A stretch of DNA of 64,000 bases from an uncultured Roseobacter sp. GTDB taxonomy: Bacteria; Pseudomonadota; Alphaproteobacteria; Rhodobacterales; Rhodobacteraceae. The position numbers were made by a program, and so were the translations under genes. Under the pieces are notes generated by a model that worked only from the letters and a program-made list of their open reading frames with translations, ran no database searches and was not told the DNA's origin. Below are positions 1-64,000 of the stretch, in pieces (position 1 is the stretch's first letter; every line of letters starts with the position of its first letter). The DNA lies in contig NZ_CANLNE010000003.1 in the NCBI RefSeq assembly GCF_947492555.1, positions 310,001-374,000 of the forward strand, in the 5' to 3' direction.

Positions 1-42
1 CAGGTCTGGGTTGTTTGGTGGGACACCAAACGCCTGGATGAG

Positions 43-429
43 ATGGCACAAGCGCAATGGGCGCGCCGGGGCAAGAAAGGTGCTTTGCTGACTTTTTCAG
101 ATAAGCCATTAAAGGGGCTCGCAATGCTTCTGTTCGCGCCGCTGATGTTGTGGTGGTGCTATGCTTCCATAGCTTTTACCTGGCTGCCAATGGTATCGCT
201 GGTGACAACGAGCGAACCTATACAGTATAAATTCGTCGTCAAAGAACTGAGGACGCCGTCACGCGGTCCGAACAAATTGATGTTTCAGGATCATCACTGG
301 ACATATGGCGGTATTCCACATCCCAATGAATTTCTTGTCCCGAGCCCGCAGCGAGGCGACATGGTCCGCCTGGTCGGAAAAGGCAACCGCTGGGGAATGT
401 TCTACACCGACATGGAGTTGGTCAAGTAG
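43..429 (+). CDS. Small single-pass membrane protein, unknown function
   Basis: I do not recognise this 128-residue protein. A basic N-terminal stretch is followed by one hydrophobic segment at about residues 24-52, then a polar domain of about 75 residues that would face the periplasm. The start is uncertain: the frame stays open through base 1 with plausible coding sequence, so the gene may begin left of the window. The ATG at 43 has only a weak purine-rich stretch before it. It is followed after about 80 bp by the HlyU-family gene on the same strand. Confidence 0.55.
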   Translation: MAQAQWARRGKKGALLTFSDKPLKGLAMLLFAPLMLWWCYASIAFTWLPMVSLVTTSEPIQYKFVVKELRTPSRGPNKLMFQDHHWTYGGIPHPNEFLVPSPQRGDMVRLVGKGNRWGMFYTDMELVK

Positions 430-511
430 GAGTGACGACCTGCTCCGCTCCCCGGCTTTCCCCGCGCGCCCCGCCGCGCTAGGCTTTGCAAAAGGAAACG
501 AGGGAGAATCC

Positions 512-787
512 ATGTTATTACTCAAAAAGCTCTTCGGCGGTGGAGGTGGCTCGGAGGTCGAAGCCTCCAGTGAGAACTACGAAGGCTTCCGCATCACACC
601 GACGCCCATCGCCGAGGGCAACACCTACCGCGTTGCTGCGACCATTGAAAAAGAAGTGGACGGCGAGATGCGCAGCCACAAGCTCTTACGCGCCGACACG
701 TTGCAAGGGCGGGACGAAGCATTGGCGGCTTGCATCCGCAAGGCAAAACAGGTGATCGATGAGCAGGGCGAGCGGATTTTTAGGTGA
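512..787 (+). CDS. HlyU family protein
   Basis: This 91-residue protein starts with MLLLKKLFGGGGG and continues with a compact domain (YEGFRITPTPIAEG, IEKEVDGE, RADTL) matching small alphaproteobacterial HlyU-family proteins. HlyU was first known as a haemolysin regulator in Vibrio, but the role of the alphaproteobacterial members is not established and no regulatory target is visible. AGGGAGAATCC precedes the ATG. A longer in-frame ORF reaches upstream to 305 but overlaps the preceding gene, so the start at 512 is preferred. Its stop overlaps the GTG of the next gene by 4 bp (GTGA), so the two are probably translationally coupled. Confidence 0.75.
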   Translation: MLLLKKLFGGGGGSEVEASSENYEGFRITPTPIAEGNTYRVAATIEKEVDGEMRSHKLLRADTLQGRDEALAACIRKAKQVIDEQGERIFR

Positions 788-1206
788 CTGGCAACCAAAC
801 GGTGGAGATCACCATCGCCACCGGCGGTCAGGGGCTCTACGAGTTCACGGATCGGATCCCACATCTGACAGGGTCCGGGCTACTCACGCTCTTCATTCGG
901 CACACCTCGGCCAGCCTGCTCATTCAGGAAAACGCGGACCCGGAGGTGCAGACGGACCTTGCCAATTTCTTTGCCAGATTGGTGCCGCCGGCCACTGATC
1001 CGTCCATGTCCTATCTGACCCACACCTACGAGGGTCCGGACGACATGCCTGCGCATATCAAGGCCGCGCTGCTGCCCACGCATTTGTCGATCCCGGTCAC
1101 GGACGGGCAGATGATGCTGGGCACCTGGCAGGGGATTTACCTCTTTGAACATCGCGCGCGGCCCCACACCCGCCGCATTGCGGTGTCATTTCTGAGCAAC
1201 GGCTGA
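784..1206 (+). CDS. YjbQ / UPF0047 family protein
   Basis: The 140-residue product has the single-domain YjbQ fold signature: LTLFIRHTSASLLIQENADP near residues 36-55, a later THTYEGPDDMPAHIK segment and a C-terminal GTWQGIYLFEHR. YjbQ proteins have been reported to have weak secondary thiamine-phosphate synthase activity; their main role is not settled. The conserved histidines (RHTS, H in DDMPAHIK, EHR) are present. The GTG start overlaps the HlyU-family stop by 4 bp. The gene is followed by a gap of about 134 bp before nrdR. Confidence 0.85.
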   Translation: MTGNQTVEITIATGGQGLYEFTDRIPHLTGSGLLTLFIRHTSASLLIQENADPEVQTDLANFFARLVPPATDPSMSYLTHTYEGPDDMPAHIKAALLPTHLSIPVTDGQMMLGTWQGIYLFEHRARPHTRRIAVSFLSNG

Positions 1207-1340
1207 GAGTGCATTTCGCCTACCACATGTTGGTGCACAAATCCCCCCTACCCAAAACTTAGGCGCTCGCCTATAAGTGTGGATAAGTGGGGCGGCGATC
1301 CCACAAAGAGGCAGATAGACAACATGAAGGGGGACGGCCC

Positions 1341-1808
1341 ATGCGCTGCCCGTTTTGCGGAAACATTGACACTCAGGTGAAAGACAGCCGGCCCGCGGAG
1401 GATCACGTATCGATCCGGCGCCGTAGGTTCTGTCCGGCCTGCGGCGGGCGGTTCACGACCTACGAACGGGTACAGCTGCGCGATCTGGTGGTGATAAAAT
1501 CCAACGGCAAGCGCGAGGATTTCGACCGCGACAAGCTGGAACGGTCCATCCGCATCTCGATGCAGAAACGCCCGATTGATCCCGATCGGATCGACCAGAT
1601 GATCTCCGGCATCGTGCGGCGGCTGGAAAGCATGGGCGAGACGGACATCAATTCCAAGCAGATCGGCGAGATCGTGATGGAGGCGCTGGCACGGATCGAC
1701 ACCGTCGCCTATGTGCGTTTTGCCAGCGTATACAAGAATTTCCAGGCTGCGGATGATTTCGATAAATTCGTCAGCGAACTGCGGCCGGACGTGCCACCGG
1801 AAGAGTGA
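1341..1808 (+). CDS. nrdR: Transcriptional repressor NrdR
   Basis: NrdR represses ribonucleotide reductase genes in response to ATP/dATP. The 155-residue protein has the N-terminal zinc ribbon (C3, C6, C31, C34; MRCPFCGN and FCPACGG) followed by an ATP-cone domain ([17 protein letters not shown] onwards), and its length is normal for the family. The ATG at 1341 is preferred over an upstream in-frame start because the zinc ribbon begins there and AAGGGGGACGG precedes it. The stop overlaps the ribD GTG (GTGA). Linkage of nrdR with ribD and other riboflavin genes is common in Proteobacteria. Confidence 0.95.
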
Positions 1809-2902
1809 GCGCGCGCGCCCGCTTCATGGCGCATGCGCTGTCGCTGGGGCGGCGCGGGCTGGGGCGGACCTCGCCAAATCCGGCTGTCGGCTGTGTCATC
1901 GTCAAGGCCGGGCGCGTGATCGGTCGGGGTTGGACCAAACCCGGCGGCAGGCCGCATGCGGAAACCGAAGCTTTGGCGCAGGCGGGGGCGGCCGCGTTGG
2001 GGTCTGATGTCTATGTCACCCTGGAACCCTGCGCGCATCACGGCAAGACGCCGCCCTGTGCGCAGGCGCTCATTGATGCTGGTGTGGCGCGGGTTTTCGT
2101 CGCCGCGGAAGACGTTGATCCGCGGGTTGCAGGGCAGGGATGCGCGATGCTGCGCGCGGCGGACATAGAAGTGCACGTCGGTCTGCTGGAACGTGAAGCA
2201 CGCGCGGCCAATGTTGGGTTCTTCACTCGCCTCGAAATGGATCGGCCCTTCGTGACGCTGAAACTAGCGAGCAGTTTTGACGGGCGCATTGCCACGGGCA
2301 CCGGCGAAAGCCAATGGATCACGGGGCCAGACGCCCGTCGTGTCGTGCATGCCATGCGGGCGCGCCATGATGCGGTCATGGTAGGCGGCGGTACAGCCCG
2401 CAAAGACGATCCCAGCCTGACAGTGCGGGGTCTGGGCGTCGACTGGCAGCCGGCGCGGGTTGTGGTCAGTCGCCGTCTCGACCTGCCGTTGATGAGTGGT
2501 CTGGCCCGCACGGCAAAGGAGGTTCCCGTGATCCTCTGCCACGGTCATGATGCGGATACGACGCTGATGCAGACGTGGAACGATCTGGGTGCCACGCTTT
2601 TGTCCTGTGCTGCAAAGGGCGGGCAATTGGACCCGCAGGACGTGTTGCGTCAGCTGGCATCGCACGGGCTCACGCGGGTGTTTTGCGAGGGTGGCAGCGC
2701 GCTGGCCGCGAGCCTGATCGAGGCGGATCTGGTGGACGAGTTGGCTGGTTTTACGGCGGGCCTCGCCATCGGCGCAGAAGGGCTGCCGTCAATAGGTGCC
2801 TTGGGTCTTGGCCATCTGGCGCAGGCGCAGCGCTATGTGCTTAAGCAAAACCAGACTGTCGGAGGAGACGTGATGCACATCTGGCAGCGCGCATCCAAGT
2901 AA
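1805..2902 (+). CDS. ribD: Bifunctional riboflavin deaminase/reductase RibD
   Basis: RibD performs the second and third steps of riboflavin synthesis, deaminating the pyrimidine product of GTP cyclohydrolase II and reducing its ribose side chain. The N-terminal deaminase has zinc ligands and the catalytic Glu in HAE (H51, E53) and [11 protein letters not shown] (C76, C85). The C-terminal reductase runs from about residue 145 ([19 protein letters not shown]-like [32 protein letters not shown]). The 365-residue length is normal. The GTG start overlaps nrdR by 4 bp. It ends one base before the stop of the convergent kpsC gene, so this operon is cut off from ribE-ribBX-ribH by the capsule genes. 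Confidence 0.95.
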
Positions 2903-2903
2903 C

Positions 2904-4922
2904 TCACCCCCGCCAGAGATGCGCACGGCTGGCCAGAAGTCCTTGAAGCTTTGACAGAAGTCGGTTCGTGGGGCCGGGCAGGGGGAGATCGCCCGCCGCC
3001 AGCCTTTCAACGGCCACTTCGACCGGGCAGGGCAGGCCGGTCTTTGGATCAACGTAGCGCGGATAGTCGATCAGCGTCGCGTGAACCAGCCCGGCAAGCG
3101 AGGGTGTGGCGCGCCGTCGTGGCGGTATGTCCCCAAGGTCCGTGGTCAACCCCCAGCCTGCGTAAAACGGCACGCCCAGCGTGGTGACAGGCAGGCCACG
3201 CAACAGGGCCTCGAACCCCAGCAGCGAGGTCATGGTCCAGACCTCCTGCACTTGATCCAACAGTGCAAGGACATCCGCCTTGGTCGCGATGTGATCCGCC
3301 AGATCGGAGGCGTCACAGGTGCCAGCCCGCAGACCTGCTTCGACATCCGGGTGGGGCTTGTAGATGATCTGCGCTTCCGGGTGCGCCGCCCGGACCGCCT
3401 TAAGCAGATCGAGGTTGCGGGAAACGGATGTTGTGCCGAGCCTGATGGACGCGTCATCTTCGACCTGCCCCACGACGAGAATGCGGGGGCCGTCCGGCAA
3501 GGGGTCCGTCGCGCCGCCAAGGTTGTATTTGGTGACGCGCCTGCGCACCAGCTGCCGGATCAGAGCGTGCGCCCGCGCCTCCTGATCTGGTCGCAGCTGC
3601 GTACGGCTGGAGATCATCGTTTCCAGACGGCTTGGTGCGTTGGGGTCGTAGTAGATGCCCAGATCGTCAACAACAAGCGAGAGCGGTGGCACCAGCTCCG
3701 CCCCCAACCCGCGCGAGCGCAAGAACCCGTCCTCCACGCGCAGGGCGTCGCGGTGACCGACGGCAGCCTTGCTGGCCCAGACCATCCACGGCCGATCCGT
3801 GGCGCGCGCCTCTGAAGGCCGTTCTTCGAAGATCACCGTTTTGTGCTGGCCAAAGAAACGTTGCAGCGGCGCGCGTTTCCAAAGGCGCATACCGGAGGCG
3901 ACCCAGCCTTTGTGGTCCTCGCGCCAGGCGCGCGCCTGCGCGGCCATCGCCTCCATTGCAGCGCCCAGATCGCAGAGGCGATCCGCGTAAGGATCATACC
4001 ATTTCGGGTAGAGCATCATGGTTGCTGCAAAGAGTTGCGCGCGGGTCAGGGTGCGCTGACGCCGTTGCACCGGAAATTCGTCCTGCGACAGCCCCCAGCC
4101 AGCGTAGAAGGGCTGCCCGAAGAGCCGGGGGCGATGGCCTGCAAAGATTGCCTCGAACCCCAGTTGTGACGAGACGGTGTAGACACCGATGGCCCCTTCA
4201 AACAGTATCCAGGGGCTGACTGGGTCGGTGAGAAAACGTACCCGTTCAGAGAGGTCTTGATCTTCGAAATAGCCCTGGCGAAACCCGGCTAGGGTTTCCG
4301 GGTGGGTCTTGATGACGATAGGCGCACCGGGGTGTTCTTCCTGCGCGACAAAGAGCATTTCCAGAAACCGGTTCCGATCCGCGCCGCTGGCGGTCACCGA
4401 GGCATCGCCGCGGGTTTGATCCAGCACCAGAACATAGCCCGGGGGCAGGGGCGGCAGCGCGGGATCGACCGCGCTGAACTTTGTCAGATGCGCCTCCTGC
4501 AGGCGTGCGATTGCGCCGCGCGCAGTGTCCAGCAATGCCGTGTCGTCCAGCGGATGATTGCCCAGCAGATCTTCGAGGTCCGAGACCGTTGAAGGATCGT
4601 AATGCACGCCCGCATGATCAATCAGCAACCCCATCGGCGGCTCACCCACGCGGCCGGGATACAGCGAGCGCAGCCAGGCGTCCTCGACCCGAACCAGTCC
4701 GCTGCCCTTGCGGTCTGCGATGGCCTCGCCCCGATGTGCCGTCGGGCTCATGCCCCAGACCCCCACCAGATCGCCGTCTCCGGGGGTGCCGATCTTTACG
4801 TCGTATCCACTGAGCCGCAGGATGCGACGTATGCGCTTTTGCGTCAGGAAACCGCCGTTGTAAACGTAAAGCCGCCGGGCAGTTTCCTGTCCGGCGGTGC
4901 CTGGGTCACCCGTCGTGCCCAT
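2904..4922 (-). CDS. kpsC: Capsule polysaccharide lipid-linker glycosyltransferase KpsC
   Basis: KpsC family proteins add Kdo residues to the lipid on which group 2-type capsules are anchored. This 672-residue protein shows the duplicated architecture: two related halves, each ending in a PFYAGWGL motif (about residues 300 and 625), and each with a KTHPE or KPHPD motif. The length is close to E. coli KpsC. The ATG at 4922 is chosen over the longer ORF (5006) because it lies 8 bp after the stop of the export lipoprotein gene and avoids overlap. It is the last gene of a kpsS-OPX-kpsC operon and converges on ribD. Confidence 0.88.
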   Translation of the reverse strand: MGTTGDPGTAGQETARRLYVYNGGFLTQKRIRRILRLSGYDVKIGTPGDGDLVGVWGMSPTAHRGEAIADRKGSGLVRVEDAWLRSLYPGRVGEPPMGLLIDHAGVHYDPSTVSDLEDLLGNHPLDDTALLDTARGAIARLQEAHLTKFSAVDPALPPLPPGYVLVLDQTRGDASVTASGADRNRFLEMLFVAQEEHPGAPIVIKTHPETLAGFRQGYFEDQDLSERVRFLTDPVSPWILFEGAIGVYTVSSQLGFEAIFAGHRPRLFGQPFYAGWGLSQDEFPVQRRQRTLTRAQLFAATMMLYPKWYDPYADRLCDLGAAMEAMAAQARAWREDHKGWVASGMRLWKRAPLQRFFGQHKTVIFEERPSEARATDRPWMVWASKAAVGHRDALRVEDGFLRSRGLGAELVPPLSLVVDDLGIYYDPNAPSRLETMISSRTQLRPDQEARAHALIRQLVRRRVTKYNLGGATDPLPDGPRILVVGQVEDDASIRLGTTSVSRNLDLLKAVRAAHPEAQIIYKPHPDVEAGLRAGTCDASDLADHIATKADVLALLDQVQEVWTMTSLLGFEALLRGLPVTTLGVPFYAGWGLTTDLGDIPPRRRATPSLAGLVHATLIDYPRYVDPKTGLPCPVEVAVERLAAGDLPLPGPTNRLLSKLQGLLASRAHLWRG

Positions 4923-4930
4923 AAGAGGCG

Positions 4931-6064
4931 TCAGTTGGCCAATTGGTCGATGGAGGCGGCAGGTCCGACAAGCGAGCCGAAGACAGCGGAGACAGCCTTG
5001 TTCCATTGTGCCAGCGGTGCTTCGGTAACATAGAGCGTGTCGCCGTCGCGGATTACGAAATCGCGGGCCACGAACATGCCATTGGGTTCCGTGAGGTCCA
5101 GCAGGTAGATCATGCGCTGCGCACCGATGAGGTCGTCACGCCCCAATACCTGCGCTGCCACTTCAGGCGGCTCATTGCGGAAAACAAAAACGCCGGTGGC
5201 ATCCGACGTTGAAGATACCAGCCCGCCCACCTGCGCTATGGCCTCCAGAGCCGAGAGATTCTGGGACTGAAACGGGACGCGGGCTTGTGCCCCCGTGGCA
5301 CCAAGCGCGGTAAACGACCGGGTATCTTCCTCGACCAGAATGCGATCGCCGCCGCGCAGAGCGATATCCAACTCGGGATGATTGTAGAGATCCTGGAACC
5401 AGATGCGGCTGCGTTCGTGACCGCGGATGACCGTGATCTGCGCAATTTCCGGTTCAATTGTCACGCCGCCTGCCCGGGCCAGCATGGTGGAGAGGGTTCG
5501 TGTCGGACGTTCGATGGCGTAAACGCCCTGACCGCCAACGGCCCCGGTCAATGACACGGTTGAGCCATCACCCGCCTGACGGCGTACTTCGACCTGCGGA
5601 TCGGGCGTCTGTTCTTCAAGCTTTTCGGTGATGATGCGGCGAATGGCCTCCGGCGAGTTTCCGGCAGCGCGGATGCGACCCGCATAGGGTACAAAGATAA
5701 ACCCGTCGCCATCGACCTGCACACTTTCCAGCAGGGTGGCGTTGCTTGTCTCTGCCGCCAGCAGGCCGTCGTCAACGTTTTCCCAGATCGTCAGCCCCAG
5801 AATGTCTCCGGGCTGGATCGTATCCGAGCCGATGCGCGCAGAGTTTTTGAAGCTTTCGGAAAACCCGAGAGCGGGCACAATGGCGATCGCGCGGGTCACG
5901 CGATCATTCACCGCGACGACAAATGCGTCCCCCTCTTTCTGAACCGAGCCCTGGTAAATCTGGCGTTTGTTGGGGCCGACGTTCGGCAACCCGCACGATG
6001 CCAAGACGGCCAAAGCCGTCACAAGAGCGATGGGGCGCGCCCACCGAATACCGGAAGTTTTCAC
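4931..6064 (-). CDS. Outer-membrane polysaccharide export (OPX) lipoprotein, Wza/KpsD type
   Basis: The 377-residue protein has a lipoprotein signal peptide ending in LASC (C24), followed by a polysaccharide-export domain (IQPGDILGLTIWEN, VDGDGFIFVPYAGRIRAAG at about residues 80-140) and SLBB-like domains (VSLTGAVGGQGVY; FTALGATGAQ). Proteins of this type form the outer-membrane channel for capsule or exopolysaccharide. Length is close to Wza (379) and shorter than KpsD. It lies between kpsS and kpsC on the same strand. The inner-membrane exporter genes (kpsM, kpsT, kpsE) are not in the window. Confidence 0.88.
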   Translation of the reverse strand: MKTSGIRWARPIALVTALAVLASCGLPNVGPNKRQIYQGSVQKEGDAFVVAVNDRVTRAIAIVPALGFSESFKNSARIGSDTIQPGDILGLTIWENVDDGLLAAETSNATLLESVQVDGDGFIFVPYAGRIRAAGNSPEAIRRIITEKLEEQTPDPQVEVRRQAGDGSTVSLTGAVGGQGVYAIERPTRTLSTMLARAGGVTIEPEIAQITVIRGHERSRIWFQDLYNHPELDIALRGGDRILVEEDTRSFTALGATGAQARVPFQSQNLSALEAIAQVGGLVSSTSDATGVFVFRNEPPEVAAQVLGRDDLIGAQRMIYLLDLTEPNGMFVARDFVIRDGDTLYVTEAPLAQWNKAVSAVFGSLVGPAASIDQLAN

Positions 6065-6179
6065 TGCTCGGTCTCCTCGACCTATTCGAATTCTGCCTCA
6101 AATCGCCGGTTTTTTCCGACGTATTTGAGGACAGCCTATCGCATATTTTTTAAAAATCCAGCATTTGAACGGGTTCGGG

Positions 6180-7493
6180 TCATGTCACCACCCGCAACTG
6201 TTGCTCATGCGCCTCGGTCGGGAGGTCGTTTATCTGGTAGGGATCCCGCCCGGACAGCATCAGATCAACCACGCCACGCAGCAATTGGACACGTCCTCGA
6301 CTTGCGTAAAAGCTCCCCGGTAACTGGCTGGTCTGCAACAGAAAGCTTCTGAATTCTCTGTAGGCTTCCAGATCTGGACGTGCCGGATCAGCAAAGAATT
6401 CTGCAAGAGGTTGGTTCGAGACCAATTCTGGTTTATCATACACAGCGTCGCCAAATGCTTTCAGCGGGATGCCTCGCCAGAGCGCTTGCTGACCTGAGGT
6501 TGAATTTACGGTCACCGCGCTGCGGGCCTCGTCCAGAATGCCCGCCAGTTTGCCACCGCGCAGGTAATGCACCCGGTCGGAAATACCATGTTCGCGCGCC
6601 AGGCGCTTTATGTCGCGGCGCAGGGGCACCCGCCCGTCTTCCAGCGGATGCGCCTTGAACACGAGGTGATGATGTACCGGGGCTCCGACTGCAAACTGCG
6701 AGATCACAAGGCGCAGGAAATCTGACTGGGTGTCAAATGGGGCGTGCATCTGAAAGGCGGAATCGTGTTCCAACTGCAAAAGTGTCAGATGGTATGGGAA
6801 CCTGCCGTTTTGGAGACGAATGGTTGCAAAGCGTCGCTCAAGCGCCTGGAAAGGCATCAGCAAAAGACGTCTGATGTAGAGCCTGAATTCCTGTCCTACA
6901 TGCAAAGAGCGGTGCGGGCGAAAGCGCGCATATCGCTGGTTCCAGAACATCACAAACCAGTGGTAGAGCGCCCCGTAGAACACATGCTGTCGCATGTCTC
7001 CCCAGTGACTTGGCGGGACAGGTGGGTCAAAACTGCCCCGCGCCTGCGCATCCCGCATCGCACCGAGCGGCATGTCCATCAAGGGGGAATGTCCGTTGGC
7101 GCCGCCAATCTCGTAACTGACCCAATAGGGGCGCAGATAACCTTCTTCAAAGACATGCACGCGGATGTTGCGGGCCTTGGCGACCATCGCGGCCTGTGCA
7201 TGCATCCACCGCGTATCACCATAGAGGACAATGTCGGTCACACCCTTGTCTTGCAACAGCTCGGTGATAAAGCCAGTCCACTCCTCCTGTGCCGCGCGAA
7301 AGGGAACATAGCTGCGTTTTTGTGGCCAAAAAACGCTGTCACCAGTGTTAAAGCCCACACGCCAGACCATTGCGCCGGCCTTTTGCAACTGACGTCCAAG
7401 CTGAAAAAAGAATGGGCCGTGCGGGCCTTGCAGGAATAAAAACACGCGCTCGGTATTTTGCGCGTTGGGGGCTGCAGCCAGGGATTTGGTCAC
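6180..7493 (-). CDS. kpsS: Capsule polysaccharide biosynthesis protein KpsS
   Basis: KpsS attaches the first Kdo to the lysophosphatidylglycerol anchor before KpsC extends the linker. The 437-residue protein begins with the characteristic FLQGPHGPFF motif near residue 20, and contains FEEGYLRPYWVSYE (about residue 130), VFKAHPLEDG (about 290) and NSTSGQQALWRGIPLK (about 345). It is the first gene of the minus-strand capsule operon. It is divergent from ribE with 131 bp between the starts. About 115 bp, AT-rich in places, separate it from the OPX gene, so an internal promoter is possible. Confidence 0.85.
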   Translation of the reverse strand: MTKSLAAAPNAQNTERVFLFLQGPHGPFFFQLGRQLQKAGAMVWRVGFNTGDSVFWPQKRSYVPFRAAQEEWTGFITELLQDKGVTDIVLYGDTRWMHAQAAMVAKARNIRVHVFEEGYLRPYWVSYEIGGANGHSPLMDMPLGAMRDAQARGSFDPPVPPSHWGDMRQHVFYGALYHWFVMFWNQRYARFRPHRSLHVGQEFRLYIRRLLLMPFQALERRFATIRLQNGRFPYHLTLLQLEHDSAFQMHAPFDTQSDFLRLVISQFAVGAPVHHHLVFKAHPLEDGRVPLRRDIKRLAREHGISDRVHYLRGGKLAGILDEARSAVTVNSTSGQQALWRGIPLKAFGDAVYDKPELVSNQPLAEFFADPARPDLEAYREFRSFLLQTSQLPGSFYASRGRVQLLRGVVDLMLSGRDPYQINDLPTEAHEQQLRVVT

Positions 7494-7624
7494 AATTGCA
7501 GTTCACTCTTTGCTGTCACCCCGCTGTTCTTATGGCATTTTATGGTCGATGCGGCAAGCGCGGGGTCTTGTCAGTGCGGGCCTGCGCGGCTAACTCACTG
7601 AGTACACCCGCCCAGAGAGGTCTC

Positions 7625-8218
7625 ATGTTCACAGGCATCATCACCGACATCGGCAAGATCAGCGCAGTCACCCAGGAAGGCGACCTTCGCGTACGTATCC
7701 AGACCGGCTATGACACCTCTGGCATTGACATGGGGGCCTCCATCGCCTCTGACGGTGTCTGCCTGACGGTCGTGGATCTGGGCCCGGACTGGTACGAGGT
7801 GCAGGTGAGCGCTGAAACGGTGGGCAAAACCAATCTGAGCACTTGGGTTGCGGGTAAACGCGTCAATCTGGAACGGGCTTTGCGGGTCGGAGACGAGCTT
7901 GGCGGTCATATCGTCTCAGGGCATGTCGATGGGGTGGCTGAGGTCATTTCAGTGGCTGAAGAAGGGGATAGTACCCGTGTCGTTCTGCGTGCACCGCCTG
8001 ATCTTGCGCGGTTCATCGCCCCCAAGGGATCGGTTGCGTTGAATGGCACGTCGCTGACGGTGAACGAGGTGTCAGGCTGCGATTTCGGCATCAACTTCAT
8101 CCCCCATACGAAAGTCGCGACAACATGGGGCGATGTGGCTGTCGGACATGCGGTCAATCTCGAGATCGATACGTTAGCCCGTTACGTCGCGCGCCTTGGA
8201 GAAATGCACAGCACCTGA
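7625..8218 (+). CDS. ribE: Riboflavin synthase alpha subunit
   Basis: Riboflavin synthase joins two lumazine molecules to make riboflavin. The 197-residue protein starts with the invariant MFTGIITDIG and has the internal duplication of two lumazine-binding barrels: GVCLTV in the first half, GGHIVSGHVDG leading into the second (about residue 95), and NGTSLTVNEV near residue 140. The ATG at 7625 is chosen because the conserved N terminus begins there; AGAGAGG lies upstream. The 131-bp leader does not contain a recognisable FMN riboswitch. It heads the second riboflavin transcription unit. Confidence 0.94.
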   Translation: MFTGIITDIGKISAVTQEGDLRVRIQTGYDTSGIDMGASIASDGVCLTVVDLGPDWYEVQVSAETVGKTNLSTWVAGKRVNLERALRVGDELGGHIVSGHVDGVAEVISVAEEGDSTRVVLRAPPDLARFIAPKGSVALNGTSLTVNEVSGCDFGINFIPHTKVATTWGDVAVGHAVNLEIDTLARYVARLGEMHST

Positions 8219-8292
8219 GCGCAGCGCGCGTCTGGTCAAGGTGCGGGCGCTGCGATATGAGCCAGCCAAGTGAAACGAAAGGCACGCGCGCC

Positions 8293-9417
8293 ATGAGCTT
8301 TGAAACACCCGGCCCGGTCGAGAAAGATCTGCGGGCCAGCATCGCACCCATCGAAGAGATTATCGAAGACGCGCGGCAGGGCCGCATGTTCATCCTGGTC
8401 GATCACGAGGATCGCGAAAACGAGGGTGATCTGGTGATCCCGGCGCAATTTGCCGATGCCAACGCAATCAACTTTATGGCGACACACGGGCGCGGGCTGA
8501 TCTGCATGCCGCTCACGGCAGATCGTGTCGAGACGCTGGGTCTGCCGATGATGGCGGTGAACAACTCCTCCCGTCACGAAACGGCCTTCACCGTCTCCAT
8601 CGAGGCGCGCGAGGGCGTCAGCACCGGCATTTCGGCGGCAGATCGGGCGTTGACCGTGGCCGTAGCCATCAATGAGGATATGGGGCAGGCGGATATCGCC
8701 ACGCCCGGTCACGTCTTTCCGCTGCGGGCGCGGCAGGGCGGTGTGCTGGTGCGCGCCGGACATACCGAAGCCGCCGTGGACATCAGCCGGCTCGCGGGGC
8801 TGCACCCTTCGGGGGTGATTTGCGAGATCATGAAGCCCGATGGTGACATGGCCCGCCTGCCGGATCTCGTGGAGTTTGCCGCCGAGCACGGGCTGAAAAT
8901 CGGCACCATCAGCGATCTGATCGCCTACCGCCACAAGCACGACAATCTACTGCGCCAGCGCGACGCGCGCACCGTCACCTCCGCCTATGGCGGGGAATGG
9001 GATATGCGTATTTTCTCCGACGAGATTACTGGTACAGATCATGTTATCTTGTCGAAAGGCGATATCAGCGCCGATGCCCCGGTGCTGGTCCGGACCCATG
9101 CGCTCAACGCGCTCGAAGATGTGCTGGGGCTGGGGCCAAGCCCGGCCGACGAACTGCCCCGCGCGATGGAGATCATCGCCGAAGAGGGGCGGGGTGCCGT
9201 GCTGCTTTTCCGGGAGCCGCACCCCAAGTTGCGCCTGGACGAGGATGATGATGACGGCCCGCGTACAATCAAACGCACCGGTGTCGGGGCGCAGATCATG
9301 TCCACGCTGGGCCTGAGCGAGCTGATCCTGCTGACCGACAGCCCACAGACAAAATACCTCGGGCTTGAGGCCTATAACCTGACCATCGTGGGCACGCGCC
9401 CGATTACCAAGGAGTGA
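8293..9417 (+). CDS. ribB: RibB-type DHBP synthase with degenerate GTP cyclohydrolase II domain (RibBX)
   Basis: The N-terminal half (about residues 20-220) is 3,4-dihydroxy-2-butanone 4-phosphate synthase, with DHEDRENEGDL (37-47), TPGHVFPLRA, HTEAAVD and GVICEIM. The C-terminal half (about 225-374) has the GTP cyclohydrolase II fold, but the segment that should carry three zinc cysteines reads VRTHALNALEDVLGLGP, with no cysteine. GTP cyclohydrolase activity is therefore unlikely; proteins like this occur in other alphaproteobacteria. Two in-frame starts, 8257 and 8293, are possible; the latter is nearer the conserved domain. It sits 74 bp after ribE and 3 bp before ribH. Confidence 0.88.
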   Translation: MSFETPGPVEKDLRASIAPIEEIIEDARQGRMFILVDHEDRENEGDLVIPAQFADANAINFMATHGRGLICMPLTADRVETLGLPMMAVNNSSRHETAFTVSIEAREGVSTGISAADRALTVAVAINEDMGQADIATPGHVFPLRARQGGVLVRAGHTEAAVDISRLAGLHPSGVICEIMKPDGDMARLPDLVEFAAEHGLKIGTISDLIAYRHKHDNLLRQRDARTVTSAYGGEWDMRIFSDEITGTDHVILSKGDISADAPVLVRTHALNALEDVLGLGPSPADELPRAMEIIAEEGRGAVLLFREPHPKLRLDEDDDDGPRTIKRTGVGAQIMSTLGLSELILLTDSPQTKYLGLEAYNLTIVGTRPITKE

Positions 9418-9420
9418 TCC

Positions 9421-9972
9421 ATGGCTGTGAATGAAGAGCACTATGTCCTGCCGCGCCCGGAGTTCGACAAGCCGGTGAAAATCCTGATTGTCGTGGCGCC
9501 CTACTACAAGGATATCGCCGATAATCTGGTGGCCGGGGCCAAAGCCGAGATCGAAGCGGCAGGTGCCACTTGGGAACTGGTGGAAATGCCCGGCGCGCTC
9601 GAAGTGCCGACGGCCATCGGCATCTCCGACCGGCGCAGCAATTTCGATGGTTACGTGGCGCTTGGCTGCGTGATCCGTGGCGAGACCACGCATTATGAAA
9701 CCGTCTGCAATGACAGCAGCCGGGCCTTGCAATTGCTGGGCCTGCAGGGGCTTTGCATCGGCAACGGCATCCTGACGGTGGAGACCCGGGCGCAGGCCGA
9801 GGTGCGCGCCGACGTGCAGGGCCAGAACAAAGGCGGCGGGGCGGCGGCGGCGGCCTTGCATCTGGTGGCCATGGCCCGTAAATGGGCCACCCAATCCAAA
9901 GGCATCGGGTTCAAGCCAGCAGGGCAGGACACGCTGATCGCCGGTTCAAGTGACGGATCCAAAACCGCATGA
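9421..9972 (+). CDS. ribH: 6,7-dimethyl-8-ribityllumazine synthase
   Basis: Lumazine synthase condenses the RibB product with the pyrimidine from the RibD branch. The 183-residue protein shows ILIVVAPYYKDIADNL near residue 21, VEMPGALEVPTAI near 58, and GCVIRGETTHYETV (about 82-95) with the catalytic His. It is slightly longer than usual at both ends. A C-terminal tail of about 30 residues follows the conserved domain. Start is 3 bp after the ribB stop with AAGGAGTG before the ATG, and the stop overlaps nusB by 4 bp (ATGA). Confidence 0.95.
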   Translation: MAVNEEHYVLPRPEFDKPVKILIVVAPYYKDIADNLVAGAKAEIEAAGATWELVEMPGALEVPTAIGISDRRSNFDGYVALGCVIRGETTHYETVCNDSSRALQLLGLQGLCIGNGILTVETRAQAEVRADVQGQNKGGGAAAAALHLVAMARKWATQSKGIGFKPAGQDTLIAGSSDGSKTA

Positions 9973-10451
9973 CATCGCTGCATGGCAACCTCTCCGGCAA
10001 CCAGCGCCGGAAAATGAAATCCGCCGCCCGGCTTTATGCCGTGCAGGCGCTGTTCCAGATGGAGCATTCCGCGCAGACCGTCGAAGCGGTGCGGGCGGAA
10101 TTCCTCGATCACCGGTTCGGCGCGACCTATGACGGCGACGAGATGCAGGACGGCGATGTCGAGCTGTTCGAGGCCGTTCTTGAAGACGCGGTGAACCACC
10201 AGGCTCCGATTGACCAGATGACCGACCGGGCGCTGGTGGCGAAATGGCCCATCGCGCGGATTGACCCGACGCTGCGGGCGCTGTTCCGGGCTGCAGGGGC
10301 AGAGTTCCAGCGCAAGAACGCGCCTCCCAAAGTTGTGATCACCGAATATGTCGACGTGGCGCGCGCCTTTTTCCCCGATGGCAAGGAGCCAAAGTTCGTG
10401 AATGCGGTGCTGGATCACATGGCCCGCGAAGCGCAACCGGAAGCCTTTTGA
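9969..10451 (+). CDS. nusB: Transcription antitermination protein NusB
   Basis: NusB, with NusE (S10), binds boxA RNA and prevents premature termination of rRNA transcripts. The 160-residue protein has RRKMKSAARLYAVQALFQME at the N terminus, the middle LRALFRAAGAEF segment, VVITEYVDVARAFFPDGKEPKFVNAVLDH near the C terminus, all family hallmarks. The ATG overlaps the ribH stop. The ribH-nusB pair is widely conserved. The gene ends the riboflavin unit; the next gene starts 43 bp downstream. Confidence 0.94.
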   Translation: MTSLHGNLSGNQRRKMKSAARLYAVQALFQMEHSAQTVEAVRAEFLDHRFGATYDGDEMQDGDVELFEAVLEDAVNHQAPIDQMTDRALVAKWPIARIDPTLRALFRAAGAEFQRKNAPPKVVITEYVDVARAFFPDGKEPKFVNAVLDHMAREAQPEAF

Positions 10452-10494
10452 ATTCGCGCGTGACGGCGCTATGATCAGGGCAAAGGAGAAATCC

Positions 10495-10803
10495 ATGCCG
10501 CGAGTCGTCAGATTATACGTGAAAAGCGCGTTGACCGGGTTTGCGGCGGCGGGCGCCTTTGTTTTCCTTGTTTTATGGCTGAACGTCGCCAATCTGTGGC
10601 ATCTTGTGTCCGGCTCGGACGTGGCCGTGATGGCCGTTGCCGTCTTTTGGGTGCTCAACGGCATCGTGTTTTCCGGCGTGCAATTTGCCTGGGCGATCAC
10701 CGCGATGGCGGACAAACCCGATCCGGGCGATGGCGGTGGTTTCGGCCCCCGGCAGGGGGTGCCCGTGATGGTTGCAGAGACGGTGCGTAAAGAGTCCTGT
10801 TAG
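10495..10803 (+). CDS. Small two-TM membrane protein, unknown function
   Basis: I do not recognise this 102-residue protein. Two hydrophobic segments at about residues 10-32 and 40-68 predict a hairpin in the inner membrane, followed by a glycine-rich polar tail. The ATG at 10495 is preceded by AAAGGAGAAATCC, a good ribosome binding site, so it is preferred to the longer in-frame ORF that overlaps nusB. The short distance to nusB suggests that it may be read with the riboflavin operon. Confidence 0.65.
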   Translation: MPRVVRLYVKSALTGFAAAGAFVFLVLWLNVANLWHLVSGSDVAVMAVAVFWVLNGIVFSGVQFAWAITAMADKPDPGDGGGFGPRQGVPVMVAETVRKESC

Positions 10804-10875
10804 CGCTATTTCGCGTCATTTGCCTCTGGACATTTCGGCATCAAGTGCCATCTTCTAAGACAAAGGAGACTGGCA

Positions 10876-10989
10876 ATGTTCGATTTCATCCTTCGTTTGA
10901 TCCGCAGTGCGTTCGCGCAGCCGCAGCGCGAGGAATTGCTGATCCCTGTCCGTGTCGAAGAGAAGCGGGCGCTGCACAAGCGTCGCTGA
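10876..10989 (+). CDS. Putative 37-residue small protein
   Basis: A short reading frame encodes MFDFILRLIRSAFAQPQREE and 17 further residues rich in Arg, Lys and Glu, ending KRR. It starts with ATG 5 bases after AAAGGAGAC, one of the best ribosome binding sites nearby. The amphipathic N-terminal helix could associate with the membrane. It is 72 bp downstream of the previous gene. No function can be proposed. Conservation in related genomes would decide whether it is real. Confidence 0.45.
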   Translation: MFDFILRLIRSAFAQPQREELLIPVRVEEKRALHKRR

Positions 10990-11264
10990 TCCGGTACCGG
11001 ACTGCCCTCTGAGTGCTAGAATATCTTGCGGGTCTGTGTGACGGGCCCGCTGCAACCGTTTGGTTTTTTATTCCCGAGGACCTGTATATACAGGTGGGCG
11101 CCAGGTAACTTGGCCAGGGCCAGGACAGAGCCAGCTCCCTCGGATTTGCTTAAGGCCACTGGAACGTAACCAGTCACGCGAAGAGCAGAACCCGTCACCT
11201 GTCTCACTTAGGCCGCCACCCACCGGGTAACAAGGGGCAATACCAACAGAGCGCAGGAATGTCC
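10990..11264. other. Non-coding stretch before mmcB, with a 14-bp perfect palindrome
   Basis: This gap of roughly 275 bp holds no convincing gene on either strand. The only structured element I see is the perfect palindrome CCTGTATATACAGG at 11081-11094. It resembles the ends of a gammaproteobacterial LexA site but has a 4-base instead of 8-base centre, so it should not be called one. The mmcB promoter and LexA box follow directly. Confidence 0.5.
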
Positions 11265-11293
11265 TTGCGCGATGTTCCCGATATGTTCATATT
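11265..11293 (+). promoter_or_regulatory. mmcB promoter (TTGCGC-N17-CATATT) with LexA/SOS box
   Basis: GTTCCCGATATGTTC at 11274-11288 is an exact match to the alphaproteobacterial LexA operator GTTC-N7-GTTC. It lies in the spacer of a plausible promoter: -35 TTGCGC at 11265-11270, 17-bp spacer, -10 CATATT at 11288-11293. Transcription would start near 11300, the first base of the mmcB ATG, so the message may be leaderless. LexA binding would block the polymerase. Confidence 0.8.
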
Positions 11294-11299
11294 TGGTGC

Positions 11300-11758
11300 A
11301 TGGCGCATGATGATCTGCAGAGTTTCCAACCCGGCCAGCTTCTGGCCCGTGGGGCGGCGCGGCTTCTGGCGAGCTACGGGTTCGCGAGCGTTGAAGAGCT
11401 TGTGCCCACCCGCGGATTGCGGGTCGATCTGATGGGGTTGGGTCCGAAAGGCGAGATCTGGGTGATCGAGTGTAAATCGAGTCGGGCCGACTATCAGTCA
11501 GACAACAAATGGCAGGGCTATCTGGAGTGGTGTGATCGGTTTTTCTGGGCGGTGGATGACAGCTTCCCGACGGAGCTTTTGCCGCTGGAAACCGGGTTGA
11601 TCATCGCGGATGCCTACGGCGCGGAAGTGATCCGCATGGGCCCGGAAGACAAACTGGCGGCGGCCCGCAGGAAAACCATGGTTCAGAAACTCGCGACCAC
11701 GGCCGCGCGCCGTTTGCAAGGCCTGCGTGACCCCGACATGGGGCTGGACTGGGGTTAG
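11300..11758 (+). CDS. mmcB: MmcB family DNA repair protein
   Basis: MmcB is a putative endonuclease of the damage response; in Caulobacter it belongs to the SOS regulon and its loss raises sensitivity to mitomycin C. The 152-residue protein has the expected core: ARGAARLLASYGFASVEEL, GLRVDLMGLGPKGEIWVIECKSSRADYQSD (about residues 40-75, with D and ECK as PD-(D/E)XK-like residues), and WQGYLEWCDRFFWAV. No Shine-Dalgarno sequence precedes the ATG, consistent with a leaderless transcript. A LexA box lies just upstream. It converges on the next minus-strand gene with a 4-bp overlap. Confidence 0.85.
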   Translation: MAHDDLQSFQPGQLLARGAARLLASYGFASVEELVPTRGLRVDLMGLGPKGEIWVIECKSSRADYQSDNKWQGYLEWCDRFFWAVDDSFPTELLPLETGLIIADAYGAEVIRMGPEDKLAAARRKTMVQKLATTAARRLQGLRDPDMGLDWG

Positions 11759-11952
11759 CGTTTGTCGCCGCGCATGTTCCGCGCCCGATTGGCGGCGGCA
11801 GTGATCTCATCGGCGATTTCATCGGCATCATCGGGTGAGAAATCCATTGGAATTTCAAGGCCCTGCGATTCGACATAGATGCGGACCATACCCTTGTCGG
11901 TGGGTCCGATCTGCAAATTGGCCTCAATCTCGCGTTCGGTGTCGATGCCCAT
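11755..11952 (-). CDS. Small acidic conserved protein (DUF6324-like)
   Basis: This 65-residue acidic protein (MGIDTEREIEANLQIGP at the start, ending RARNMRGDKR) resembles short Rhodobacteraceae proteins annotated as DUF6324; that assignment is from memory. No cofactor motif or membrane segment is visible. CAGGAGACATCAC precedes the ATG, which decides the start over the longer reading frame reaching 12534. The last 4 bp overlap mmcB on the opposite strand. The start faces the acetyltransferase gene 82 bp away, so a divergent promoter region lies between. Confidence 0.65.
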   Translation of the reverse strand: MGIDTEREIEANLQIGPTDKGMVRIYVESQGLEIPMDFSPDDADEIADEITAAANRARNMRGDKR

Positions 11953-12033
11953 GTGATGTCTCCTGAGTGAAGTGGATGCATCGCTAGCCTGCGCGGGGTT
12001 GAAAGGCAAGACGACTTGGGATTTGGTGCCGAC

Positions 12034-12516
12034 ATGGATAGCGTGACCATCAGACGGTTTACCGCCGACGACCGAGACTGGCTCGTGGATCAGCATGGCC
12101 GGCTTTATGCGCAGACCGAAGGATTTGACGACAGCTTTGGTATTCTGGTGGGTGACATCCTGGATGCCTTCCTGGCGGAACATGATCCTGAATTGGAACG
12201 TGGTTGGATTGCAGAGGAAGAAGGCGCGCGCCTTGGCTCGATTTTCTGTGTCCGACTGTCCGAAAAGACAGCCAAACTGCGGCTGTTCCTGCTGGTGCCG
12301 CGAGCGCGAGGCAAGGGATTGGGCAAACGGCTGTTGGAAACTTGCATGGGCTTTGCAAAGGACCGTGGTTATCAGGGCATGCAACTCTGGACTCATGAAA
12401 GCCACAAGGCGGCCTGTGCACTCTACAAGGCCCATGGCTGGCAGATGGAGAGCACCAAACCGGTGCATTCCTTTGGCCAGGATCTGGTCGAACAGAGCTG
12501 GAGCTATCGCTTCTAA
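12034..12516 (+). CDS. GNAT family N-acetyltransferase
   Basis: The 160-residue protein has a single GNAT domain: VTIRRFTADDRDWLVDQHG at the N terminus, LRLFLLVPRARGKGLGKRLLE (about residues 86-106) with the acetyl-CoA pyrophosphate loop R-x-x-G-x-G, and ALYKAHGWQ near 136. The substrate is unknown. MarR-GNAT proteins share a similar core, but there is no DNA-binding domain here. The ATG at 12034 is preferred to an upstream in-frame GTG at 12016 because the conserved domain starts at once. Confidence 0.82.
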   Translation: MDSVTIRRFTADDRDWLVDQHGRLYAQTEGFDDSFGILVGDILDAFLAEHDPELERGWIAEEEGARLGSIFCVRLSEKTAKLRLFLLVPRARGKGLGKRLLETCMGFAKDRGYQGMQLWTHESHKAACALYKAHGWQMESTKPVHSFGQDLVEQSWSYRF

Positions 12517-12559
12517 CCCTCTTGCAATCTGCAAATGGGGCCGTTAAATCCAACCCAGT

Positions 12560-12636
12560 GCCGCCTTAGCTCAGTTGGTTAGAGCGCCTGATTGTGGATC
12601 AGGAGGTCCCCCGTTCAAGCCGGGGAGGTGGTACCA
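12560..12636 (+). tRNA. tRNA-His (GTG)
   Basis: A full cloverleaf can be drawn: acceptor GCCGCCT/AGGTGGT, D arm with GCTC/GAGC, anticodon stem CCTGA/TCAGG with loop TTGTGGA (anticodon GTG, 12594-12596), variable AGGTC, T stem CCCCG/CGGGG with loop TTCAAGC, and encoded CCA. The base before the acceptor stem is T, not the nearly universal G-1, and the discriminator is A rather than C73. Loss of G-1 and C73 is a known trait of a large alphaproteobacterial group. Confidence 0.95.
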
Positions 12637-12669
12637 CTCTCCCTCCTGCCACTTGAAACTGCAGTCAAA

Positions 12670-12978
12670 CTATTGAACGGAAATCGTTTTTTCGAGCTGA
12701 CCCGTGACGCGGTCGAATATCAGGATCTCGTCGTTATCCGTGACCACGGCGTACCAATCGGGGCCTTGGGTAAAGGAAATGGCCCGCGCATCACCGGGCA
12801 GCGTGATCTCGGTCGGCAGGTCGGGTGCGGGGTCGTTGAAACGCATGACAATCAGGAAGATGATCAGTAGAACACCGCCAATCATCGTCGCGGTCAGCAC
12901 TGTCACCAACCGCCGCAGAAACCTCAGGTTGGCGGGTTCTTGACCCTCCTCATCCGGTCCCAGTTCAGGATTTTCCAT
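12670..12978 (-). CDS. Single-pass membrane protein, DUF6476-like
   Basis: The 102-residue product has an acidic cytoplasmic N terminus (MENPELGPDEEGQEP), one transmembrane helix at about residues 28-48, and a periplasmic C-terminal domain of about 50 residues with a beta-rich pattern (ISFTQGPDWYAVVTDNDEILIFD). It resembles short Rhodobacteraceae proteins filed under a DUF family; I am unsure of the number. The ATG at 12976-12978 (minus strand) shares a CATG with the start of the RluD-like gene, and GGCGGAG precedes it, so each promoter must lie inside the neighbouring gene. Confidence 0.68.
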   Translation of the reverse strand: MENPELGPDEEGQEPANLRFLRRLVTVLTATMIGGVLLIIFLIVMRFNDPAPDLPTEITLPGDARAISFTQGPDWYAVVTDNDEILIFDRVTGQLEKTISVQ

Positions 12979-14026
12979 GCCGCTCCGCCAAATCCGCTTC
13001 TCCATCGACGAAACACCGCCGTCGCGCCTTGATAAGGCGCTTGCGCGCGATGTGCCAGTGGAGGCGGCCCTGTCCCGCACCCGCATCGGGCGTCTGATCG
13101 CAGAGGGGGCGGTCCGGGTAGACGGCACCGTGGCGCAGGACCCCAAGGCCCGGATCGACGCGGGCGCAGAGGTGATCATTGACGTGGAAGAGGCGCAGGA
13201 CAGCCACATTCTGCCCGAAGACATCCCGCTGGACGTGATTTTCGAGGATGATGATCTGATCGTCGTGAATAAACCGGCGGGCATGGTCGTACACCCTGCA
13301 CCCGGCACGCCGTCGGGCACTTTGGTCAATGCTCTGCTGGCACATTGCGGGGCCGACCTGTCCGGGGTGGGTGGGCTGAAACGTCCGGGCATTGTGCACC
13401 GGATCGACAAGGATACGTCGGGCCTTCTGGTCGTGGCAAAGTCGGATGTAGCCCATCATGGGCTCGCGGCGCAGTTCGAGGCGCATTCGGTTGAGCGCTA
13501 TTATCAGGCGCTTGTCTACGGTGTGCCGGATGCAAACGATCCGCGGTTGCGTGGCGTCAAAGGCGCCAGTTTCGAGCCGGGAAACATTCTGAAGCTCACG
13601 ACGCAACTGGCCCGCCACCGCACGGACCGGCAGCGTCAGGCGGTGCTGTTTCACGGCGGTCGTCACGCCGTGACGCGCGCGCGCACGATTGAACGGTTTG
13701 GCCGCCCGCCGGTTCTGGCGCTGATGGAGTGCTGGCTGGAAACCGGGCGCACGCATCAGATCCGGGTGCATCTGGCCCATGCCGGGCACGGTTTGGTGGG
13801 CGATCCCACCTATGGTGGAAAGCGTAAACTTGCTGCGAAGGCGGTGAGCGAACCCGCTGCGCAGGCCATCAAGAATTTCTCGCGACAGGCGCTGCACGCG
13901 GCTGTTTTAGGTTTTGTTCACCCTGTTTCCGGTGAAAATGTGCGGTTCGAAGCGCCTTTACCGCAGGATATGAGCGGTCTGCTTGAAACGGCGCGCGCGT
14001 CTGACACAAACAGCAAGCCTGCGTGA
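12977..14026 (+). CDS. RluA/RluD family 23S rRNA pseudouridine synthase
   Basis: RluD-type enzymes make pseudouridines in helix 69 of 23S rRNA. The 349-residue protein has an N-terminal S4-like domain (RLDKALARDVPVEAALSRTRIGRLI), then the catalytic domain with VVNKPAGMVVHPAPG (about residue 96), the active-site motif HRIDKDTSGLLVV (Asp near 141) and HQIRVHLAHAGHGLVGDPTYGG (about 258-279). It could instead act as RluC or RluA; context does not decide. It starts at the ATG that shares a CATG with the divergent gene and lies 161 bp before rpoH, an order I believe is common in the family. Confidence 0.88.
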   Translation: MPLRQIRFSIDETPPSRLDKALARDVPVEAALSRTRIGRLIAEGAVRVDGTVAQDPKARIDAGAEVIIDVEEAQDSHILPEDIPLDVIFEDDDLIVVNKPAGMVVHPAPGTPSGTLVNALLAHCGADLSGVGGLKRPGIVHRIDKDTSGLLVVAKSDVAHHGLAAQFEAHSVERYYQALVYGVPDANDPRLRGVKGASFEPGNILKLTTQLARHRTDRQRQAVLFHGGRHAVTRARTIERFGRPPVLALMECWLETGRTHQIRVHLAHAGHGLVGDPTYGGKRKLAAKAVSEPAAQAIKNFSRQALHAAVLGFVHPVSGENVRFEAPLPQDMSGLLETARASDTNSKPA

Positions 14027-14125
14027 GCGCACTGACACGTGAAGTGTTAACGCTGGCGCTTTATGTCAGTCTTTCGTTAATCCGACAGTTGTATCGTTTC
14101 CGTTAACATTTTTCGGGTCAGACAA

Positions 14126-14154
14126 CTTGAACTGATCAGTTCAGACCCTATTTA
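14126..14154 (+). promoter_or_regulatory. Sigma-32-like promoter of rpoH, overlapping a 16-bp palindrome
   Basis: CTTGAAC at 14126-14132, a 13-bp spacer and CCCTATTTA at 14146-14154 match the heat-shock sigma consensus (CTTGAAA, 13-15 bp, CCCCATnT). This suggests that RpoH helps transcribe its own gene. A perfect 16-bp palindrome, TGAACTGATCAGTTCA, occupies 14128-14143 and covers the -35 and most of the spacer, so a dimeric regulator could bind there. The start would be near 14160, leaving a leader of about 28 nt. Confidence 0.65.
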
Positions 14155-14187
14155 CTATGTTAAGCCCGTAAACATTGGGAGGCTCCT

Positions 14188-15084
14188 ATGGCAAATTATG
14201 CAAATCTACCGGCGCCAACGCCAGAAGGCGGATTGAACCGCTACATGCAGGAAATCCGTAAATTTCCGCTGTTGGAGCCCGAAGAGGAATACATGCTTGC
14301 AAAAGCATGGGTTGAAAAGGAAGACACGGCTGCGGCGCATAAGATGGTGACATCGCACCTGCGTCTGGCGGCCAAGATCGCCATGGGCTATCGCGGCTAT
14401 GGTCTGCCACAGGCCGAGGTGATTTCGGAAGCCAACGTGGGCCTGATGCAGGCGGTCAAGCGGTTCGACCCCGAAAAAGGGTTCCGCCTGGCGACCTATG
14501 CCATGTGGTGGATTCGTGCCTCTATCCAGGAATATATCCTGCGCAGCTGGAGCCTGGTGAAGCTTGGGACGACGTCTGGCCAGAAAAAGCTCTTCTTTAA
14601 CCTGCGCAAGGCAAAAAACCGCATTGGCGCGCTGGAAGAGGGCGATCTGCGTCCTGAAAACGTGACCCGCATCGCAACCGATCTTGGTGTGACAGAGGCC
14701 GAAGTGGTCTCCATGAACCGGCGCATGTCGGGCGGTGACGCATCCTTGAATGCCACCGTCGGGTCCGAAACCGAAGGTGCGATGCAGTGGCAGGATTGGC
14801 TCGAAGATGAAGATGCCGACCAGGCCGGCGATTACGAGGCGCGTAACGAGCTCGAAGCGCGGCGCGAACTGTTGGGCGAGGCGATGAGCGTGCTCAATGA
14901 TCGCGAGAAGGATATTCTCACGCAACGTCGCCTGTCCGACAAGACGGTCACGCTTGAAGATCTCAGCGCTGAGTATGACGTCAGCCGCGAACGGATTCGG
15001 CAGATCGAAGTGCGCGCATTCGAAAAGCTTCAGAAGAAAATGCGCGACCTTGCTAAGGAAAAGGGAATGATGGCCAGCGCCTGA
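14188..15084 (+). CDS. rpoH: RNA polymerase heat-shock sigma factor RpoH
   Basis: RpoH directs polymerase to heat-shock and, in roseobacters and Rhodobacter, singlet-oxygen response promoters. The 298-residue protein has region 1.2/2 (RYMQEIRKFPLLEPEEEYML; AHKMVTSHLRLAAKIAMGYRGYGLP; FDPEKGFRLATYAMWWIRA), the RpoH box QKKLFFNLR near residue 130 that separates this class from RpoD, and region 4.2 (VTLEDLSAEYDVSRERIRQIE). GGGAGGCTCCT precedes the ATG. A sigma-32-like promoter lies upstream and a terminator follows. Rhodobacteraceae often carry two rpoH genes; which paralogue this is cannot be told here. Confidence 0.95.
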   Translation: MANYANLPAPTPEGGLNRYMQEIRKFPLLEPEEEYMLAKAWVEKEDTAAAHKMVTSHLRLAAKIAMGYRGYGLPQAEVISEANVGLMQAVKRFDPEKGFRLATYAMWWIRASIQEYILRSWSLVKLGTTSGQKKLFFNLRKAKNRIGALEEGDLRPENVTRIATDLGVTEAEVVSMNRRMSGGDASLNATVGSETEGAMQWQDWLEDEDADQAGDYEARNELEARRELLGEAMSVLNDREKDILTQRRLSDKTVTLEDLSAEYDVSRERIRQIEVRAFEKLQKKMRDLAKEKGMMASA

Positions 15085-15109
15085 TCCGACATCATAGCAT
15101 TCTTTCGAG

Positions 15110-15139
15110 ACCCCCGTAGTCTGACGGTTGCGGGGGTTT
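15110..15139 (+). terminator. Rho-independent terminator after rpoH
   Basis: A 7-bp stem ACCCCCG/CGGGGGT encloses a 14-nt loop and is followed by TTA, 26 bp after the rpoH stop. The stem is strong but the U tract is short, so termination may be partial. Confidence 0.6.
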
Positions 15140-15212
15140 ACTATTGTTAAATCATGCCTATCGCACCTGCTTCTGGTTGCGCTAACCTGCGTTGAAACAG
15201 GGAGATATGGGC

Positions 15213-16190
15213 ATGACAACATTGCGTTGGGGCATTCTAGGCGCGTCTAATTTTGCGGCAAACTTCATGGGTCCCGCCATCCATGCGGCGCGGGGGGCAG
15301 AACTGACTGCCCTGGCCACGTCGACGGCAAACAAGGCGGCGCCCTTCGAGGCTTTTGCACCCGGTTTAAGGGTGCACGATAGCTATGATGCGCTATTGGC
15401 CGATGATCAGGTCGATGCCGTTTACATCCCGTTGCCCAACCACTTGCACGTCGACTGGAGCCTGAAAGCGCTGGCGGCCGGGAAACATGTGCTCTGTGAA
15501 AAGCCGATGACTCTGCAGGCGGACCAATTCGATCAGCTGATCGCGGCGCGTGATGCCTCCGGACTGCTGGCCGCCGAAGCCTTCATGATCGTGCATCATC
15601 CGCAATTCGTGCGGGCCAAAGCGTTGATCGCGGAAGGGTCAATCGGGCAATTGCGCCACGTGGACGCGGTATTCTCCTATTTCAATGCGGATCAGGGCAA
15701 TATCCGCAATCAGGCTGCGGCGGGGGGCGGCGGGTTGCCGGACATTGGCGTCTATACCTTCGGGTCAGTGCGCTATGCGACGGGGCAGGAACCGCTTTCG
15801 GTGCCCTTTGCGCATATCGATTACGAAAACGGGGTCGATACCTTCGTGCAGATGGCCGCGAAATTTCCGGATTTCACCTACGCCGCCGTGATTTCCATGC
15901 GCCTATTCAACCGGCAGGAGATCGTGTTCCACGGCGATCAGGGTGTTTTGCGCGTGACTTGCCCGTTTAACGCAGGCGTTTTCGATCAGGCGGAATTATG
16001 TCTGGAATCCAAAATCCACAGCCGCGTGATCGAGAGGTTCCCCGGTGTAAACCACTACGTCCTGCAGGTGGAAGCCTTCGGCGCATCGGTCCACGAGGGC
16101 GTGCCCTATGCGTGCCCGCTGGAATTCAGCAAGGGCACGCAGGCCATGATGGATATGGTTTTTGAGGCGGGTGGCAGGCCGGAGGGCTGA
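15213..16190 (+). CDS. Gfo/Idh/MocA family NAD(P)-dependent oxidoreductase
   Basis: The 325-residue protein has an N-terminal Rossmann fold (WGILGASNFAANF near residues 5-17; VYIPLPNHLHVDW near 73) and the family motif CEKPMTL (about residue 95) with the catalytic lysine, then a C-terminal alpha/beta domain (GGGGLPDIGVYTF). Members oxidise sugars, inositols and related compounds; the closest groups include glucose-fructose oxidoreductase and trans-dihydrobenzenediol dehydrogenase, but the substrate here is unknown. Three in-frame starts exist at 15192 (TTG), 15207 and 15213; CAGGGAG is best spaced for 15213. It converges on the peptidase gene, 2 bp apart. Confidence 0.85.
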   Translation: MTTLRWGILGASNFAANFMGPAIHAARGAELTALATSTANKAAPFEAFAPGLRVHDSYDALLADDQVDAVYIPLPNHLHVDWSLKALAAGKHVLCEKPMTLQADQFDQLIAARDASGLLAAEAFMIVHHPQFVRAKALIAEGSIGQLRHVDAVFSYFNADQGNIRNQAAAGGGGLPDIGVYTFGSVRYATGQEPLSVPFAHIDYENGVDTFVQMAAKFPDFTYAAVISMRLFNRQEIVFHGDQGVLRVTCPFNAGVFDQAELCLESKIHSRVIERFPGVNHYVLQVEAFGASVHEGVPYACPLEFSKGTQAMMDMVFEAGGRPEG

Positions 16191-16192
16191 GA

Positions 16193-18013
16193 TCAGTCCT
16201 CCATCGCCTCCAATTCGTCGATGAAGCCCGAGATCATGCTGAGCCCCTTGTCCCAGAAGGCCGGGTCCGACGCATCGAGCCCAAAGGGGGCCAGAAGCTC
16301 CTTGTGATGCTTTGATCCGCCTGCCTTCAGCATGTCGAAATATTTGTCTTCGAATCCTTCGTCGCCTTCTGCGTAAACGGCATAAAGCGCATTCACCAGC
16401 CCGTCACCAAAGGCATAGGCGTAGACGTAGAAGGGCGAATGCACAAAGTGAGGGATGTAGGCCCAGAAGGTCTCATACCCCTCCATGAACTCGAAGGCAG
16501 GCCCAAGGCTTTCCGCCTGCACCGACATCCAGAGCGCGTTGATGTCATCGGGGGTCAGCTCACCGCCACGCCGCGCGGCATGCAGTTTGCATTCGAAATC
16601 GTAGAACGCGATCTGCCGCACCACCGTGTTGATCATGTCCTCAACCTTGCCCGCCAGCAGCACCTTGCGTTGGGCTTGCGTTTCGGCCCCGTCGAGCATT
16701 TTGCGGAAGGTGAGCATTTCGCCAAAGACACTGGCGGTTTCGGCCAGTGTCAGCGGGGTGGAGGATAGCATTTCGCCCTGTTCTGCCGCCAGCACCTGAT
16801 GCACGCCGTGGCCCAGCTCATGCGCCAAAGTCATGACATCACGCGGTTTTCCCAGATAGTTCAGCATCACATACGGGTGCACGTTGGTCACCGTCGGATG
16901 CGCAAAGGCCCCCGGTGCCTTGCCCGGTTTCACGCCCGCGTCGATCCAGCCTTTGCGGAAAAACGGCTCCGCGATCTCGCCCATGCGGGGATCAAAGGCG
17001 GTGTAGGCGGTCATCACCGTTTGCTCGGCCTCGTCCCAGTTCACGATGCGCGTGTCTTCCATCGGCAGCGGTGCATTGCGGTCCCAGACCTGCATCTTGT
17101 CGAGGCCCAGCCACTTGCGCTTGAGTTCGTAATACCGGTGGCTGAGCTTGGGGTAGGCGTCGACCACGGCGTTGCGCAGCGCTTCGACCACTTCGGGCTC
17201 CACCTGATTGCTGAGATGACGGCCCAGCTGTGCTGTTTCCATCCCGCGCCAGCGATCTATGATTTCCTTTTCCTTGGCTTGGGTGTTGTGCACCCGCGCG
17301 AAGGTCTTGATGTTGTCGGAAAATACCTCGGCAAGCACCTGCGCCGCCGCCTCCCGCTTGCCCCGTTCCGGATCGGTCAGCAGGTTCAGCGTGCCTTCGA
17401 TGTTGAGCGTCTCGCCCTCTACCTCGAATTCCAGACCCGCGATGGTCTCATCAAAAAGCCGCTCCCAGGCATCGCCGACCACGCCAAGATCGTGCAGGAA
17501 CTTTTCCAACTCGTCGCTAAGTTGATAAGGCTTCATCGCCCGGATGCGGTCAAAGACCGGTTTGTAGCGCGCCAGATCGGCGTTCTGGGCATAAAGACCC
17601 TCCAAGTGATCATCCGGCAGGCGGTTGATCTCCAGCGTGAAAAACACCAGCGGCGTGGTGAAGTTGGTGATCTTCTCCTGCAGGTCGGACATGAACTTGG
17701 CCCGGCCCGCATCGGTGGTCAGCTGGTAATAGCGCAGACCGGCAAAGGACATGATGCGCCCGGCGATCTGGTTGATCTTTTCGTTCCGCAGCACGCAGTC
17801 CAGAAATCCCGGGGCATCCAGTTCACCAAGCTTGCCTTCGTAGTCGGATGCAAAGCTCGCGCAGGCCTGTTCCAGCCAGTCCAGATCACGCTTAAGTTCG
17901 GTTGCGTCTTCCCCGGTGTAGAGGTCATCGAGATTCCACTCGGGCAAATCGCCCAAAGGGGCACCGGAACCGGCAGCATTCGCGTCACGCAGGGGAAAGG
18001 GGAGTTGAAACAT
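16193..18013 (-). CDS. M3 family oligoendopeptidase (PepF type)
   Basis: This 606-residue zinc peptidase belongs to family M3B. The HELGH motif lies near residue 396 (MTLAHELGHGVHQ), followed by the downstream Glu in LAETASVFGEML; these are the expected zinc ligands and catalytic residue. The N-terminal half is the helical cap domain of PepF/M3 enzymes. No signal peptide is visible, so it is cytoplasmic and probably degrades peptides of about 7-17 residues. The ATG at 18013 is chosen over upstream in-frame starts because GAGGTCCTTG precedes it. It lies 69 bp after the amidohydrolase gene on the same strand. Confidence 0.9.
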   Translation of the reverse strand: MFQLPFPLRDANAAGSGAPLGDLPEWNLDDLYTGEDATELKRDLDWLEQACASFASDYEGKLGELDAPGFLDCVLRNEKINQIAGRIMSFAGLRYYQLTTDAGRAKFMSDLQEKITNFTTPLVFFTLEINRLPDDHLEGLYAQNADLARYKPVFDRIRAMKPYQLSDELEKFLHDLGVVGDAWERLFDETIAGLEFEVEGETLNIEGTLNLLTDPERGKREAAAQVLAEVFSDNIKTFARVHNTQAKEKEIIDRWRGMETAQLGRHLSNQVEPEVVEALRNAVVDAYPKLSHRYYELKRKWLGLDKMQVWDRNAPLPMEDTRIVNWDEAEQTVMTAYTAFDPRMGEIAEPFFRKGWIDAGVKPGKAPGAFAHPTVTNVHPYVMLNYLGKPRDVMTLAHELGHGVHQVLAAEQGEMLSSTPLTLAETASVFGEMLTFRKMLDGAETQAQRKVLLAGKVEDMINTVVRQIAFYDFECKLHAARRGGELTPDDINALWMSVQAESLGPAFEFMEGYETFWAYIPHFVHSPFYVYAYAFGDGLVNALYAVYAEGDEGFEDKYFDMLKAGGSKHHKELLAPFGLDASDPAFWDKGLSMISGFIDELEAMED

Positions 18014-18082
18014 CAAGGACCTCATCAGTGTTTCGCTATACCTATTTCGGGCAGGGCGGCGGGACAAGCAGGGCCGCTGCCT

Positions 18083-18967
18083 TCATGCAGTGTCGAACCC
18101 AAAAAGACGCGCCGGGTTGTCCACGAGGACGCGCTGCCGGGTCTGTTCATCGGGCACAACGCGGTCGAATGCGTTCAGAAGGTCCGCGGCCTGCGGCATC
18201 TGCGCATCCGCCAGCATCAGATGCGGCCAGTCCGACCCCCAGAGGCAACGTTCCGGGTTGGCGGCGATTAATGCTGCAACCAACGGGTCCGCCTGCACAT
18301 AAGGGGCCGGGCACATGCGATAAAGCGCCGAAAGCTTCACCCAGGCCTTCCCGTCGGCCAGCAGGCGGCAGAGCGCCTGAAAACCAACGGAGTCTGGCGT
18401 AGGCGCATCCTTGGGCCAGCCGATATGATCAAAGACGACATCGGTCTTCAGGGCGCGCACATCGTCGGCAATCTCCGCCATATGCTGATCCGCGTGGCAG
18501 AGCATCTGGATGTGCAGGCCGCGTTCCGCCAAGGCCGGGGCCATTGTTTTGGCACCACCCCAGCTCAGGACACCGCCGTGCACATAGTTGAGCCGCACGG
18601 CGGCCATGTTCCACGCCACAAAAGCATCCATCTGCTGGTCTGAGGCACCATCGGCAAGCAGCCCGACGCCCTTGAAACCCGGACCCATGCGTTTCACGGC
18701 TTCGACGGTGACGCTGTTGTCCGTGCCGTAGAGGATGGAATGCACAATCACCCCGCGCGAAAAGCCTAATGTTTCCAGTTGGGTGCGGAACATCTCAAGC
18801 CAGCCGTCCAGATCAGGGCCCGGCGCGGGGTTTTCGACGCGCCCATCCCACAGGGGGTACTCTTCTCGCCCGGCGACCAGATGCACATGCGCGTCGCAGG
18901 CCCCGTCGGGCGCGCGTTTTCGGGGGGCGTGTGGGGGCGGTGGCAGAAGGGCGTCCGGCTTATCCAT
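18083..18967 (-). CDS. Amidohydrolase family 2 (TIM-barrel metal-dependent hydrolase, LigI-like)
   Basis: The 294-residue protein begins with a proline-rich tail and then CDAHVHLV (about residue 24), the metal-binding start of an amidohydrolase barrel. Later motifs include VVFDHIGWP and CLWGSDWPH (about 239) with the C-terminal Asp. This pattern matches 2-pyrone-4,6-dicarboxylate lactonase (LigI) and relatives. Neighbouring genes do not suggest an aromatic pathway, so the substrate is uncertain. Its start overlaps the end of the DNA ligase gene by 8 bp, so they are probably cotranscribed although their roles seem unrelated. Confidence 0.82.
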   Translation of the reverse strand: MDKPDALLPPPPHAPRKRAPDGACDAHVHLVAGREEYPLWDGRVENPAPGPDLDGWLEMFRTQLETLGFSRGVIVHSILYGTDNSVTVEAVKRMGPGFKGVGLLADGASDQQMDAFVAWNMAAVRLNYVHGGVLSWGGAKTMAPALAERGLHIQMLCHADQHMAEIADDVRALKTDVVFDHIGWPKDAPTPDSVGFQALCRLLADGKAWVKLSALYRMCPAPYVQADPLVAALIAANPERCLWGSDWPHLMLADAQMPQAADLLNAFDRVVPDEQTRQRVLVDNPARLFGFDTA

Positions 18968-20558
18968 AAATCCTCAGCATGTCGTTCAAATCGTCCAGCG
19001 TGTTGGCTTCCTGCAGCGGTTTGTCCTGCCGCCAGCGCGACATACGCGGAAACCGCAGGGCAACGCCAGATTTGTGGCGCGGGCTGGCCTGAATGCCTTC
19101 AAAGGCGATCTCGAACACATGGTGTGGCGTCACCTGCCGCACCGGGCCAAAGCGCTGCAGCGTGTTCTTGCGCACCCATTTGGTGATCTCGCGAAACTCC
19201 GCGTCTGTGAGCCCGGAATAGGCCTTGGTGAAGGGCACCAGATCATTGCCGTTCCAGACGGCGAAAGTGAAATCGGTGAAGAGATTGGCGCGCCGCCCGT
19301 GGCCCGCCTGGGCATAGATCATCACCGCGTCGATGGTCAGCGGGTCGAGCTTCCACTTCCACCAGTCGCCCTTCTTGCGCCCGACCAGATAGGGGCTGTC
19401 GGCACGTTTGAGCATAAGCCCTTCGGCGTTTTCGTCACGTGCGACGGATCGGACCTCCGCGAGGTCCTCCCAACTGTCGAAATCAAGCTGGGGAGAGAGC
19501 CGCACCGGCGCTTCGGCGGGCAGATCGGCGCAGGCACGTTCCAGCACGGCGCGGCGCTCGGCAAAGGGGGTCTCGCGCATGTCGGCCCCTTCCCATTCGA
19601 GCAGGTCATAGGCGTGCAGAACGACGGGCGCTTCGGCCAGCAGCTTTTTCGGCACCGTCTTGCGCCCAATCCTGCGCTGAAGCGCGTTAAAGCTCGCAGG
19701 GCTTTCGGTCTGTGGATGCCAGACCAGCAGTTCCCCGTCGAGCACCGTGCCTGAGGGCAGGAAATCCACCGCACGCGCCAGTTCCGGAAACCGGTCGGTC
19801 ATCAACTCCTCGCCCCGCGACCAGACAAAATGCTGCCCGTCCCGCAGGATCAGCTGGCCGCGAATGCCGTCCCATTTCCACTCTGCGCGCCAGTCTTCGG
19901 GAGCGCCAAGGGCGTCGGGGCCGTCTTCCAGCGCATAGGCAAGATAGAAAGGGTAGGGGCGCGACGCATCGGCAGAGGCATCTTCGGCCTCAATCAGCGC
20001 CTCCCATGTGGTGTCGTCGGGGTGCCAGTTGCCCATCAGGCGGTGCGCCAGTTCCGCCTCCGATTTGTCGGTGGCGCGGGACAGCGCACGGGTCATCAGT
20101 TTCTGGCTGACCCCCATGCGAAACCCGCCGGTGATCAGCTTGTTGAAGACAAAGCGTTCCGTCCCGCCAAGCTGCGCCCAGGCCTGAAGAACCGCGGCCT
20201 TCCGGTCCTCTTCCTCGACACTGGCCAGCGCGCGCAAGGCGTTGATCCAATGCGACAGGCTTTCATCCGAAGACGTTTCATTCGGGGGCAGCACCAGGGC
20301 GATGGTTTCGGCCAGATCGCCGACAATCGGGTAGCTTTCCTCAAAGAGCCAGAGCGGAATGCGCGCCTCTTCCGCCGCCCATTCGCGCAGCTTGGTGGTG
20401 GTCACCGCGCGTTTCGGTCTGCGCCCGGAGAACAGCGCCATGGTCCACATCCGGTCCATATCGGGCGCCTCGGCAAAGTAATCCGCCAGAGCAGAAACTT
20501 TCACGGTGGTTTTGGTGCTATGATCGATGGCGTTGAAGAGGGCGGCGAAGTGCTTCAT
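18960..20558 (-). CDS. ATP-dependent DNA ligase (LigC-like, exonuclease-associated)
   Basis: The 532-residue protein has an N-terminal DNA-binding domain of about 200 residues, an adenylation domain with EWKWDGIRGQ (active-site Lys near residue 227), SRGEELMTDRFPEL, LDGELLVW and EGLMLKRADSPY, and a C-terminal OB domain with GDWWKWKLDPLTIDAV. The family is linked to repair of crosslinks and double-strand breaks. Its ATG overlaps the stop of the metallo-beta-lactamase-fold exonuclease gene by 4 bp (ATGA), the conserved ligase-exonuclease pairing. The helicase (lhr) and phosphoesterase genes that often complete this cluster are absent here. Confidence 0.92.
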   Translation of the reverse strand: MKHFAALFNAIDHSTKTTVKVSALADYFAEAPDMDRMWTMALFSGRRPKRAVTTTKLREWAAEEARIPLWLFEESYPIVGDLAETIALVLPPNETSSDESLSHWINALRALASVEEEDRKAAVLQAWAQLGGTERFVFNKLITGGFRMGVSQKLMTRALSRATDKSEAELAHRLMGNWHPDDTTWEALIEAEDASADASRPYPFYLAYALEDGPDALGAPEDWRAEWKWDGIRGQLILRDGQHFVWSRGEELMTDRFPELARAVDFLPSGTVLDGELLVWHPQTESPASFNALQRRIGRKTVPKKLLAEAPVVLHAYDLLEWEGADMRETPFAERRAVLERACADLPAEAPVRLSPQLDFDSWEDLAEVRSVARDENAEGLMLKRADSPYLVGRKKGDWWKWKLDPLTIDAVMIYAQAGHGRRANLFTDFTFAVWNGNDLVPFTKAYSGLTDAEFREITKWVRKNTLQRFGPVRQVTPHHVFEIAFEGIQASPRHKSGVALRFPRMSRWRQDKPLQEANTLDDLNDMLRIYG

Positions 20559-21568
20559 TCCTTACCCTCCGTGTCCAGCGTCTCCCCTTCGAACTCGGTG
20601 GGCACCACCTGAGCGTTCCAGCCGTTTTCCACCAGATATCGCGTGAAGATATCCGTATAGCCATGCGTCACATATATGTTTTCCGCGCCGGTTTCCCTGA
20701 TCGTGTCGAGCAGGCCCTGCCAGTCGGCATGGTCGGAAATTACAAAACCCCGGTCGCCTGCACGCCTGCGCCGGACCCCGCGCAACTGCATCCAGCCGCT
20801 GGCAAAAGCGTTTTCCTGCGCGCCGAATTTCCGGGCCCAGGCGCTGCCCAGTGCCGAGGGCGGCGCCAGTACCAGGGCCCCCGGATAGGCCTTGGGGTCG
20901 ATCTCAGCCGTCGCGTGTACAGTTTCCGGCAGGTCAATCCCCTGCGCCCGCAGTACCTTGTTTGTGGCTTCCACGGCGCCATGGGTCAGGATCGGGCCGA
21001 TATCCGCATTCAGCATCGTCAACAATCGCTGTGCCTTGCCCAGGGCGTAGGCTCCCAGAAACGCGGTCTTGCCCGCCGCTGCGCAGGCCGCCCACCAGTC
21101 GTTGATCTCGCGCGCGATCTGCGCCTGAGGTTGCCAGCGAAAGACCGGTAACCCGAACGTCGATTCCGTGATGAAGTGGTGGCAGCGCTGCGGCTCGAAC
21201 GGCTCTGACAGCCCATCGTCTTCGGTCTTGTAATCCCCCGAGGCCACCCAGATTTCCCCGGCCACCTCTACCCGGATTTGCGCAGAGCCGGGCACATGTC
21301 CCGCGGGGTGGAAAGAAACCTGCGCATCGCCAATGGTAACCACGTCGCCATAGGGCACGCCCTGCGCGGTGATCTCCCCCAGACGGTGCCGCATCACAGG
21401 CAAGGCTGCGTTGGTCGCAAGGTAGCTTTGGTGGCCACTGCGGGCGTGATCCGCGTGACCATGGGTGATCAGGGCACGCTCCACCGGACGCCAGGGATCG
21501 ATATAGAAATCACCGGCCGCGCAGTAGATGCCATGGTCTGTAAATGTGAGGGCGGGGTAAGAACTCAT
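20555..21568 (-). CDS. Ligase-associated DNA exonuclease (metallo-beta-lactamase/beta-CASP fold)
   Basis: The 337-residue protein has the metal-binding motif THGHADHA (H36, H38, D40, H41), FHPAGHVPGSAQIRVE near residue 90, ASGDYKTEDDG, and late FVISDHADWQGL and VTHGY segments typical of the beta-CASP group related to SNM1/Artemis nucleases. It is cotranscribed with the downstream ATP-dependent DNA ligase, and the pair is thought to process and reseal DNA ends. The start at 21568 (ATG) is used because the upstream in-frame start is a TTG. It lies 39 bp after the alpha/beta hydrolase gene. Confidence 0.9.
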   Translation of the reverse strand: MSSYPALTFTDHGIYCAAGDFYIDPWRPVERALITHGHADHARSGHQSYLATNAALPVMRHRLGEITAQGVPYGDVVTIGDAQVSFHPAGHVPGSAQIRVEVAGEIWVASGDYKTEDDGLSEPFEPQRCHHFITESTFGLPVFRWQPQAQIAREINDWWAACAAAGKTAFLGAYALGKAQRLLTMLNADIGPILTHGAVEATNKVLRAQGIDLPETVHATAEIDPKAYPGALVLAPPSALGSAWARKFGAQENAFASGWMQLRGVRRRRAGDRGFVISDHADWQGLLDTIRETGAENIYVTHGYTDIFTRYLVENGWNAQVVPTEFEGETLDTEGKE

Positions 21569-21607
21569 GTCAGCCAATCTAGACGGCTGGCAGCTTTTGC
21601 CCAGACC

Positions 21608-22555
21608 CTAGCCGTGGCCGCCGCTGAGAAAAAGCTCAGCCATGCGATCAAAGAGCGGATCAGCCACTGCCGCGCTTTCCATCAGCACCTCATGCTCGCC
21701 GTCCGGCACCAGTTCGAGTGTGCCGCGTTTCCACGCATCCATACGGCGGTGTACGGCGCTGATATCGACAATGCGTTCGTTGGTGCCCAGAAAGGTGACA
21801 CAGGGCAAGTTGGGCGACGGGCGGCTGGACAGATGCCGCGTTTCTAGCAAGGCCTCGCGCAGCCAGACGAAGCTGGGCCCGCCCAGAGCCAGTTCGGGGT
21901 GCGCTTCGAGTTGCTTTCGCATCATTTCGAACTGCTCCGGGTCACGCGTGAGCAGGTTGTCCTGGAACCCGTCGGTCAGAACATGGTGTTCGATCGTAGT
22001 ACCTGGGGGCAGGCGGTGGCCCTGTCCGACGCGCGGCATCACATGGCTGAGCGTCCAAGCCACCGGTCGCAAATGCGGCGCAATGCGAATGCCCCACATC
22101 GGGCCAGTGAAGGCCGTGGCCTGCACCGACAATCCCTCCATCGCGGCGCGCAGGCCGATGGCCCCGCCCATGGAGTGGGCCAGCAGGAAAAATGGACGCG
22201 GCATCTCCAGCGTCCGCGCCGCCCGGACCAAGGCATTTACGTCTTTCTGGTAGTCGCTGAAATGCTCGACATGGCCCATCAACGGATTGTCGAGCAGTCG
22301 GTCTGCCAGACCCTGGCCCCTCCAGTCGATGGCCATGCTGGCAAAACCACGCCGAGCCAGTGCGGCCGCACAACCATCGTACTTTTCAATGAATTCGGTG
22401 CGTCCGGGAAAGATCAGTACTGTGCCTTTTGCCTCCGATTTCGACCATTGGCCGATCCGGACACGCAGATCGTCAGACGTCTGCGCCCAATGCGCAGCCC
22501 CGCCTTTCTCTCCAAAAGCGATGTCGCTGAGAAAAGGGGCGGGGCTAAGGCTCAT
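21608..22555 (-). CDS. Alpha/beta hydrolase (monoacylglycerol lipase / lysophospholipase-like)
   Basis: The 315-residue protein has an alpha/beta hydrolase fold with oxyanion region IFPGRTEF (about residue 48), nucleophile elbow LLAHSMGGAIG (Ser128), the acidic residue around NERIVD, and the catalytic His in PDGEHEVLME. It fits the serine aminopeptidase S33 / PldB group. The natural substrate is unknown. The start shares one base with the stop of the SCP2 gene (TGATG), so translation is likely coupled. A lipid-related role is suggested by that partner, but this is inference. Confidence 0.85.
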   Translation of the reverse strand: MSLSPAPFLSDIAFGEKGGAAHWAQTSDDLRVRIGQWSKSEAKGTVLIFPGRTEFIEKYDGCAAALARRGFASMAIDWRGQGLADRLLDNPLMGHVEHFSDYQKDVNALVRAARTLEMPRPFFLLAHSMGGAIGLRAAMEGLSVQATAFTGPMWGIRIAPHLRPVAWTLSHVMPRVGQGHRLPPGTTIEHHVLTDGFQDNLLTRDPEQFEMMRKQLEAHPELALGGPSFVWLREALLETRHLSSRPSPNLPCVTFLGTNERIVDISAVHRRMDAWKRGTLELVPDGEHEVLMESAAVADPLFDRMAELFLSGGHG

Positions 22556-22845
22556 CAGGCCAGCGCAGAGGCGAGTTGCATGGCCATACCCATATCGCCG
22601 TCCACGCTGAGCTTGCCGGTCATGAAGGCGCTTGTGGGGTTCGTGTCCCCGTCCAGAATGGATTTGAACGTGTCGGCATCCGCGCTCAGTGTCACGTCGG
22701 CGGCCTCGTCGCCCGCGCGCGCGCCGGAGCTGTCCATCATAACGCAGCCTTCGCCCGCAATGTCGAATTTGGCCGTGCCGCCAAAGTCCGATCCTGCCAG
22801 TTTTTCGTTCAGCGCCACCACGGCCTCATTCACAATATCGCTCAT
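22555..22845 (-). CDS. SCP2 sterol-binding domain protein
   Basis: The 96-residue protein is a stand-alone SCP2 domain: GTAKFDIAGEGCVMMD, ADVTLSADADTFKSILDG and SAFMTGKLSVDGDMGMAMQL. Such proteins bind hydrophobic ligands such as fatty acyl groups. A GTG lies 2 codons upstream of the ATG, but AAAGGG is better placed for the ATG at 22845. The stop overlaps the lipase-like gene by one base. It is divergent from the TPR protein, 75 bp away. Confidence 0.85.
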   Translation of the reverse strand: MSDIVNEAVVALNEKLAGSDFGGTAKFDIAGEGCVMMDSSGARAGDEAADVTLSADADTFKSILDGDTNPTSAFMTGKLSVDGDMGMAMQLASALA

Positions 22846-22920
22846 CTTCACGCCCTTTTGGGTTCACGGCATCTTTGGGCACTGGAATTGCCCTGCATGC
22901 CTGTTACATTCAAATGTGTT

Positions 22921-23478
22921 ATGGCCATGAAACTCTATTTCCTCAAACGTGTCGTTACGGCATTTGTCATCGCGCTCGTTTTTGTCGCGCCAGCGCAAGC
23001 TCAGCAAAGCGAAGAGGCTTTATTGCAACAGTTGCGTGAGGCGCCCGAATCAGAGGCGCCGCGGTTGGACCGTGAATTGTCCCTGATCTGGGACAGGTCG
23101 GGGTCCGCGTCGATGGACCTTTTGCTAAAACGTGGTCGGGACGCGCTGGAGCAGGAGGAGACGGACAAAGCCATCGATCACCTGACGGCGCTGACCGATC
23201 ATGCGCCGGATTTTGCCGAAGGCTGGCATGCGCGCGCGACCGCCTTCTATCAGGCCGGGCTCTATGGTCCGGCGCTGGATGATCTGGAACGGGCGCTGGC
23301 GTTAAATCCCAACAATTACAATGCGATCTTCGGGCTTGGCGTGATGTTGCAGGAGTTCGGCGACCATGACCGGGCCGCCGCGGCCTTCGAACGTGTTCTG
23401 GCCTTGCATCCCAACCATGAGAACGCGAAAACGGCGATGGAGCAGCTCAAGCGGCGCGGCATCGGTCGGACCCTCTGA
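22921..23478 (+). CDS. Exported TPR-repeat protein
   Basis: This 185-residue protein has a signal peptide (MAMKLYFLKRVVTAF followed by a hydrophobic core, likely cut after AQA near residue 28) and TPR repeats between about residues 70 and 170 (FAEGWHARATAFYQAGLYGPALDDLERAL; YNAIFGLGVMLQEFGDHDRAAAAFERVL). It probably serves as a periplasmic scaffold. Starts at 22897, 22921 and 22927 are possible, none with a clear ribosome binding site. It lies 25 bp before the helicase gene and is probably cotranscribed with it. Confidence 0.78.
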   Translation: MAMKLYFLKRVVTAFVIALVFVAPAQAQQSEEALLQQLREAPESEAPRLDRELSLIWDRSGSASMDLLLKRGRDALEQEETDKAIDHLTALTDHAPDFAEGWHARATAFYQAGLYGPALDDLERALALNPNNYNAIFGLGVMLQEFGDHDRAAAAFERVLALHPNHENAKTAMEQLKRRGIGRTL

Positions 23479-23503
23479 GCAGCAACAAACGAAGGACAGC
23501 GCC

Positions 23504-26335
23504 GTGACAGGTGACACGCGGGTCGTGGCCGTTTTGGGCCCGACCAACACAGGCAAGACCACCTATGCCATCGAACGGATGCTGGGCCACCGCACAGGGG
23601 TGATCGGTCTGCCGTTGCGGCTTTTGGCGCGCGAAGTTTACGACCGGGTGGTTGCCGCGCGGGGCCCTTCCGTAGTTGCCCTGGTGACAGGCGAGGAGCG
23701 GATCGTGCCGCCGCGCACGCAGTATTGGATCTGCACGGTTGAGGCGATGCCCGATGGCATCGGCTGTGACTTTCTGGCCGTCGATGAAATCCAGCTCTGC
23801 GCCGACCCTGAGCGTGGCCATGTGTTCACCGACCGGTTGCTGCGCGCGCGAGGGTTGCACGAGACGCTGTTTCTGGGCGCCGACACCATGCGCGGCCCGA
23901 TCCGCGCGTTGGTGCCGCAGGCGCAATTCGTTCAGCGCGAGCGCATGTCCGAATTGACCTATGTTGGTCCGAAAAAGATAAGCCGGATGAAGCCGCGCAG
24001 CGCCATCGTCGGGTTTTCGGTTGAGAATGTATATGCCATCGCCGAACTCATTCGCCGCCAGAAGGGCGGTGCGGCGGTGGTCATGGGTGCGCTCAGCCCG
24101 CGTACGCGCAACGCGCAGGTCGACATGTACCAGAACGGCGAGGTGGATTATCTGGTGGCGACCGACGCCATCGGCATGGGGCTGAACCTTGACGTGGATC
24201 ACGTGGCGTTTTCGGCTCTGTCGAAATTCGACGGGCGGCGGATGCGGCCCCTGGCCCCGAACGAGCTGGCCCAGATCGCCGGGCGTGCCGGGCGGGGTAT
24301 GAAAAACGGTACCTTCGGGGTCACGGGCGATGCTTCCCCGCTGGACGAAGGCGTGGCTGAGGCAATCACATCGCATCGGTTCACGCCGCTGAAAAAGCTC
24401 AACTGGCGCAATCACGCGTTGCGATTCGGCACCATCGACAGTCTGATCGCCAGCCTTGAAGCCCCACCGAATGACGAGGTGCTGGTCAAAGCCCGTGAAG
24501 CGGACGATTTGGGCGCCCTCAAGGTGCTGGCACAGGACGCCGAAGTGGCGGCGCGGTGCACCGATGGGCCCTCCGTCAGGCTGTTGTGGGACGTGTGCCG
24601 CATTCCCGATTTTCGCGGCATCAGCCACGCCGAGCACACAAGCCTTCTGGAGGCGATTTTCAACCATTTGCATGAGCGTGGCACCTTGCCCGACGACTGG
24701 CTGGCGCAGCGCATCAACAGAATTGATCGAACCGATGGCGACATTGATGCGTTATCCAAGAGATTGGCGTTTATCCGCACGTGGACATATGTCGCGCAGC
24801 GCAAAGGCTGGACGATTGATGAAAGTCATTGGCGGGAGCAAACGCGTTCTGTAGAAGACCGATTGTCGGACGCGCTGCACGAGCGTCTGACGCAAAGATT
24901 TGTAGACCGGCGCACATCCGTGCTCTTGCGCCGGCTCGGCCAGAAGGAAGCCATGGTGGCAGAAGTATCGAATACCGGCGAAGTAACCGTCGAAGGTGAG
25001 TTTGTAGGGCGGTTGGAAGGTTTCCGCTTTTCACAGGACAAGGGTGCCGGTGGCGCCGAGGCGAAGACGATCAAATCGGCGGCGCTGCAGGCGCTTGGGC
25101 CGCAGTTCCATCTGCGCGCGGATCGGTTCTACAATGCGCCCGACACGGAGATCGATTTCACCGAGCAAGGCGGTCTTGTCTGGGGCAAGGACGCGGTCGG
25201 CAAACTGGTGGCCGGTGCCGATGCGCTGAAGCCGCAGGTCGAGGTGTTTGTGGATGATGTTGCGGGCCCGGAGGTTGCGCAAAAAGTGCAGCGCCGGTTG
25301 CAGCATTTCATTGACCGCAAGATTGCAGCCCTGTTCGAGCCGCTGTTGAACCTCAGCCGGGATGAGGAACTTACCGGTCTGGCGCGCGGGTTCGCCTTCC
25401 AGATGGTGGAGGCCCTGGGTGTGCTGCCACGCGCCTCTGTAGCCGAAGATGTAAAGGCGCTGGATCAGGATGCGCGCGGTGCATTGCGCAAGCACGGCAT
25501 CCGTTTTGGTCAGTTCACGATCTTTATGCCGCTTCTCCTGAAACCCGCGCCGACGCGCTTGCGGTTGGTGCTGTGGTCCTTGATGCAGGGCGTGCAGGAT
25601 TTCCCTGAAGCCCCGCCGCCTGGTCTGGTGACCATTCCGGCGGACAAGACGGCCCCGGCCGGTGCCGACACGATGTCCGGCTACCGCATCGCAGGGGAAC
25701 GCGCGATCCGCATCGACATGCTGGAGCGGCTGGCCGATATGCTGCGCGGTGAAAACTCGCGCGCGGGTTTTGAGGCCAACGCCGATATGCTGTCGATTAC
25801 CGGGATGACATTGGAGCAGTTTGCCGATCTCATGCAGGGTCTTGGATACAAGGCCGACAAAGGCGAGCGGACCAAGGTGAAACCGGTCGATGCCGTGGTG
25901 ACACCAAGCGAGCCCGTACCAGCGGAGGGCGACACACCGGTCATGGATCAGGCGGAGGCTGCCGAGGCTCCTGCGGTTCCAACGCCGGAGACACCTGACA
26001 GCGAAACGCCCGTACCGGTGACCCCAGCGGAAGAAACGCCCATCGGGGAAGCGCCCGATGCAGAGGAGGCGGGTCCGGAGCTTGAGACCTTCTACACCTT
26101 CACGTGGGGCCGCCCGCCGCGCAACGCCGGTGCGCCCAACCGACGACAGGGTGGGGAGCGTCCACAGGGCAAAGGCAAAGGGAAACCGGGCGGCAAGGGC
26201 AAACGCGGGGGACCGCGTGGCGAAAAGGATAAGGGCGCGCAGAAGTTCTCGGCCAGACCGCCCAAGCCGGAAAAGAAGATCGACCCGGACAACCCCTTTG
26301 CCGCTGCCCTCATGGGGCTGAAGGACACCAAGTGA
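23504..26335 (+). CDS. SUV3-like superfamily 2 RNA helicase with long charged C-terminal tail
   Basis: The 943-residue protein opens with Walker A GPTNTGKT (Lys18) and has VDEIQLCADPERGHVF (motif II, about residue 90), ATDAIGMGLNLDVDHVAFSALSKFDG and ELAQIAGRAGRG, the signature of the mitochondrial SUV3 helicase group found in alphaproteobacteria. The N-terminal 500 residues hold the helicase core; a middle region resembles the SUV3 C-terminal domain; the last 130 or so residues are low complexity, first rich in Pro/Glu, then in Gly/Lys/Arg, probably RNA binding. GTG at 23504 follows GAAGGACAGC. Substrates are unknown. Confidence 0.88.
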   Translation: MTGDTRVVAVLGPTNTGKTTYAIERMLGHRTGVIGLPLRLLAREVYDRVVAARGPSVVALVTGEERIVPPRTQYWICTVEAMPDGIGCDFLAVDEIQLCADPERGHVFTDRLLRARGLHETLFLGADTMRGPIRALVPQAQFVQRERMSELTYVGPKKISRMKPRSAIVGFSVENVYAIAELIRRQKGGAAVVMGALSPRTRNAQVDMYQNGEVDYLVATDAIGMGLNLDVDHVAFSALSKFDGRRMRPLAPNELAQIAGRAGRGMKNGTFGVTGDASPLDEGVAEAITSHRFTPLKKLNWRNHALRFGTIDSLIASLEAPPNDEVLVKAREADDLGALKVLAQDAEVAARCTDGPSVRLLWDVCRIPDFRGISHAEHTSLLEAIFNHLHERGTLPDDWLAQRINRIDRTDGDIDALSKRLAFIRTWTYVAQRKGWTIDESHWREQTRSVEDRLSDALHERLTQRFVDRRTSVLLRRLGQKEAMVAEVSNTGEVTVEGEFVGRLEGFRFSQDKGAGGAEAKTIKSAALQALGPQFHLRADRFYNAPDTEIDFTEQGGLVWGKDAVGKLVAGADALKPQVEVFVDDVAGPEVAQKVQRRLQHFIDRKIAALFEPLLNLSRDEELTGLARGFAFQMVEALGVLPRASVAEDVKALDQDARGALRKHGIRFGQFTIFMPLLLKPAPTRLRLVLWSLMQGVQDFPEAPPPGLVTIPADKTAPAGADTMSGYRIAGERAIRIDMLERLADMLRGENSRAGFEANADMLSITGMTLEQFADLMQGLGYKADKGERTKVKPVDAVVTPSEPVPAEGDTPVMDQAEAAEAPAVPTPETPDSETPVPVTPAEETPIGEAPDAEEAGPELETFYTFTWGRPPRNAGAPNRRQGGERPQGKGKGKPGGKGKRGGPRGEKDKGAQKFSARPPKPEKKIDPDNPFAAALMGLKDTK

Positions 26336-26713
26336 TTGGCTGAAAAACTCCGCCTCGACAAATGGCTCTGGCATGCGCGGTTCTTCAAAACCCGCTCGCT
26401 GGCGGCCACGCGGGTGGCGGCAGGGGATGTGCGCGTCAACGGCGTGCGCACCGAAAAACGCAGCCAGATGGTCGGGCCCGAGGATGTGCTGACCTTTGCC
26501 CAGGGCGATCACGTTCGGGTGATCCGCATCCTGGCTATCGGCGTGCGACGCGGTCCGGCCCCCGAAGCACAGACGCTTTATATCGATTTGTCCCCGCCGG
26601 AGCCCAGATCAAAGGAAACCGCCCCGGAAAACCCCGGGTTTGAGGGAAAAGGTCGCCCGACAAAGCGGGATCGTCGCATCCTTGATCTTTCTAAGGCGCG
26701 CTCCCTTGAATGA
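26336..26713 (+). CDS. S4-domain RNA-binding protein (Hsp15-like)
   Basis: The 125-residue protein has an S4 domain at residues 5-60 (LRLDKWLWHARFFKTRSLAA; VRVNGVR) like Hsp15, which rescues 50S subunits with a stuck nascent chain. The basic C-terminal tail (FEGKGRPTKRDRRILD) is typical. The start is a TTG directly after the helicase stop (TGATTG), so the gene is probably translated by re-initiation. Its position behind an RNA helicase supports an RNA role. Confidence 0.85.
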   Translation: MAEKLRLDKWLWHARFFKTRSLAATRVAAGDVRVNGVRTEKRSQMVGPEDVLTFAQGDHVRVIRILAIGVRRGPAPEAQTLYIDLSPPEPRSKETAPENPGFEGKGRPTKRDRRILDLSKARSLE

Positions 26714-26764
26714 TCGGGTTGGCTCATTTAGCTACCCTTCAGAGACTGGGGAAAAGAGGGTCCG

Positions 26765-27103
26765 ATGACCTATATCGTGAACGACAGCTGCATTGCCTGC
26801 AAATACACCGACTGCGTCGAAGTGTGTCCGGTGGATTGCTTTTACGAAGGTGAGAATATGCTGGTCATTCACCCCGATGAATGCATTGATTGTGGAGTCT
26901 GCGAGCCTGAGTGCCCCGCGGATGCGATCCGCCCGGATACCGAGCCGGACACGGAGAAATGGGTCGAATTCAACCGCAAGTATTCTGAGATGTGGCCGGT
27001 CATCATCACCAAGAAAGACCCGCTGCCGGATGCGGAAGAGCGCGATGGTGAGACAGGGAAGCTCGAAAAGTACTTTTCCGAGAAGCCCGGCGAGGGTGGG
27101 TAA
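26765..27103 (+). CDS. fdxA: 7Fe-8S ferredoxin FdxA
   Basis: This 112-residue ferredoxin has cysteines at 9, 12, 17, 21, 25, 40, 43, 46 and 50, the arrangement of the Azotobacter FdI type: C9, C17 and C50 for the 3Fe-4S cluster and C21, C40, C43 and C46 for the 4Fe-4S cluster. The C-terminal extension ([13 protein letters not shown] onwards) is also typical. Its electron partners are unknown. GAGGGTCCG precedes the ATG. A 295-bp gap with a terminator-like hairpin separates it from carD. Confidence 0.93.
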
Positions 27104-27192
27104 GGCAAATTTCGCGCTGATTCGAAGCGATTCGCGTAAATATTTAGGCCTTAATCTCTTCGTTTCGCGGTGTTTTCCTTGAATTGACGCAG

Positions 27193-27218
27193 GGTCCGCT
27201 TTTTTGCGGTCCGTTTTT
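27193..27218 (+). terminator. Terminator-like hairpin after fdxA
   Basis: GGTCCGC/GCGGTCC pairs with one mismatch around a loop of six T, followed by GTTTTTG, 90 bp after the fdxA stop. The rest of the 295-bp fdxA-carD gap shows no gene; an AT-rich stretch around 27215-27235 could hold the carD promoter but I cannot define it. Confidence 0.5.
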
Positions 27219-27398
27219 GTGTTATATTACTTTCACAAAGCAATAACGGATATGCTCATCGCCTTGCGACCTGATTGGTGGCTGGCACTGGAAAATCGAT
27301 CGGCACACACTCGGACGCGCGGCCTCACGGTCAACGCTCGGTGTGTTTTTGACTGTCGAAACTCTGCGGGGCCGCTGCCGTTTTCTAAGGAACACTGA

Positions 27399-27911
27399 AT
27401 GACCAAATCGAAGAAACTTGATTTCCGCCCGAACGAATTCGTCGTCTACCCCGCGCATGGCGTGGGTCAAATTCTGTCGATCGAGGAACAGGAAGTGGCC
27501 GGGATCTCGCTGGAGCTCTTTGTGATCTCCTTCGAGAAGGACAAGATGACGCTGCGGGTGCCGACGCATAAGGCGACGGAAATCGGGATGCGGGCGCTGA
27601 GCTCGCCGGATGTGATCACCCATGCGATGAAGACGCTGAAGGGGAAAGCCAAGGTCAAGCGGGCCATGTGGTCGCGCCGGGCGCAGGAATACGAGCAGAA
27701 GATCAATTCCGGCGACCTGATTGCGATTGCCGAAGTGGTGCGCGATCTGCACCGCACCGATGATCAGCGCGAGCAGAGCTATTCGGAGCGTCAGCTTTAT
27801 GAGGCCGCACTGGAGCGTCTGACCCGCGAAGTGGCCGCTGTGAGCGGTGGCGATGAGTTGGCCGCTGCCAAACAGGTGGGCGACGTATTGGAAAGCCGCG
27901 TCGCGGCCTGA
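27399..27911 (+). CDS. carD: CarD family transcriptional regulator
   Basis: CarD proteins bind the RNA polymerase beta subunit and stabilise open complexes. The 170-residue protein has the N-terminal RNAP-interaction domain (FRPNEFVVYPAHGVGQILSIEEQEVAG, about residues 9-36; KMTLRVPTHKATEIGMR) and a helical C-terminal DNA-binding domain with KRAMWSRRAQEYEQKINSGDL, which holds the conserved Trp. Alphaproteobacterial CarD is found at many promoters. TAAGGAACACTGA precedes the ATG. A strong terminator shared with cobS follows. Confidence 0.93.
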   Translation: MTKSKKLDFRPNEFVVYPAHGVGQILSIEEQEVAGISLELFVISFEKDKMTLRVPTHKATEIGMRALSSPDVITHAMKTLKGKAKVKRAMWSRRAQEYEQKINSGDLIAIAEVVRDLHRTDDQREQSYSERQLYEAALERLTREVAAVSGGDELAAAKQVGDVLESRVAA

Positions 27912-27929
27912 TCCCAACATTGCTCTTGA

Positions 27930-27962
27930 AAAAACCGCGTGTCCGCCGGGCGCGCGGTTTTT
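27930..27962. terminator. Bidirectional terminator between carD and cobS
   Basis: A perfect 10-bp stem AAAAACCGCG/CGCGGTTTTT with a 13-nt loop lies between the converging carD and cobS stops. It gives a U tract on either strand and is likely used in both directions. Confidence 0.85.
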
Positions 27963-28724
27963 CTATGGTAGCAGCAGCACGAAGACTGCCAGAATGCCAA
28001 CCTCGGCCAGTTGCTGCGTCGCGCCAAGGACGTCGCCGGTCTGTCCGCTAATCTTCTGATGTGCAAGCCAGCCCAACGCGCCGGCGATGGCCAGCGCAAC
28101 CAGCAGGCCGCCAATGGCCGCGCTTCCGACGCTTAGCCCGGCCAGCAAGAGTGCTATGCCCAATCCCAGAACCGCCGTCGGCGCATCCGGACGCCCCACG
28201 CTCTGCGACAGGCCAGCCTCCCGTGCATGAGGCAGGGCGGCCATCATGCAGGGCATCATCGCGCGCGAGAGGGCCGCGGCCGCAACCGCCGACCAGAGGC
28301 CTAGGGGCAGAAGGGTTGCATAGGCGGACCACCTGAGCCCGGTCACGATCAGCAGGGCCAGGATGCCATAGGTGCCGGTTTGGCTGTCCTTCATGATCTC
28401 GAGCCGCCGCGCCCGATCGAAGCCGCCCCAGAAACCGTCTGCCGTGTCGCCAAGCCCATCCTCATGCATGGCACCGGTCAACAGCATCAGAACGGCCAGC
28501 AGACCGCCTGCCGCAAAAACGGCCGGCAACCCCATCGCCAGGAAAATGCTGGCTGCAATCCCGGCAAGTCCCCCGATCACCGCCCCCACAACCGGATAGG
28601 CCCAGCAGGCATGCGCCGCGCGCTCGAATGCGGAGGGCGGCACATGCGGCAGGGGCAGGCGGGTCAGCAAAGACCCTGCGAGCAGAAGATCGGTCAGCCA
28701 GAAAGGGATTTTGTCGGTTTTCAT
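27963..28724 (-). CDS. cobS: Adenosylcobinamide-GDP ribazoletransferase CobS
   Basis: CobS joins adenosylcobinamide-GDP and alpha-ribazole in the last steps of cobalamin assembly, in the inner membrane. The 253-residue protein has about six hydrophobic segments and the family motif [18 protein letters not shown] (about residues 85-102), which binds metal and substrate, followed by [15 protein letters not shown]. It is divergent from cobT with only 81 bp between starts. I see no cobalamin riboswitch in that space. Salvage or full synthesis cannot be judged because other cob genes are outside the window. Confidence 0.94.
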
Positions 28725-28805
28725 ACGGTGCCGTGTCGTTCGAGGCTTGTGGGGACGTGTTCATTGGGTAATCAGGTGCGCAGGATGTTGCAACCGAGGG
28801 ACCCC

Positions 28806-29819
28806 ATGACAGCAGCTTTTTCGGACATGGCCGGTTTCCGGTCCCTTCTGGCCGCACAGCCGGGCAGCGATGCCGCAGCCTTTGCCGCCGCCACTGCGCG
28901 AAACGGTCAGTTGACCAAACCGCCCGCCGCGCTGGGACGTTTGGAAGATCTTGCGATTTGGTATGCGGGCTGGCGCGGCACTGCGCGTCCGGTGGTCGAG
29001 AAACCGCAGGTCATTGTCTTTGCTGGCAACCACGGGGTTGCGGCGCAGGGGGTGTCGGCCTTCCCGCCGGAAGTGACCGCGCAGATGGTGCTGAACTTCC
29101 AGCATGGCGGTGCGGCGATCAACCAGTTGGCCAAGACCTTTGGCGCGCAGTTGGACGTGCACGCGCTCGCGCTCGACAGGCCGACCGCGGATTTCACCCA
29201 AACCGCCGCGATGAGCGAGGCGGACCTGGTCGAAGCTCTGCAGACAGGCTGGACAGCGGTGGATGAAGGCGCAGACGTGCTGGTGACCGGCGAGATGGGC
29301 ATCGGCAATACCACTTCTGCAGCGGCGCTGGCGGCGGCTCTTTTTGGCGGCACTGCGTCCGACTGGACCGGGCGCGGCACGGGCGTGGATGATGCGGGCT
29401 TGGAGATCAAGACCCGTGTGGTGGCTGAGGGTGTCGCGCTGCACGGCAGTCAGGGCGATGGTCTGGAGACCCTGCGCCGTTTGGGCGGGCGCGAGGTCGC
29501 TGCCATGGTAGGTGCCATTGCGCGGGCGCGGAGTCTACGCATCCCGGTCCTGCTGGACGGATTCATTTGCTGCGCCGCCGCCGCCTGTCTGGAAAAGACC
29601 GTGGCCGGATCGCTGGATCATTGCGTTGCCAGCCATCTCAGTGCCGAGGGCGCGCATCAAAAGATGCTGGACGCCCTGGGCAAAGAGCCCCTTTTGTCGC
29701 TTGGTCTGCGCTTGGGAGAAGCCTCGGGCGCCGCCCTCTCCATCGGTGTGTTGAAGGGCGCCGTTGCCTGCCTGAGCGGCATGGCCACTTTTGCAGAGGC
29801 CGGTGTCACCGACGCCTGA
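28806..29819 (+). CDS. cobT: Nicotinate-nucleotide--dimethylbenzimidazole phosphoribosyltransferase CobT
   Basis: CobT makes alpha-ribazole phosphate, the lower-ligand precursor used by CobS. The 337-residue protein has [15 protein letters not shown] (about residue 39), [17 protein letters not shown] (about 73), [15 protein letters not shown] (about 162) and the C-terminal [10 protein letters not shown] that holds the catalytic Glu. The ATG at 28806 is chosen because the family N terminus begins there; the longer ORF overlaps cobS. GAGGGACCCC precedes it. Confidence 0.94.
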
Positions 29820-29843
29820 CCCTTGAGCGCTGCGAAAACTGGA

Positions 29844-31718
29844 TCAAGCTTGCTTTTTTTCAGAATCCCGGCTCAGGAAGGCGGTCTCGAGTTCCTTTTG
29901 CAACTCCTTGGCACGGGCGAGATAGGCGGGGTTCTGGCTGGCCGGAACCTCCGGATCCCAGAGCTGTGCCAACTCCTGTACGGAGTGGCGGTCGTGATGG
30001 TAGAAAATCCGCTCCGCCTCCGAGGCCTCGTATTCGCTGAGCCCCATGTTCTCCAGCACATAGCGCCCGGCGCGTAGGGAGCTGTCGAAAAGCTCGCGCA
30101 CGATGTCATCCGCACCGGCCTGGTAGAGTCTGTAAACGTGGGTCCGGTCGCGGGCACGGGCGACGATGTGTAACCCGGGCCGCAGCTTGCGGGCATATTG
30201 CACCAGTTTGATTGCCGCCTCGGAATCATCCAACGCGACGACCAGCACGCGGGCGGACTCCAGACCGGCCGCGCGCAGGATATCGGGGCGGGTCGGATCG
30301 CCCAGAAACCCCTTGAACCCGAAACGTCGCATCACGGCGATGGTTTCCATGTCATGATCAAGCACGACGGTGTTGAAACCATTTGCCTGCACCAGCCGGT
30401 TCACGATCTGACCGAAACGGCCAATGCCTGCGATGATGACCGGCCCCTCGATGTCAATCTCGTCGTCTGGATGTTGTTCACTCGTCTCAGGGGCGCGTTT
30501 TGAGAGCAGATCATAGATGATGAAGAGCAGGGGCGTGATCAGCATCGAAATCGAGATGACGAGCAGCAGCGTTTCCGCCACGCCGCGTGGAATGACCCCC
30601 TGCACGACGGAAAAAGACACAAGGACAAAGCCAAACTCCCCTGCTTGGGCCAGCGCGAGGGTAAAGAGCCAGTGATCCTTGCCCTTGAGTTTGAAAGCGC
30701 GGCCTAGGAAGAACAGGATCAGCCCTTTGATCAGGATGACCAGCAAGGCCATCCCGACGATATTGAGCACATTGTCAAAGAGCAGCGTGAAGTTGATGCC
30801 CGCGCCGACGGTGATGAAAAAGAGCCCCAGAAGCAGGCCCTTGAACGGCTCAAGGTCAGTCTCGAGCTCATGGCGGAATTCAGAGCTGGCCAGCACCACA
30901 CCCGCCAGAAACGCGCCCAAAGCTGGTGAGAGGCCTACCAGCGTCATCAGAAACGAAATACCCACGACAATCAGCAGCGCGAGTGCAGTGTACATTTCGC
31001 GCAGGCGCGCAGAATGGATGTATCGGAAAACAGGGCGCGTCAGGAAGATGCCCGCAAAGATGACCGCCGCGATGGCCGCGATGGTCACCAGCGTCACGCC
31101 CCAGCCGGGCAAGCCTTCGACCAGAGACAGGCTGTGATGCGCCTTGTCATGGGCCTCCTCGCCGCTGCGCTGGATCGAGCCATCGGTGGCAATCTGCGCC
31201 GGCACTGTGGCGACGAGCAGCGGCAGAAAGGCGAGGATGGGAATAACGGCAATGTCCTGCGTCAACAGAACAGAAAAGACAGATCTCCCGCCACTTGTCT
31301 GCATCAGGCCTTTTTCGGAAAGGGTTTGCAGAACGATCGCGGTGGAACTCAGCGACAACGCCAGACCAATGGCAAGTGCAACACCCCATGGCTGATTGTA
31401 AGCCATGGCGATCCCCATGAGCGCAAGCGCGCTGATCGTGATTTGCAACCCGCCCAATCCGATGAGCCTGTGCCGCATGTCCCAGAGGGCACGCGGTTCG
31501 AGTTCCAACCCGATCAGGAAGAGCATCATCACCACGCCGAATTCGGCGAAATGCTGCAAATCCTCTGTTTCAGACCCGACCAGTCCCAGAAGCGGGCCGA
31601 TGATGATCCCCGCGGCCAAGTAGCCCAGCACCGACCCCAGCCCCAGGCGCGAGGCGAAAGGCACCGCAATGACGGCGGCGGCCAGGTAGATCGAGGCCTG
31701 GAACAGGAAGCTATCCAT
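29844..31718 (-). CDS. CPA2 family monovalent cation:proton antiporter with RCK domain (KefB/KefC-like)
   Basis: The 624-residue protein has about 12 membrane segments in residues 1-380 (LGYLAAGIIIGPLLGL; LLTQDIAVIPILAFLPL; LGAFLAGVVLASSEFRHELE), then an RCK/TrkA-N nucleotide-binding domain with GIGRFGQIVN (about residue 425) and a conserved FLGDPTRPDILRAAG segment. It probably exchanges K+ for H+ under nucleotide control. The C-terminal tail is charged and likely coiled. No KefF/KefG ancillary gene is adjacent, so glutathione gating is doubtful. It faces the Lrp-family gene on the same strand, 25 bp downstream of it. Confidence 0.9.
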   Translation of the reverse strand: MDSFLFQASIYLAAAVIAVPFASRLGLGSVLGYLAAGIIIGPLLGLVGSETEDLQHFAEFGVVMMLFLIGLELEPRALWDMRHRLIGLGGLQITISALALMGIAMAYNQPWGVALAIGLALSLSSTAIVLQTLSEKGLMQTSGGRSVFSVLLTQDIAVIPILAFLPLLVATVPAQIATDGSIQRSGEEAHDKAHHSLSLVEGLPGWGVTLVTIAAIAAVIFAGIFLTRPVFRYIHSARLREMYTALALLIVVGISFLMTLVGLSPALGAFLAGVVLASSEFRHELETDLEPFKGLLLGLFFITVGAGINFTLLFDNVLNIVGMALLVILIKGLILFFLGRAFKLKGKDHWLFTLALAQAGEFGFVLVSFSVVQGVIPRGVAETLLLVISISMLITPLLFIIYDLLSKRAPETSEQHPDDEIDIEGPVIIAGIGRFGQIVNRLVQANGFNTVVLDHDMETIAVMRRFGFKGFLGDPTRPDILRAAGLESARVLVVALDDSEAAIKLVQYARKLRPGLHIVARARDRTHVYRLYQAGADDIVRELFDSSLRAGRYVLENMGLSEYEASEAERIFYHHDRHSVQELAQLWDPEVPASQNPAYLARAKELQKELETAFLSRDSEKKQA

Positions 31719-31743
31719 GTGGGTGACGTCTCCTCATCGGGGG

Positions 31744-32199
31744 TCAGGTGGGCAGGGGCCCATCGGATTTCAGCTGGTCCATCACGATCTGACTATGCAC
31801 CCGCGCCACAGCCGGATGCGGCAGCAGCACGTCATGGATCAGCGCATTCAGGGCCGGTAAATCAGCGCAGTAAACCCGCAAAAGATAATCCGCATCGCCG
31901 GTCATTGTCCATGCGCTCGTAATCTCCGAACGGGTGTTGACGAGGCGCGCAAAGCTCTTGGAGTGATCCGGTCCGTGCGTGCCCAGATGCACTTGCACAA
32001 AGCCCTGAACGTGCAGTCCCAGATGCGCGGGATCGAGCCGGGCGACATAGGCGCGAATGTAGCCGTCGGCTTCCAGCCGCTGGCGGCGGCGGCCTGCCTG
32101 GCTGGAGGAGAGATTCAACATCTCGCCCAATTGCTGCGCCGTCAGATGGGCGTTGCGTTGCAGCGCTTGCAAGAGGCGGGTGTCGGTGTCGTCAAGCAT
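31744..32199 (-). CDS. Lrp/AsnC family transcriptional regulator
   Basis: The 151-residue protein has an N-terminal helix-turn-helix (LDDTDTRLLQALQRNAHLTAQQLGE region; SQAGRRRQRLEADGYI) and a C-terminal RAM ligand-binding domain (VQVHLGTHGPDHSKSF; AWTMTGDADYLLRVYC). The ATG at 32199 is preferred to an upstream GTG. It is divergent from the 4-hydroxyphenylpyruvate dioxygenase gene, 158 bp away, so it is a good candidate regulator of tyrosine or aromatic amino-acid breakdown. That link is inferred from position. Confidence 0.88.
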   Translation of the reverse strand: MLDDTDTRLLQALQRNAHLTAQQLGEMLNLSSSQAGRRRQRLEADGYIRAYVARLDPAHLGLHVQGFVQVHLGTHGPDHSKSFARLVNTRSEITSAWTMTGDADYLLRVYCADLPALNALIHDVLLPHPAVARVHSQIVMDQLKSDGPLPT

Positions 32200-32233
32200 G
32201 ATGCGGGTCTTTCGCACGTGTTGCGCCTATCAT

Positions 32234-32246
32234 GCGGAAATTCCGC
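32234..32246. promoter_or_regulatory. Dyad GCGGAAATTCCGC between lrp-type gene and hpd
   Basis: GCGGAA-A-TTCCGC is a perfect inverted repeat with one central base, 35 bp before the regulator start. Related patches (GCGCGGAAAATGCGCG near 32275, AAAATTCGCGCA near 32310) occur between it and hpd. They are candidate sites for the Lrp-type protein, which usually binds several spaced sites. Confidence 0.4.
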
Positions 32247-32357
32247 GCCGTAGTCGATGCCCGACATGGAGATTGCGCGGAAAATGCGCGTGAAAGGCGG
32301 TACTCTGCTCAAAATTCGCGCATCGGGCGCGACTCGCTTTGCTGACTGGAGATCACC

Positions 32358-33452
32358 ATGGGCCCTTTTCCGCATGACGCACCGAAATCCACGATCACCG
32401 AGGAGAACCCCGCCGGGACGGATGGGTTCGAGTTCGTGGAGTTTGCCCATCCCGATCCGCAAGAGCTGCGCGATCTTTTTGCGCGTATGGGCTATGCGCA
32501 TGTGGCCAATCACAAGACCAAAAATATCGAATTGTGGCAGCAGGGCGATATCACCTATGTGCTGAACGCTGAAGCCGATAGTTTCGGGGCGCAGTTCGTC
32601 GAGGCACACGGACCCTGTGCGCCGTCTATGGGCTGGCGTGTCGCAGATGCCCAGGCAGCGTTCGACCATGCGGTGTCGAAGGGGGCGGAGCCCTATGAGG
32701 GGGCGGGCAAAGTGCTGGATGTGCCAACCATCGTCGGGATTGGCGGGTCGCTGCTGTATTTCGTGGATCAATACTATGACACGAGCCCCTACAACGAAGA
32801 GTATGACTGGATTGCCCAGTCGAAGCCTGCGGGTGTTGGGTTCTACTATCTCGATCACCTGACCCATAATGTGCACAAGGGGAACATGGACAAATGGTTC
32901 AAGTTCTACGGCGATCTGTTCAACTTTCGCGAAATCCGGTTCTTCGACATTGAGGGCAAGTTTACCGGGCTGCTCAGCCGGGCGTTGACCTCGCCCTGCG
33001 GGCGTATCCGTATCCCGATCAACGAGGATCGGGGCGAGACCGGGCAGATCGTGTCCTATCTGAAGAAGTACAAGGGCGAGGGTATCCAGCATATCGCTGT
33101 GGGCTCAAGCGACATCTATGACAGCACGGACGAGATCGCGGCGCGCGGGCTTAAGTTCATGCCCGGTCCGCCGGAGACATATTACACGCTCAGCCATGAC
33201 CGTGTGGTCGGCCATGATGAACCCGTGGAGAGGATGAAGAAACACGGCATCCTGATCGATGGCGAAGGGGTCGTGGACGGCGGAGAGACAAAGATCCTGC
33301 TGCAGATTTTTTCAAAGACGGTCATCGGCCCGATTTTCTTCGAGTTCATTCAACGCAAGGGCGATGATGGGTTTGGCGAGGGGAACTTCAAGGCGCTGTT
33401 CGAGAGTATCGAGCAAGAGCAGATCGACAGCGGAGAACTGGCAGCGGAGTAG
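32358..33452 (+). CDS. hpd: 4-hydroxyphenylpyruvate dioxygenase
   Basis: HPPD converts 4-hydroxyphenylpyruvate to homogentisate in tyrosine degradation using Fe(II). The 364-residue protein has two VOC halves. Iron ligands are His in YLDHLTHNVHKGN (about residue 171), His in GIQHIAVGSSDIYD (about 249) and Glu in FFEFIQRKGDDGFGEGNFKALFESIE (about 331), all present, and the C-terminal gate helix is complete. CTGGAGATCACC precedes the ATG. The regulator gene is divergent; no other homogentisate-pathway gene is in the window. Confidence 0.95.
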   Translation: MGPFPHDAPKSTITEENPAGTDGFEFVEFAHPDPQELRDLFARMGYAHVANHKTKNIELWQQGDITYVLNAEADSFGAQFVEAHGPCAPSMGWRVADAQAAFDHAVSKGAEPYEGAGKVLDVPTIVGIGGSLLYFVDQYYDTSPYNEEYDWIAQSKPAGVGFYYLDHLTHNVHKGNMDKWFKFYGDLFNFREIRFFDIEGKFTGLLSRALTSPCGRIRIPINEDRGETGQIVSYLKKYKGEGIQHIAVGSSDIYDSTDEIAARGLKFMPGPPETYYTLSHDRVVGHDEPVERMKKHGILIDGEGVVDGGETKILLQIFSKTVIGPIFFEFIQRKGDDGFGEGNFKALFESIEQEQIDSGELAAE

Positions 33453-33472
33453 GGGTGGCCTGAAGCCCACCC
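33453..33472. repeat. GC-rich hairpin after hpd, REP-like
   Basis: GGGTGG/CCACCC with loop CCTGAAGC follows the hpd stop immediately. The core GTGGGCTTCAGGCCACC (minus strand) resembles dispersed intergenic palindromes found in many bacteria. It may act as a transcript end or stabiliser for hpd and the convergent gene. Copy number elsewhere in the genome cannot be seen. Confidence 0.35.
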
Positions 33473-33515
33473 TACCTGCTGGCGCTCAGGTACCTGCGTA
33501 TAACCGGCGGCAGCG

Positions 33516-35831
33516 CTACCCTTTGGGCATCTTGAGGACGAGGTTGCGCCCCCGTTTCTGATAGCGCAACTCGCCTTCGCCAATGGCGGAAATCCGGCCG
33601 CCATCGATACGGTCGCCAACCTGAACTTTCTTGTACCTGCCGTTGGAAAGCCGCACCAGTGCACGGCGGTCTGACGGTGTGCCATAGACGCCGATCAGGT
33701 TCACTTTACGCAGGTTGATCGCATTGCGGATCGTTGCCTCCCGCGTCACGGATGCACTTGAGGGGATGCTCGGCGCAACCGCGCGTGGCGCGATGCTGGC
33801 CGCGCCAACGGCGGCGGCTGAAGCCGCGGTTCGTTGCGCTCTCGCGACGATCTGTCCGAAGTTGTTGGGGCGGGCGTCCGGCCGCAACGACGCGGCGAGA
33901 GCCAGCTCTTCGCTGCTGGCGACAACACGATCTGACCCCTGTTCCGATAGGGGGGCGGCACCGTCACCCAGCGGAACAAGGCTAGCCGTGGCTGCATTGG
34001 CCGGCACAAGCGCTGGTGCAGGCCGAGCGGGGGGGCGCAATTCAGCAAGCTCCGAGCGGGTGAGCCCGTCGAGGGTCGCCCGCTCTGTGGTTTCGACCAG
34101 ATCACCGGGGCGTGTTTGTGGCCGGAACGCAGCGAGTGCCGTTTGGACCGGGGCCAATTCGGTCGCCGCAGCCGCACGCGATGGGAAGCTCGCCGGACGT
34201 GTAGGAGGCGCGCCCGCAAAGATTTTTACGCCATCGGGGTTCAGCGTGCCCTGCGCCGTCGGCACCACAAGACCACGATTGTCCAATGCGAAGGTCGTAC
34301 CGGCTGCGGCAGGCGAGGTTGGAGCATCAGGAGCAACGTCCTGCGAAAATGAGGTGGCGGGCGGCAATGCCACGGCATCGAAGGCGGGCTCAATCGGATC
34401 TATACTGGTCACGTATAGGTCTTCGATGTCCACAAGAGGTGGCGGCGTTGGCACATCGGGAGCCTGCGGCCAGATACCGGTCACGGCATAGCTTGCCCGA
34501 AAATCGTCGGGCGATTGTTCAGGCGCTGTGTCATTGGCAAGGGGCGTGCGCAGAGCATCCAAAACCGCCGCATCCTCATCTGTGAGATCTGGGTCCAGCA
34601 GGGAAAGTTCCGTTGCATCGCTTGTGTTCGGATTTGACAGGGATGTGGACGGCTGGATTGGCGGGGCGACCTCTACAGCCGTGATCTCGGGTGCCGCGTC
34701 ATTGCGCCACCCGGCCATGCGGTCCTGCAGGCTCCCGAACGACCAGGTCCCGATACCCACAACAGCCAGAACCAAAACCGCCGCAAGCCCCAGGGGCAAC
34801 ACCCGCCTTTGCGGCGTCACTTCCTGCGCTTCACGTGCGCCGAAAACGGTATAGCGTTCGGCTTCGTTTGCGGGTTTCGTTGCCACGGGTGCCGCAGCTG
34901 GCAGGGGCACACGGACCGATCTGGCCTTGGGGGCGTCTGGTCTTGGGGTGTAGGGCTTTGCGGATTCTGCAAAACCAAAGGCTGCCGAGGCGGGTGCCGT
35001 GTCATGGGGTGGAGATATCGGGTCCGAGGGTGTGCGGCGGCTGGAAAATGGCGCGATCTCAGTCTCAATATCCCGTGGGGGCAGATCAGGCGCCGTGACA
35101 TCGGCCACCTGAGGCTCCGAGGCGCGTAGGCTTTGCAAGGCATCCTGCAGGTTGTCTGCCCGTTCCGCTTCCGCCTGTCTGGCCGATTTAAACGTTAGGG
35201 CTTCAGTCTTGGGTTTGACAACAGGCTCGGCCACCGGCGGCATACCGGGCAGTTCCTTTGCCACGGGGCCTTTCGGTGTTTCCATATCGCCAACAATAAC
35301 AATGGCAACGCCATCCGGCTCCACGGTCTGGCCGGGGTCAAGCAATTCCCGCGCGGCGCGGGTTGGTCCGAAATAGGGTTCTCCCGCGTAGCTCTGCGGT
35401 TCTGGCATCGCGACGAAGCTTACCGGATGGAACCGGTGCTCTACCGCGAAGTCCTCTGCTTCCTGCAGGGTCTCAAGGGCCACTGCAGCGACATCCGTGG
35501 AATCGCCGTCCACCGCTACGTCAAAAGCCAGGTCATCAAGCGCATAGGGCGTCGCCCCCGCCAGGGCATCGCGTGCCGCATCGCGCCGATCCGCGAGGTC
35601 GAGCCCGGGGGTCGCCAGCCTGAGATAGCGCAGCTGCTCGTTGGGGATAACCAGTTTGCACCGCAGCCCATCCGGAGCCATCGCGGTGGCCGTTTTGCGC
35701 AGCACGGTAAGCTTTGCGCCCAGCTCCTCGGCTTCCGGCGAAACCTCGCCGATCACGCGCCACCCGTCCCCCGAGCGATGTAGCAGACGGATGCTGTCGA
35801 ACGACAGGGAAAGTGCGAAGTTTGGTTTCAT
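33516..35831 (-). CDS. Large envelope protein: GspL/PilM-like N terminus, one TM, disordered linker, PilP-like C terminus
   Basis: I know no name for this 771-residue protein. The first 190 residues (KPNFALSLSFDSIRLLHR; LRCKLVIPNEQLRYLRL; ATPYALDDLAFDVAVDG) resemble the cytoplasmic actin-like part of GspL/PilM. A disordered segment follows, then one transmembrane helix at about 343-365 (VLPLGLAAVLVLAVVGIG), a Pro/Ala-rich periplasmic linker of over 300 residues, and a C-terminal domain of about 65 residues (LIGVYGTPSDRRALVRLSNG; KVQVGDRIDGGRISAIG; GRNLVLKMPKG) like PilP or the GspC HR domain. It stands alone. Similarity calls are weak and made by eye. Confidence 0.6.
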   Translation of the reverse strand: MKPNFALSLSFDSIRLLHRSGDGWRVIGEVSPEAEELGAKLTVLRKTATAMAPDGLRCKLVIPNEQLRYLRLATPGLDLADRRDAARDALAGATPYALDDLAFDVAVDGDSTDVAAVALETLQEAEDFAVEHRFHPVSFVAMPEPQSYAGEPYFGPTRAARELLDPGQTVEPDGVAIVIVGDMETPKGPVAKELPGMPPVAEPVVKPKTEALTFKSARQAEAERADNLQDALQSLRASEPQVADVTAPDLPPRDIETEIAPFSSRRTPSDPISPPHDTAPASAAFGFAESAKPYTPRPDAPKARSVRVPLPAAAPVATKPANEAERYTVFGAREAQEVTPQRRVLPLGLAAVLVLAVVGIGTWSFGSLQDRMAGWRNDAAPEITAVEVAPPIQPSTSLSNPNTSDATELSLLDPDLTDEDAAVLDALRTPLANDTAPEQSPDDFRASYAVTGIWPQAPDVPTPPPLVDIEDLYVTSIDPIEPAFDAVALPPATSFSQDVAPDAPTSPAAAGTTFALDNRGLVVPTAQGTLNPDGVKIFAGAPPTRPASFPSRAAAATELAPVQTALAAFRPQTRPGDLVETTERATLDGLTRSELAELRPPARPAPALVPANAATASLVPLGDGAAPLSEQGSDRVVASSEELALAASLRPDARPNNFGQIVARAQRTAASAAAVGAASIAPRAVAPSIPSSASVTREATIRNAINLRKVNLIGVYGTPSDRRALVRLSNGRYKKVQVGDRIDGGRISAIGEGELRYQKRGRNLVLKMPKG

Positions 35832-35988
35832 AGCGCGGGTTTACCAGTCATCATGGTTCTTGCACAGATCGATCATGTATTGGCAGAACATATAGCGGGT
35901 CTTTGCCGAGGAAAAGTAAACGCCAAGTTTACCACTTGTTCAAACCGTAAGGGCCGTATCAGATGCCGCTGCAATCAGGAGATTAACA

Positions 35989-36672
35989 ATGAGACATGTT
36001 TTGAAGGCGATGCTACTGGTGATCCTCACCACAGGGGTCGCAATGGCGGACGAAGACCGGATCATCACGGTCACTGGCGTCGGCACTGTTGAGACCGTAC
36101 CGGATATGGCAACCGTTCGTCTTGGCGTCACCCATCAGGCCAAAGAGGCCGCGGCGGCCATGTCCGCCACCGGCGAAGGGGTCGCCGCTGTGCTCAGTCG
36201 GCTCGAAAAGGCGGGTCTCGCTGCGCGGGACATACAGACAGATCAGCTCTCGCTCCAGCCGGTCTGGTCGGACTACACCTTGAACAGTCGGCGGATCACC
36301 GGCTTTTCAGCCACCAACATGTTGATGGTCCGGGTGCGGGACCTTGATGCGCTCGGGCGCGTGCTGGATCTCGTGATCACGGATGGCGCCAATTCCTTCA
36401 ACGGTCTTTCCTTCGGCTTGCAGGAGCCGAAACCCGCTCAGGATGCTGCACGCGCTGCGGCGGTGGCGGATGCGATAGATCGCGCGCGACAGCTGGCTGA
36501 GGCTGCGGGGGTGACCCTTGGCCCGATCCAGAGCATCAGCGAATATGTTGGCGGTGCCCGGCCCGAGATGATGAACATGCCGATGTCGCGCTCGGCTGCG
36601 GATGTGCCGATTGCGCAGGGCGAAGTGTCGGTTGCGTCACAAGTGAACGTCGTATTTGCGATTGTGGAGTGA
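35989..36672 (+). CDS. SIMPL domain (DUF541, YggE-like) exported protein
   Basis: The 227-residue protein has a signal peptide (MRHVLKAMLLVILTTGVAMA, cut near residue 20) and a SIMPL/DUF541 domain: ITVTGVGTVETVPDMATVRLGV at residues 26-47, DIQTDQLSLQPVW near 82, and a C-terminal VSVASQVNVVFAI. YggE in E. coli is linked to oxidative-stress resistance, but the mechanism is not known. CAGGAGATTAACA precedes the ATG. A strong terminator follows. Confidence 0.88.
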   Translation: MRHVLKAMLLVILTTGVAMADEDRIITVTGVGTVETVPDMATVRLGVTHQAKEAAAAMSATGEGVAAVLSRLEKAGLAARDIQTDQLSLQPVWSDYTLNSRRITGFSATNMLMVRVRDLDALGRVLDLVITDGANSFNGLSFGLQEPKPAQDAARAAAVADAIDRARQLAEAAGVTLGPIQSISEYVGGARPEMMNMPMSRSAADVPIAQGEVSVASQVNVVFAIVE

Positions 36673-36692
36673 TCCGGTCGCGCACCAAATCG

Positions 36693-36719
36693 AAAGGGCG
36701 CCGCTGAGGCGCCCTTTTT
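36693..36719. terminator. Rho-independent terminator, SIMPL gene / metY
   Basis: A 10-bp stem AAAGGGCGCC/GGCGCCCTTT with loop GCTGA is followed by TT. It sits between the converging SIMPL and metY genes and can work in both directions. Confidence 0.88.
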
Positions 36720-36731
36720 ACGTGGCGGAGG

Positions 36732-38024
36732 TCAGCTTGCGGCTTTCGACAACGCCTGATCGAGATCGGCAATCAGGTCTTCGGCATTCTCGGTTCCGAT
36801 GGAAATCCTCACGACGCTGGGCCCGGCACCTGCGGCTTCTTGCTGCTCTGCCGTGAGCTGCCGGTGAGTGGTCGATGCCGAGTGGATCACCAGACTGCGG
36901 GTATCGCCGAGGTTCGCCACGTGGCTGAAGATTTCCAGCGCATTCACGAATTTCACGCAAGCCTCGTAGCCGCCCTTGATCGCAAAGGTGAACAATCCGC
37001 CAGCGCCCTTGGGGCAGATTTTCTTGACCCGATCATTGTAAGGCGACGACTTGAGCCCGGCATAGGTAACATAGTCAACGCGCGGGTCTTTTTCGAGCCA
37101 ACCGGCCACGGTCTCGGCGTTTTCCACATGCCGCTCCATGCGCAGGCTCAGCGTTTCGGTACCCATCAGCGTGTAGTGTGCGGCTTGCGGGTTCATGGTC
37201 ATGCCCAGATCGCGCAGCCCTATGGCGATGGAGTGGAAAGTGAAGGCCAGGGGTCCGAAAGTCTCGTGGAACTTCAGCCCGTGGTAGGCAGGTTCGGGCT
37301 GGCTGAGCGAGGGGAATTTGTCATTCGCCGACCAGTCGAACTTGCCACTGTCCACCACGCACCCCCCGGTGACGGTGCCGTTGCCGGTCAGGTATTTGGT
37401 GGTTGAATGCACCACCAGCGTCGCGCCATGCTCGATCGGGCGGCAGAGATAGGGCGTGGCCGAGGTATTGTCGACGATCAGCGGAATGCCCGCCGCATCG
37501 GAGATTTTCGAGATCGCATCGAGGTCTGTGATGTAGCCGCCGGGGTTGGCGATGGACTCGCAGAAGACTGCGCGCGTGTCATCGTTGATCGCGGCCTTCA
37601 CGGCATCGAGATCGTCGAAATCGACGAAGGTGCACTCCCAGCCAAACCGTTTGATGGTGTGGCTGAACTGCGTGACCGTGCCGCCGTAAAGGCGCGTGGA
37701 GGCCACAATGTTCTTGCCCGGCCCCATCAGAGGGAAGAGCGCCATGATCTGCGCTGCATGCCCCGACGAACAGCAGGCCGCCCCGACACCGCCCTCAAGC
37801 GTTGCAATCCGTTCCTGCAGCACGGCGACGGTGGGGTTGGTCAGGCGGGAATAGATGAACCCCACTTCCTGCAGGTTGAAGAGGGCGGCGGCGTGGTCCG
37901 CATCCCGGAACACATAGGCCGTTGTCTGGTAAATCGGGGTCTGGCGCGCACCGGTCGCGGGGTCGGGACGGGCGCCTGCATGAATTTGCAGGGTGTCAAA
38001 ACCGTAGTCGGGGCCGTCTGTCAT
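36732..38024 (-). CDS. metY: O-acetylhomoserine aminocarboxypropyltransferase (sulfhydrylase) MetY
   Basis: MetY uses sulfide and O-acetylhomoserine to make homocysteine with PLP. The 430-residue protein belongs to the Cys/Met metabolism PLP family: TLQIHAGARPDPATGARQ at the N terminus, SSGHAAQIMALFPLMGPGKNIVAS (about residue 87), and VVHSTTKYLTGNGTVTGG (about 205-222) with the PLP lysine. The long C-terminal half distinguishes MetY from cystathionine enzymes. The ATG at 38024 follows CAGGAGGAACCCC; the longer ORF is not needed. The metX partner is not in the window. Confidence 0.93.
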   Translation of the reverse strand: MTDGPDYGFDTLQIHAGARPDPATGARQTPIYQTTAYVFRDADHAAALFNLQEVGFIYSRLTNPTVAVLQERIATLEGGVGAACCSSGHAAQIMALFPLMGPGKNIVASTRLYGGTVTQFSHTIKRFGWECTFVDFDDLDAVKAAINDDTRAVFCESIANPGGYITDLDAISKISDAAGIPLIVDNTSATPYLCRPIEHGATLVVHSTTKYLTGNGTVTGGCVVDSGKFDWSANDKFPSLSQPEPAYHGLKFHETFGPLAFTFHSIAIGLRDLGMTMNPQAAHYTLMGTETLSLRMERHVENAETVAGWLEKDPRVDYVTYAGLKSSPYNDRVKKICPKGAGGLFTFAIKGGYEACVKFVNALEIFSHVANLGDTRSLVIHSASTTHRQLTAEQQEAAGAGPSVVRISIGTENAEDLIADLDQALSKAAS

Positions 38025-38047
38025 GGGGTTCCTCCTGAGGACTTCGT

Positions 38048-38061
38048 TAACGGTATCGTTA
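38048..38061. promoter_or_regulatory. Dyad TAACG-GTAT-CGTTA upstream of metY
   Basis: A perfect 5-bp inverted repeat with a 4-base centre lies 24 bp before metY. Further upstream, GCAGGC/GCCTGC (38073-38078 with 38093-38098) forms a second hairpin just after the stop of the preceding glycosyltransferase-like gene. Together they could be a regulator site, an attenuator or a small metabolite-binding leader. I cannot match them to a known SAM riboswitch class by eye. Confidence 0.35.
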
Positions 38062-38110
38062 GGCGATGGGGGGCAGGCATACAAGAGTGCCAGCCTGCAA
38101 GGCATGTGCC

Positions 38111-39118
38111 TCAGCGCATCCAGAAGCCCGCCGATTTGATCCGGTTGCGGATGGCGGCCTCGCGGCGCGGCAGGTTGTCCTGATCGAAAAGCGCGCGCAC
38201 CTTTGTCCCGCGTCCCTGGTAGACATTTCGCTTGATCGGCGCGTGCGCCTTGAGCAGTTTCTTGATCTTGTTGGGGGCCGCGACCTCTTCGAGCACCTCG
38301 ATCACCGTGTCACTTTCACGGGCATAGAGCAGCGGGAACATGCGGTAGTGGCAGCTGACGGAGCCATCGAGCAGCCCCTCCGGCAGCATGTCACGCCCGC
38401 CCCCCAAGGCGTGAATGACGAGCGGCAGCGCGATCTGATCCAGCCAGGGGGTCATTTCCTGCGCACATAGTTCTTTTGGCGGGTCGTCCCGGATGGCTAC
38501 GGCATAGTCTTCGAAGAGCGCACCAAAGCGGCGCGGGCAGCTGTAGAAGAAGTAGCCTGCATTGAAGTAGAGATAGCGCCGCCAGTATTCATCCGGTTGG
38601 TTCCGATCAAGCGAGCTTTCGAAGTCCAACCCGAACTTGTCGTAAAGCGACCCCCACAAATCGCTGTATCCTGGCCCGTAGAGTTCCGGTTTCGGCCATG
38701 TGCCTTCCCGTTTGAGCGAGGCGGAGGGGCGGTCAAAGTCGAAAGGCACGGAGCTCAAATCCCCGGTAATCAGCGTGTCAGTGTCAAAAAAGACAAAGGG
38801 CGTGCCTTCGGGCAGCTCCCTGAGCATTTCGATCTTGTTGCCGTACGGATACTTGACCCCAAAATGGCGAGACTCGAAGGGAATGATCTCTGCCTCAAGC
38901 ATCTCCAGCATCTCCAGCACACCCTGATCTGAAATGCGGGGGTCCTTCGGCCACAAGGGACCGGGCTGCGGTTCTGCGATCAGCAGGCGGCCCTTAAAGT
39001 CCGGGCTGGAGCGGCGCAGAGAAGCCGCGAAAAGCAACGCCTCATAGGTCAACCGACCCTCTTGGGCGACGACCACCACGTTGAAATCTGGTGTGAAATT
39101 CTCAGCCGTTGCGGCCAT
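38111..39118 (-). CDS. Glycosyltransferase-like protein (GT-A fold, DTD motif)
   Basis: The 335-residue protein starts with NFTPDFNVVVVAQEGRLTYEALLFAASLR and has PFVFFDTDTLITGDLSS (about residue 110), a D-x-D motif in the context seen in GT-A glycosyltransferases of the GT8 type. A later FNAGYFFYSCPRRFGALFEDY segment and GGGRD complete a plausible active site. Donor and acceptor are unknown. The ATG at 39118 is preferred to an upstream TTG. It lies 86 bp upstream of metY on the same strand. Confidence 0.6.
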   Translation of the reverse strand: MAATAENFTPDFNVVVVAQEGRLTYEALLFAASLRRSSPDFKGRLLIAEPQPGPLWPKDPRISDQGVLEMLEMLEAEIIPFESRHFGVKYPYGNKIEMLRELPEGTPFVFFDTDTLITGDLSSVPFDFDRPSASLKREGTWPKPELYGPGYSDLWGSLYDKFGLDFESSLDRNQPDEYWRRYLYFNAGYFFYSCPRRFGALFEDYAVAIRDDPPKELCAQEMTPWLDQIALPLVIHALGGGRDMLPEGLLDGSVSCHYRMFPLLYARESDTVIEVLEEVAAPNKIKKLLKAHAPIKRNVYQGRGTKVRALFDQDNLPRREAAIRNRIKSAGFWMR

Positions 39119-39217
39119 ATCAGCCTGTTCGTTAAAGGTATTATGCCCCAACTATAGGGCCAAGTCGGGCACGACTAAAGCGATTTGCGCGCAGGAGGTT
39201 GGATGAGATGTCGTGAA

Positions 39218-39301
39218 TGGTGGGCGACCCTGGAATCGAACCAGGCGTGCGTCTCCGCGAGGGAGTTACAGTCCCCTGCCACACCTTGCGGCCTGTCGCC
39301 C
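39218..39301 (-). tRNA. tRNA-Tyr (GTA)
   Basis: Read on the minus strand: acceptor GGGCGAC/GTCGCCC, anticodon stem GGGGA/TCCCT with loop CTGTAAC (anticodon GTA), a long class II variable arm (CGCGGAGACGCACG region), T stem CCTGG/CCAGG with loop TTCGATT, discriminator A and encoded CCA. The long variable arm agrees with bacterial tRNA-Tyr. The remaining sequence between 39119 and 39411 has no other gene. Confidence 0.94.
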
Positions 39302-39411
39302 ACGCCGCTGATGCATTGCACCTGCGGTGAAGGCGTGATTACAAGCGGTGCCCAGAGGCGTCAAGGCGAAATCAGAACCTTTTTGGCGCTGGAATGAACA
39401 GGACCGATCCG

Positions 39412-40188
39412 ATGAAAAAACCCAAGTGGGTTGTGCAGAAAGAGCAGGATAAAAAGGCGCAAGGCCGCGAGACGGTCTGGCTTTTTGGCCTGCATGCGGT
39501 GCGTGATGCGCTGATGAATCCCGCGCGGGAGAAATTGCGGCTGGTGGTGACGCTGAACGCGCAGAACAAGCTCGCGGAGGCCATCGAGAGCGCCGGCGTG
39601 ACGCCGGAGGTTGTCGATTCGCGCAGGTTCGCGGCCCCGCTTGATCCCGGATCGGTGCATCAGGGGGCCGCGATGGAGGTCAAACCGCTGGACTGGGGGC
39701 GTCTGGAGGATGTCTGCATCGGCCCGGTATCGCCCCGGGTCGTGATGCTCGACCGGGTAACCGATCCCCATAACGTAGGGGCAATCCTGCGGTCTGCTGA
39801 GGTCTTGGGGGCGTCCGCCGTGGTGGGAACCCGGCATCATTCCGCCCCTGAAACCGGGGCCTTGGCCAAAACCGCCAGCGGCGCCCTTGAACGCCAACCC
39901 TACATCCGCGTCCGCAATCTGGCAGATGCGATCAAGGCCCTGCAGGACATGGGATATATCGTCTTGGGGCTGGATGGTGAGGCGACCCAAACAATTGAGG
40001 CGGCGGTCGAGGGCAAGCGCGACCGGCCTGTAGCGCTGGTGTTGGGCGCCGAAGGGCCAGGGCTGCGCGAGAAAACTAAGGAAACGGTGGATGCGCTGGT
40101 GCGGATCGACGCTGGCGGTCAATTCGGCTCGCTCAACGTCTCGAACGCGGCAGCAATCGCCTTATATGCATCCAGAGCGTCCGCATGA
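39412..40188 (+). CDS. rlmB: TrmH/SpoU family 23S rRNA 2'-O-methyltransferase (RlmB-like)
   Basis: RlmB methylates G2251 in the peptidyltransferase loop. The 258-residue protein has an N-terminal substrate-binding domain (WLFGLHAVRDALMNP; HQGAAMEVKPL) and a C-terminal SPOUT knot domain with VMLDRVTDPHNVGAILRSAEV (about residue 110), LVLGAEGPGLREKT and FGSLNVSNAAAIALY (SAM-binding knot). An upstream in-frame ATG at 39394 is also possible; AGGACC favours 39412. Another TrmH-family target cannot be excluded. Confidence 0.88.
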   Translation: MKKPKWVVQKEQDKKAQGRETVWLFGLHAVRDALMNPAREKLRLVVTLNAQNKLAEAIESAGVTPEVVDSRRFAAPLDPGSVHQGAAMEVKPLDWGRLEDVCIGPVSPRVVMLDRVTDPHNVGAILRSAEVLGASAVVGTRHHSAPETGALAKTASGALERQPYIRVRNLADAIKALQDMGYIVLGLDGEATQTIEAAVEGKRDRPVALVLGAEGPGLREKTKETVDALVRIDAGGQFGSLNVSNAAAIALYASRASA

Positions 40189-40212
40189 CGCTTGAGGTTT
40201 AGGACGCGCTGA

Positions 40213-40527
40213 ATGGCTCATTCAACGAAGATTGCAACATGTTGCTATTGCGGGACACGCGCCGCGCTGGTGCTGGGGCGGGACCGTCACGAACTCGTCT
40301 GCTCCAGCTGTGGCGCACCGCTGCACGAGTTGAAACGTCTGCCGCAGGAGCACCCCGGGAAAACCGAGCTTGTACGCCCCTCCGCGGTGCGCAAGTCGTC
40401 GAAAACTGCTAAAACCCCCAAGATGAAAAAGCACAAGCCGCGTCGCAAGAGCTACAAGCGGCGCAAGGGTTTCATGCAGCATCTGATGGAAGAGGCCTTT
40501 GACGTGATCGAAGATATCTTTGATTGA
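40213..40527 (+). CDS. Small zinc-ribbon protein with basic tail
   Basis: This 104-residue protein has a zinc ribbon, CxxC at residues 10-13 and CSSC at 30-33, followed by a Lys/Arg-rich linker (KTPKMKKHKPRRKSYKRRKG) and an acidic C terminus (EEAFDVIEDIFD). The composition suggests nucleic-acid binding or interaction with a ribosome or polymerase. Homologues occur in Rhodobacteraceae as hypothetical proteins. It begins 24 bp after rlmB and may be cotranscribed with it. Confidence 0.68.
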   Translation: MAHSTKIATCCYCGTRAALVLGRDRHELVCSSCGAPLHELKRLPQEHPGKTELVRPSAVRKSSKTAKTPKMKKHKPRRKSYKRRKGFMQHLMEEAFDVIEDIFD

Positions 40528-40682
40528 GTATTCTGGCGGGTTTCTGCGCGAAAATTTAACGTTTCGTTCACAGATTTGCGAGACAGTCTGGATATGCGGG
40601 TTTGCACGCATATCTAAGTGTCATGTCAAAGAGCTCGGAACGCTTTTTGATTTCATGACTGTCCCTCGTTCCGTACCTCTGC

Positions 40683-40719
40683 GCGCCCCTTGCTTTATAG
40701 CATCGGGCGCTCTTTTTTT
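40683..40719 (+). terminator. Rho-independent terminator
   Basis: GCGCCC/GGGCGC (40683-40688 with 40705-40710) with an inner GCT/AGC pair is followed by TCTTTTTTT. It lies in the 219-bp gap after the zinc-ribbon gene, 27 bp before the next start, so it may end the former or attenuate the latter. Nothing else is seen in the gap. Confidence 0.65.
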
Positions 40720-40746
40720 CGGGCGTCGGGACAGGTAGGAAGAGTC

Positions 40747-41214
40747 ATGACCTATTCGGACGTCCAGCTTAAGAAAATTCTGACCCGCACGCGCCGCATT
40801 GCTGTGGTGGGCGTGTCGATGAACCCGGTACGGCCCAGCTATTACGTGGCGCGGTATCTGTCCCTGAAAGGGTTTCAGGTGGTGCCGGTCAATCCGCGTC
40901 ATGCCGGGGAGGTGCTATTGGGGCAAAAGGTGCGAGGCGCGCTGTCCGATATCGAAGGTGGCGTGGATATGGTCGATATCTTTCGCCGCTCGGACGCCGT
41001 GCCGCCAATCGTTGATGAAGCTCTGGCGCATTTTCCAAAGCTTCAGACGATCTGGATGCAGATCGGGGTGGAACACGCCGATGCCGCAGCACAGGCCGAA
41101 GCGCGCGGCGTCACGGTGATCCAGAACCGCTGCCCCAAGATCGAATATCAGCGCCTGTTCGGAGAGTTGCGCATGGGCGGGTTTGCCACCGGGATCGTCT
41201 CATCACGGCTTTAG
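40747..41214 (+). CDS. CoA-binding domain protein
   Basis: The 155-residue protein is a single CoA-binding Rossmann domain (COG1832 type): RTRRIAVVGVSMNPVRPSYYVARYL (residues 14-38), VVPVNPRHAGEVLLGQKV and VDMVDIFRRSDAVPPIVDEAL, ending with QNRCPKIEYQRL. It resembles the N-terminal CoA-binding part of succinyl-CoA synthetase alpha without catalytic domains. Its ligand role is unknown. AGGAAGAGTC precedes the ATG. It converges on hisE with a 4-bp overlap. Confidence 0.88.
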   Translation: MTYSDVQLKKILTRTRRIAVVGVSMNPVRPSYYVARYLSLKGFQVVPVNPRHAGEVLLGQKVRGALSDIEGGVDMVDIFRRSDAVPPIVDEALAHFPKLQTIWMQIGVEHADAAAQAEARGVTVIQNRCPKIEYQRLFGELRMGGFATGIVSSRL

Positions 41215-41519
41215 GAGCGTGCGGCTTTTTCGGCCAGTCCCGATTGGCCCTGACGACGGCCAAGCTCGTGCAGTACCTCATCCAGCGTCACGTCCGAGGC
41301 GGCCAGCATGACCAGCAGGTGGTAGAGCACGTCTGCCGCCTCCGACGTCAGGCGGTCTTTGTCGCCCTTCACCGCTTCGATGATCGCCTCTACCGCCTCT
41401 TCCCCGAATTTCTCGGCGCATTTTTGTGGACCCTTGGCAAGAAGCTGCGCCGTCCAGCTGCTGTCCGGGTCCGCCGATTTGCGGGCTTCGATGGTTTGGA
41501 ACAGGTCGTCTAGGGTCAT
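41211..41519 (-). CDS. hisE: Phosphoribosyl-ATP pyrophosphatase HisE
   Basis: HisE hydrolyses PR-ATP to PR-AMP in step 2 of histidine synthesis. The 102-residue all-alpha protein has the MazG-like motif set: [29 protein letters not shown] (Glu residues for Mg2+) and [18 protein letters not shown]. It is a separate protein rather than fused to HisI. Its ATG overlaps the hisF stop by 4 bp (ATGA), making it the last gene of hisA-DUF2867-hisF-hisE. Confidence 0.94.
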
Positions 41520-42277
41520 GTCAGCCTCATGGGGATGCCCGCAGCGGCCATATGCGCCTTGGCCTCGGCAATGGTGTAGTCGCCAAAGTGAAAGATCGAC
41601 GCGGCCAGCACCGCAGAGGCTCCGCCTTCGGTGACCCCGTCCACCAGGTGATCCAACGTGCCCACGCCGCCCGAGGCGATCACCGGCACCGGCACCGCAT
41701 CGGAAATGGCGCGAGTGAGCGGCAGGTTGAACCCGGCGCGTGTGCCGTCACGGTCCATCGAGGTCAGCAGGATTTCGCCCGCGCCCTTTGCCGCCACGGT
41801 TCGGGCGAATGCAACGGCATCGATGCCGGTTGGCTTGCGGCCGCCATGGGTGAAAATCTCCCATTTTCCGGGGCTGACGGTCTTGGCGTCGATGGCGACC
41901 ACGATGCACTGGCTGCCGAACTGGTTCGCCGCATCCGCCACCACATCGGGGTTGGCCACGGCGGCGGAATTGAACGATACCTTGTCGGCGCCCGCCAGCA
42001 GCAGGGCGCGCACATCAGCGGAGGTGCGCACGCCGCCGCCCACCGTCAGCGGGATATAGCAGTGTTCGGCTGTCCGGCTGACCACGTCGAACATCGTGCC
42101 GCGATTTTCGTGGGTGGCGGTGATGTCGAGGAAACAAAGCTCGTCCGCCCCCGCCGCATCATAGGCAATGGCCGCATCCACAGGGTCGCCCGCATCGCGC
42201 AGATCGACAAAATTTACGCCTTTCACGACACGCCCTTCGGCGACATCCAGACAGGGGATGATACGGGTTTTCAGCAT
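41516..42277 (-). CDS. hisF: Imidazole glycerol phosphate synthase cyclase subunit HisF
   Basis: HisF uses ammonia from HisH to cyclise PRFAR into imidazole glycerol phosphate. The 253-residue TIM barrel begins [20 protein letters not shown], with the catalytic Asp in CLDV (D11) and the second Asp in [13 protein letters not shown] (about residue 130). LTVGGGVRT and VIASGGVG are phosphate-binding loops. The ATG at 42277 fits the conserved N terminus. It is preceded by the DUF2867 gene, 7 bp away. Confidence 0.95.
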
Positions 42278-42284
42278 GTGGCAC

Positions 42285-42773
42285 TCATTCCGGCAGGAGG
42301 GTGGACCGGCCATCGCGTTCAGCGCGGGCAACCCGGGCCAGCGCGTTGCGGGCGATCAGGATGTGAAACGGCAGGATGGACCGCAGATAGAGGCGCCCCC
42401 CCAGATTATGCGGATGCACCCAGGTGGCCAGAAAGACGTGGCCGGCATCGCTCAGGACGCTGACGCGGAAATTGAGGTGCCTGTCGTCAAAGCCAGCGAT
42501 GAGTTCGTCGTCGGCGCTATGTTCAACGGGGAAAAATCCAATTTTTTCAGATTTCTCCGGGCCGTCCTTCATCAGACCAAAGGGCGCGGTGAGCAGGTTG
42601 CGCAGGGCGACAAGACCCTTTGCCCATCCCGGAAAATCCACGATGATGCGCGCCGCCGAGGGCGCGGGCAGGGTGCTGGCGACCCGGTAGCAATCCAGAA
42701 AGTCACCCGGTGTCATCCGTGCGTGCAGGCGGCTTTGCACAGGCAAGTCGGTTTTGGTCACTACTGGAACCAT
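42285..42773 (-). CDS. DUF2867 family protein
   Basis: The 162-residue protein matches DUF2867, whose members resemble StAR-related or SDR-linked small domains of unknown role: [31 protein letters not shown] and [35 protein letters not shown]. It is placed between hisA (6 bp) and hisF (7 bp) on the same strand, so it is clearly in the operon, but it has no known step in histidine synthesis. No signal peptide or membrane segment is visible. Confidence 0.75.
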
Positions 42774-42779
42774 GCTTGG

Positions 42780-43502
42780 TCAGGCCTTCAGTGCTGCAAG
42801 TGCTTCTTTCAGGTCGATGGCCCCATCATAGAGGGCGCGACCGGAAATTGCGCCTTGAAGATCTGCGCCACAATCACGCAGGGCGATCAGGTCCTCCAGC
42901 GATGAGACACCGCCCGAGGCGACCACCGGGATCGACACCGCCCGGGCAAGCGCCGCGGTAGCATCGATGTTGGGGCCTTTCATCGCGCCGTCACGCAGAA
43001 TGTCGGTGTAGATGATGGCGGCGACCCCGGCGTCTTCGAAGGATTTGGCGAGCTCGGTCACCCGGACGTCCGTCTCCTCCGCCCATCCCTTGGTGGCGAC
43101 AAACCCGTTGCGCGCATCGATACCCACCGCCACATGGCCGGGGAAGGTACGTGCCGCTTCGCGCACCAGATCGGGGTTTTCGACGGCCACGGTGCCTAGA
43201 ATTACGCGGGTGAGGCCTTTTTCGAGCCAGGCTTCGATGGTGGCCATATCGCGGATGCCGCCGCCCAGTTGCACGGGAATGGTGCAGCTCTTCAGGATCG
43301 CCTCGACCGGCGCGGCATTCACCGGCTCTCCTGCGAAAGCGCCATTCAGGTCAACCAGATGCAGCCATTCACACCCGGCGGTGACAAAGTCCTGCGCCTG
43401 GGCGACCGGGTCATCGTTGAAGACGGTCGATTTGTCCATATCCCCGTGCAAAAGGCGCACGGCCTGACCGTCCTTGAGGTCAATCGCAGGGTAAAGGATC
43501 AT
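42780..43502 (-). CDS. hisA: ProFAR isomerase HisA
   Basis: HisA performs the Amadori rearrangement of ProFAR to PRFAR. The 240-residue TIM barrel begins [20 protein letters not shown] with the catalytic Asp in AIDL (D8), and has [46 protein letters not shown] (Asp near 130) and [14 protein letters not shown]. The ATG at 43502 is fixed by the conserved N terminus. The two plus-strand genes between hisA and hisH interrupt the pathway cluster. Confidence 0.95.
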
Positions 43503-43644
43503 GGTGCGGGTCCTGTTTCGATATTGGGGGTATGGTACAGACCGTCTCTTGCACGCTTTGGCATGGTTTTGCAACGCGACGCAGGGTCATGCTTGCAGAG
43601 CCCGCCCCGGAATGCGGAGACTGCCGCGCAAAAGGGAGGACAAT

Positions 43645-44031
43645 ATGAAGAACCTGACAACAGCAGCACTCGCACTCGCGACATGCGCCGGTGTAGCACT
43701 GGCCGATCCTATCGAAGGCATCTGGCAAACCCAGCCGGATGACGGCGCCTATGCTCTGGTCGCAATGGCACCCTGTGGGCCGAACTACTGCGGCACGATC
43801 GAGCGGACGTTCAATGCGGATGGCGAATACCAGTCCGACAACATCGGGAAGACATTGGTGATCGATATGGCGGCGGAAGGCGGCGGCAAATACAAGGGTA
43901 AGGTTTGGCGCCCGTCCAACGATAAAATCTACATCGGCAAAATCGCACTTGACGGTGATAGCATGCGCCTGTCGGGCTGCGTGGCCGGTGGCTTGATCTG
44001 CTCCAAGCAGACATGGTCGCGCGCAAAATAG
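43645..44031 (+). CDS. DUF2147 exported protein
   Basis: The 128-residue protein has a signal peptide cut after ALA (about residue 20) and a DUF2147 domain: DPIEGIWQTQPDDGAYALVAMAPCG, NYCGTIERTF, GGGKYKGKVWRPSNDKIYIGKI and LSGCVAGGLICSKQTW. Such lipocalin-like domains are periplasmic and of unknown role. Four cysteines could make two disulfides. GGGAGGACAAT precedes the ATG. It lies between hisA and the next plus-strand gene. Confidence 0.8.
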   Translation: MKNLTTAALALATCAGVALADPIEGIWQTQPDDGAYALVAMAPCGPNYCGTIERTFNADGEYQSDNIGKTLVIDMAAEGGGKYKGKVWRPSNDKIYIGKIALDGDSMRLSGCVAGGLICSKQTWSRAK

Positions 44032-44200
44032 GGCAGCCTGCCGCGTTTACATATGGGCGGAAGAACTGACCTGGGCCTTGACCGAAGCTCCCCCCGCTCA
44101 ACGCTTCATTAACAGGTAGTGGCTTAATACAGGTGTTGATCCTTGCTCCCGCGCCTTGGGGGTAGGGCGTTTCTTATGGGAACTCGCACCGGGCCGCCGA

Positions 44201-44674
44201 ATGCCACAACGCCGCAAACCAGCATCCGAAGTGACACCTGAATACGAGGATTCAGGTCTGTTCAAGAACAAGGTCGGGCAGCTCTCGGTTGAGCTGGTGC
44301 CGCAGATGATGCGTAACGGGCGCAATGATCTTGTCGTACGGGGGTTCGTGAACCGCACGATTGAGATCGAAGTGGCCTTCGCCGGGCGGCGGGTCAAGGA
44401 AGTGGGCCCGCTGGAGGCGCGATTGCGGGCCATGATGACTCATGCGGTCAAGAAAGCGGCGGCCAGTGGGGGGAAGGAGCCGGATACGGATCACATTCGA
44501 TTGCCGGTTCTGATCGAAGGCGCGTGGCGGCCCCGGTTCAAGCGTGACCAGGCGGGGTGGGAGACGCGCAGTTACTACCTCTTTGCGGCGCGCTGGTCCG
44601 TTCTGGACAATGAAGGCAACACGGTCTCATTTGGATCTCCACCCATCGTGGTTGCAAGCCAGTATCAGGATTGA
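44201..44674 (+). CDS. Hypothetical protein, possibly conserved in roseobacters
   Basis: I cannot assign this 157-residue protein. It is polar with a mixed alpha/beta pattern (VGQLSVELVPQMMRNGRNDLVVRGFVN; IEVAFAGRRVKEVGPLEARL; HIRLPVLIEGAWRP; SYYLFAARWSVLDNEGN) and no signal peptide or membrane segment. An upstream in-frame TTG at 44156 exists; the ATG at 44201 lacks a clear ribosome binding site, so the start is uncertain. It converges on hisH, 67 bp apart. Confidence 0.55.
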   Translation: MPQRRKPASEVTPEYEDSGLFKNKVGQLSVELVPQMMRNGRNDLVVRGFVNRTIEIEVAFAGRRVKEVGPLEARLRAMMTHAVKKAAASGGKEPDTDHIRLPVLIEGAWRPRFKRDQAGWETRSYYLFAARWSVLDNEGNTVSFGSPPIVVASQYQD

Positions 44675-44741
44675 CGCAGGCGCGGGGACGCGCGCTGAGG
44701 TTCAGCATGCGCGGCACTCAGATGACTGCAAGCCCCGTGTT

Positions 44742-45380
44742 TCAAGGGCGCCAGGTGAGGAAATTTCCGATCATGCGCAGACCGGCGGCCTGGCTTTTTT
44801 CCGGGTGGAACTGCAGGCCGATCATCGTGCCGGTGCCAATCACCGCCGTGACATCGCCGCCGTAGTCCACATGGGCCAGCCGCTGTTCGTCGCGCGCGAC
44901 TTCCATGTGATAGCTGTGCACGAAATACGCGTGATCCCCGGTCTTGATACCGTCAAAGACCGGGTGCGTGCCGTCCAGCACCAGATCATTCCAGCCCATA
45001 TGCGGCACCTTGAGCGCGGGATCTGACGGTTCGATCTTCCGCACCTCGCCCGCGATCCAGTCCAGCCCTTTGGTATCGGTGTATTCGCGCCCCCAACTGG
45101 CCATCAGCTGCATACCAACGCAAATCCCCATGAAGGGACGGCCCTTGGTCTCCACCGCCTCGACCATCGCCGCGTAGAGGCCGGAATGGCCTTTCAATTC
45201 GGCCATGCAGGCGGGAAAGGCCCCATCGCCCGGCAATACGATGCGGTCCGCCCGCGCTACAACATCCGCGTCCCCGGTCACGACGATCTCGCCGCCGCCT
45301 GTTTCGCGCGCCATGCGCTCGAACGCCTTTTGCGCCGAATGCAGGTTGCCGCTTTCATAGTCAATAATCGCCGTCAGCAC
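44742..45380 (-). CDS. hisH: Imidazole glycerol phosphate synthase glutaminase subunit HisH
   Basis: HisH supplies ammonia to HisF. The 212-residue class I glutamine amidotransferase starts LTAIIDYESGNLHSA, with nucleophile Cys in MGICVGMQLM (about residue 86) and the His-Glu pair in GLQFHPEKSQAAG (about 195). GTG at 45380 gives the normal N terminus; another in-frame GTG lies at 45392. hisB ends 1 bp upstream, so the two are coupled. The gene is separated from hisA by two genes on the other strand. Confidence 0.94.
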   Translation of the reverse strand: MLTAIIDYESGNLHSAQKAFERMARETGGGEIVVTGDADVVARADRIVLPGDGAFPACMAELKGHSGLYAAMVEAVETKGRPFMGICVGMQLMASWGREYTDTKGLDWIAGEVRKIEPSDPALKVPHMGWNDLVLDGTHPVFDGIKTGDHAYFVHSYHMEVARDEQRLAHVDYGGDVTAVIGTGTMIGLQFHPEKSQAAGLRMIGNFLTWRP

Positions 45381-45381
45381 G

Positions 45382-45969
45382 TCAGAGTGCACCTTTGGTC
45401 GAGGGGATCGCATCCGCCTTGCGCGGGTCAACCTCCACCGCGTCGCGCAGCGCGCGAGCGACGGATTTGAACGCCGCCTCAGCGATGTGGTGGCTGTTGA
45501 GCCCGTGCAGCATGTCCACGTGCAGAGTGATGCCCCCATGGGTGCTGAGCGCCTGAAAGAATTCGCGCACCAACTCAGTGTCAAAGGTGCCGATCTTGGC
45601 GGTGGGCAGATCGACGTTCCAGATCAGGAAAGGCCGCGCTGACAGATCCAGCGCCGCACGTACCAGCGCGTCATCCATCGGCAGAAGGCAGGCGCCATAA
45701 CGGCGGATGCCCCGTTTGTCACCCAGGGCGGCGGCCAGGGCCTGGCCGATGGCAATGCCGGTATCCTCCACCGTGTGGTGGTCGTCGATGTGCAGATCGC
45801 CCTGTGCCCGCACCGTCATGTCGATCAGCGAATGGCGCGCCAGCTGGTCCAGCATATGGTCGAAAAATCCAATCCCGGTCTGGTTGTCATAAGAGCCGGT
45901 CCCATCCAGATCGAGGGTCACGGTGATCTCCGTCTCCGCGGTGGAACGGGTGAGGGTGTGGCTGCGCAT
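45382..45969 (-). CDS. hisB: Imidazoleglycerol-phosphate dehydratase HisB
   Basis: HisB removes water from imidazole glycerol phosphate. The 195-residue mono-functional enzyme has [20 protein letters not shown] and [21 protein letters not shown], the duplicated Mn-binding DH and DHH motifs, then [29 protein letters not shown] with the second metal set. No phosphatase fusion is present. The ATG at 45969 is chosen because the conserved domain starts there; the longer frame extends to 46152 without support. Confidence 0.95.
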
Positions 45970-46108
45970 AGGGGCCTCCGGGCCGAAGTGAGTGCGCGCC
46001 CTTATAGCAGCCTGCGGGTCCGCGCCAAGATGTGACATTCGGGATTGCAGCGCCCGTGCCGTATATGTCAGCTTGGGGTCGAGGCGAACCGCCCAATCAG
46101 GAGCATTC

Positions 46109-46348
46109 ATGGCCACATGCGTCTTTATCCAGATCCGCTGCACACCGGGCACGACCTACCGGGTGGCGGAGGAGATCGCCCTGCGCGAAATCCATTCCGA
46201 GCTCTATTCGACCAGCGGCGATTTCGACCTGCTGATGAAGCTCTACATTCCCAAAGACGAAGATGTGGGCAAATACATCAATGATCATCTGCTGGACATC
46301 AAAGGGATTGAGCGGTCGTTGACGACGATGACGTTCAAGGTCTTTTGA
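46109..46348 (+). CDS. Stand-alone Lrp/AsnC RAM ligand-binding domain protein
   Basis: The 79-residue protein is only the RAM (ligand-binding) domain of Lrp/AsnC regulators, with no helix-turn-helix: [42 protein letters not shown] and [11 protein letters not shown]. Such proteins form oligomers and bind amino acids, and may modulate full-length Lrp proteins. CAGGAGCATTC precedes the ATG. Its stop overlaps the next gene's TTG by 4 bp (TTGA). It is divergent from hisB with 139 bp between starts. Confidence 0.85.
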
Positions 46349-46689
46349 GGCGCGGGCTTAGCCTCGGCGCGCTGGCGCTCGTGATCTGTGCCGGGCCTTT
46401 GGCGGCCGGGCAGAAAACCTATGCCGGCGAAGAAGCCGCTGCCTTGCGCTGTGCCAATACGCTGGCTTTCACGGCGGTGGCCTTGGAATCGTCAGGCGGG
46501 ATCGGCCAGTTGGAGAAGGATGTGATGCTGGATATCACCGTCCGTATCCTTGTCGATCATGTCAGCGGCACGTGGCGGCAGAAAAAGGCAGCACTGCGCA
46601 TCGTGCGCGACCGGCGTGACGTGATCGAAACGCTGGATGATTTTCGGCGCTACGCCAATCAGTGCCTGGCGCAGTTTCCCATCAACTGA
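46345..46689 (+). CDS. Small exported protein, unknown function
   Basis: The 114-residue protein starts with a TTG overlapping the RAM-domain stop. It has a signal peptide ([21 protein letters not shown], likely cut after about residue 21) and a helical mature part with two cysteines (CANTLA, NQCLAQF) that may pair in the periplasm. I do not recognise the family. It converges on the winged-helix regulator gene, 18 bp apart. Confidence 0.6.
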   Translation: MRRGLSLGALALVICAGPLAAGQKTYAGEEAAALRCANTLAFTAVALESSGGIGQLEKDVMLDITVRILVDHVSGTWRQKKAALRIVRDRRDVIETLDDFRRYANQCLAQFPIN

Positions 46690-46707
46690 AGAGGAGGCCA
46701 GCCGTTG

Positions 46708-47937
46708 TTACGCGGCGGCGAGATGGCGCGTGATCCGCGCATATCGGCGGTCTTTTCGCAGGTTCTGCAGCATGGGCTCTTGCTCGAGCCACATGTGATC
46801 CCGGTAGCCTTCGTCAACGGCCGAAGAGAGGGCCTCGAATGCACGATCATGTTCGCCCATCGTGGCAAAGGCAAAGGTGTCGTGAATCTGGCAGAGCGAA
46901 GTTGCCGCGCCATGGCCGCAGAGCTTGTTGAATGCTGCTTCGGACTTGCCAAGCAGGGCCAGTACAGGGGCAAGCGTCTGACAGGACCTTGGATCATCAG
47001 GGTTCAGTGCCAGTTGCGCCTCCACGCCACGCCGACAAATCGCCGAAATCCGATAAGACAGCGAAGAGTCGAAAGCCTTGGCAGCGCGGGCCGCAAGAAA
47101 GAGTGCGCGCGCGGGATCCACGGTCAGTTCGGCGGCGCGCATCGCCAGCGTGGCGGCCTCGCGATGACGTCTGGACGCAAAGGCCGAGCGCGCAGCGAGG
47201 TAGTGCCCCTCGCCATCCCGGTCTCCCAGCTCGATGCTGCGCGCAAAGGCATTGCTTGCCTCAGCGTTGCGGCCAAGGCTGGCCAGCGCAAAACCATATG
47301 CGCTGTGTGATATGGCGCAGGTTGTGGCGCTGGAAACCGCGATCTGGCCATGTTCCGCAGCCGCCAGCAGTGTTTGTCTCGTGCCACCGCCATAGAGCCC
47401 CGTGTGCGCCAGCGAAATTGCGTGCTGAGCCTGCGCCATGGCAGCCTCCGGCGCAAGTGCAACGGCTTCACGGCTCAATTCCGTTGCGCGACGTACTGCG
47501 TCGCGGTCCCCGCCTGCCAGTGCGGTACGCGATTCGAGCACACGAATATACGCATCGATCGACATTGCCGGGACCTGCGGCGAGAACTGTGGCGTGACGC
47601 TGTCGAGCGGACGGGTTTGCACCAGTAACCGGTAGCCCACCTTGGCGACGGTGCCGATCATTGGTTCGGCATTTCTCCCGTTGCGGAAGGCCCGCCGCAG
47701 TTCTGCCACCGCCTGGCTGAGGCTTTCGTCGGTCACTGTGACATTGGGCCAGACAGCATCCAGAAGCGCCTCGCGAGTGACCGTTTGTCCATCGGCGGTG
47801 CATAGTTCTGAGAGCACGCCAAAAGCCCGTGGAGAAAGTCTTTTTTCAACGTAGCCATCGCTGATGGCACGGGCGCCGGGATCAACCCGCCAGCGTCCAA
47901 CGGCAAAAGGTGCTGTGCGAAATTGGATAAATGACAT
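46708..47937 (-). CDS. Winged-helix (OmpR/CadC-type) transcriptional regulator with TPR-like sensor region
   Basis: The 409-residue protein has an N-terminal OmpR/PhoB-type DNA-binding domain (ISDGYVEKRLSPRAFGVLSEL; VTREALLDAVWPNVTVTDESLSQAVAELRRAF; IGTVAKVGYRLL, about residues 20-110) and a C-terminal helical region of about 290 residues with TPR-like repeats, 40% Ala. It lacks the transmembrane helix of CadC. The ATG at 47937 follows AAGGGGGTATTTTACC. It is divergent from the solute-binding protein gene with 405 bp between starts, so it may regulate it, but this is only positional. Confidence 0.78.
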   Translation of the reverse strand: MSFIQFRTAPFAVGRWRVDPGARAISDGYVEKRLSPRAFGVLSELCTADGQTVTREALLDAVWPNVTVTDESLSQAVAELRRAFRNGRNAEPMIGTVAKVGYRLLVQTRPLDSVTPQFSPQVPAMSIDAYIRVLESRTALAGGDRDAVRRATELSREAVALAPEAAMAQAQHAISLAHTGLYGGGTRQTLLAAAEHGQIAVSSATTCAISHSAYGFALASLGRNAEASNAFARSIELGDRDGEGHYLAARSAFASRRHREAATLAMRAAELTVDPARALFLAARAAKAFDSSLSYRISAICRRGVEAQLALNPDDPRSCQTLAPVLALLGKSEAAFNKLCGHGAATSLCQIHDTFAFATMGEHDRAFEALSSAVDEGYRDHMWLEQEPMLQNLRKDRRYARITRHLAAA

Positions 47938-48342
47938 GGTAAAATACCCCCTTGCTACGTGCATGTGGTGTCTGACAGAAATTTCCAGATTAATGTTCGA
48001 TACAATTGGCGCAAAAAACACGAGCGCGATATGCCCTGTCAATTCAAGGCTGCGTGAGGAATGGGCGCAAGCGGCTTTACGCTTTGAAACGGCAATAAAC
48101 TTTTTGAACGAATGGCGAAGTGCCCTGGTGTCCATATATGTAACTCGGATGTCACCCGGAGTTCTCGGAGCTGCGCCCGGTCTTTAAAGAGTGGCGCGGA
48201 GTTTGGGTGCCGATACGCGCATTGTGACATGCGAAATGAGCCAAACGTGTACCCTTAAACCTTGTCTCAAACTCTCTGTTGTACGATCACTGGGATATCC
48301 GCCCCGTGCGGTGGCGATGGTCATCCGAAAATGGAGTGCCCG
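47938..48342. other. 405-bp divergent intergenic region, no gene seen
   Basis: Between the winged-helix regulator and the binding-protein gene I find no convincing reading frame, tRNA or strong hairpin. It should hold both promoters and any operator of the regulator, but I could not define them by eye. Confidence 0.4.
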
Positions 48343-49650
48343 GTGAAATTTAGTGATATGATTTTGGCTGCAGCCCTGTTTTGCTCGCCCGCGTCTCCGC
48401 TTGCGGCGCAGACGGAAATCGCGTTCTGGCATGCGTTCTCCGGGGGGCTGGCGGAGCTCATGTCAACACAAGTTGACGCGTTCAATGCCGCGCAGAACGA
48501 CGTGATAGTAACCGCCGTCCGCAAGGGGGACTATGGGCAGACCCTTCGCGCCGGTCTTGAGGCTCTTGGTGCGGATGATCAGCCAAACCTGCTAATGGTT
48601 GACGATGTCGGGTCCGCTGCCATGGTCTCGACCCCAAGTGCTTTCAAACCGCTGCATGACGTGATGGTCATGCGCGATCCCGAGTTCACAGGTGACACTT
48701 ACATCCCCGGCATCCGGGCTCTTTTTTCGGATCTGGACGGCAGAATGCTCTCCTTGCCGTTCAACACGTCAACACCGGTGCTTTGGGTGAACCGGGACGC
48801 GCTTGCCGCTACCGGGATTGATCCGGAAGTTGATTTGTCCACCTGGGAGCAGGTCAGCGATGTATTGAGCCTGTTGAAGGCAGCAGGCAGTACCTGTCCG
48901 CTGACAACCAGCTGGCCTAGCTGGATTCATCTGGAAAACTTCTCAGCCTATCACGACGTGCCTTTTGCCACGCAGGCAAACGGTTTGGGCGGGCGTGATG
49001 CAGCGCTTGCCCTGAACAGTGCCGCGCAGGTGGCGCACATCAACGCTTTGGGTGTTTGGGCGCAGGAAGGTAAATTCGTCTACGAAGGACGTCGCAATGC
49101 CGCCGGTGCAAAGTTCCGCGCCGGGGAATGCGCGCTTTTGACGGAAAGCTCGGCGGCATACGCCTCGATCCATGCGAGCGCGGATTTCGATGTTGACGTG
49201 CGCCCTCTACCTTACTGGCCAGCTTTGGTGGACGGGCCGCAGAATTCGAGTGTCGGCGGCGGGTCCATCTGGATCATGGAAGGGCAGACAGAGCCGGAGT
49301 ATCAGGCCACAGCCGCATTTCTGGCCTATCTTAGCGCGGCCGACACGCAGGCACGTTGGCATCAAGCGACGGGGTATCTGCCGATCACCTATAATGCGGT
49401 ACAGCTCACAAGGGCTCAGGGGTTTTATGCAACGAACCCGGGCACGGATGTCGCCGTGACGCAGATTTCTGTTGACGTTTTGACAGATAACTCAAGAGGG
49501 GTGCGCCTGAATGCGCTGGACCTGCTGCGTGGGATCATCAACGAAGAGCTTGAGGCCGTCTGGTCAGGAGAAGCAGATGCACAATCGGCTCTCGACAGCG
49601 CCCAGAGGCGTGGGGATGCTGTCTTGCGCCGATTTAATCAGGCCAACTGA
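48343..49650 (+). CDS. Extracellular solute-binding protein, UgpB/sugar type (orphan)
   Basis: The 435-residue protein has a signal peptide (KFSDMILAAALFCSPASPLAA, cut near residue 24) and a family 1 solute-binding fold: TEIAFWHAFSGGLAELM, VRKGDYGQTLRAGLEAL, MLSLPFNTSTPVLWVNRDAL and SSVGGGSIWIMEGQTEPE, like glycerol-3-phosphate-binding UgpB. GTG at 48343 is preferred over ATG 48331 because GGAGTG is well placed. No ABC permease or ATPase gene is adjacent, so it may serve a distant transporter. Confidence 0.82.
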   Translation: MKFSDMILAAALFCSPASPLAAQTEIAFWHAFSGGLAELMSTQVDAFNAAQNDVIVTAVRKGDYGQTLRAGLEALGADDQPNLLMVDDVGSAAMVSTPSAFKPLHDVMVMRDPEFTGDTYIPGIRALFSDLDGRMLSLPFNTSTPVLWVNRDALAATGIDPEVDLSTWEQVSDVLSLLKAAGSTCPLTTSWPSWIHLENFSAYHDVPFATQANGLGGRDAALALNSAAQVAHINALGVWAQEGKFVYEGRRNAAGAKFRAGECALLTESSAAYASIHASADFDVDVRPLPYWPALVDGPQNSSVGGGSIWIMEGQTEPEYQATAAFLAYLSAADTQARWHQATGYLPITYNAVQLTRAQGFYATNPGTDVAVTQISVDVLTDNSRGVRLNALDLLRGIINEELEAVWSGEADAQSALDSAQRRGDAVLRRFNQAN

Positions 49651-50240
49651 CAACAGGGCTCAGGTTGTGCGAGGAGGGGGGCAGATCGTTCCTTGCGAAA
49701 GCGGCTGGTACTTCTTTGCCTTTCCGTAGGCTGCGCGCCCGATAGAGATCTTGAGGCATTTTTGATGGTCTAATCAAGTGACGGGCATCCGGTAAACTGG
49801 GGCATTTGTCCTGTGATTTTAGCAGTTAGGTCCGCCCAAGACTTCAGGCGACTCACATCCGTGATTACACCAGTGCAAATTCCTGTAGCGCGTCTAAAAG
49901 GGTGCTGGCGGAACTCCCGGTAGACGGGAATTTTGAGCGAGTAGACAATTTGTCGCAGCTCCAAAGCCCAAGTCTGATACTGGCTGGTGTGCTTTGGGAT
50001 ATTTTTGCCATGGACCATGGGTTGGAGCAAGATTGTTACGGTGAAGTAATCATTGGTTAATCTTGCCGCCTGAGAACTCTTTTACAAGAAATCACTATTT
50101 CCGAAAAAATATTTACAAAAAATACCAATGAAACCAATGAAAAGGATGCCCAGTTTACAATTCTGAGTATGCTCTGAGGGCAAGCGCCATGTACCCCCGA
50201 TGGTTGGGATGCAACGCGGCGCAGCACGAGGAGGATACCT
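49651..50240. other. 590-bp gap before acs, AT-rich, no supported gene
   Basis: The stretch between the binding-protein gene and acs is less GC-rich than its neighbours, most clearly at 50030-50160. An 86-codon frame on the minus strand (49770-50030) has no recognisable family and I do not call it. The last 200 bp must hold the acs promoter. It may be the remnant of an older gene. No inverted terminal repeat or insertion-sequence end was noticed. Confidence 0.4.
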
Positions 50241-52211
50241 ATGACAACGGAAGACTTGCTAGCGCCGACCGAGGTGTCGCCAGACGTTACCGCGCGTAAA
50301 CGGCCACATGTGACTGCAGAGGACTATGCGCGGATATACAACGCATCCGTGCAGGACCCTGACGCCTTTTGGGCCAAGGAAGGTCAACGGATCGACTGGA
50401 TCAAGCCTTTCACCAAGGTCAAAAACACGTCCTTTGCGCCCGGCAACATTGACATCCGCTGGTTCGAAGATGGCACGCTGAATGTCTCGGCCAACTGCAT
50501 TGACCGCCACCTCGAAGCGCGGGGCGATCAGACCGCGATCATCTGGGAGCCGGATGACCCGGCGAAGGACGCGGCCCAACACATTACCTACAACGACCTG
50601 CACCGCTCTGTCAGCAAAATGGCAAATGTGCTGCGGGAGTTGGGCGTCGCAAAGGGCGACCGCGTCGTCATCTACTTGCCCATGATCCCGGAGGCGGCTT
50701 ATGCCATGCTTGCTTGTGCGCGGATCGGGGCCATTCACTCCATCGTTTTCGCCGGTTTCTCCCCGGACGCATTGGGCGCGCGGATCAACGGCTGTGACGC
50801 GAAAGTCGTCATCACTGCAGATTATGCCCCCCGGGGCGGACGCGAAACGCCGCTGAAATCAAACACCGACACCGCGCTGCTGCACTGCAAGGACGATGTG
50901 AAGTGTCTGGTGGTCAAACGCACCGGTGGACAGACCACATGGACAGATCGCGATTATGATTGCACCGCGTTGATGGCCGCGGCCTCGGCTGATTGCACGC
51001 CGGTTGAGGTGAATGCCGAAGACCCGCTTTTCATCCTCTATACCTCCGGCTCAACAGGCCAACCCAAGGGCGTTGTGCACAGCTCCGGTGGCTATCTGGT
51101 CTATGCCGCGATGACCCACGAAATCACTTTTGACTACCACGACGGCGATGTCTTCTGGTGCACGGCGGATGTGGGTTGGGTGACCGGCCACAGCTACATT
51201 GTCTATGGCCCGCTGGCGAATGGTGGGACCACGATCATGTTCGAAGGCGTGCCGACCTATCCAGATGCGGGCCGTTTCTGGGAGGTGTGCGCCAAGCATA
51301 AGGTCAACCAGTTCTACACGGCGCCCACCGCGATCCGCGCGCTGATGGGCGCGGGCAAGGAGTGGGTGGAAAAGCACGATCTGTCGAGCCTACGCCTGCT
51401 GGGCTCGGTCGGCGAGCCGATCAACCCCGAAGCGTGGAACTGGTACAACGAGGTTGTCGGCAAGGGCAAATGCCCCATCGTCGACACCTTCTGGCAGACC
51501 GAGACAGGCGGTCACATGCTGACGCCGCTGCCCAGCACCAAGCTCAAACCGGGTGCGGCGCAGCAGCCGTTCTTTGGCGTGCAGCCGGTTGTGCTGGAGC
51601 CGACCTCGGGCGAGGTGATCGACGGCAATGGCGTCGACGGTGTGCTGTGCATCGCCGACAGCTGGCCCGGACAGATGCGCACCGTCTGGGGTGACCATGA
51701 GCGGTTCGAGAAGACGTATTTCTCTGATTACAAAGGCTATTACTTCTCCGGTGACGGCTGTCGGCGTGACGAGGATGGCGATTATTGGATCACGGGGCGC
51801 GTCGATGACGTGATCAACGTCTCCGGCCACCGCATGGGCACGGCGGAGGTGGAAAGCGCGCTTGTGGCCCACGCCAAGGTCGCGGAAAGCGCTGTGGTCG
51901 GCTACCCACATGAGGTGAAGGGGCAGGGCATCTACGCCTATGTGACCTTGATGAACGGCGAAGAGCCGTCCGATGAACTCCGCAAGGAGCTTGAAAAATG
52001 GGTCCGCACCGAGATTGGTCCCATCGCCAAGCCGGATCTCATCCAATGGGCGCCGGGCCTGCCGAAGACACGCTCCGGCAAGATCATGCGGCGTATCCTG
52101 CGCAAGATTGCAGAGGATGATTTCGGCGCGCTTGGTGACACCTCAACCCTCGCAGACCCGTCCGTGGTCGATGATCTCATCGAAAATCGCATGAACCGGG
52201 GGGACACATGA
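50241..52211 (+). CDS. acs: Acetyl-CoA synthetase Acs
   Basis: Acs activates acetate with ATP to acetyl-CoA, releasing AMP and pyrophosphate. The 656-residue protein shows the AMP-forming synthetase motifs: [20 protein letters not shown] (about residue 264), [33 protein letters not shown] (about 420) and the C-terminal [18 protein letters not shown] with the acetylation-regulated Lys near residue 618. The ATG follows GAGGAGGATACCT. It heads an operon-like run with adk, DUF4212, symporter and signalling genes. The stop overlaps adk (ATGA). Confidence 0.96.
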
Positions 52212-52897
52212 TGGACGGCTCAAAGACACCTGTTGCAGCCCCGGTTCTGATCCTTCTTGGGCCTCCGGGCGCGGGTAAAGGCACCCAGGCGCGCATGTTG
52301 GAAGAAACCCACGGGTTGGTCCAGCTGTCCACCGGTGATCTGTTGCGCGCCGCTGTGGCTGCGGGCACAGAGGCGGGCCAACGTGCCAAAGCGGTGATGG
52401 AGGCGGGCGATCTGGTCAGCGACGAGATCGTGGTCGCGATCCTGCGCGACAGGTTGGCGGACGCGGATTGCGCGCAGGGTGTGATCCTCGATGGCTTCCC
52501 GCGCACAACTGTTCAGGCTCAGGCGCTGGATGCGCTGTTGCAGGCCAACGGCCAGCGGATAAACGCCGCGATCAGCCTTGAGGTGGATGACGCGGCCATG
52601 GTCGACCGCATCTCAGGGCGGTACAACTGCGGCGGCTGCGGTGAGGGCTATCACGACACGTTCAAGCCGACGGCCAAACCGGGTGTCTGTGACCATTGCG
52701 GCGGCACAGAGATGAGGCGCCGCGCTGATGACAACGCCGAAACGGTGGCGCAGCGGCTTGCGGCCTACCATGCGCAGACCGCACCGCTCATCGACTACTA
52801 CGCAGGCCAGGGTGCGCTGTCGCGTATCCCAGCCATGGGCGCGATTGACCAGATTGCGGTAGCGCTCGACAACGTCGTCACCGAGGCCACGGCCTAG
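52208..52897 (+). CDS. adk: Adenylate kinase, zinc-containing LID, paired with acs
   Basis: Adenylate kinase makes 2 ADP from AMP and ATP. The 229-residue protein has the P loop [16 protein letters not shown] (residues 13-27), [15 protein letters not shown], and [10 protein letters not shown], and a LID domain with CGGC (about 140) and CDHC zinc cysteines. The start ATG overlaps the acs stop (ATGA). Placement behind an enzyme that makes AMP suggests it recycles AMP during acetate use; most genomes have another adk near the ribosomal operon, which cannot be seen here. Confidence 0.93.
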
Positions 52898-52949
52898 CCA
52901 ATTGAGGGAGGCCATACCGGCCTCAGGGAACCATACGGAGGAGGGCTTC

Positions 52950-53210
52950 ATGTCCCAAACAAATGATAACAACGCCTATTGGAGTGCCAATGTGCGTCTC
53001 ATCCTGATCAGCCTCGCGATTTGGGCGCTGGTCTCATTCGGGTTCGGGATTGTCCTGCGCCCGCTTCTGGCCGGGATCGCCGTGGGCGGCACCGACCTGG
53101 GCTTTTGGTTCGCGCAGCAAGGATCGATCATCGTCTTTCTTATCCTGATCTTCTTTTACGCCTGGCGCATGAACAAGCTCGACCGTGAACACGGCGTCGA
53201 GGAGGAATAA
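52950..53210 (+). CDS. DUF4212 small membrane subunit of sodium/solute symporter
   Basis: This 86-residue protein has two transmembrane helices (RLILISLAIWALVSFGFGIVL at about 17-38; QQGSIIVFLILIFFYAWRMN at about 57-76), the known architecture of the small partner of VC_2705-type symporters. GGAGGAGGGCTTC precedes the ATG. It sits 5 bp before the large symporter subunit and 52 bp after adk. Confidence 0.9.
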   Translation: MSQTNDNNAYWSANVRLILISLAIWALVSFGFGIVLRPLLAGIAVGGTDLGFWFAQQGSIIVFLILIFFYAWRMNKLDREHGVEEE

Positions 53211-53215
53211 GAACA

Positions 53216-55000
53216 ATGGATCAGTTTACACTCAACCTGCTGTTTGTGGGCGCGAGCTTCGCGCTCTACATCGGCATCGCGATCTGGGCCCGCGCGGGCT
53301 CCACATCGGAGTTCTACGCGGCCGGGCGCGGCGTGCATCCTGTCACCAACGGCATGGCGACCGCTGCTGACTGGATGTCTGCCGCTTCCTTCATTTCCAT
53401 GGCGGGGCTGATCGCCTTCACCGGCTATGACAACTCGTCGTTCCTGATGGGCTGGACCGGCGGCTATGTGCTGCTGGCACTGCTGCTGGCGCCCTACCTG
53501 CGCAAGTTCGGCAAGTTCACGGTGTCCGAGTTCATCGGCGACCGGTTCTATTCCAGCACCGCGCGCATGGTGGCGGTGATTTGCCTGCTGGTGGCTTCCA
53601 TCACCTACGTGATTGGCCAGATGCAGGGGGTGGGCATCGCCTTTGGCCGCTTCCTTGAGATCGACGCCTTCTGGGGTCTGCTCATCGGGTCCTGTGTGGT
53701 CTTTGCCTATGCGGTCTTTGGCGGCATGAAGGGTGTGACTTACACGCAGGTGGCGCAATACTGCGTGTTGATCACCGCCTATACGATCCCGGCGGTCTTC
53801 ATCTCGCTACAACTGACGGGCAACCCGATCCCGGCGCTGGGTCTCTTTGGCAGTACCGAGAGCGGCGAGCCGCTGCTGGTCAAGCTGAACCAGATCGTGA
53901 CCGACCTGGGCTTTGCCGAGTATACCGCAGCGCATGGCTCGACCATCAATATGGTGCTCTTCACCCTGTCGCTGATGATCGGTACCGCCGGTTTGCCGCA
54001 CGTGATCATGCGCTTCTTCACCGTGCCGCGTGTGTCGGATGCGCGCTGGTCGGCAGGCTGGACGCTGGTCTTCATTGCACTGCTCTATCTGACAGCCCCG
54101 GCTGTGGGTGCGATGGCACGGCTGAATATCTCCGAGCTGATGTGGCCCAATGGCACAAGCGGTGAAGCGGTCAGCGTTGAGCAGATCGAAAGCGATCCGG
54201 AATACGCCTGGATGGCCACATGGCAAAAAACCGGTCTGCTTGGCTGGGAAGACAAGAACGGCGACGGCAAGATCCAGTACTACAACGATGCCAATGCCGA
54301 TCTGCAGGCCAAGGCGGCGGAGAATGGTTGGGAAGGCAATGAGCTGACCAACTTCAACCGGGATATCCTCGTGCTCGCCAACCCAGAGATCGCAAGCCTG
54401 CCCGGCTGGGTGATCGGCCTTGTGGCAGCAGGCGGCCTCGCGGCGGCGCTGTCGACGGCAGCGGGTCTGTTGCTCGCGATCTCCTCTGCGGTCAGCCATG
54501 ACCTGCTGAAAGGGCAACTCACGCCGAACATGTCGGAGAAATCCGAACTGCTGGCGGCCCGTATCTCGATGGCAGCGGCGATTGTGGTGGCGGTCCTTCT
54601 GGGGCTCAATCCACCGGGCTTTGCGGCTCAAACGGTGGCCTTGGCCTTCGGTCTCGCGGCAGCCTCGATCTTCCCGGCGCTGATGATGGGGATCTTCTCG
54701 ACCCGCATCAACAACGCAGGCGCCGTGGCGGGCATGCTGGCCGGTCTGGTGGTCACGCTGCTTTACATCTTCCTGCACAAGGGCTGGTTCTTCATCCCGG
54801 ACACCAATTCGTTCACGGATGCCGACCCGCTGCTGGGCCCGATCAAATCCACCTCTTTCGGTGCGATCGGGGCGGCGGTCAACTTCACGGTGGCCTACAT
54901 TGTCTCCGGCATGACCAAGGAGACCCCGCAGGAAATCAAGGACCTCGTCGAAAGCGTGCGCATCCCCCGCGGTGCAGGCGTGGCCGTCGAAGGTCACTAA
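53216..55000 (+). CDS. Sodium:solute symporter, acetate-type (ActP/VC_2705 family)
   Basis: The 594-residue protein has about 13 membrane segments and SSS-family sequence (SEFYAAGRGVHPVTNGMATAADWMSAASF; TVSEFIGDRFYSSTARM; SLMIGTAGLPHVIMRFFTV; AAALSTAAGLLLAISSAVSHDLL). With acs upstream it probably imports acetate or another short carboxylate with Na+. An unusual soluble loop at about residues 305-385 contains DKNGDGKIQYYND (about 345), an EF-hand-like Ca2+ motif. AAGAACA is the weak upstream site. The gene is followed by two strong hairpins before the DUF294 gene. Confidence 0.9.
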   Translation: MDQFTLNLLFVGASFALYIGIAIWARAGSTSEFYAAGRGVHPVTNGMATAADWMSAASFISMAGLIAFTGYDNSSFLMGWTGGYVLLALLLAPYLRKFGKFTVSEFIGDRFYSSTARMVAVICLLVASITYVIGQMQGVGIAFGRFLEIDAFWGLLIGSCVVFAYAVFGGMKGVTYTQVAQYCVLITAYTIPAVFISLQLTGNPIPALGLFGSTESGEPLLVKLNQIVTDLGFAEYTAAHGSTINMVLFTLSLMIGTAGLPHVIMRFFTVPRVSDARWSAGWTLVFIALLYLTAPAVGAMARLNISELMWPNGTSGEAVSVEQIESDPEYAWMATWQKTGLLGWEDKNGDGKIQYYNDANADLQAKAAENGWEGNELTNFNRDILVLANPEIASLPGWVIGLVAAGGLAAALSTAAGLLLAISSAVSHDLLKGQLTPNMSEKSELLAARISMAAAIVVAVLLGLNPPGFAAQTVALAFGLAAASIFPALMMGIFSTRINNAGAVAGMLAGLVVTLLYIFLHKGWFFIPDTNSFTDADPLLGPIKSTSFGAIGAAVNFTVAYIVSGMTKETPQEIKDLVESVRIPRGAGVAVEGH

Positions 55001-55013
55001 AACCGCCTGACGT

Positions 55014-55080
55014 CGCCACCCACCAGTGGCGGCGCCTCCCAAATCAGGCCCGTCCTGCCCGATCCTCCCTCGGGCAGGAC
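55014..55080 (+). other. Two consecutive hairpins between symporter and DUF294 genes
   Basis: CGCCAC/GTGGCG (55014-55019 with 55026-55031) is followed by a perfect 11-bp stem GTCCTGCCCGA/TCGGGCAGGAC (55052-55062 with 55070-55080), loop TCCTCCC. There is no U tract, so they are more likely processing or mRNA-stability elements than terminators. Confidence 0.6.
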
Positions 55081-55103
55081 ATCCCGCTTCAGGAGGCTGA
55101 CAT

Positions 55104-56924
55104 ATGCCCCTCTCGGCCCACCAAAGACAGTTTCTCGCCTCCGTGCACCCCTACGACAGCCTGTCGGATGCTGATCTCGATGCGCTGGCAGAGGTTTGCG
55201 AGGCAAAGGACTTCGCACCCGGAGAAAACGTGTTCGTGGTTGGAGAGGCCGCGACAAGCCTTTACATCATTGTCGCTGGCGAGGTTGAAGTCACCGACGA
55301 AACCGATGTGCAAATCTCAATTCTCGGGCCCCGCAATTCCTTTGGCGAAAGGGCCCTGCTGCGGGGCGAAGAGGCCAGCCGCACGGCTAGAACCACCCAG
55401 GACACGACGCTGATCGTGATGCCATCAGCAACGTTCTACGCGCTGATCGACGCCCACGCGCCGGTCGCGAAATTCTTCGACCGCCGCCGCCCGCCGCGCT
55501 CGGATCAGAAGGATCTGGCAACGCTGCCGGTAGGGCAGCTGATGACACGCGACCCGGTGACCTGCGCGCCCGACACCCCCATCCGCACAGCGGCCGCGCA
55601 GATGCATGCCAAAGGTATCTCGTCGATCTGCGTCAGCGATGCGCAGGGCTTTCGCGGCATCGTCACGCTACGCGATATGACGGGCCATGTGGTGGCGGGC
55701 GGACATGACCCTGACGCGCCTGTGTCCTCGATCATGACCGAGCACCCGCTGACCCTCGGACCGCAGGCGCTGGTGACGGATGTACTGCACCTGATGGTAG
55801 AGCGCGGCATCGGGCATGTGCCCATCGTCGAGGGGGCTGACCTCCTGGGCATCGTCACGCAAACCGACCTCACCCGCGCGCAGGCGATGTCGTCGGCGGA
55901 TCTGGTGGGCCGCGTGGCCAAGGCGGCCGATGCGGCCGAGATGGCGCGCGCCACGGCGCAAATCCCGGAGCTGCTGGTGCAACTGGTCGAGGCGGGCAAC
56001 CGGCACGAGGTCGTCACCCGCCTGATCACCGACATCGCCGATACCGCAACGCGGCGCTTGCTGACGCTGGCCGAAGCCGAGCTTGGGCCGCCGCCCGTGT
56101 CCTACCTCTGGCTCGCCTGCGGCTCACAGGGGCGGCAGGAACAGACGGGGGTGTCTGATCAGGACAACTGCCTGATCCTCTCGGACGAGATGACCGAGGC
56201 GCATCATCACTATTTCGCGGCACTGGCCAAATACGTCAGCGACGGTCTGGACACTTGCGGTTATTTCTACTGCCCCGGTGACATGATGGCGACCAACCCG
56301 CGCTGGTGCCAGCCGCTGCAGGTCTGGAAGGACTACTTCCGTGGCTGGATCGCCACGCCAAACCCCGAAGCACAGATGCTCGCCTCGGTGATGTTCGACC
56401 TGCGCCCCATCGGCGGCGATCACAGCCTGTTCGGCAACTTGCAGGAGACCACTCTGGCGGCGGCGTCGAAGAACTCCATCTTCACCGCGCATATGATCTC
56501 CAACTCGCTCAAGCACCAGCCGCCGCTGGGGCTGTTGCGCGGGCTTGCGACGATCCGATCGGGCGAGCACCGAAACCAGCTGGACCTCAAGCACAACGGT
56601 GTCGTGCCCGTGGTCGATCTCGGCCGTGTCTATACGCTGCAGGGACACCTCAGCCCGGTGAACACCCGCGCGCGGCTCGACGCCGCCCAGAAGGCCGGAG
56701 TTCTTTCAGCCTCGGGCGGCGCAGACCTGCTGCACGCCTATGACCTGATCGCGACGACGCGGCTCGACCATCAGGCGGCGCAGATCAAGGCGGGTAACAA
56801 ACCGAACAATTATCTCGATCCCGCCACACTCTCGGATTTCGAGCGCAGCCACCTGCGCGACGCCTTCGTGGTCGTCAAGACGATGCAATCCGCTGTGGGA
56901 TCGGGCAAAGGCGCGTTAGGATAG
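55104..56924 (+). CDS. cNMP-binding/CBS/DUF294 nucleotidyltransferase-like signalling protein
   Basis: The 606-residue protein has a cyclic-nucleotide-binding domain (about residues 15-125; LYIIVAGEVEVTDE, SFGERALLRGEEASRTA), a CBS pair (about 145-260), a DUF294/GlnD-like nucleotidyltransferase domain with GSQGRQEQTGVSDQDNCLIL (about 339-358) and a C-terminal substrate domain. It has the layout of GlnD-related sensors placed beside SSS symporters in Vibrio and many proteobacteria. The modification target is not known. AGGAGGCTGACAT precedes the ATG. Confidence 0.9.
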   Translation: MPLSAHQRQFLASVHPYDSLSDADLDALAEVCEAKDFAPGENVFVVGEAATSLYIIVAGEVEVTDETDVQISILGPRNSFGERALLRGEEASRTARTTQDTTLIVMPSATFYALIDAHAPVAKFFDRRRPPRSDQKDLATLPVGQLMTRDPVTCAPDTPIRTAAAQMHAKGISSICVSDAQGFRGIVTLRDMTGHVVAGGHDPDAPVSSIMTEHPLTLGPQALVTDVLHLMVERGIGHVPIVEGADLLGIVTQTDLTRAQAMSSADLVGRVAKAADAAEMARATAQIPELLVQLVEAGNRHEVVTRLITDIADTATRRLLTLAEAELGPPPVSYLWLACGSQGRQEQTGVSDQDNCLILSDEMTEAHHHYFAALAKYVSDGLDTCGYFYCPGDMMATNPRWCQPLQVWKDYFRGWIATPNPEAQMLASVMFDLRPIGGDHSLFGNLQETTLAAASKNSIFTAHMISNSLKHQPPLGLLRGLATIRSGEHRNQLDLKHNGVVPVVDLGRVYTLQGHLSPVNTRARLDAAQKAGVLSASGGADLLHAYDLIATTRLDHQAAQIKAGNKPNNYLDPATLSDFERSHLRDAFVVVKTMQSAVGSGKGALG

Positions 56925-56928
56925 GTCC

Positions 56929-57447
56929 ATGTTTGTCGAACTCATCGCTACCATCTTCGCCGGGATCGCCTGTGCTGGCGTTGCCATGCTGCTCAACATC
57001 ATCACCGGGCGCCGTTTACCGAAGTGGGTCATGCCCGTCGCTGCGGGCGCGGGCATGATCGGCATGACGATCTCCAATGAATACACTTGGTTTGGACGTA
57101 CTGCAGAAAGACTGCCCCAGGGTGTGCAGATCGCCACAACGGTTGAGGAACAAGGCTGGCTACGCCCGTGGACCCAAGTGTGGCCCTATACCAAACGCTT
57201 TGCTGCCGTCGACACGGGCACGGCGCGTAGACACCCGAACCTGCCCGATCAGCGGCTTGCGGATATCTATTTCTTTGGCCGCTGGTCGCCGGTCAACCAG
57301 GCCCCGATGTTGTTTGATTGCAGGCTGTCGCAATCCGCCCTGCTGATTGACGGGGCTGATTTTGCCGCGGATGGCACTGTGTCCGATGCTGATTGGCAGA
57401 CAATGCCCGCGGATGATCCGATCCTGACACTGGTGTGCGAGACCTGA
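56929..57447 (+). CDS. Two-TM membrane protein, unknown function
   Basis: The 172-residue protein has two N-terminal hydrophobic segments (FVELIATIFAGIACAGVAMLL; WVMPVAAGAGMIGMTIS at about 2-22 and 33-49) and a soluble C-terminal part (residues 50-172). It starts 4 bp after the DUF294 gene and ends 1 bp before the exonuclease start, so it is firmly in the operon. I do not recognise it; its companions suggest a membrane-bound accessory of the symporter unit. Confidence 0.65.
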   Translation: MFVELIATIFAGIACAGVAMLLNIITGRRLPKWVMPVAAGAGMIGMTISNEYTWFGRTAERLPQGVQIATTVEEQGWLRPWTQVWPYTKRFAAVDTGTARRHPNLPDQRLADIYFFGRWSPVNQAPMLFDCRLSQSALLIDGADFAADGTVSDADWQTMPADDPILTLVCET

Positions 57448-57448
57448 G

Positions 57449-58861
57449 ATGTTCACGAACCTCTCCCTGCGCTTTCGCGTCTTTCTCTTCTTCTGCCTCG
57501 TGGCATTTGCGAGTGCGGCGCTGGCGGCGGGGGCGCTGGCTTTTGGCTGGTCGCGCGGCGACGCGGGCCTGCCCGCGGCGCCTTTTCTCACCGCATTCGT
57601 TGCCTTCACCTTTCTGAATACCGGATTCGCGCTCGGCATCTGGCTGCTGTTCGACGAGAATATGGCCAAACCCATCACGCGCCTCTCGGCCGATCTGCGC
57701 CTGCGCGCGCACTCCGGTGTCGACTGTGCCGTCGATACCGAAGCGGCGCGCTATCTCGGCGATCTGGCGCCCGCCGCCAGCGCGCTGTCGGAGACGATGA
57801 ACAGCTCGGTCATGGACACTGCCGCCGAGGTCGCGCGCGAGACGGAGCGGCTGAAAGCGGAGAGCGCGCGGCTCACCGCGTTGCTCACCGAAATCCCGAT
57901 TGCAACGATCCTGCTCAATCCGGCACGGGAAATCGTGCTCTATGATGCGCAGGCTGCTGACGTGCTGTCACAGATTGCGCCGCCGCGCTTGAAAGCACCG
58001 CTCGCCGATTACTTCGACCTCAGCCCGCTGCATGAGGCGATGGATAAGTTGTCGAAAGGGGCGGGAGAGGTAACTTTTACACTGCAGAACACCGCTGGAA
58101 ATGGCGATTTCAACGCAAGGCTGAAAGCCCTGGGTGGCGATGGTCATATGCTCTGTCTGGACGTAAAGACGGTGAAAAGCCCGCCGATAGACCCGCGTCC
58201 ACTGGTGTTTGATTTCGATCTGATGAATGCGTCCGAGACAAAAGAGATCAGGGAAATGCCGTTGCGCGATCTTTGCTTCGTGCCTTTTGATACCGAGACA
58301 ACCGGTCTGTCGGTCGAAAAGGATGCGATCGTTCAGCTGGGCGCCGTACGGGTGCTGAATGGTCGGATTGTCGAGGGTGAAGTGCTGGATACCTATGTCA
58401 ATCCCGGCCGTCCCATCCCGCCCGCCTCAACGAAGATTCACGGTGTGACTGATGCCGATGTCGCAGCAGCGCCTGATATCGGAACGGCTGGTCGCAGCTT
58501 TCACCACTTCGCCCGAGATGCCGTTCTCGTCGCGCATAACGCGCCTTTCGACATAGGCTTGTTGCGCAGGTTCCAATCCGACATGGAAGTGGAGTGGAAC
58601 CATCCGGTATTGGATACCGTGCTCCTGTCTGCCGTGGTCTTCGGCACCAATGAGGAGCACTCCCTCGATGCGCTTTGCGATCGTCTGGCGGTGAGCTTGC
58701 CAACGCATCTACGTCATACCGCGCTCGGCGATGCTCAAGCGACTGCGCAGGCCTTGGTCAAGCTTTTGCCGTTGCTTGAGGGCAAAGGTCTTCGCACGTT
58801 TGGCAACCTGCTGGAGGCCACTCAAAAACACGGGCGCTTGCTACAGGACATGAATGGCTAG
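57449..58861 (+). CDS. Membrane-anchored PAS-like plus DnaQ-type 3'-5' exonuclease
   Basis: The 470-residue protein has two N-terminal membrane segments (about 8-30 and 45-67), a HAMP-like stretch, a PAS-like domain (about 135-250; LLTEIPIATILLNPAREIVLYD) and a C-terminal DEDDh exonuclease: PFDTETTGLSVEKD (about 279-292), HNAPFDIGLLRRF (about 365) and RHTALGDAQATAQAL (about 425). Homologues lie beside acetate-type symporters in other proteobacteria. Membrane anchoring with a sensor domain is odd for a nuclease. Substrate (RNA, DNA or nucleotide signal) unknown. Confidence 0.87.
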   Translation: MFTNLSLRFRVFLFFCLVAFASAALAAGALAFGWSRGDAGLPAAPFLTAFVAFTFLNTGFALGIWLLFDENMAKPITRLSADLRLRAHSGVDCAVDTEAARYLGDLAPAASALSETMNSSVMDTAAEVARETERLKAESARLTALLTEIPIATILLNPAREIVLYDAQAADVLSQIAPPRLKAPLADYFDLSPLHEAMDKLSKGAGEVTFTLQNTAGNGDFNARLKALGGDGHMLCLDVKTVKSPPIDPRPLVFDFDLMNASETKEIREMPLRDLCFVPFDTETTGLSVEKDAIVQLGAVRVLNGRIVEGEVLDTYVNPGRPIPPASTKIHGVTDADVAAAPDIGTAGRSFHHFARDAVLVAHNAPFDIGLLRRFQSDMEVEWNHPVLDTVLLSAVVFGTNEEHSLDALCDRLAVSLPTHLRHTALGDAQATAQALVKLLPLLEGKGLRTFGNLLEATQKHGRLLQDMNG

Positions 58862-58993
58862 TTCCCTTTCAGAAGGCGGCAAGTGTCGCGCCTGGCATCT
58901 GGCGACCAATCTGGCTGGAGAGAGAACCGGCTCCTCCGAAAGCCCTGACCCTCAGTCCTGACGTATACCAGAGAGCGGTACCTTGAAGAAATA

Positions 58994-59012
58994 GGGGGGC
59001 CACTGGCCCCCC
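58994..59012 (-). terminator. Terminator hairpin after the His-rich secreted protein gene
   Basis: GGGGGGCCA-C-TGGCCCCCC is a 9-bp perfect stem, 11 bp after the minus-strand stop. On the minus strand it is followed by TATTTCTTC. The remaining 160-bp gap after the exonuclease holds nothing else. Confidence 0.7.
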
Positions 59013-59023
59013 AGGGTTGGCTC

Positions 59024-59788
59024 TTACTTAATTTTTCCGGGCAAGCTCAGATCGCCAGAGGCGACATCGAAAACATCCACGACGCAGAGCAGAGGTGAAT
59101 GAATGTTCGCATTCACGCGCAAGGCAGATGTCACGCCGTCGTAGGCGACGCCTGCCAATTCGACATCGCTTCGAAAGCCGACGTTGATCGCAATCTCCGG
59201 ACCATCAAAAAGCGGTGTGAACCCCGGACTGTCGAGAAAGATCGGAAAACCTGGCCAAGTCGCCGGGAGTTGGGGGCTCTCCCCCTCGGGAATATCGCGC
59301 ACGGCAAGCGCGCCCACGCCGCATGCCTCGGTCGGCGTCAGAACCACCCAATGACTGTGCCAGATCACGCCGTCATTGGTTGGATCGCCATCGTTGTTTT
59401 CATCATAGAGCGGCGTGTCGTCAAAGTCGGGGTGGCTGGTCGCCGCCAGCGCGAGAATTCCCGTGCCGCTTTCGAAACCGACGGCGGAAGGATCCAGTGA
59501 CGTGGGCCAGACATAGGACAACACGGTCGAACCGCCCACTTCACCAATAGGGTGAGGGACATCGGCGCCCGCCATGCCGTTTGTGGTCATATGGAACGTG
59601 ACGACATTGCCGGTGCGGTGTGCATGTGCCGCCAGAATGTCGAATGAGGCAACCTTTGTGCCATCTGCATCTGAGAGAACTGCGCCTTTCTGGGTGACCG
59701 CGTGCCCGTGATCGTGATTGCCCGCCGCGAAGGCCGTCGCGCCGAGAAGGACAATACCTGCAGAGAGGGCAAAGAGAGTTTTGGTCAT
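59024..59788 (-). CDS. Secreted His/Asp-rich protein, unknown family
   Basis: I do not recognise this 254-residue protein. It has a signal peptide (MTKTLFALSAGIVLLGATAFA, cut near residue 22) and begins NHDHGHAVTQKG, then many His, Asp and Glu residues, with DENNDGDPTNDG near 152 like a calcium or metal site. Three cysteines are present (one in the signal region is absent). It is divergent from the MarR-family gene with 87 bp between starts and shares its operators. It may be a metal- or oxidant-responsive periplasmic protein. AAAGGATACGAC precedes the ATG. Confidence 0.55.
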   Translation of the reverse strand: MTKTLFALSAGIVLLGATAFAAGNHDHGHAVTQKGAVLSDADGTKVASFDILAAHAHRTGNVVTFHMTTNGMAGADVPHPIGEVGGSTVLSYVWPTSLDPSAVGFESGTGILALAATSHPDFDDTPLYDENNDGDPTNDGVIWHSHWVVLTPTEACGVGALAVRDIPEGESPQLPATWPGFPIFLDSPGFTPLFDGPEIAINVGFRSDVELAGVAYDGVTSALRVNANIHSPLLCVVDVFDVASGDLSLPGKIK

Positions 59789-59807
59789 GTCGTATCCTTT
59801 CAAGTGA

Positions 59808-59875
59808 TTTCGACTCACTATTAATATCGAGTCGAAACTATTGCAATAATAATTTCGACTCGATACATTGTATCC
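59808..59875. promoter_or_regulatory. Mirror-symmetric divergent promoters with three TTTCGACTC operator copies
   Basis: TTGCAA at 59841-59846 is its own reverse complement and is placed as the -35 for both directions. Rightward: 17-bp spacer, -10 TACATT at 59864-59869, start near the marR ATG (59876). Leftward: 17-bp spacer, -10 TAATAG at 59823-59818. A perfect 13-bp inverted repeat TATCGAGTCGAAA (59825-59837) / TTTCGACTCGATA (59853-59865) has one arm inside each spacer. A third copy TTTCGACTC is at 59808-59816. Confidence 0.7.
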
Positions 59876-60418
59876 ATGGCAACAGATACGCATATCCGTG
59901 AACTGATAAACCGACTTGCAAGGTTGGATGCGGCCGCTGGCTGGGCAGGGGATTTGAACCCCTCGCAGCGCGCCGTACTCGGCTATCTTTGTCGGGCCAA
60001 CCGATTTTCCAGAAGCCCGTCGCATGTAGCGGATTATCTTGGAACAACTCGGGGAACGACAACCCAATCGCTGAAATCCCTACTCCAGAAAGGATACGTG
60101 AAGGAGCATCGTTCAGAGCATGACAGACGGGTTATCAGCTATGAGTTGACGCAAGCGGGACGCATGGCCGCGGAGCGCCCTGCGCCGTTGCAAAGTGCAG
60201 TGTCTGCGCTCGGCAGGGATGATCAGAACGCCTTGCAAAGCTTGCTGCGCAACGCGCTTCAAAATGCGCTCGCTGAAAATGAGGGCCGCGAATTCGGTCT
60301 GTGCAAAACCTGCATTCATCATCGAAACGTTGAAGGTGTTCCCTTTTGCGCATTGTTGGACGTGACGCTGTCACCTGATGAAGGAAATCAGATTTGTCAT
60401 GAACAGGAGAGCGTATGA
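59876..60418 (+). CDS. MarR family regulator with C-terminal cysteine cluster
   Basis: The 180-residue protein has a winged helix of MarR type (NPSQRAVLGYLCRANRFS; VADYLGTTRGTTTQSLKSLLQKGYVKEHRSEHDRRVISYELT, about residues 28-100) and a C-terminal extension with C143, C146, C158 and C174 (CX2CX11CX15C), possibly an Fe-S or zinc site. No ribosome binding site precedes the ATG, and the predicted transcription start is the ATG itself, so the message may be leaderless. It overlaps the MOSC gene by 4 bp (ATGA). The TTTCGACTC repeats are its likely operators. Confidence 0.85.
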   Translation: MATDTHIRELINRLARLDAAAGWAGDLNPSQRAVLGYLCRANRFSRSPSHVADYLGTTRGTTTQSLKSLLQKGYVKEHRSEHDRRVISYELTQAGRMAAERPAPLQSAVSALGRDDQNALQSLLRNALQNALAENEGREFGLCKTCIHHRNVEGVPFCALLDVTLSPDEGNQICHEQESV

Positions 60419-61104
60419 CGGCGTCCCTGACATCCCGGATAGACGGGCTTTTCGTTGGCCAGATACAAAATCGCTGGGAGGGCCGGGAGCCCTCGGCGAT
60501 TGGCAAAACGGCGGTCACCAGCCCCATGCTGATCGATGAAAACGGATTTGTTGAGGATGCGCAGGCCGATCTCAAGAACCACGGGGGATGTGACAAGGCG
60601 ATCCACCACTATGCTTCGGACCACTACGCATCATGGATAGCAGAAGGAGAGATTCCGGTGGGGACGATCCCGGCTGCATTCGGCGAAAATGTCGCCACGT
60701 CCGGCATGACCGAAGATATGCTATGTGTCGGAGATATCCTGCGTTTCGGAACAGCTGTCGTTCAGATCAGTCAAGGGCGACAGCCTTGCTGGAAGGTGTC
60801 CGAGCATACCCGGAACAGCCGTATGGCCTATCTGTTCCAGAAGACAGGGCGGACGGGCTGGTACTACCGGGTTTTGGAGAATGGCCGGGTGGCGGTGGGT
60901 AACGAGGTGCAGCTCATTGAGCGCCGACAGCCCGACTGGTCGGTCAGGCGCGTTACGGCTGCGCGCCTCACGCGGCGTATTTCCGAGGAGGATGCGGCGG
61001 AGTTGGCGATGGTGCCTGAGCTCGCCGAGGGCTGGCGTGTTGCATTCTCCAGAATGGCATCCGGAGATCGGACCGAAGACACCAGCCGACGGCTGGAAGG
61101 CTGA
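60415..61104 (+). CDS. MOSC domain protein (YiiM-like)
   Basis: The 229-residue protein has a MOSC domain (about residues 30-165): DLKNHGGCDKAIHHYASDHYASW, FGENVATSGMTEDMLCVGDILRFG, VQISQGRQPCWKVSEHT with the Cys near 125, then the C-terminal 3-alpha region typical of YiiM. YiiM reduces N-hydroxylated bases such as 6-hydroxylaminopurine with a molybdenum cofactor. It is coupled to the MarR-family regulator by ATGA, so the substrate may be a toxic or oxidised compound. Confidence 0.88.
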   Translation: MTASLTSRIDGLFVGQIQNRWEGREPSAIGKTAVTSPMLIDENGFVEDAQADLKNHGGCDKAIHHYASDHYASWIAEGEIPVGTIPAAFGENVATSGMTEDMLCVGDILRFGTAVVQISQGRQPCWKVSEHTRNSRMAYLFQKTGRTGWYYRVLENGRVAVGNEVQLIERRQPDWSVRRVTAARLTRRISEEDAAELAMVPELAEGWRVAFSRMASGDRTEDTSRRLEG

Positions 61105-61206
61105 AACTACAGGCGAGGTTTCTCAAGCTGCTGCCGAGCAACCAATGGGTAAGACGGGTCATATCTGTCTTACTTCCATACGTCCTGCGCCTTGCTGAAA
61201 GGCGAT

Positions 61207-61250
61207 CACGAAAAGCATCGTGGCCAAATGTCTGCTTTCAGCATTTGGCC
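61207..61250. other. Two adjacent hairpins downstream of the MOSC gene
   Basis: CACGA/TCGTG (61207-61211 with 61218-61222) is followed by GGCCAAATG/CATTTGGCC (61222-61230 with 61242-61250), extended inside by CTG/CAG. No U tract follows on either strand. The rest of the 256 bp between the MOSC gene and tRNA-Gly shows no gene. Confidence 0.5.
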
Positions 61251-61360
61251 GACCAAAAGGATCACATATTCCGATTGTGAACGGCTGCCGATCAAATAAC
61301 CGAAACCCAACGAAAGACAGGTCTCTCTTTTAGACGCGATTCTTCGTGAATGGTCCCCAT

Positions 61361-61435
61361 TGGAGCGGGCGAGGCGATTCGAACGCCCGACCCTAACCTT
61401 GGCAAGGTTATGCTCTACCCCTGAGCTACGCCCGC
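61361..61435 (-). tRNA. tRNA-Gly (GCC)
   Basis: On the minus strand: acceptor GCGGGCG/CGCCCGC, D arm GCTC/GAGC, anticodon stem TAACC/GGTTA with loop TTGCCAA (anticodon GCC), T stem GGGCG/CGCCT with loop TTCGAAT, discriminator T and encoded CCA. All arms pair well. Confidence 0.95.
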
Positions 61436-61552
61436 ATCCTTGGGTGAGGCGTGAGATACCTGCGCTGCTCGCTGCCTGCAAGTGAAAAATCGGCTCGCGA
61501 TCCAAAAAAGTTGGCAGGTTTTCACCGCGCATGTCACAACACGCGCGCCCGC

Positions 61553-61933
61553 TTACGAGGCTTTCTGGATCAGGTCCCAGCGGTTGCCAAAAGGATCGCG
61601 AAACACGGCCACCGTGCCATAAGGCTCGGTTCTGGGATTTTCTTCGAAAACGATGCCATGTGCCAGCAGGCGGGCATGGTCGCGTGCAAAATCCTTCGTT
61701 TCCAGAAACAGCCATACCCGGCCGCCGCCCTGATGGCCGATCATGGCTTCCTGCTGCGCGCCATCCGCACGTGCGAGGATGAGGGAGAGTGCCGCGCCCG
61801 GTGCCCGCACTTCGACCCATCTTTTCCGGCCCTGAGGTATGTCCGCGACAAGGTCGAACCCCAGTATGTCGACGAAGAAGGCGAGGCCCGCTTCATAGTC
61901 GGGCACGAGGATGGAGAAGGACGATATCTGCAT
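61553..61933 (-). CDS. VOC (glyoxalase/bleomycin-resistance) family protein
   Basis: The 126-residue single VOC domain protein has SFSILVPDYEAGLAFFVDILGFDLVADI (residues 5-32), RWVEVRAPGA, HQGGGRVWLFLETKDF and FRDPFGNRWDLIQ near the C terminus, the usual pattern for this fold. The substrate is unknown. The ATG at 61933 is chosen because CAGGAAGATCGC precedes it; the longer frame reaching 62020 is not supported. Confidence 0.85.
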   Translation of the reverse strand: MQISSFSILVPDYEAGLAFFVDILGFDLVADIPQGRKRWVEVRAPGAALSLILARADGAQQEAMIGHQGGGRVWLFLETKDFARDHARLLAHGIVFEENPRTEPYGTVAVFRDPFGNRWDLIQKAS

Positions 61934-62249
61934 GCGATCTTCCTGCCATGGATACCGGGAAAGCGACATGGAAAACCGAACCGTGGTCGGAATTGATTCG
62001 CCCTCCGCGCCCGATCTCACTCCGATAAGCCCGTCGGCTTTTGGTTGTGTGCCGGGGTGTTACTGGTCATCACGATTGAGATTTTCCACCGGTGGTGGAA
62101 ATTGTACCCCCGATGCCGGGGTTTTTTGAGTTCGATGGTCTTGCCGCTTTGGGTTTTCACGGAATTTGCGTTAAGCTCTGGGGCGGTGGGTATGAATTTC
62201 AACCCGCTGCAGACGCCGCTTGTGCGGCACGTGGTTTAGGGGATTTGAA
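61934..62249. other. 316-bp gap with a hairpin-terminator unit on the plus strand
   Basis: No gene is supported here. The notable part is 62083-62127: an inverted repeat TTTCCACC-GGT-GGTGGAAA (62083-62101), then a terminator. A short transcript ending there could be a small RNA or a leader of the VPLPA-CTERM gene; no promoter could be defined. Confidence 0.45.
62108..62127 (+). terminator. Rho-independent terminator or attenuator before the VPLPA-CTERM gene
   Basis: CCCCG/CGGGG with loop ATGC is followed by six T. No annotated plus-strand gene lies before it, so it must end an unannotated RNA or attenuate the downstream gene. Confidence 0.7.
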
Positions 62250-62846
62250 GTGAACTGGATTTTTAAATCTGTCGCAGCCGGCATCATAGCGCTTGGCTTG
62301 AATGTCAGCGCGGCGAGCGCGGCGGTCATTGAAAGCTGTGGGAACAAGGATTTCTCGGCAACGCAGGACGGCATGGATCTGTCCGTGACGGACCCGGGTT
62401 CCATTTGTGGCAATCTCGGTGGTCCGCAGGGGAACTCAACCGGTGCAGCCAGCCCGATCGCGGCCGCCGGCTGGATATCTGGCGCGGAGGTACAGGGCAG
62501 CAATCCCGATGGCGCCAGCGGCCAGGGTGACGGTAACCTGTCGTTGGCGATAAGTATCCTCGACAACACGTGGACGATCCTGAACCCTAACAACTACGAG
62601 AAAGTCGGTCTGTCGGTAAAGCATGGGAACGGGTTTGCGTTCTACAATCTCGATCTGACCAAGGCCCTGACCGGGACCTGGTTCACCTATGACAATGCAA
62701 ATTCCGGCGCTGGCAACGCGTTTTCGCATATCAATGCGTGGTACATGGGGGACCCGGTTTCGCCAGTTCCACTGCCAGCCGCGGGTTGGATGCTGATCGC
62801 GGGGCTTGGCGGCTTGGGCGCGATGCGCCGGTTCCGCAAATCCTGA
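62250..62846 (+). CDS. VPLPA-CTERM sorting domain exported protein
   Basis: The 198-residue protein has a signal peptide (NWIFKSVAAGIIALGLNVSAASA, cut near residue 24) and ends with VPLPAAGWMLIAGLGGLGAMRRFRKS, the tripartite VPLPA motif, transmembrane segment and basic tail that direct exosortase-type processing in Rhodobacterales. The middle part, rich in Gly, Asn and Ser, resembles exopolysaccharide-associated surface proteins. GTG at 62250 follows TAGGGGATTTGAA. No exosortase gene is in the window. A strong terminator follows. Confidence 0.85.
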   Translation: MNWIFKSVAAGIIALGLNVSAASAAVIESCGNKDFSATQDGMDLSVTDPGSICGNLGGPQGNSTGAASPIAAAGWISGAEVQGSNPDGASGQGDGNLSLAISILDNTWTILNPNNYEKVGLSVKHGNGFAFYNLDLTKALTGTWFTYDNANSGAGNAFSHINAWYMGDPVSPVPLPAAGWMLIAGLGGLGAMRRFRKS

Positions 62847-62868
62847 CCATAGCCGAGACGCATTAGGT

Positions 62869-62894
62869 AAAGGCCCCTTCGTGGGGCCTTTTTT
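62869..62894 (+). terminator. Rho-independent terminator after the VPLPA-CTERM gene
   Basis: AAAGGCCCC/GGGGCCTTT with loop TTCGT is followed by further T. The stem also gives a short U tract on the minus strand, so it may help end the pyruvate carboxylase transcript. Confidence 0.88.
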
Positions 62895-62953
62895 AGTTTT
62901 TGGCCCCCCGCGCGCATCCAGGCGCGGGGAGGCCAGTCAAAGTGCGCTTTGGA

Positions 62954-64000
62954 TCAATCCAGTTCCACCAGCAGGTCCTTGGCGTCAATCTGGCCACCCG
63001 GCGTGACATGCACCGCCTTGATCACCGCATCGCGTTCGGCATGTATCCCGGTTTCCATCTTCATCGCCTCTATCGTCAGCAGCAGGTCGCCCGCCTTGAC
63101 CTTGCCGCCGACACTGGCCGCAACCGAGGCGACGACACCGGGCATCGGCGCGCCGATATGATTGGCGTTGCCAACTTCCGCCTTGGGCCGCTGCGCCGTG
63201 CTGGCCTTGACCAGACGGTTGGGCACGCGGATCACGCGGGGTTGGCCGTTGAGCTCGAAGAACACCTTGACCTCGCCATCCTCGTTGGTGTCGCCCACCG
63301 CCTGCAACCGGATTTCCAGCGTCTTGCCGGGATCGATCTCGGCAGAGATTTCCTCGCCCGGTTCCATGCCGTAGAAAAACGTTTTCGTCGGCAGCGCGCG
63401 CACGGGGCCATAGGTGCGATGCCGTCCCATGTAGTCGAGGAAGACCTTGGGATACATCAGGTAGCCGCTCAGATCCTCATCATCGACCTCGCGGCCTTCC
63501 ATTGCATCCGATGCTTCCTTGCGCAGTGCTTCCAGATCGGCGGGCGGCAGGTGCTTGCCCGGGCGTTCGGTGTTGGGTTTTTCGTCCTTCAGCACTTTTT
63601 CCAGAATGCCAGCCGGGAAACCGCCGGGAGGCTGGCCAAGGTTGCCGCGCATCATATCGACAACGCTGTCGGGGAAGGCGACATCGGTCTGAGGGTTCTC
63701 CACGTCTGCGCGGGAGAGGTTCTGCGACACCATCATCAGCGCCATGTCACCCACCACCTTGGATGAGGGTGTCACCTTCACGATGTCGCCGAACATCTGG
63801 TTCACATCGGCATAGGTCTGCGCCACCTCGTGCCAACGGTCTTCCAGACCCAGACTGGCAGCCTGCGCCTTGAGGTTGGTGAACTGCCCGCCGGGCATCT
63901 CGTGCAGATAAACCTCGGAGGAGGGGGCCTGCATGCCGGTCTCGAAGGCCGCATAGTGGCTGCGCACCTCTTCCCAGTAATCCGAGATTTCGCGCACCGC
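62954..64000 (-). CDS. pyc: Pyruvate carboxylase, C-terminal part (gene runs off the window)
   Basis: Pyruvate carboxylase makes oxaloacetate from pyruvate with biotin and ATP. The visible 348 residues are the end of the carboxyltransferase region (EVYLHEMPGGQFTNLKAQA; VTPSSKVVGDMALMMVSQNL), the allosteric linker and the biotin carrier domain with IEAMKMETGIHAERD at the biotin lysine, ending in LLVELD. The N-terminal biotin carboxylase lies right of the window. It is partial at the 5' side only. Confidence 0.93.
   Translation of the reverse strand, partial: AVREISDYWEEVRSHYAAFETGMQAPSSEVYLHEMPGGQFTNLKAQAASLGLEDRWHEVAQTYADVNQMFGDIVKVTPSSKVVGDMALMMVSQNLSRADVENPQTDVAFPDSVVDMMRGNLGQPPGGFPAGILEKVLKDEKPNTERPGKHLPPADLEALRKEASDAMEGREVDDEDLSGYLMYPKVFLDYMGRHRTYGPVRALPTKTFFYGMEPGEEISAEIDPGKTLEIRLQAVGDTNEDGEVKVFFELNGQPRVIRVPNRLVKASTAQRPKAEVGNANHIGAPMPGVVASVAASVGGKVKAGDLLLTIEAMKMETGIHAERDAVIKAVHVTPGGQIDAKDLLVELD

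Follow-up and report, generated by a model that had tools for sequence, protein, structure and literature searches.

Where two divergent genes are separated by a gap barely longer than a pair of promoters, how are both promoters fitted into it, and can one regulator control the two? The question arises from a 64,000-nucleotide stretch of DNA of an uncultured Roseobacter sp. (here called the window), in which a marR-type gene and a gene for a secreted protein are divergently oriented with 87 bp between them. The marR-type gene (59876-60418, plus strand) encodes a protein with a C-terminal four-cysteine tail, and its start codon is also the putative +1 of its transcript. A MOSC/YiiM-like gene (60415-61104, plus strand) overlaps the marR stop codon and is likely part of the same transcript; a tRNA-Gly (gcc) gene lies just past it on the minus strand (61361-61435). 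On the other side of the gap, the secreted-protein gene (59024-59788, minus strand) encodes 254 amino acids beginning with a stretch that resembles, by eye, a signal peptide, and it is preceded by a Shine-Dalgarno (SD)-like sequence, AAAGGA (59795-59800, minus strand). The secreted protein matched no Pfam or NCBIfam family. Its profile retrieved no convincing relative from the PDB (two matches at an E value of 0.11), and its AlphaFold2 model (pLDDT, 48) was too poor for use.

The center of the gap is occupied by TTGCAA (59841-59846), which the initial annotation had described as a self-complementary −35 hexamer lying 17 bp from a −10 on either side. The sequence bears out the symmetry and both spacings. 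Rightward, a 17-bp spacer (59847-59863) leads to the putative −10 of marR, TACATT (59864-59869, plus strand), which is followed by 6 nucleotides and then by the marR ATG at 59876. Leftward, a 17-bp spacer (59840-59824) leads to the putative −10 of the secreted-protein gene, TAATAG (59823-59818, minus strand). Each spacer had been said to hold one arm of an inverted repeat. The arms, TATCGAGTCGAAA (59825-59837) and TTTCGACTCGATA (59853-59865), are indeed perfectly complementary over 13 bp and can be extended to 18 bp at 94%, but the last two bases of the right arm are also the first two of the marR −10. Comparison with relatives, described below, marks both arms as candidate operators, the left one within the spacer of the leftward promoter. 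A further copy reported for this region, TTTCGACTC, is present at 59808-59816 and belongs to a degenerate third candidate operator, TTTCGACTCACTA (59808-59820), which agrees with the operator at 12 of 13 positions and overlaps the leftward −10 by 3 bp.

Perfect 13-bp inverted repeats with a gap of no more than 20 bp occurred once in the window and in none of 40 windows generated with a first-order Markov model, and the exact 11-mer TCGAGTCGAAA was found nowhere in the 4.44-Mb genome except at the two arms. Chance is therefore a poor explanation for the repeat. A looser pattern, WWKCGASTCGMWW, had 3 sites genome-wide, versus 12 for a reversed control pattern; two of these sites are the arms, and the third (C1:1203806; L062) falls where long open frames cover the sequence. 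No further regulon was seen elsewhere in the genome with the operator patterns used.

We next turned to related loci. With the window genome counted each time, the secreted protein had a match in 5 genomes among 59 near relatives, in 25 among 394 from the family (two of these being marginal), and in 17 among 385 from the class. A genome scan with the secreted protein confirmed 382 stretches; we fetched the best 80, a choice that favors near relatives. The nearest match among the scanned stretches was an uncultured Roseobacter (L086), at 98% identity. Among these best 80 of 382, 76 had a divergent MarR gene beside the secreted-protein gene. A MOSC relative followed marR in 45, and 42 had a redoxin gene of the AhpC/TSA type (LCPGC motif; e.g., L067 and L073) downstream of the secreted-protein gene; 24 loci had both of these downstream genes and 17 had neither. 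Pfam was run on two of the redoxins for this assignment. The window has no redoxin gene directly downstream of its own secreted-protein gene.

For the comparison of intergenic regions, 12 further loci, the window's own included, were added to the best-80 set, and 88 loci were analyzed. Left out of these 88 were 11 loci fetched twice; L049, L056, L058, and L059, with no MarR match in the locus; L057 and L061, with a frame-broken secreted-protein gene (as also seen in L045 and L142) and a MarR match of 70 bits; and L112, L122, L134, and L139, with no MarR match, the last two at contig ends. The secreted-protein genes of L112 and L122 keep two operators with no MarR gene in the fetched flank; the regulator may be encoded elsewhere in those genomes. 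Fifteen distant loci (L145-L159) were examined separately.

Palindromes of 13 bp were found at both promoters, beside marR, in 82 of the 88 loci; the other six fell outside this two-operator scheme. The operator across loci reads TA[G/T]CGA[C/G]TCG[C/A]TA and is often flanked by TAR and YTA. Each arm is, in relatives, a stand-alone near-perfect palindrome (e.g., TAGCGACTCGCTA), and both arms in the window are full operator copies; the inverted repeat of the window arises because two slightly asymmetric palindromes face each other. Three operators were present in 12 of the 88 loci, six of which, the window included, have the third at the place it takes in the window. The motif was also found upstream of genes for MarR relatives with 28 to 37% identity in genomes that have no match to the secreted protein (L008, L009, L010, and L013, with a weaker motif in L011 and L012). 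In six of the 15 distant loci (L145, L147, L149, L152, L155, and L156), the secreted-protein gene shares its strand with the gene for another MarR that has a four-cysteine tail, and palindromes of the type TTAGGA[G/A]TCCTAA are found instead. These six loci hint that operator and regulator changed together, and they show that a divergent arrangement is not found everywhere.

On the marR side of the gap, a TTGCA-type box begins 34 to 36 nucleotides upstream of the marR ATG in 80 of the 88 loci, and a TA is found exactly 17 bp rightward of it in all 79 two-operator loci that have the box (41 of 41 and 38 of 38 in the compact and spread layouts defined below). In 78 of these 79 loci, the −10 ends 5 to 7 nucleotides from the marR start codon. 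The right operator of L121 and L143 is 1 bp nearer the box, and yet the 17-bp spacing (to TATATA and TATAAT, respectively) and the distance to the ATG are unchanged. No SD-like 4-mer was found at marR in any of the 88 loci. For the secreted-protein gene, 85 of the 88 loci had an SD-like 4-mer at some possible start, by a more lenient count: marR starts were set by profile position, and for the secreted-protein gene every ATG or GTG in frame within the 70 codons upstream was allowed. The marR genes thus combine the two sequence features expected of leaderless genes: no SD and a −10 about 6 nucleotides before the start codon. The fixed distance from box to ATG and the lack of an SD-like 4-mer suggest that the marR message is likely leaderless. 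Comparison with related genomes supports three proposals of the initial annotation: that operator sequences lie at both promoters, that TTGCAA serves as the −35 of marR, and that the marR message lacks a leader.

Whether TTGCAA also serves the secreted-protein gene depends on the layout. In 43 of the 82 two-operator loci, which we call compact, the operator centers are 28 bp (41 loci) or 27 bp (2 loci) apart, 3 bp separate the left operator from the box, and the box lies between both promoters. In the remaining 39, which we call spread, the distance between operators is 37 to 57 bp, and only marR can use the box. In 40 of the 41 compact loci with a TTGCA-type box, a TA is found 17 bp leftward, and a single hexamer is thus correctly spaced to a −10-like hexamer in both directions, with the qualification that these −10s are imperfect and that the TA is partly operator flank. 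These leftward hexamers included a perfect TATAAT (L102) and TATAAG or TATAAA (six loci). The T and A at operator positions +8 and +9 were present in 39 of 41 and 41 of 41 compact loci, compared with 23 of 39 and 32 of 39 spread loci (Fisher P values of 0.0001 and 0.005, with kinship ignored). Two compact loci, L105 and L144, have TTGTCAA for TTGCAA, which reads TTGTCA on one strand and TTGACA on the other; leftward of it, L105 has TAGTAA at 18 bp and L144 has no TA at 16 to 18 bp. In two others, L053 and L131, the box is TTGCAT, and its leftward reading, ATGCAA, makes a bad −35. No marR was found near the secreted-protein gene of L112; there, TTGCAA and an operator are followed by TACAAG at 18 bp towards that gene, and the locus may have lost marR recently.

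The symmetry of TTGCAA is by itself no proof of sharing, because conservation of the hexamer is as high in spread loci (38 of 39), where it is unable to serve both genes, as in compact loci (39 of 43). The leftward TA also falls within the extended operator (TAR...YTA), and 23 of 38 spread loci have a TA at 17 bp as well. We concluded that use of TTGCAA as the −35 for both directions, as the initial annotation had proposed, is supported for the compact layout by spacing and base conservation, although less firmly than its use by marR. Of 46 MarR proteins less than 70% identical to each other, 32 are encoded in compact loci, 30 with 28-bp spacing and 2 with 27-bp spacing. On a quick tree, the layout label changes 11 times; branches with good support require at least three of these changes, and 36 of the 79 inner branches have weak support. 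Ruegeria haliotis B1Z28 has two copies of the locus in one genome, one compact (L068) and one spread (L097).

We consider it probable that the MarR-type protein acts through separate operators to repress two back-to-back promoters and that, in the compact layout, one −35 serves both. Several other readings were weighed against this one. TTGCAA may serve marR only, with the secreted-protein gene depending on a weaker −35, such as TTATTG (59849-59844) with TATTAA (59826-59821), and with the 28-bp spacing reflecting contact between two repressor dimers. The conservation of the box in spread loci is as this reading predicts; those loci manage without sharing, showing only a weak −35-like stretch. 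A TATAAT-like hexamer 14 bp leftward of TTGCAA, moreover, scores like the one at 17 bp (means of 3.71 and 3.63 matches), although 14 bp is too short a spacer under σ70 rules. However, the alternative −35 is not constant in compact loci, its first two bases being either T or C, the tighter TA at operator positions +8 and +9 in compact loci is not expected, and in L112 TTGCAA faces the secreted-protein gene with no marR found. Nor does the supposed dimer contact fit well, since a turn of the DNA helix is 10.5 bp and 28 bp is no whole number of turns. We regard this reading as unlikely. A single operator whose arms straddle the −35, held by one bridging or looping repressor, would account for the perfect 13-bp repeat around TTGCAA in the window, and the initial annotation had taken the arms as halves of one operator. 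That each arm is palindromic in relatives rules out two half-sites, and the arms lie far apart in all 39 spread loci, so that the straddling arrangement has very little probability.

The remaining readings concern the hexamer itself. A generic σ70 scan listed neither of the two proposed promoters, TTGCAA matching TTGACA at 4 of 6 positions; the sole rightward match that it listed in the region was an overlapping one, TTAATA-18-AATAAT (59821-59850). Were this the marR promoter, TTGCAA would lie just before its −10 and overlap it, and the message would have a leader of about 19 nucleotides without an SD. Some relatives (e.g., L081, L079, and L068) do have TATAAT right after TTGCAA, but the bases at this place are not conserved as a −10 (e.g., L066 and L050), the corresponding −35 would lie over the left operator region, which is placed elsewhere in spread loci, and the constant distances from TTGCAA to the ATG and to the TA in all 79 loci would be left unexplained. 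We therefore think it quite improbable that marR is transcribed from this match. Finally, TTGCAA may be an element other than a −35, either the site of another regulator or a σ54 −12 box, which TTGCA resembles. The compact profile has no conserved GG about 10 nucleotides upstream, which rules out the σ54 element; the distances of the hexamer to the TA hexamer and to the ATG are fixed; and its place is taken by TTGTCAA in L105 and L144 and, at the matching position, in the distant loci L146 and L153. A role other than −35 is accordingly the least credible of the proposals.

The regulator belongs to the MarR family by its winged-helix domain (PF12802; E value, 5e-12; 46.2 bits against a cutoff of 27). 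Its predicted model (pLDDT, 90.5) has the fold of MarR/MepR/FabT-type repressors (PDB 4lln, 6jbx, and 5h3r); the best PDB matches were MepR, Rv0880, and FabT, and MarR was also matched. The difference from these repressors lies in the tail, C-x2-C-x11-C-x15-C (cysteines 143, 146, 158, and 174), which extends beyond the stretch that they match: in the 60 PDB sequences listed of 65, no match runs past about profile position 139, short of the tail. All four cysteines are invariant across an alignment of 41 selected sequences; in L106, which is outside these 41, the stretch with the last cysteine is absent. The pattern suggests that the tail probably forms a metal or Fe-S center. Given the cysteine tail and the MOSC and redoxin neighbors, a redox or reactive-compound signal is plausible for this MarR.

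Shared core promoter elements have been described before. The divergent σ28 promoters flgAP2 and flgBP2 of E. coli flgA/flgB are predicted to have a common −35 hexamer, and transcripts from both were obtained in vitro, each dependent on its −10 (PMC12781870). That system resembles the present locus in having divergent promoters with one −35 hexamer but differs in its sigma factor and in that neither gene is a divergent repressor gene; the available portion of that account describes no counterpart of the MarR-type operator found here in each spacer (PMC12781870). E. coli also has many bidirectional promoters in which the −10 is shared, an example being acrA/acrR, where the divergently encoded AcrR represses both promoters (PMC12825309). 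These, too, are like the present locus in that one core element would place polymerase in two orientations, but in acrA/acrR it is the −10 that is shared, whereas here it would be the −35, with an operator for each promoter (PMC12825309). What the present loci appear to add is a conserved variant, σ70-type as judged from its sequence, in which each promoter has a repressor operator, one of the two messages is probably leaderless, and the layouts have interchanged during evolution. The operator sequence, in several spellings, was not found in the open-licence literature, which also held nothing joining the MarR family, leaderless, and Roseobacter or joining leaderless, transcription start sites, and Rhodobacterales. 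Among the matches listed for cysteine or Fe-S MarR proteins and for MarR with MOSC, no title or start of an abstract described the system.

We propose the following model. Dimers of the MarR-type protein, with its winged helix and four-cysteine tail, would bind separate 13-bp palindromic operators, one for each of two back-to-back σ70-type promoters, and bound MarR would block RNA polymerase at both. In the compact packing, the single TTGCAA would act as the −35 in both directions, so that one polymerase at a time could be accommodated. The marR transcript would start at its own ATG, while the secreted-protein gene would keep a normal leader. Sensing of a signal by the tail, perhaps a redox signal, would release the repressor, and both transcripts would rise; MarR would act locally, in a self-regulating divergent switch.

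A broader idea, which we put forward only tentatively and consider doubtful as a whole, is that the self-complementary shared −35 is a device kept across the Alphaproteobacteria. The leaderless repressor message and the secreted target would be forced into competition for polymerase, with their ratio set in this way. A MarR with four cysteines (Fe-S or zinc) would release the two simultaneously, and lineages would repeatedly switch between coupled and uncoupled layouts. If the hexamer is shared as proposed, the same regulator and target are wired with one common −35 in some loci and with two in others. These loci would form a natural set in which one could test directly how promoter sharing affects ratio and noise. 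The comparison also proposes a candidate operator and a conserved partner gene, both for the MarR group with the four-cysteine tail and for a secreted protein without a family.
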